Below, in pieces: positions 1-6,799 of a stretch of 6,799 nucleotides of DNA. The DNA is from an archaeon (GTDB lineage Archaea > Thermoproteota > Nitrososphaeria > Nitrososphaerales > UBA183). The DNA is taken from positions 1 through 6,799 of the forward strand of contig JAJYNM010000083.1 in assembly GCA_021786335.1 (NCBI GenBank). Direction: 5' to 3'. Made by a program: the position numbers and the translations under genes. The first letter of the stretch is position 1. Every line of letters starts with the position of its first letter. The notes under the pieces are model-generated. The model worked only from the letters and a program-made list of their open reading frames with translations, ran no database searches and was not told where the DNA came from.

Positions 1-21
1 ACGACTCTGAGGAGGGAATAG
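1..21 (+). CDS. 3' end of the 155-aa small protein gene (partial copy across the junction)
   Basis: The first seven codons read TTLRRE-stop and are identical to the last codons of the gene at 6201-6668. On the circle this is the same gene. It shows that the upstream gene ends five bases before the ATG of the P-loop NTPase, and that the GGAGG ribosome site of the NTPase lies inside the last codons of its neighbour. Confidence 0.9.
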   Translation, partial: TTLRRE

Positions 22-152
22 AGAGCATGGACAAGCTGGCACGCGCCCGGGAGCTTGGCATCCTGAAAGACGGCTGGCGTTTCATCGACTACGCCTTGGA
101 CGCTGCGCCGAAGTTCGGCTGGTTGTGTAATGTGATATGGGGCGAGAAGGGC
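1..152. repeat. Terminal redundancy, left copy (circle junction)
   Basis: These 152 bases recur at 6648-6799 at a constant offset of 6,647. The only difference I find is T at 56 against C at 6703, the third base of a leucine codon of the P-loop NTPase (CTT/CTC), so it is silent. The repeat ends at both window edges and cuts through two genes in frame, which is what an assembled circular molecule with overlapping ends looks like. A true terminal direct repeat of a linear molecule is the alternative. Confidence 0.93.
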
Positions 153-932
153 GCCGGGAAATCAGCCACCATGCTTCAGCACGGATACGCGGTCTTCCAC
201 GGGTTCGACGCCTTCGAAGAGGTGGGGCGGCATGAAGACGGGACCCCCATTAGGCGGGGCCTCATCACCGACTGGTCCGACATGGGCTCATGGGAGAAGA
301 CCCTCGCCCACGTCGTCTTCCGCCCCAGGGACTTCGCCTCGCTCCTGGGGACCGTGCTCAAGGAGAAGAGGCGCCTTACCTGGGTCGGGTGGGACGACAT
401 CAACATTCATTTTCCTAGGTCGATGTACAGCACCAATCGCCGGACGTGGGAGCAGTTCGCCCGGAATTGGGAGGGTTTCAGGGCCAACCTAAGCATCTTC
501 GAGTGTTCGGCCCCGCGGAAGGACAAGGTGGTGAGCTTCATCTTGTCCGACATGACGTGGGACTGCCTGGTCTCCGCAAGGCACAAGGCCGAGATGACCA
601 GATGGTTCTGGGACCGCGACTTCTACGAGCCCGAGAAGGTGCTGAAGTTTCGGCTCGACATCACAGCGGAGGACGTGGACCTGTCTCGAATCCCCGCGGA
701 AGTATGGACGCAGTACTGGGGGCGGAAGGTGGCTCTGATCGACGAGTCGACCGAGGACTTCAGGGGGATGCTGGAGGAGATGGAGAGCCCGAAGGGGGAG
801 CCCAGGCCAGGGGGGATAGTCTGCACCGTCTGCGCCCGGGAGTTCGCCAATTCCTACAACCTGGCGGTGCATATGATAAAACACAAGGGGGAGCCGTCGA
901 TAATCCCTTCGAAGCCGAAGATACCCCCCTAA
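27..932 (+). CDS. P-loop NTPase with C-terminal C2H2 zinc finger
   Basis: This 301-aa protein is a predicted soluble nucleoside triphosphatase; its biological task is not known to me. A Walker A motif, GEKGAGKS, lies at residues 39-46. A Walker B-like strand ending in two acidic residues (TWVGWDD, 118-124) follows about 75 residues later. A single C2H2 finger near the C-terminus has C266, C269, H282 and H286, with the core hydrophobics F273 and L279 in canonical spacing (CX2C-X12-HX3H). The finger suggests binding to DNA or to a partner. The start is set by GGAGGGA at 11-17, ten bases before the ATG. The gene is last in the long plus-strand train and follows its neighbour by five bases. Possible roles are DNA partitioning, packaging or copy control; none is proven. 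I see no transmembrane segment. Confidence 0.9.
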   Translation: MDKLARARELGILKDGWRFIDYALDAAPKFGWLCNVIWGEKGAGKSATMLQHGYAVFHGFDAFEEVGRHEDGTPIRRGLITDWSDMGSWEKTLAHVVFRPRDFASLLGTVLKEKRRLTWVGWDDINIHFPRSMYSTNRRTWEQFARNWEGFRANLSIFECSAPRKDKVVSFILSDMTWDCLVSARHKAEMTRWFWDRDFYEPEKVLKFRLDITAEDVDLSRIPAEVWTQYWGRKVALIDESTEDFRGMLEEMESPKGEPRPGGIVCTVCAREFANSYNLAVHMIKHKGEPSIIPSKPKIPP

Positions 933-933
933 G

Positions 934-951
934 ACACTATCTAGTTAGTGT
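934..951. repeat. 18-bp imperfect palindrome after the NTPase gene
   Basis: The sequence has perfect 6-bp outer arms (ACACTA/TAGTGT) and a central CTAG, and pairs at 16 of 18 positions. It begins two bases after the NTPase stop codon. The heptamer TTAGTGT at 945-951 recurs directly at 999-1005. It could be a recombinase core site, a regulator site or part of a terminator. Its ACTATC and TTAGT halves resemble the sites at the divergent promoter near 3064-3078, but the spacing differs by one base. Confidence 0.5.
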
Positions 952-1060
952 AATTCAAACTAAGCAAAAATCGACCGAATCTCCGGCTCGAAGCTGTTTT
1001 AGTGTGCGCCCGGGGCTGCATTTAGGCCTGTGGAGGGGTCTCCGGATGCACATGTAAAGC

Positions 1061-1068
1061 CTTAAAGG
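1061..1068 (+). promoter_or_regulatory. Weak TATA-like box for the recombinase gene
   Basis: CTTAAAGG is centred about 29 bases before the recombinase ATG, close to the usual distance between an archaeal TATA box and the start of transcription. This would give a nearly leaderless message, in keeping with the absence of a ribosome site before the ATG. The match to a TATA consensus is only fair and there is no clear purine-rich BRE, so this is tentative. Confidence 0.35.
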
Positions 1069-1088
1069 ATGGACGTTCGGGTGTCCAT
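1069..1088. repeat. Inverted repeat between TATA-like box and recombinase start; possible operator
   Basis: Perfect 6-bp arms ATGGAC (1069-1074) and GTCCAT (1083-1088) enclose an 8-base spacer and end five bases before the recombinase ATG. A protein bound here would block initiation from the TATA-like box just upstream. The arms contain GGAC/GTCC, the same core as the array at 5172-5221, though with different spacing. As RNA it could form only a short hairpin at the very 5' end. Confidence 0.45.
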
Positions 1089-1093
1089 GCCTG

Positions 1094-2380
1094 ATGCAGG
1101 AGGCACAGACGCTACCATTCCCGCCGTATGTCAGGGCCTTGATTGCGGAGGACAAGACTCTGGAGAGGCTCGCCCTGACGGTGTACGCCAGGTCCAGCTC
1201 CCCCGACACGGTGGAGGCCTACGTTGGGGACGTCGTGAGGTTCGCTAGGTGGGCGGGGTCCACGCCCCAGGACTTGATCGCGTCCAGGGGGAAAGAGGGC
1301 TGGAGCCGGCTCCTCGACGACTACAAAGTGGAGGCGGCAACCAGGGGGGGATTGTCTCGAAGTACGGTGATGAAGGTGCTCTCCTGCGTCAAAAGGTGGC
1401 TGGTCGCGAACGGGGTGGCTAAGAAGTCTGACTTCGTCGACATCGAGCCGCTGCGCCAGATCAAGGTCTCGGAGGACAAGCTCCCGACAAAAGAAGAGCT
1501 CAGGAAGATACTCCTCGCGTCGAACATCGAAGACCGGGTACTCGCCTTGGTCGGGTTATCCTCAGGGATACGCCTCAACGCGATAATGGGCCTCACCATG
1601 GACCAGGTCCACGGCATTGAAATCAGAGACACGGGCGAGGTCGCCCCGGTCCGACGCGGGAGAAAGGTCAGAAAGGTCGAAACCGTCAGGACCAGGGAGG
1701 CGCCTTACATCACCGTCGAGCCCCTCCAGAGCAAGAACCGCCTCGGCTATCTGACGTTCATCACCCCCGAGTGCGCCGACATGCTCCAAATCTACCTGGA
1801 GGACAGGCAGGAGCGGGGGGAGCAGCTCACGCCGAAGAGCCCCCTCCTCGTCAGCTTACACCGGAGGGTCGCGACTTCGAAGCGGTCGGCGGCGAGGAGG
1901 TGGCGGAACATGCTGAAGAGGGCGGGGATGGTCGAAAGGAGCGAAGGCGGGAGGACGCACCAGTACCTTCTACACTTTCACGTCCTCAGGAAGTACTTCA
2001 AGTCGTGGACCGCCATGTCGGGGGTCCCCGAGAGCTCGGTCGAGTTCTTCATGGGGCACCGCGGGGGCATCGGGCAGACGTACTTTCTCCCCAACGTGAG
2101 CCGGCTCCCCGACCATGTGGTCCAGACCCTAGAGACTCAGTACAGGGCTGCGGTCCCGGCCCTGACGATACTCAACGAGACCGAGACCGTCCGGAAGCTC
2201 GAAGCCCAGGTAGAAGAGCAGGCCAAGAAGCTTGAAGAGGACAGGAAGAGATTCGAGGCCGAGAAGCTGGCCTGGACCGAGCAATTCCTTAGCCTGACGA
2301 AGACGGTCGAGAGGCTGGAGCGGAAGGTGGTTTCGAAGCCAGAGACCCCTGGGTCCGCAGGGCCGAAACAAGGCGTCTGA
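1094..2380 (+). CDS. Tyrosine recombinase (integrase) with C-terminal coiled coil
   Basis: This 428-aa protein should cut and rejoin DNA at specific sites through a 3'-phosphotyrosine intermediate, integrating the element or resolving its multimers. The N-terminal part (about 30-125) looks like a SAM-like core-binding domain. The catalytic set is complete: R160 (in SGIRL), K214, H296 and R299 (HVLR), H322 (in GHR) and nucleophile Y330. Residues about 362-414 form a long charged coiled coil, with hydrophobic a-positions at 366, 373, 380, 387, 394, 401 and 408; most Xer-like recombinases end soon after the tyrosine. The ATG at 1094 is the first usable start and has no ribosome site before it, so the message may be leaderless. 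The gene is separated from both neighbours and probably has its own promoter. It is not split by an attachment site, and I could not identify attP. Confidence 0.93.
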   Translation: MQEAQTLPFPPYVRALIAEDKTLERLALTVYARSSSPDTVEAYVGDVVRFARWAGSTPQDLIASRGKEGWSRLLDDYKVEAATRGGLSRSTVMKVLSCVKRWLVANGVAKKSDFVDIEPLRQIKVSEDKLPTKEELRKILLASNIEDRVLALVGLSSGIRLNAIMGLTMDQVHGIEIRDTGEVAPVRRGRKVRKVETVRTREAPYITVEPLQSKNRLGYLTFITPECADMLQIYLEDRQERGEQLTPKSPLLVSLHRRVATSKRSAARRWRNMLKRAGMVERSEGGRTHQYLLHFHVLRKYFKSWTAMSGVPESSVEFFMGHRGGIGQTYFLPNVSRLPDHVVQTLETQYRAAVPALTILNETETVRKLEAQVEEQAKKLEEDRKRFEAEKLAWTEQFLSLTKTVERLERKVVSKPETPGSAGPKQGV

Positions 2381-2445
2381 GGCCCAAGACCCCCCTCTCT
2401 AGCTGATACTTTCGGGGCGTCGTCGTTTGGGCAATAAGCGCCAGG

Positions 2446-2456
2446 CTAGGGCCTAG
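2446..2456. repeat. 11-bp perfect palindrome between convergent genes
   Basis: CTAGG-G-CCTAG is a perfect dyad around one central base. It lies in the gap between the end of the recombinase gene and the end of the minus-strand genes, and overlaps the stop codon of the predicted 44-aa protein. It could belong to a bidirectional terminator, but no T-run follows on either strand, so its role is open. Confidence 0.35.
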
Positions 2457-2587
2457 AAAGAAAACTCTCGGTCCCACGCGGTCCCGCTTCCGGCCAGATC
2501 GTCGAGAATCCAGGGGAGCTCAATCGCTGCGCCCCGATAGATGTCATCCGGGTCCGCGCTCCTCCTCTTCCGCCGCTGCTTAATCAT
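2453..2587 (-). CDS. Predicted 44-aa protein downstream of the regulator
   Basis: This short open frame begins MIKQRRKRRS and ends EFSF. It has a strongly basic N-terminus and then a mildly acidic, amphipathic remainder (IELPWILDDLAG). I do not recognise it. Its ATG lies 37 bases beyond the stop codon of the winged-helix gene on the same strand, and it is preceded by purine-rich sequence (GGTGA and GGAG within about 20 bases), so it could be the second gene of that transcript. The frame fills most of an otherwise empty 244-bp gap. A function in DNA or RNA binding is only suggested by the basic head. A chance open frame in GC-rich DNA is the main alternative. Confidence 0.42.
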   Translation of the reverse strand: MIKQRRKRRSADPDDIYRGAAIELPWILDDLAGSGTAWDREFSF

Positions 2588-2624
2588 GGCCTCTCCGCTC
2601 ACCTGGCCCTGACGCTCTTAAATT

Positions 2625-3065
2625 TTAGGTGTCCTTTTCGAGGGCTGCGACGACGGCCCTATAGCCATCCAAGATGTCAGCCCGAAGGTCAGGAGACTCC
2701 CGGAGTGCTTTAGCGACTATCGCCAGGCCGCCGGGGTAGAGGTCGGGGTGGCTGACGACACCGCCCGGGTCCTCGCCGATTACGAGGCCCTCCAGAATGT
2801 CCGTGCCGCCCTCGGTATTGTCCAGGAGAGCAATCAGCCGTCCGAACGACGTGAGGCTGTACACGTCTTTCTTGCCGCCTTTCTGGCTCCTCTTGTGCGC
2901 GACTAGGGAGACCTGCCCCATGGCCTGGAGCTCCTTGATCGTCCCGTGCACCAGGGAGTAGTAGCTCCCCCTTTGAAGGTCGTAAGGGCTCAAGGGTCCT
3001 TCCTTCGCCAGTCGTCTGCGAATTTCTCTAGCCATGTCTTCCCGCGGGGTTCTTGCTCGGCTCAT
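2625..3065 (-). CDS. Winged-helix transcriptional regulator
   Basis: This 146-aa protein is a likely DNA-binding repressor or activator of the element. Residues about 9-77 fit a winged helix: a first helix (EDMAREIRRRLAKEG), a short second helix (LSPYDLQRG), a recognition helix (SYYSLVHGTIKELQAMG), and a basic wing, KRSQKGGKKDVYSLT, that ends in the Y-x-LT-x-x-G pattern seen in MarR/PadR-like regulators. The C-terminal half (about 85-146) is helical and may dimerise. The start chosen is the ATG at 3065. An upstream extension to 3203 stays open but would run through the TATA box and the divergent gene, so I rejected it. Two 11-bp repeats lie at and just upstream of this start, suggesting self-regulation. 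The family assignment below winged-helix level is uncertain. Confidence 0.85.
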   Translation of the reverse strand: MSRARTPREDMAREIRRRLAKEGPLSPYDLQRGSYYSLVHGTIKELQAMGQVSLVAHKRSQKGGKKDVYSLTSFGRLIALLDNTEGGTDILEGLVIGEDPGGVVSHPDLYPGGLAIVAKALRESPDLRADILDGYRAVVAALEKDT

Positions 3066-3072
3066 ACTATCG
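3062..3072. promoter_or_regulatory. Putative operator copy 1, over the regulator start codon
   Basis: TCATACTATCG matches the second copy at 3080-3090 in 9 of 11 positions; ATACTATCGC is shared as a 10-bp exact direct repeat (3064-3073 and 3082-3091), offset 18 bp. It overlaps the start codon of the winged-helix gene and the expected start of its message, so binding here would silence that gene. Confidence 0.55.
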
Positions 3073-3079
3073 CTTAGTC

Positions 3080-3090
3080 CGATACTATCG
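3080..3090. promoter_or_regulatory. Putative operator copy 2 (perfect palindrome)
   Basis: CGATA-C-TATCG is a perfect dyad with 5-bp arms around a single base. It sits 11 bases from the shared TATA box, on the regulator side, about where transcription of the regulator should begin. Together with copy 1 it is the best candidate binding site for the winged-helix protein; this pairing is an inference from position and symmetry. Confidence 0.6.
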
Positions 3091-3100
3091 CAGGGATAGG

Positions 3101-3107
3101 ATATATA
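3101..3107. promoter_or_regulatory. TATA box of divergent promoter
   Basis: ATATATA stands out in GC-rich DNA between the divergent genes. On the plus strand its centre is 27 bases before the ATG at 3131, exactly the distance expected for a leaderless archaeal message. On the minus strand it is preceded by GCAAAC, a plausible BRE, and its centre is 39 bases before the regulator ATG, predicting a leader of about 13 bases. Because the box is nearly symmetric, it could serve both directions and make the two transcripts compete. Confidence 0.72.
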
Positions 3108-3130
3108 GTTTGCGCTACGTTCTGCAACGT

Positions 3131-3274
3131 ATGGGCAAGCTGGTCGAATTGACGGAATTGGTGTGCCCTGAGTGCAGACGGCGCTTCGCCGATGTGAGCG
3201 CAAAGCGGGCAGAAACGCACCTCAAGCAGCACGCCGTGAAGCACGAGCTCGCGGCGCAGGAGGCTCAGGGTTGA
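3131..3274 (+). CDS. Small C2H2 zinc-finger protein
   Basis: This 47-aa protein is almost entirely one zinc finger: C12, C15, H30 and H34 (CX2C-X14-HX3H), with F19 in the core and a further H38. It begins MGKLVELTELV and has a basic helix, so it probably binds DNA or RNA. Tiny single-finger proteins of this kind are common in archaeal plasmids and viruses. The ATG at 3131 is chosen because the TATA box lies 27 bases upstream; an in-frame extension to 3053 would cover that box. This is the first gene of the long plus-strand train, suggesting an early regulatory role. Its stop overlaps the TTG start of the next frame. Confidence 0.82.
   Translation: MGKLVELTELVCPECRRRFADVSAKRAETHLKQHAVKHELAAQEAQG
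3259..3263 (+). promoter_or_regulatory. Strong ribosome site supporting a TTG start
   Basis: GGAGG lies seven bases before the TTG at 3271 and inside the end of the zinc-finger gene. No ATG or GTG start is better placed for it, so it is the main evidence that the 32-aa frame starting with TTG is translated. Confidence 0.55.
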
Positions 3275-3369
3275 CAAGTCCTGAAGAGGCCTTGGAGCGT
3301 CTGAAGCAGGCGATAGACGCCTTGGCGAAGGTTCTCGACGAAAAAGATGAGACAAATGTCCCTAGATAG
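3271..3369 (+). CDS. Predicted 32-aa helical protein, TTG start
   Basis: Read from TTG this encodes 32 residues, beginning (M)TSPEEALERLKQAIDALAKV and ending ETNVPR. The pattern of leucine, isoleucine and alanine every three or four residues predicts a single amphipathic, probably self-associating helix. TTG overlaps the preceding stop as TTGA, mirroring the ATGA overlaps elsewhere in this train, and a full GGAGG sits seven bases upstream. It overlaps the next gene by 23 bases. I do not recognise the protein. It might pair with the zinc-finger protein encoded just before it. An alternative is that this frame is only the spacer before the next gene. Confidence 0.5.
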   Translation: MTSPEEALERLKQAIDALAKVLDEKDETNVPR

Positions 3370-3634
3370 GCCCACCCGGACCGTTTCTGTGAAGATTCTG
3401 GCACACACGGCAGAAGAGGCGATCGCGCTTGTGAAGGCCTTGGATCGGGCCCTCCCCGGGGTGAAACTGACCTCGGGCGTCCGCCCTTCTGAGCGGACAC
3501 AAAGCAAGGCTACACGTTTCGACTACGAGTACTATGCTTTCGCGCTAGTCACCTTCACGCTCTCGGCGTCAGGCGAGGCGAGGCCCACGGCAGAGAACGC
3601 CAAGACCGCGTTCATGGAGGGACGCCGGCCATGA
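3347..3634 (+). CDS. Unknown 95-aa protein
   Basis: This protein is not recognised. It shows a strand-helix-strand pattern: RTVSVKILA, then AEEAIALVKALDRALPG, then a polar stretch, then YEYYAFALVTFTLSASG, with a short helix at the end. This would fit a small alpha/beta fold such as a ferredoxin-like domain, but no motif proves it. The start could be the ATG at 3347 or the one at 3356; neither has a good ribosome site, so translation may depend on ribosomes ending the preceding frame. Its stop overlaps the helicase start by 4 bp, and a GGAGG for the helicase lies within its last codons. Position directly before the helicase hints at a replication-related role, without direct evidence. Confidence 0.75.
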   Translation: MRQMSLDRPTRTVSVKILAHTAEEAIALVKALDRALPGVKLTSGVRPSERTQSKATRFDYEYYAFALVTFTLSASGEARPTAENAKTAFMEGRRP

Positions 3635-5259
3635 CAGAAGAGGCATCTGAGAGCCTGTGCCCCCGGTGCGGTGGCCGCCTTGTAGAAGTCGGCGACGGGA
3701 ACCGATACCTCGAATGTGCCAAGTTCTGTGGCTATCACTTCGATGTGCAACTACAGCGCCAAGTCACGGGCGCAGAAGAGATAGAGGAGGCGGCGGGCGA
3801 AGAGTCTTTCTCGACTGGAAAGAAAGCAGACAAGGCCAAGGAGCTGGCGTGGCAGGTTGCCGAGCACCTCCTCGAGGTCCACGACTTCGCAACCCTCGAC
3901 GGCACCGGCGAGGTCCTTGTGTATGATGCTGGGGTGTACAGGGAGGGCGGGGACTCGTTCATCCGGGGCCAGGTGCAGAAGGTCGTGGTCCCGGTCGACG
4001 TGTCGAGCCACCTAGTCAACGAGGTGGTCGGGCACATCCAGAGGTCGACCTACGTCAACAGAGAAAGATTCTACGAGCCGTCCTCACGCCTGGTGGTCGA
4101 GAACGGCCTCCTCGACACCGAGAAGTACGCCCTGGAGCCTCACACCCCGGGCTTCTACAGCATGAACAAGCTCCCCGTGGTCTACAATCCCGAAGCCGAC
4201 TGCCCGCGGTTCCGCCAGTTCCTAGGCGAGGTCCTCTACAGCGAGGATATAGCCGTCGTGCAGGAATGGCTCGGCTACTGCCTTCACCGAGGATACCCGG
4301 CCCAGGTCGCCATGCTGTTCGTCGGTGAAGGAAACAACGGGAAGAGCAGCTTGATCTCCACCCTGAAGGCCCTCCTAGGCATGGAGAACATATCCGCCGT
4401 CTCTCTTCACGAGTTGGAGCTCAACCGTTTCGCGAAGGCCGACCTCTTCGGGAAACTGGCCAATCTCTATGCTGACTTGGACGACGGGGCCCTGAAGAGC
4501 GTCGGGACCTTCAAGATGTTGACCGGAGGAGACCCGATAAGAGGCGAGAAGAAATTTCAGAGCTCGTTCACCTTCGTGAACCACGCGAAGCTGACCTTCT
4601 CTTGTAACACGGTGCCTGAGGTCTTCGAGGACACGGAGGCGTTCTTCCGGAGGTGGAAGATCATCCAGTTCCCTAACTCGTTCGACGGAGACAAGGCCGA
4701 CAAGGACCTCCTCAAGAAGCTCACCACGCCCGAGGAGCTCAGCGGAGTCCTCAATTTCGCCCTGGAGGGCCTGAAGCGGCTCAGGGCGAGCAGGTGGAGG
4801 TTTTCTAACTCGAAGAGCACCGAGGACGTCAGGCAGGATTACATCCGGCGCAGCTCGCCCATGAAGGCCTTCCTAATGGACTGCACAGATGTGAAGGCCG
4901 ACGGGGTGGTCTCCAAGAGCGGCTTGTTCAAGGCCTTCGTCGACTATTGCCAGCAGATGAAGCTCACGGCATGCACGTCCACGACGTTCTACCGGAACCT
5001 CCCCCTCTATTTCGCAGGGCAGAGCCTCCAAGACTCCAAAGAAGACGTCGACGGGAGCGGCAGGCGGGTGCTCTGCTTCAGGGGGCTGAATCTCCGCGGG
5101 AGGGAGGCGTGGGGCAAACCCCGAGAGGAGGATGTCGGCATGACAAATGATATTAAAATGGAGAAAACCACGGACATTACGGACACCCCGGACAGCTTTG
5201 TCCGCGATGTCCCAGATGTCCGCGACACAGCCCATTTTAATTATGGAGGAGAACCATGA
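3631..5259 (+). CDS. D5/P4-type superfamily 3 replicative helicase
   Basis: This 542-aa protein is a likely hexameric ATP-driven helicase that unwinds the element at its origin. A zinc ribbon occupies the N-terminus (C10, C13, C29, C33). A D5_N-like region follows (about 75-200, containing VENGLLD). The SF3 core has Walker A GEGNNGKS (232-239), Walker B ANLYADLDD (277-285), the sensor asparagine N326 in motif C and arginines R340/R341 as the likely finger. Residues about 409-461 fit the winged-helix tail of D5-like proteins. The N-terminus is too short for a primase-polymerase domain, which many relatives carry. The start is fixed by GGAGG at 3616-3620 and the ATGA overlap. The last 40 codons change to AT-rich and aspartate-repeating sequence and contain the 90-bp dyad described separately. 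Confidence 0.93.
   Translation: MTEEASESLCPRCGGRLVEVGDGNRYLECAKFCGYHFDVQLQRQVTGAEEIEEAAGEESFSTGKKADKAKELAWQVAEHLLEVHDFATLDGTGEVLVYDAGVYREGGDSFIRGQVQKVVVPVDVSSHLVNEVVGHIQRSTYVNRERFYEPSSRLVVENGLLDTEKYALEPHTPGFYSMNKLPVVYNPEADCPRFRQFLGEVLYSEDIAVVQEWLGYCLHRGYPAQVAMLFVGEGNNGKSSLISTLKALLGMENISAVSLHELELNRFAKADLFGKLANLYADLDDGALKSVGTFKMLTGGDPIRGEKKFQSSFTFVNHAKLTFSCNTVPEVFEDTEAFFRRWKIIQFPNSFDGDKADKDLLKKLTTPEELSGVLNFALEGLKRLRASRWRFSNSKSTEDVRQDYIRRSSPMKAFLMDCTDVKADGVVSKSGLFKAFVDYCQQMKLTACTSTTFYRNLPLYFAGQSLQDSKEDVDGSGRRVLCFRGLNLRGREAWGKPREEDVGMTNDIKMEKTTDITDTPDSFVRDVPDVRDTAHFNYGGEP
5127..5131 (+). promoter_or_regulatory. Internal ribosome site near the helicase 3' end
   Basis: GGAGG lies eight bases before an in-frame ATG at 5140 (helicase residue 504). 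Initiation there would yield a separate 39-aa acidic peptide matching the helicase tail, starting MTNDIKMEKT. The spacing is as good as at the true gene starts of this element. It may equally be chance in purine-rich coding sequence. Confidence 0.3.
5152..5241. repeat. 90-bp nested dyad with six 9-bp-spaced boxes; candidate origin
   Basis: GGACA occurs at 5172, 5181 and 5190 and its complement TGTCC at 5199, 5208 and 5217, all spaced 9 bp and mirrored around 5196.5. Outside them, ATTAAAATGG (5152-5161) and CCATTTTAAT (5232-5241) form a perfect 10-bp inverted repeat with the same centre. By my count 30 of 45 mirrored pairs match. The innermost arms CGGACA/TGTCCG enclose four bases. Iterated boxes flanked by AT-rich DNA beside a replication gene are typical of plasmid origins; a binding array for a regulator or an RNA hairpin before the next gene are alternatives. 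The boxes encode regularly spaced Asp and Val codons, but the outer arms are not explained by that. Confidence 0.7.
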
Positions 5260-5450
5260 CCCGCCCTCCTTTCACCGGCGGCCTTGGCCTAGCCCTCTAC
5301 GGCAGCCTTGAAGAGCAAGCCCGCGTTGAACGCCTCCTGGCAAACGCCGGGGTCGTGGTGGTCCATAGGCACATGCGAAAGACGACCGCCGGCCAGAGGC
5401 CCATATTGGAGCTGACCCTGCAGCTTCCACCCGAGGACGGAAGCCCATGA
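5256..5450 (+). CDS. Unknown 64-aa protein
   Basis: This protein is not recognised. The sequence suggests a compact strand-helix-strand-strand fold: GLGLALYG, the helix SLEEQARVERLLANAG, the very hydrophobic strand VVVVHRHM, and a closing strand RPILELTLQLP. No catalytic or metal-binding pattern is visible, and the hydrophobic run is too short to cross a membrane. The start is well supported by GGAGGAG at 5245-5251 and the 4-bp ATGA overlap with the helicase. The dyad at 5152-5241 ends just before this ribosome site, so folding of the message could limit its translation. Confidence 0.8.
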   Translation: MTRPPFTGGLGLALYGSLEEQARVERLLANAGVVVVHRHMRKTTAGQRPILELTLQLPPEDGSP

Positions 5451-5767
5451 GCAAGGAGCCCCTGAAACCGGAGGACCCGCACACCGAGGCTGACCTACGC
5501 AACGAGATTCTGGCCGATTTGGAGCATGCTCCCCTTTTCCATCTGTTGCACGCCCAGGAGTGGCTCCTCTTTATGCTCCAGTTCGACGAAGGCATCGCCG
5601 AGATCGACGCCAAGCCGCTTGCCTCACGAGGCGCCAAGACCTCCGGCCTGGCTGCCAAGTTCGAGAGGAGGGCCGAAGTGTCCAGGGCGCGTGTGGTGAG
5701 AGACAAGGCTGACCTGGCGAGAGTCGAGGCCGAGCTCGCACGCCGACAGAGGGAGAGAGACAGATGA
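5447..5767 (+). CDS. Unknown 106-aa helical protein
   Basis: This predicted all-helical protein is not assigned to any family I know. After a polar head comes a hydrophobic helical part (ILADLEHAPLFHLL, then EWLLFMLQFDEG), then IAEIDAKPL at residues 50-58, and a long, very charged C-terminal helix (about 68-106) rich in Arg, Glu and Ala that may form a coiled coil or bind nucleic acid. The IAEIDAKPL segment matches IAEMDAQGL in the gene at 6201-6668; the DNA agrees at 21 of 23 bases there (5592-5614 and 6535-6557). The ATGA overlap with the preceding stop fixes the start; the ribosome site is weak, so coupled translation is likely. Confidence 0.78.
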   Translation: MSKEPLKPEDPHTEADLRNEILADLEHAPLFHLLHAQEWLLFMLQFDEGIAEIDAKPLASRGAKTSGLAAKFERRAEVSRARVVRDKADLARVEAELARRQRERDR

Positions 5768-6204
5768 GCCACCCAGAGGACGCGGCGCCCTCGCAGGTGG
5801 GCGCGTGGTACGTCGAGGTCCTCCGGAAGTTCGGAGAGGCCCAGGGTCGGCTCCTATGGCTCTATGAGAGTGGAGGCAGCCTCGGAGACCAGGCGCGGGA
5901 AGCCCAGGGGGTTGCGCTCCTCCTCGACGAAATCGTGGGGGCTCTACAGGCCTTGCAGGGGGGGCTCATGTCGGGCTCTGAGCTGTCCAAGGTCCGCGGC
6001 TACACCGAGGCCCTCCAAGAAGCCCTCTCGCGTCCTGACCGTCGGGAGCCCGATTCACAGGAGGGGAACGCGAGGGCCTATCTTGAGTACAGACAGTCGC
6101 TCGAAGACCGCATGTACGCCGTCGGTCTCCTCCTCGACGACGTCAAAACCTTCCTGTTCGCCCGCGGGCTGTTCGCGGTAAAGGGGGCCCAGGCCCAGGC
6201 ATGA
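5764..6204 (+). CDS. Unknown 146-aa helical protein
   Basis: The sequence predicts several amphipathic helices and no membrane segment, signal peptide or enzyme motif; the family is not recognised. Two segments resemble each other: VALLLDEIVGAL (50-61) and VGLLLDDVKTFL (120-131), backed by an identical 14-base stretch at 5917-5930 and 6127-6140. It also resembles the next gene product in two places: ALQALQGGLMSG (60-71) with ALQRMQGALLEG (18-29 there), and the AYLEYRQSLEDR...ARGLF region (105-137) with AYREGLHRKLAER...AQGLY there. This suggests duplicated helical units. GGGAG upstream and the ATGA overlap support the start. A structural or scaffold role is possible but unproven. Confidence 0.78.
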   Translation: MSHPEDAAPSQVGAWYVEVLRKFGEAQGRLLWLYESGGSLGDQAREAQGVALLLDEIVGALQALQGGLMSGSELSKVRGYTEALQEALSRPDRREPDSQEGNARAYLEYRQSLEDRMYAVGLLLDDVKTFLFARGLFAVKGAQAQA

Positions 6205-6668
6205 CCGACGAAGTCTCTCTGGACAAGGTGGCCCTGATCGCCGTCCTGAACGCCCTTCAGCGGATGCAGGGCGCCCTCCTCGAGGGAGACGTCCGCAGGG
6301 CGGCGGGGGAGGCCGACCTGGCGTGGGTGCTTCTGCCCCTGTCTGTCAGGGTGAAGTTTCAAGACCGCCCCTCTGAGGCCCTCGAAGCGAAAGCGGCCCA
6401 GGAGCTCCCCTCCGAGGAGGCGCTGTCCCAGATGCAACAGTTCCGAAGGGCGTCCGCGTTCGCTGTGGACGCATATAGGGAGGGCCTACACCGAAAGCTC
6501 GCCGAGAGGGTCCTCTGGGCCTTCGCTGCCGAGTGCATCGCCGAGATGGACGCCCAGGGGCTCTATGTCTCCCCGGCGGGGAAGGGGCGCGTGGTCCCGA
6601 CCGATGAGCGGGGGGCCACCGAGCAGCCCCCGACCAAGGGCCTGCCGACGACTCTGAGGAGGGAATAG
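6201..6668 (+). CDS. Unknown 155-aa helical protein, relative of its neighbours
   Basis: This protein is not recognised. It is predicted to be helical for about the first 122 residues, then has a disordered, proline- and charge-rich tail (GKGRVVPTDERGATEQPP). It shares the QxxxG-type helix ALQRMQGALLEG (18-29) and the C-terminal helical region (91-122) with the preceding gene product, and IAEMDAQGL (113-121) with IAEIDAKPL of the gene at 5447-5767. It starts in a 4-bp ATGA overlap and ends five bases before the NTPase ATG, with the NTPase ribosome site inside its last codons. The final seven codons are repeated at the window start because the molecule is circular. Confidence 0.8.
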   Translation: MTDEVSLDKVALIAVLNALQRMQGALLEGDVRRAAGEADLAWVLLPLSVRVKFQDRPSEALEAKAAQELPSEEALSQMQQFRRASAFAVDAYREGLHRKLAERVLWAFAAECIAEMDAQGLYVSPAGKGRVVPTDERGATEQPPTKGLPTTLRRE

Positions 6669-6799
6669 AGAGCATGGACAAGCTGGCACGCGCCCGGGAG
6701 CTCGGCATCCTGAAAGACGGCTGGCGTTTCATCGACTACGCCTTGGACGCTGCGCCGAAGTTCGGCTGGTTGTGTAATGTGATATGGGGCGAGAAGGGC
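6648..6799. repeat. Terminal redundancy, right copy
   Basis: This is the second copy of bases 1-152, with C at 6703 in place of T at 56. It runs to the last base of the window, so the true overlap may have been longer before trimming. Removing it leaves a 6,647-bp circle in which all genes at the junction stay in frame. Confidence 0.93.
6674..6799 (+). CDS. 5' part of the P-loop NTPase gene (partial copy across the junction)
   Basis: These 42 codons repeat residues 1-42 of the NTPase at 27-932, cut off inside the Walker A motif (GEKG) by the window end. The single base change at 6703 leaves leucine 10 unchanged. On the circle this is the same gene and should not be counted twice. GGAGG at 6658-6662 is its ribosome site. 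Confidence 0.9.
   Translation, partial: MDKLARARELGILKDGWRFIDYALDAAPKFGWLCNVIWGEKG

What the first reader, a model, noticed from the sequence alone, without database searches (positions are those of the whole stretch)
5152..5241. Nested 90-bp dyad with 3+3 boxes at 9-bp spacing inside the helicase tail: candidate replication origin
Three GGACA and three TGTCC boxes are spaced exactly 9 bp and mirrored about 5196.5. Two perfect 10-bp AT-rich arms (ATTAAAATGG/CCATTTTAAT) 80 bp apart share that same centre. Two independent repeat sets with one centre are unlikely by chance, and the protein code does not require the outer arms. AT-rich DNA next to iterated boxes beside a helicase gene resembles a plasmid origin, here embedded in the gene for the protein that may use it.
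Basis: partly seen in the sequence, partly recalled or inferred. Interest (0 to 1): 0.82.

Follow-up and report, generated by a model that had tools for sequence, protein, structure and literature searches.

The report
Replication origin inside its helicase gene
A small, probably archaeal, circular DNA element appears to carry the docking site that starts its own copying inside the last codons of the gene for a DNA-unwinding protein that may use it, and the same kind of site recurs beside related genes in archaea, some bacteria, Sulfolobus plasmids and a bacterial virus.

Summary
The dyad is real: six GGACA/TGTCC boxes every 9 bp, two perfect 10-bp AT-rich arms, centre 5196.5; 0 of 20,000 synonymous recodings reach its symmetry. 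In 50 of 85 loci with relatives of this SF3 (P4/D5-like) helicase, an inverted ladder of 9-bp repeats follows the helicase domain; at 7, 8, 10, 11 or 12 bp only 1-7 of 85 exceed shuffles. Of these 50, 24 lie inside the helicase frame, 17 after its stop and 9 across it, so the DNA is kept whether or not it is translated. Mirror-partner repeats are no more alike than other pairs, pointing to protein sites rather than a hairpin. Sulfolobus pRN1's required stem-loop holds GGACA boxes 9 bp apart, and phage P4's annotated crr has 9-bp-spaced iterons. Best reading: an iteron-type replication origin of the P4-crr/PICI/pRN kind, read as coding sequence and laid out inside-out (AT-rich DNA outside the boxes). 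Against: gel shifts found no specific binding of pRN1's protein to its stem-loop, GC skew does not mark the site, and nothing was tested at the bench. New variant of a known kind.

The parts
3631..5259 (+). SF3 (P4/D5-like) helicase gene, 542 aa; D5_N and DUF5906 domains, no primase domain recognised
   Evidence: Pfam DUF5906 E 4.7e-20, D5_N 9.1e-9; phrog_864 DNA primase E 7.7e-90; best PDB fold match SaPI5 primase-helicase 7ola, E 1.6e-12, TM 0.42 by query
4858..5094 (+). C-terminal winged-helix-like domain, residues about 410-488, candidate reader of the boxes
   Evidence: Weak RFX_DNA_binding match at 413-461, E 1.7e-4, below its curated cut-off; helix-strand-helix-helix-strand-strand order in the model; binding role inferred from P4 alpha as told in PMC4234260
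5131..5256 (+). Helicase C-terminal tail that translates the dyad, residues 501-542, low-confidence, probably disordered
   Evidence: pLDDT below 50 over 501-542
5140..5161 (+). Left AT-rich arm (candidate unwinding element)
   Evidence: Most AT-rich 20-mer of the circle starts at 5140; leave-one-out motif rank 1 of 13,566 positions
5168..5194 (+). Three 9-bp repeats, core GGACA at 5172, 5181, 5190
5199..5225 (-). Three 9-bp repeats in the opposite direction, TGTCC at 5199, 5208, 5217
5225..5241 (-). Right AT-rich arm, inverted copy of the left (perfect 10-bp match at 5232-5241)
   Evidence: leave-one-out motif rank 5 of 13,566
5256..5450 (+). Downstream small open frame overlapping the helicase stop by 4 bases
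   Evidence: no Pfam or PHROG match

Best explanation
The 90-bp dyad is the cis-acting replication region of the element: two inverted modules, each an AT-rich motif followed, about 20 bp on, by three 9-bp repeats (iterons, core GGACA). The helicase's C-terminal winged helix, perhaps with a host factor or on supercoiled DNA, probably binds the iterons, assembles a hexamer on each arm and melts the neighbouring AT-rich DNA, giving two diverging forks. Shown here: the anatomy, its recurrence beside relatives' helicases inside and outside the frame, and 9-bp-spaced inverted boxes in P4 crr and in the pRN1, pRN2 and pHEN7 stem-loops. Inferred: which protein binds, hexamer loading, melting and fork direction.
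For: Inverted 3x9-bp ladder above the 99% shuffle level in 50 of 85 loci at period 9, against 2, 6, 1, 7 and 5 of 85 at periods 7, 8, 10, 11 and 12 (this comparison uses one shuffle per locus). Symmetric dyads (score 19 or more) in 27 of 63 loci with helicase of 300 bits or more, against 2.8% of 784 control windows from the fetched loci. In 35 dyads chosen without regard to lag, lag-9 self-match is 514/750 (both arms counted), lag 18 0.51, other lags 0.23-0.33; lag 9 is best in 22 of 35. Dyad centre 42-190 bp past the helicase domain in 29 of 35. 2+2 ladders against 100 shuffles each: pRN1 0, pRN2 1, pHEN7 0, P4 crr side 0 shuffles as good. pRN1's stem-loop is required for replication (PMC4234260); P4 crr is annotated as cis-required, just past alpha, with type-1 repeats 9 bp apart at 4314/4323 and 4494/4503. 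A motif from 14 AT-rich arms of seven loci ranks P4 ori first (17.1 bits) and one crr copy second (7.8, next 7.5) in the P4 genome. All 6 pattern-found viral loci with an A1-type helicase have the dyad 32-176 bp past its 3' end.
Against: 35 of 85 loci show no significant ladder. Gel shifts and footprints showed no specific binding of pRN1's replication protein to its stem-loop, and its authors say they lack direct evidence that it is the origin (PMC4234260 section 14). pRN1's stem is a perfect 21-bp mirror, spacers included, and one stem mutation replicated only with a symmetry-restoring partner, which fits a hairpin. pDL10 of the same plasmid family has no ladder (43 of 100 shuffles as good). 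P4's ori repeats are 10-11 bp apart, and in the P4 ori hit the iterons lie on the other side of the AT-rich motif. The AT-rich motif is significant in only 17 of 37 ladder loci, 11 of 31 outside the training set. GC skew does not mark the site. DNA-pattern-first hits in viral contigs rarely adjoin this helicase type: 6 of 118 type B, 0 of 125 type A. No binding or replication data for any of the new loci.
Confidence: 0.78

Rival explanations
1. DNA cruciform or RNA hairpin: the arms matter because they pair with each other, as a stem-loop origin or an mRNA structure at the gene end.
For: Strong folding scores; in pRN1 one stem mutation replicated only when a second restored symmetry, and no specific protein binding was seen (PMC4234260); pRN1's spacers are mirrored too.
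Against: Across 38 ladders, mirror-partner repeats match 6.32 of 9 positions and non-mirror ones 6.41; deviations are matched by the mirror partner in 30 of 355 cases, by non-partners in 62 of 710 (one of the 38, L115, is mis-registered). Two opposite layouts exist. No Rfam family at gathering level in the window, no terminator-like site in 4900-5500.
Confidence: 0.13
2. Operator: a regulator, perhaps the protein on the minus strand (2628-3062), binds the boxes to control expression of helicase or downstream genes.
For: Inverted boxes with AT-rich flanks are also typical of operators; replication initiators often self-regulate (general knowledge).
Against: The site follows the helicase domain although, among the fetched loci, only the helicase and a distant integrase (5 loci) are shared with the window. 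No sigma-70-type promoter-like match near (archaeal promoters are not covered by that scan).
Confidence: 0.05
3. Partition (centromere-like) or recombination site.
For: Iterated boxes also occur in such sites (general knowledge); the element has a tyrosine integrase at 1094-2380.
Against: The site is tied to the helicase, not to the integrase; P4 crr and pRN1 tie such sites to replication.
Confidence: 0.02
4. The repeats exist for the protein: a three-residue-repeat tail.
For: Lag-3 residue repetition exceeds most shuffles in all 10 tails examined (0 to 13 of 500 shuffles as high). The GACA core is in the same codon phase in 14 of 18 embedded loci that have one.
Against: 26 of 50 ladders are outside or across the frame end. 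Embedded tails share only what the boxes impose (D or V at every third residue) and otherwise differ, e.g. TDITDTPD, NGGLNGLTGL, VPTVPTVP. Synonymous codons do not give the dyad. The tail is low-confidence in the model.
Confidence: 0.02

Closest known systems
Phage P4 crr and ori (type-1 iterons of the alpha protein)
   Same: Helicase-initiator gene directly upstream; inverted iterons, two of them 9 bp apart in each 120-bp crr repeat; AT-rich flank ATTAAAAGAGAAAAAC next to GGTGAACA
   Different: P4 iteron is GGTGAACA-like, not GGACA; two crr copies plus a separate ori whose repeats are 10-11 bp apart; AT-rich part lies between iteron sets; not inside the helicase gene
pRN1-family plasmid stem-loop (Sulfolobus)
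   Same: About 100-bp dyad just 3' of an SF3 plus winged-helix replication gene; GGACA boxes 9 bp apart
   Different: Two boxes per arm, AT-rich part inside, perfect mirror stem, outside the gene; its authors describe it as lacking iterons and saw no specific binding
PICI/SaPI rep-ori
   Same: Rep gene next to two sets of iterons with AT-rich DNA (PMC6092414 passages); best fold match of the helicase is SaPI5 primase-helicase
   Different: In the E. coli PICIs shown there the iterons always flank the AT-rich region; here the AT-rich arms flank the iterons. PICI/SaPI sequences were not fetched or compared.
SV40-type core origin (recalled, not tested)
   Same: SF3 helicase; inverted pentanucleotides in the centre with AT-rich DNA outside
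   Different: Different box, spacing and origin-binding domain

Membership tests
P4-crr / PICI-type iteron origin of helicase-initiators | SF3 helicase-initiator gene adjacent | tested here: met
P4-crr / PICI-type iteron origin of helicase-initiators | Two inverted sets of short iterons | tested here: met
P4-crr / PICI-type iteron origin of helicase-initiators | AT-rich region between the two iteron sets | tested here: not met
   In the window the AT-rich arms lie outside the iterons; relatives L008, L017, L021 and L023 do meet it
P4-crr / PICI-type iteron origin of helicase-initiators | Initiator binds the iterons; segment supports replication | not testable with these tools
   needs experiment
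pRN1-type stem-loop origin | About 100-bp dyad at the 3' end of the replication gene | tested here: met
pRN1-type stem-loop origin | Stem pairing itself conserved (covariation) | tested here: not met
   no mirror excess in 38 ladders; pRN1 itself has a perfect stem
pRN1-type stem-loop origin | Prim-Pol primase in the same protein | tested here: not met
   no primase domain recognised in the window's helicase
Rolling-circle origin | HUH or other nicking initiator gene | tested here: inconclusive
   none recognised among ten genes scanned, but five of the ten have no Pfam match at all
Structured RNA / intrinsic terminator | Known RNA family or GC hairpin followed by a T run | tested here: not met

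The most novel reading that the evidence does not exclude
One ancient origin device, an AT-rich motif about 20 bp from three 9-bp iterons in an inverted pair, has travelled with SF3 helicases through Archaea and Bacteria. It unifies P4 crr, the pRN1 stem-loop and the elements here, exists in two opposite layouts, and in many elements has been absorbed into the initiator's coding sequence, so that the origin is translated as a throw-away tail.
Probability: 0.45. Interest if true: 0.75.

Novelty: new variant of a known kind. Interest (0 to 1): 0.6.

Why it matters
It turns a stem-loop origin whose binding motifs were called not yet identified (pRN1, PMC4234260) into a testable iteron model, gives a search rule for origins of uncultured archaeal plasmids and proviruses, and offers many cases where a replication site and a protein-coding sequence overlap with the DNA constraint winning.

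Tried and rejected
Hairpin/RNA reading: mirror covariation, Rfam and terminators gave nothing for it; pRN1 keeps it alive. Cumulative GC skew gave no support. Maximum symmetry attainable by codon choice from protein tails alone had too little power: shuffled tails reached the observed value in 0 to 41 of 60, so I do not use it. Exact GGACA search in viral contigs with 3+2 boxes: 0 hits. Scans of viral contigs with the window's helicase or ATPase sequence alone: nothing. Other relatives checked against 100 shuffles each: Javan472 phage, Oceanotoga phage, Alicyclobacillus plasmid, Halarchaeum plasmid and pDL10 show no clear ladder (2+2: 45, 69, 6, 35 and 43 shuffles as good; 3+3: 5, 85, 11, 38 and 96); pRN1, pRN2 and pHEN7 fail as 3+3 (82, 54 and 5) and pass only as 2+2; a Halorubrum tailed virus passes (2+2: 0; 3+3: 1). 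The full module motif with the GGACA core does not single out P4 crr.

Reciprocal DNA-first test: of 85 viral loci whose nearest long frame has its 3' end by the dyad (36 type B, 49 type A) I scanned 18: ten type B in id order with the dyad 0-330 bp past the frame, and eight type A picked by hand; 15 of 18 carry helicase-type domains (6 DUF5906/VapE, 7 AAA_25, 1 DUF3987, 1 UvrD-like) and 3 none. Two type A loci with 5'-end neighbours were scanned too: no match and a terminase match. The other 158 entries had 5'-end neighbours (86) or none within 700 bp (72).

Dropped rows: near-identical loci (over 90% in the last 600 bases of the domain); helicases under 120 bits (11 of 96) before the 85-locus counts; P0001 and tails under 30 residues. 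Contig labels are the depositors' and may be wrong; the window's host is inferred from named relatives (Nitrososphaerales).

Papers: PMC4234260 abstract, passages, section 14 and section 18 part 1; PMC6092414 and PMC7145576 passages only; other papers seen as search listings. No paper describing this ladder was found in searches; that library lacks most subscription journals.

Full report
What is there. The window is a 6,647-bp apparent circle (152-bp terminal repeat with one mismatch) with a tyrosine integrase (1094-2380), a DnaA-like ATPase with a C2H2 finger (27-932), small genes and an SF3 helicase (3631-5259) with D5_N and DUF5906 domains. The reported dyad is exact: six boxes every 9 bp and two perfect 10-bp arms around 5196.5. 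It is the best symmetric place in the window (28 against 14) and is not a by-product of the protein code (0 of 20,000 synonymous recodings).

Relatives. A protein search gave 422 relatives; the window and 23 of them were aligned (A1). Ten tails (the window's and nine relatives') repeat every three residues, as a 9-bp DNA repeat would when translated. DNA was obtained from genome, viral, plasmid and phage collections and reduced to 96 distinct helicase loci.

Test 1, symmetry. Symmetric dyads of score 19 or more lie past the helicase domain in 27 of 63 loci with helicase scores of 300 bits or more, against 2.8% of 784 equally long control windows. Test 2, period. In 35 dyads found by symmetry alone, lag-9 self-match is 514/750; lag 18 is 0.51; other lags are 0.23-0.33. 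Test 3, ladder. A detector for three 9-bp repeats facing three inverted ones exceeds the 99% shuffle level in 50 of 85 loci at period 9 and in 1-7 of 85 at periods 7, 8, 10, 11 and 12. Period 12, also a multiple of three, serves as a control for codon periodicity. 35 of 85 loci show no significant ladder.

DNA rather than protein. Of the 50 ladders, 24 lie wholly inside the helicase frame, 17 wholly after the stop and 9 across it; the dyad centre is 42-190 bp past the conserved domain in 29 of 35 dyads. Among embedded ladders (24 by a slightly different cut), 18 hold a GACA core: 14 have it in one codon phase (L008 for 4 of its 5 copies) and L004, L006, L089 and L109 in others. Same-phase tails therefore share D or V every third residue; the rest differ (TDITDTPD, NGGLNGLTGL, VPTVPTVP). 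In the window's tail the model has pLDDT below 50 (model mean 69.1).

Sites or stem. If the arms were kept for pairing, mirror-partner repeats should resemble each other more than other pairs. They do not: 6.32 against 6.41 of 9, and deviations are matched in 30 of 355 (mirror) and 62 of 710 (non-mirror) comparisons (removing the mis-registered L115 by subtraction gives 26 of 327 and 58 of 654). pRN1 is an exception, with a perfect 21-bp stem.

Half-module and two layouts. Several loci share a motif like ATTAAAATRGGGAAAA with the first box about 20 bp from its start. Two copies face each other, either AT-rich outside and boxes inside with a gap of 4-27 bp (window, L090, L123, L125) or boxes outside and AT-rich inside with a gap of 52-72 bp (L008, L017, L021, L023). 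The motif is significant in 17 of 37 ladder loci, 11 of 31 outside the training loci; L001, L002, L004 and L039 lack it. In leave-one-out scans it ranks 1 to 7 for 12 of 14 sites, 32 and 116 for the others. The 14 training arms come from the window, L090, L017, L008, L021, L015 and L023; L023 is labelled a Dehalococcoidia bacterium, the others are archaeal, unnamed or the window.

Link to function. pRN1's 100-bp stem-loop, just past orf904, is required for replication and works when moved (PMC4234260); [quoted passage not shown] Its arms read TGTCCATAGTGTCCAAC and GTTGGACACTATGGACA: the window's box at the window's spacing, two per arm. As 2+2 ladders pRN1, pRN2 and pHEN7 beat 100, 99 and 100 of 100 shuffles; pDL10 does not. 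Against this, the authors found no specific binding of the replication protein to the region by gel shift or footprint and say direct evidence for origin function is missing; they suggest host factors or supercoiling (section 14). P4's record annotates crr as cis-required for replication, about 45 bp past the alpha gene, with type-1 repeats at 4314/4323 and 4494/4503; its ori repeats are 10-11 bp apart. P4's crr side beats 100 of 100 shuffles as 2+2 and as 3+3. Its flank ATTAAAAGAGAAAAACGAAAGGTGAACAGTGTGAACA resembles the window's ATTAAAATGGAGAAAACCACGGACATTACGGACA. The AT-rich motif ranks P4 ori first (17.1) and one crr copy second (7.8, third place 7.5); the other crr copy is not in the top eight, and the full module with the GGACA core does not single out crr. 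PICI origins of E. [quoted passage not shown]

DNA-first search. Only 6 loci had an A1-type helicase, but in all 6 the ladder lies 32-176 bp past its 3' end. In 18 chosen loci of 85 with a frame ending by the ladder, 15 carried replicative-helicase-type domains, AAA_25 as well as SF3. So such ladders are not private to SF3 helicases, and about two thirds of the entries (158 of 243) have other or no neighbours and remain unexplained.

Mechanism. Most likely the winged helix reads the iterons, hexamers build on each arm, and the AT-rich DNA opens. With AT-rich DNA outside, the two helicases would naturally diverge; with it inside they would start towards each other. These steps are inferred.

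Verdict. Filed as a new variant of a known kind, because the PICI feature of AT-rich DNA between iteron sets is not met here.

Noticed in passing
P0001 (98% identical helicase) against window 5190-5203: The only difference in the last 42 residues, SF to KA, equals flipping the central tetranucleotide GCTT to AAGC in DNA, as if the middle of the palindrome had inverted; inferred from protein only.
   Followed up: partly
L157, L261, L264, L265, L267, L270, L273, L278, L284, L289 (viral contigs): GGACA ladders (many with a 14-bp gap) lie 2.17-2.24 kb from the 3' end, on the 5' side, of a frame of mostly 508-514 aa (542 in L157, 612 in L261); L284's frame has no Pfam hit, and L157's has a weak terminase match; the others were not scanned.
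   Followed up: partly
L168, L262, L269, L272, L274, L276, L291: GGACA ladders also lie at the 3' end of AAA_25 (RecA-fold) helicase genes, so the site type is not tied to one helicase fold.
   Followed up: partly
window 27-932: DnaA-like ATPase (phrog_5484, E 7.4e-10) with a C-terminal C2H2 finger; no relative in the fetched loci L001-L141 by tblastn.
   Followed up: partly
window 1-152 and 6648-6799: Terminal repeat with one mismatch (position 56 T/C): a circle from a mixed population, or a tandem integrated copy.
   Followed up: no
L029, L105, L111: Other repeat units at 9-bp spacing (consensus GCTGTCCAA, GTCAGGGTT, TGTCAGGGT) beside relatives' helicases suggest the box sequence drifts while the spacing stays.
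   Followed up: partly
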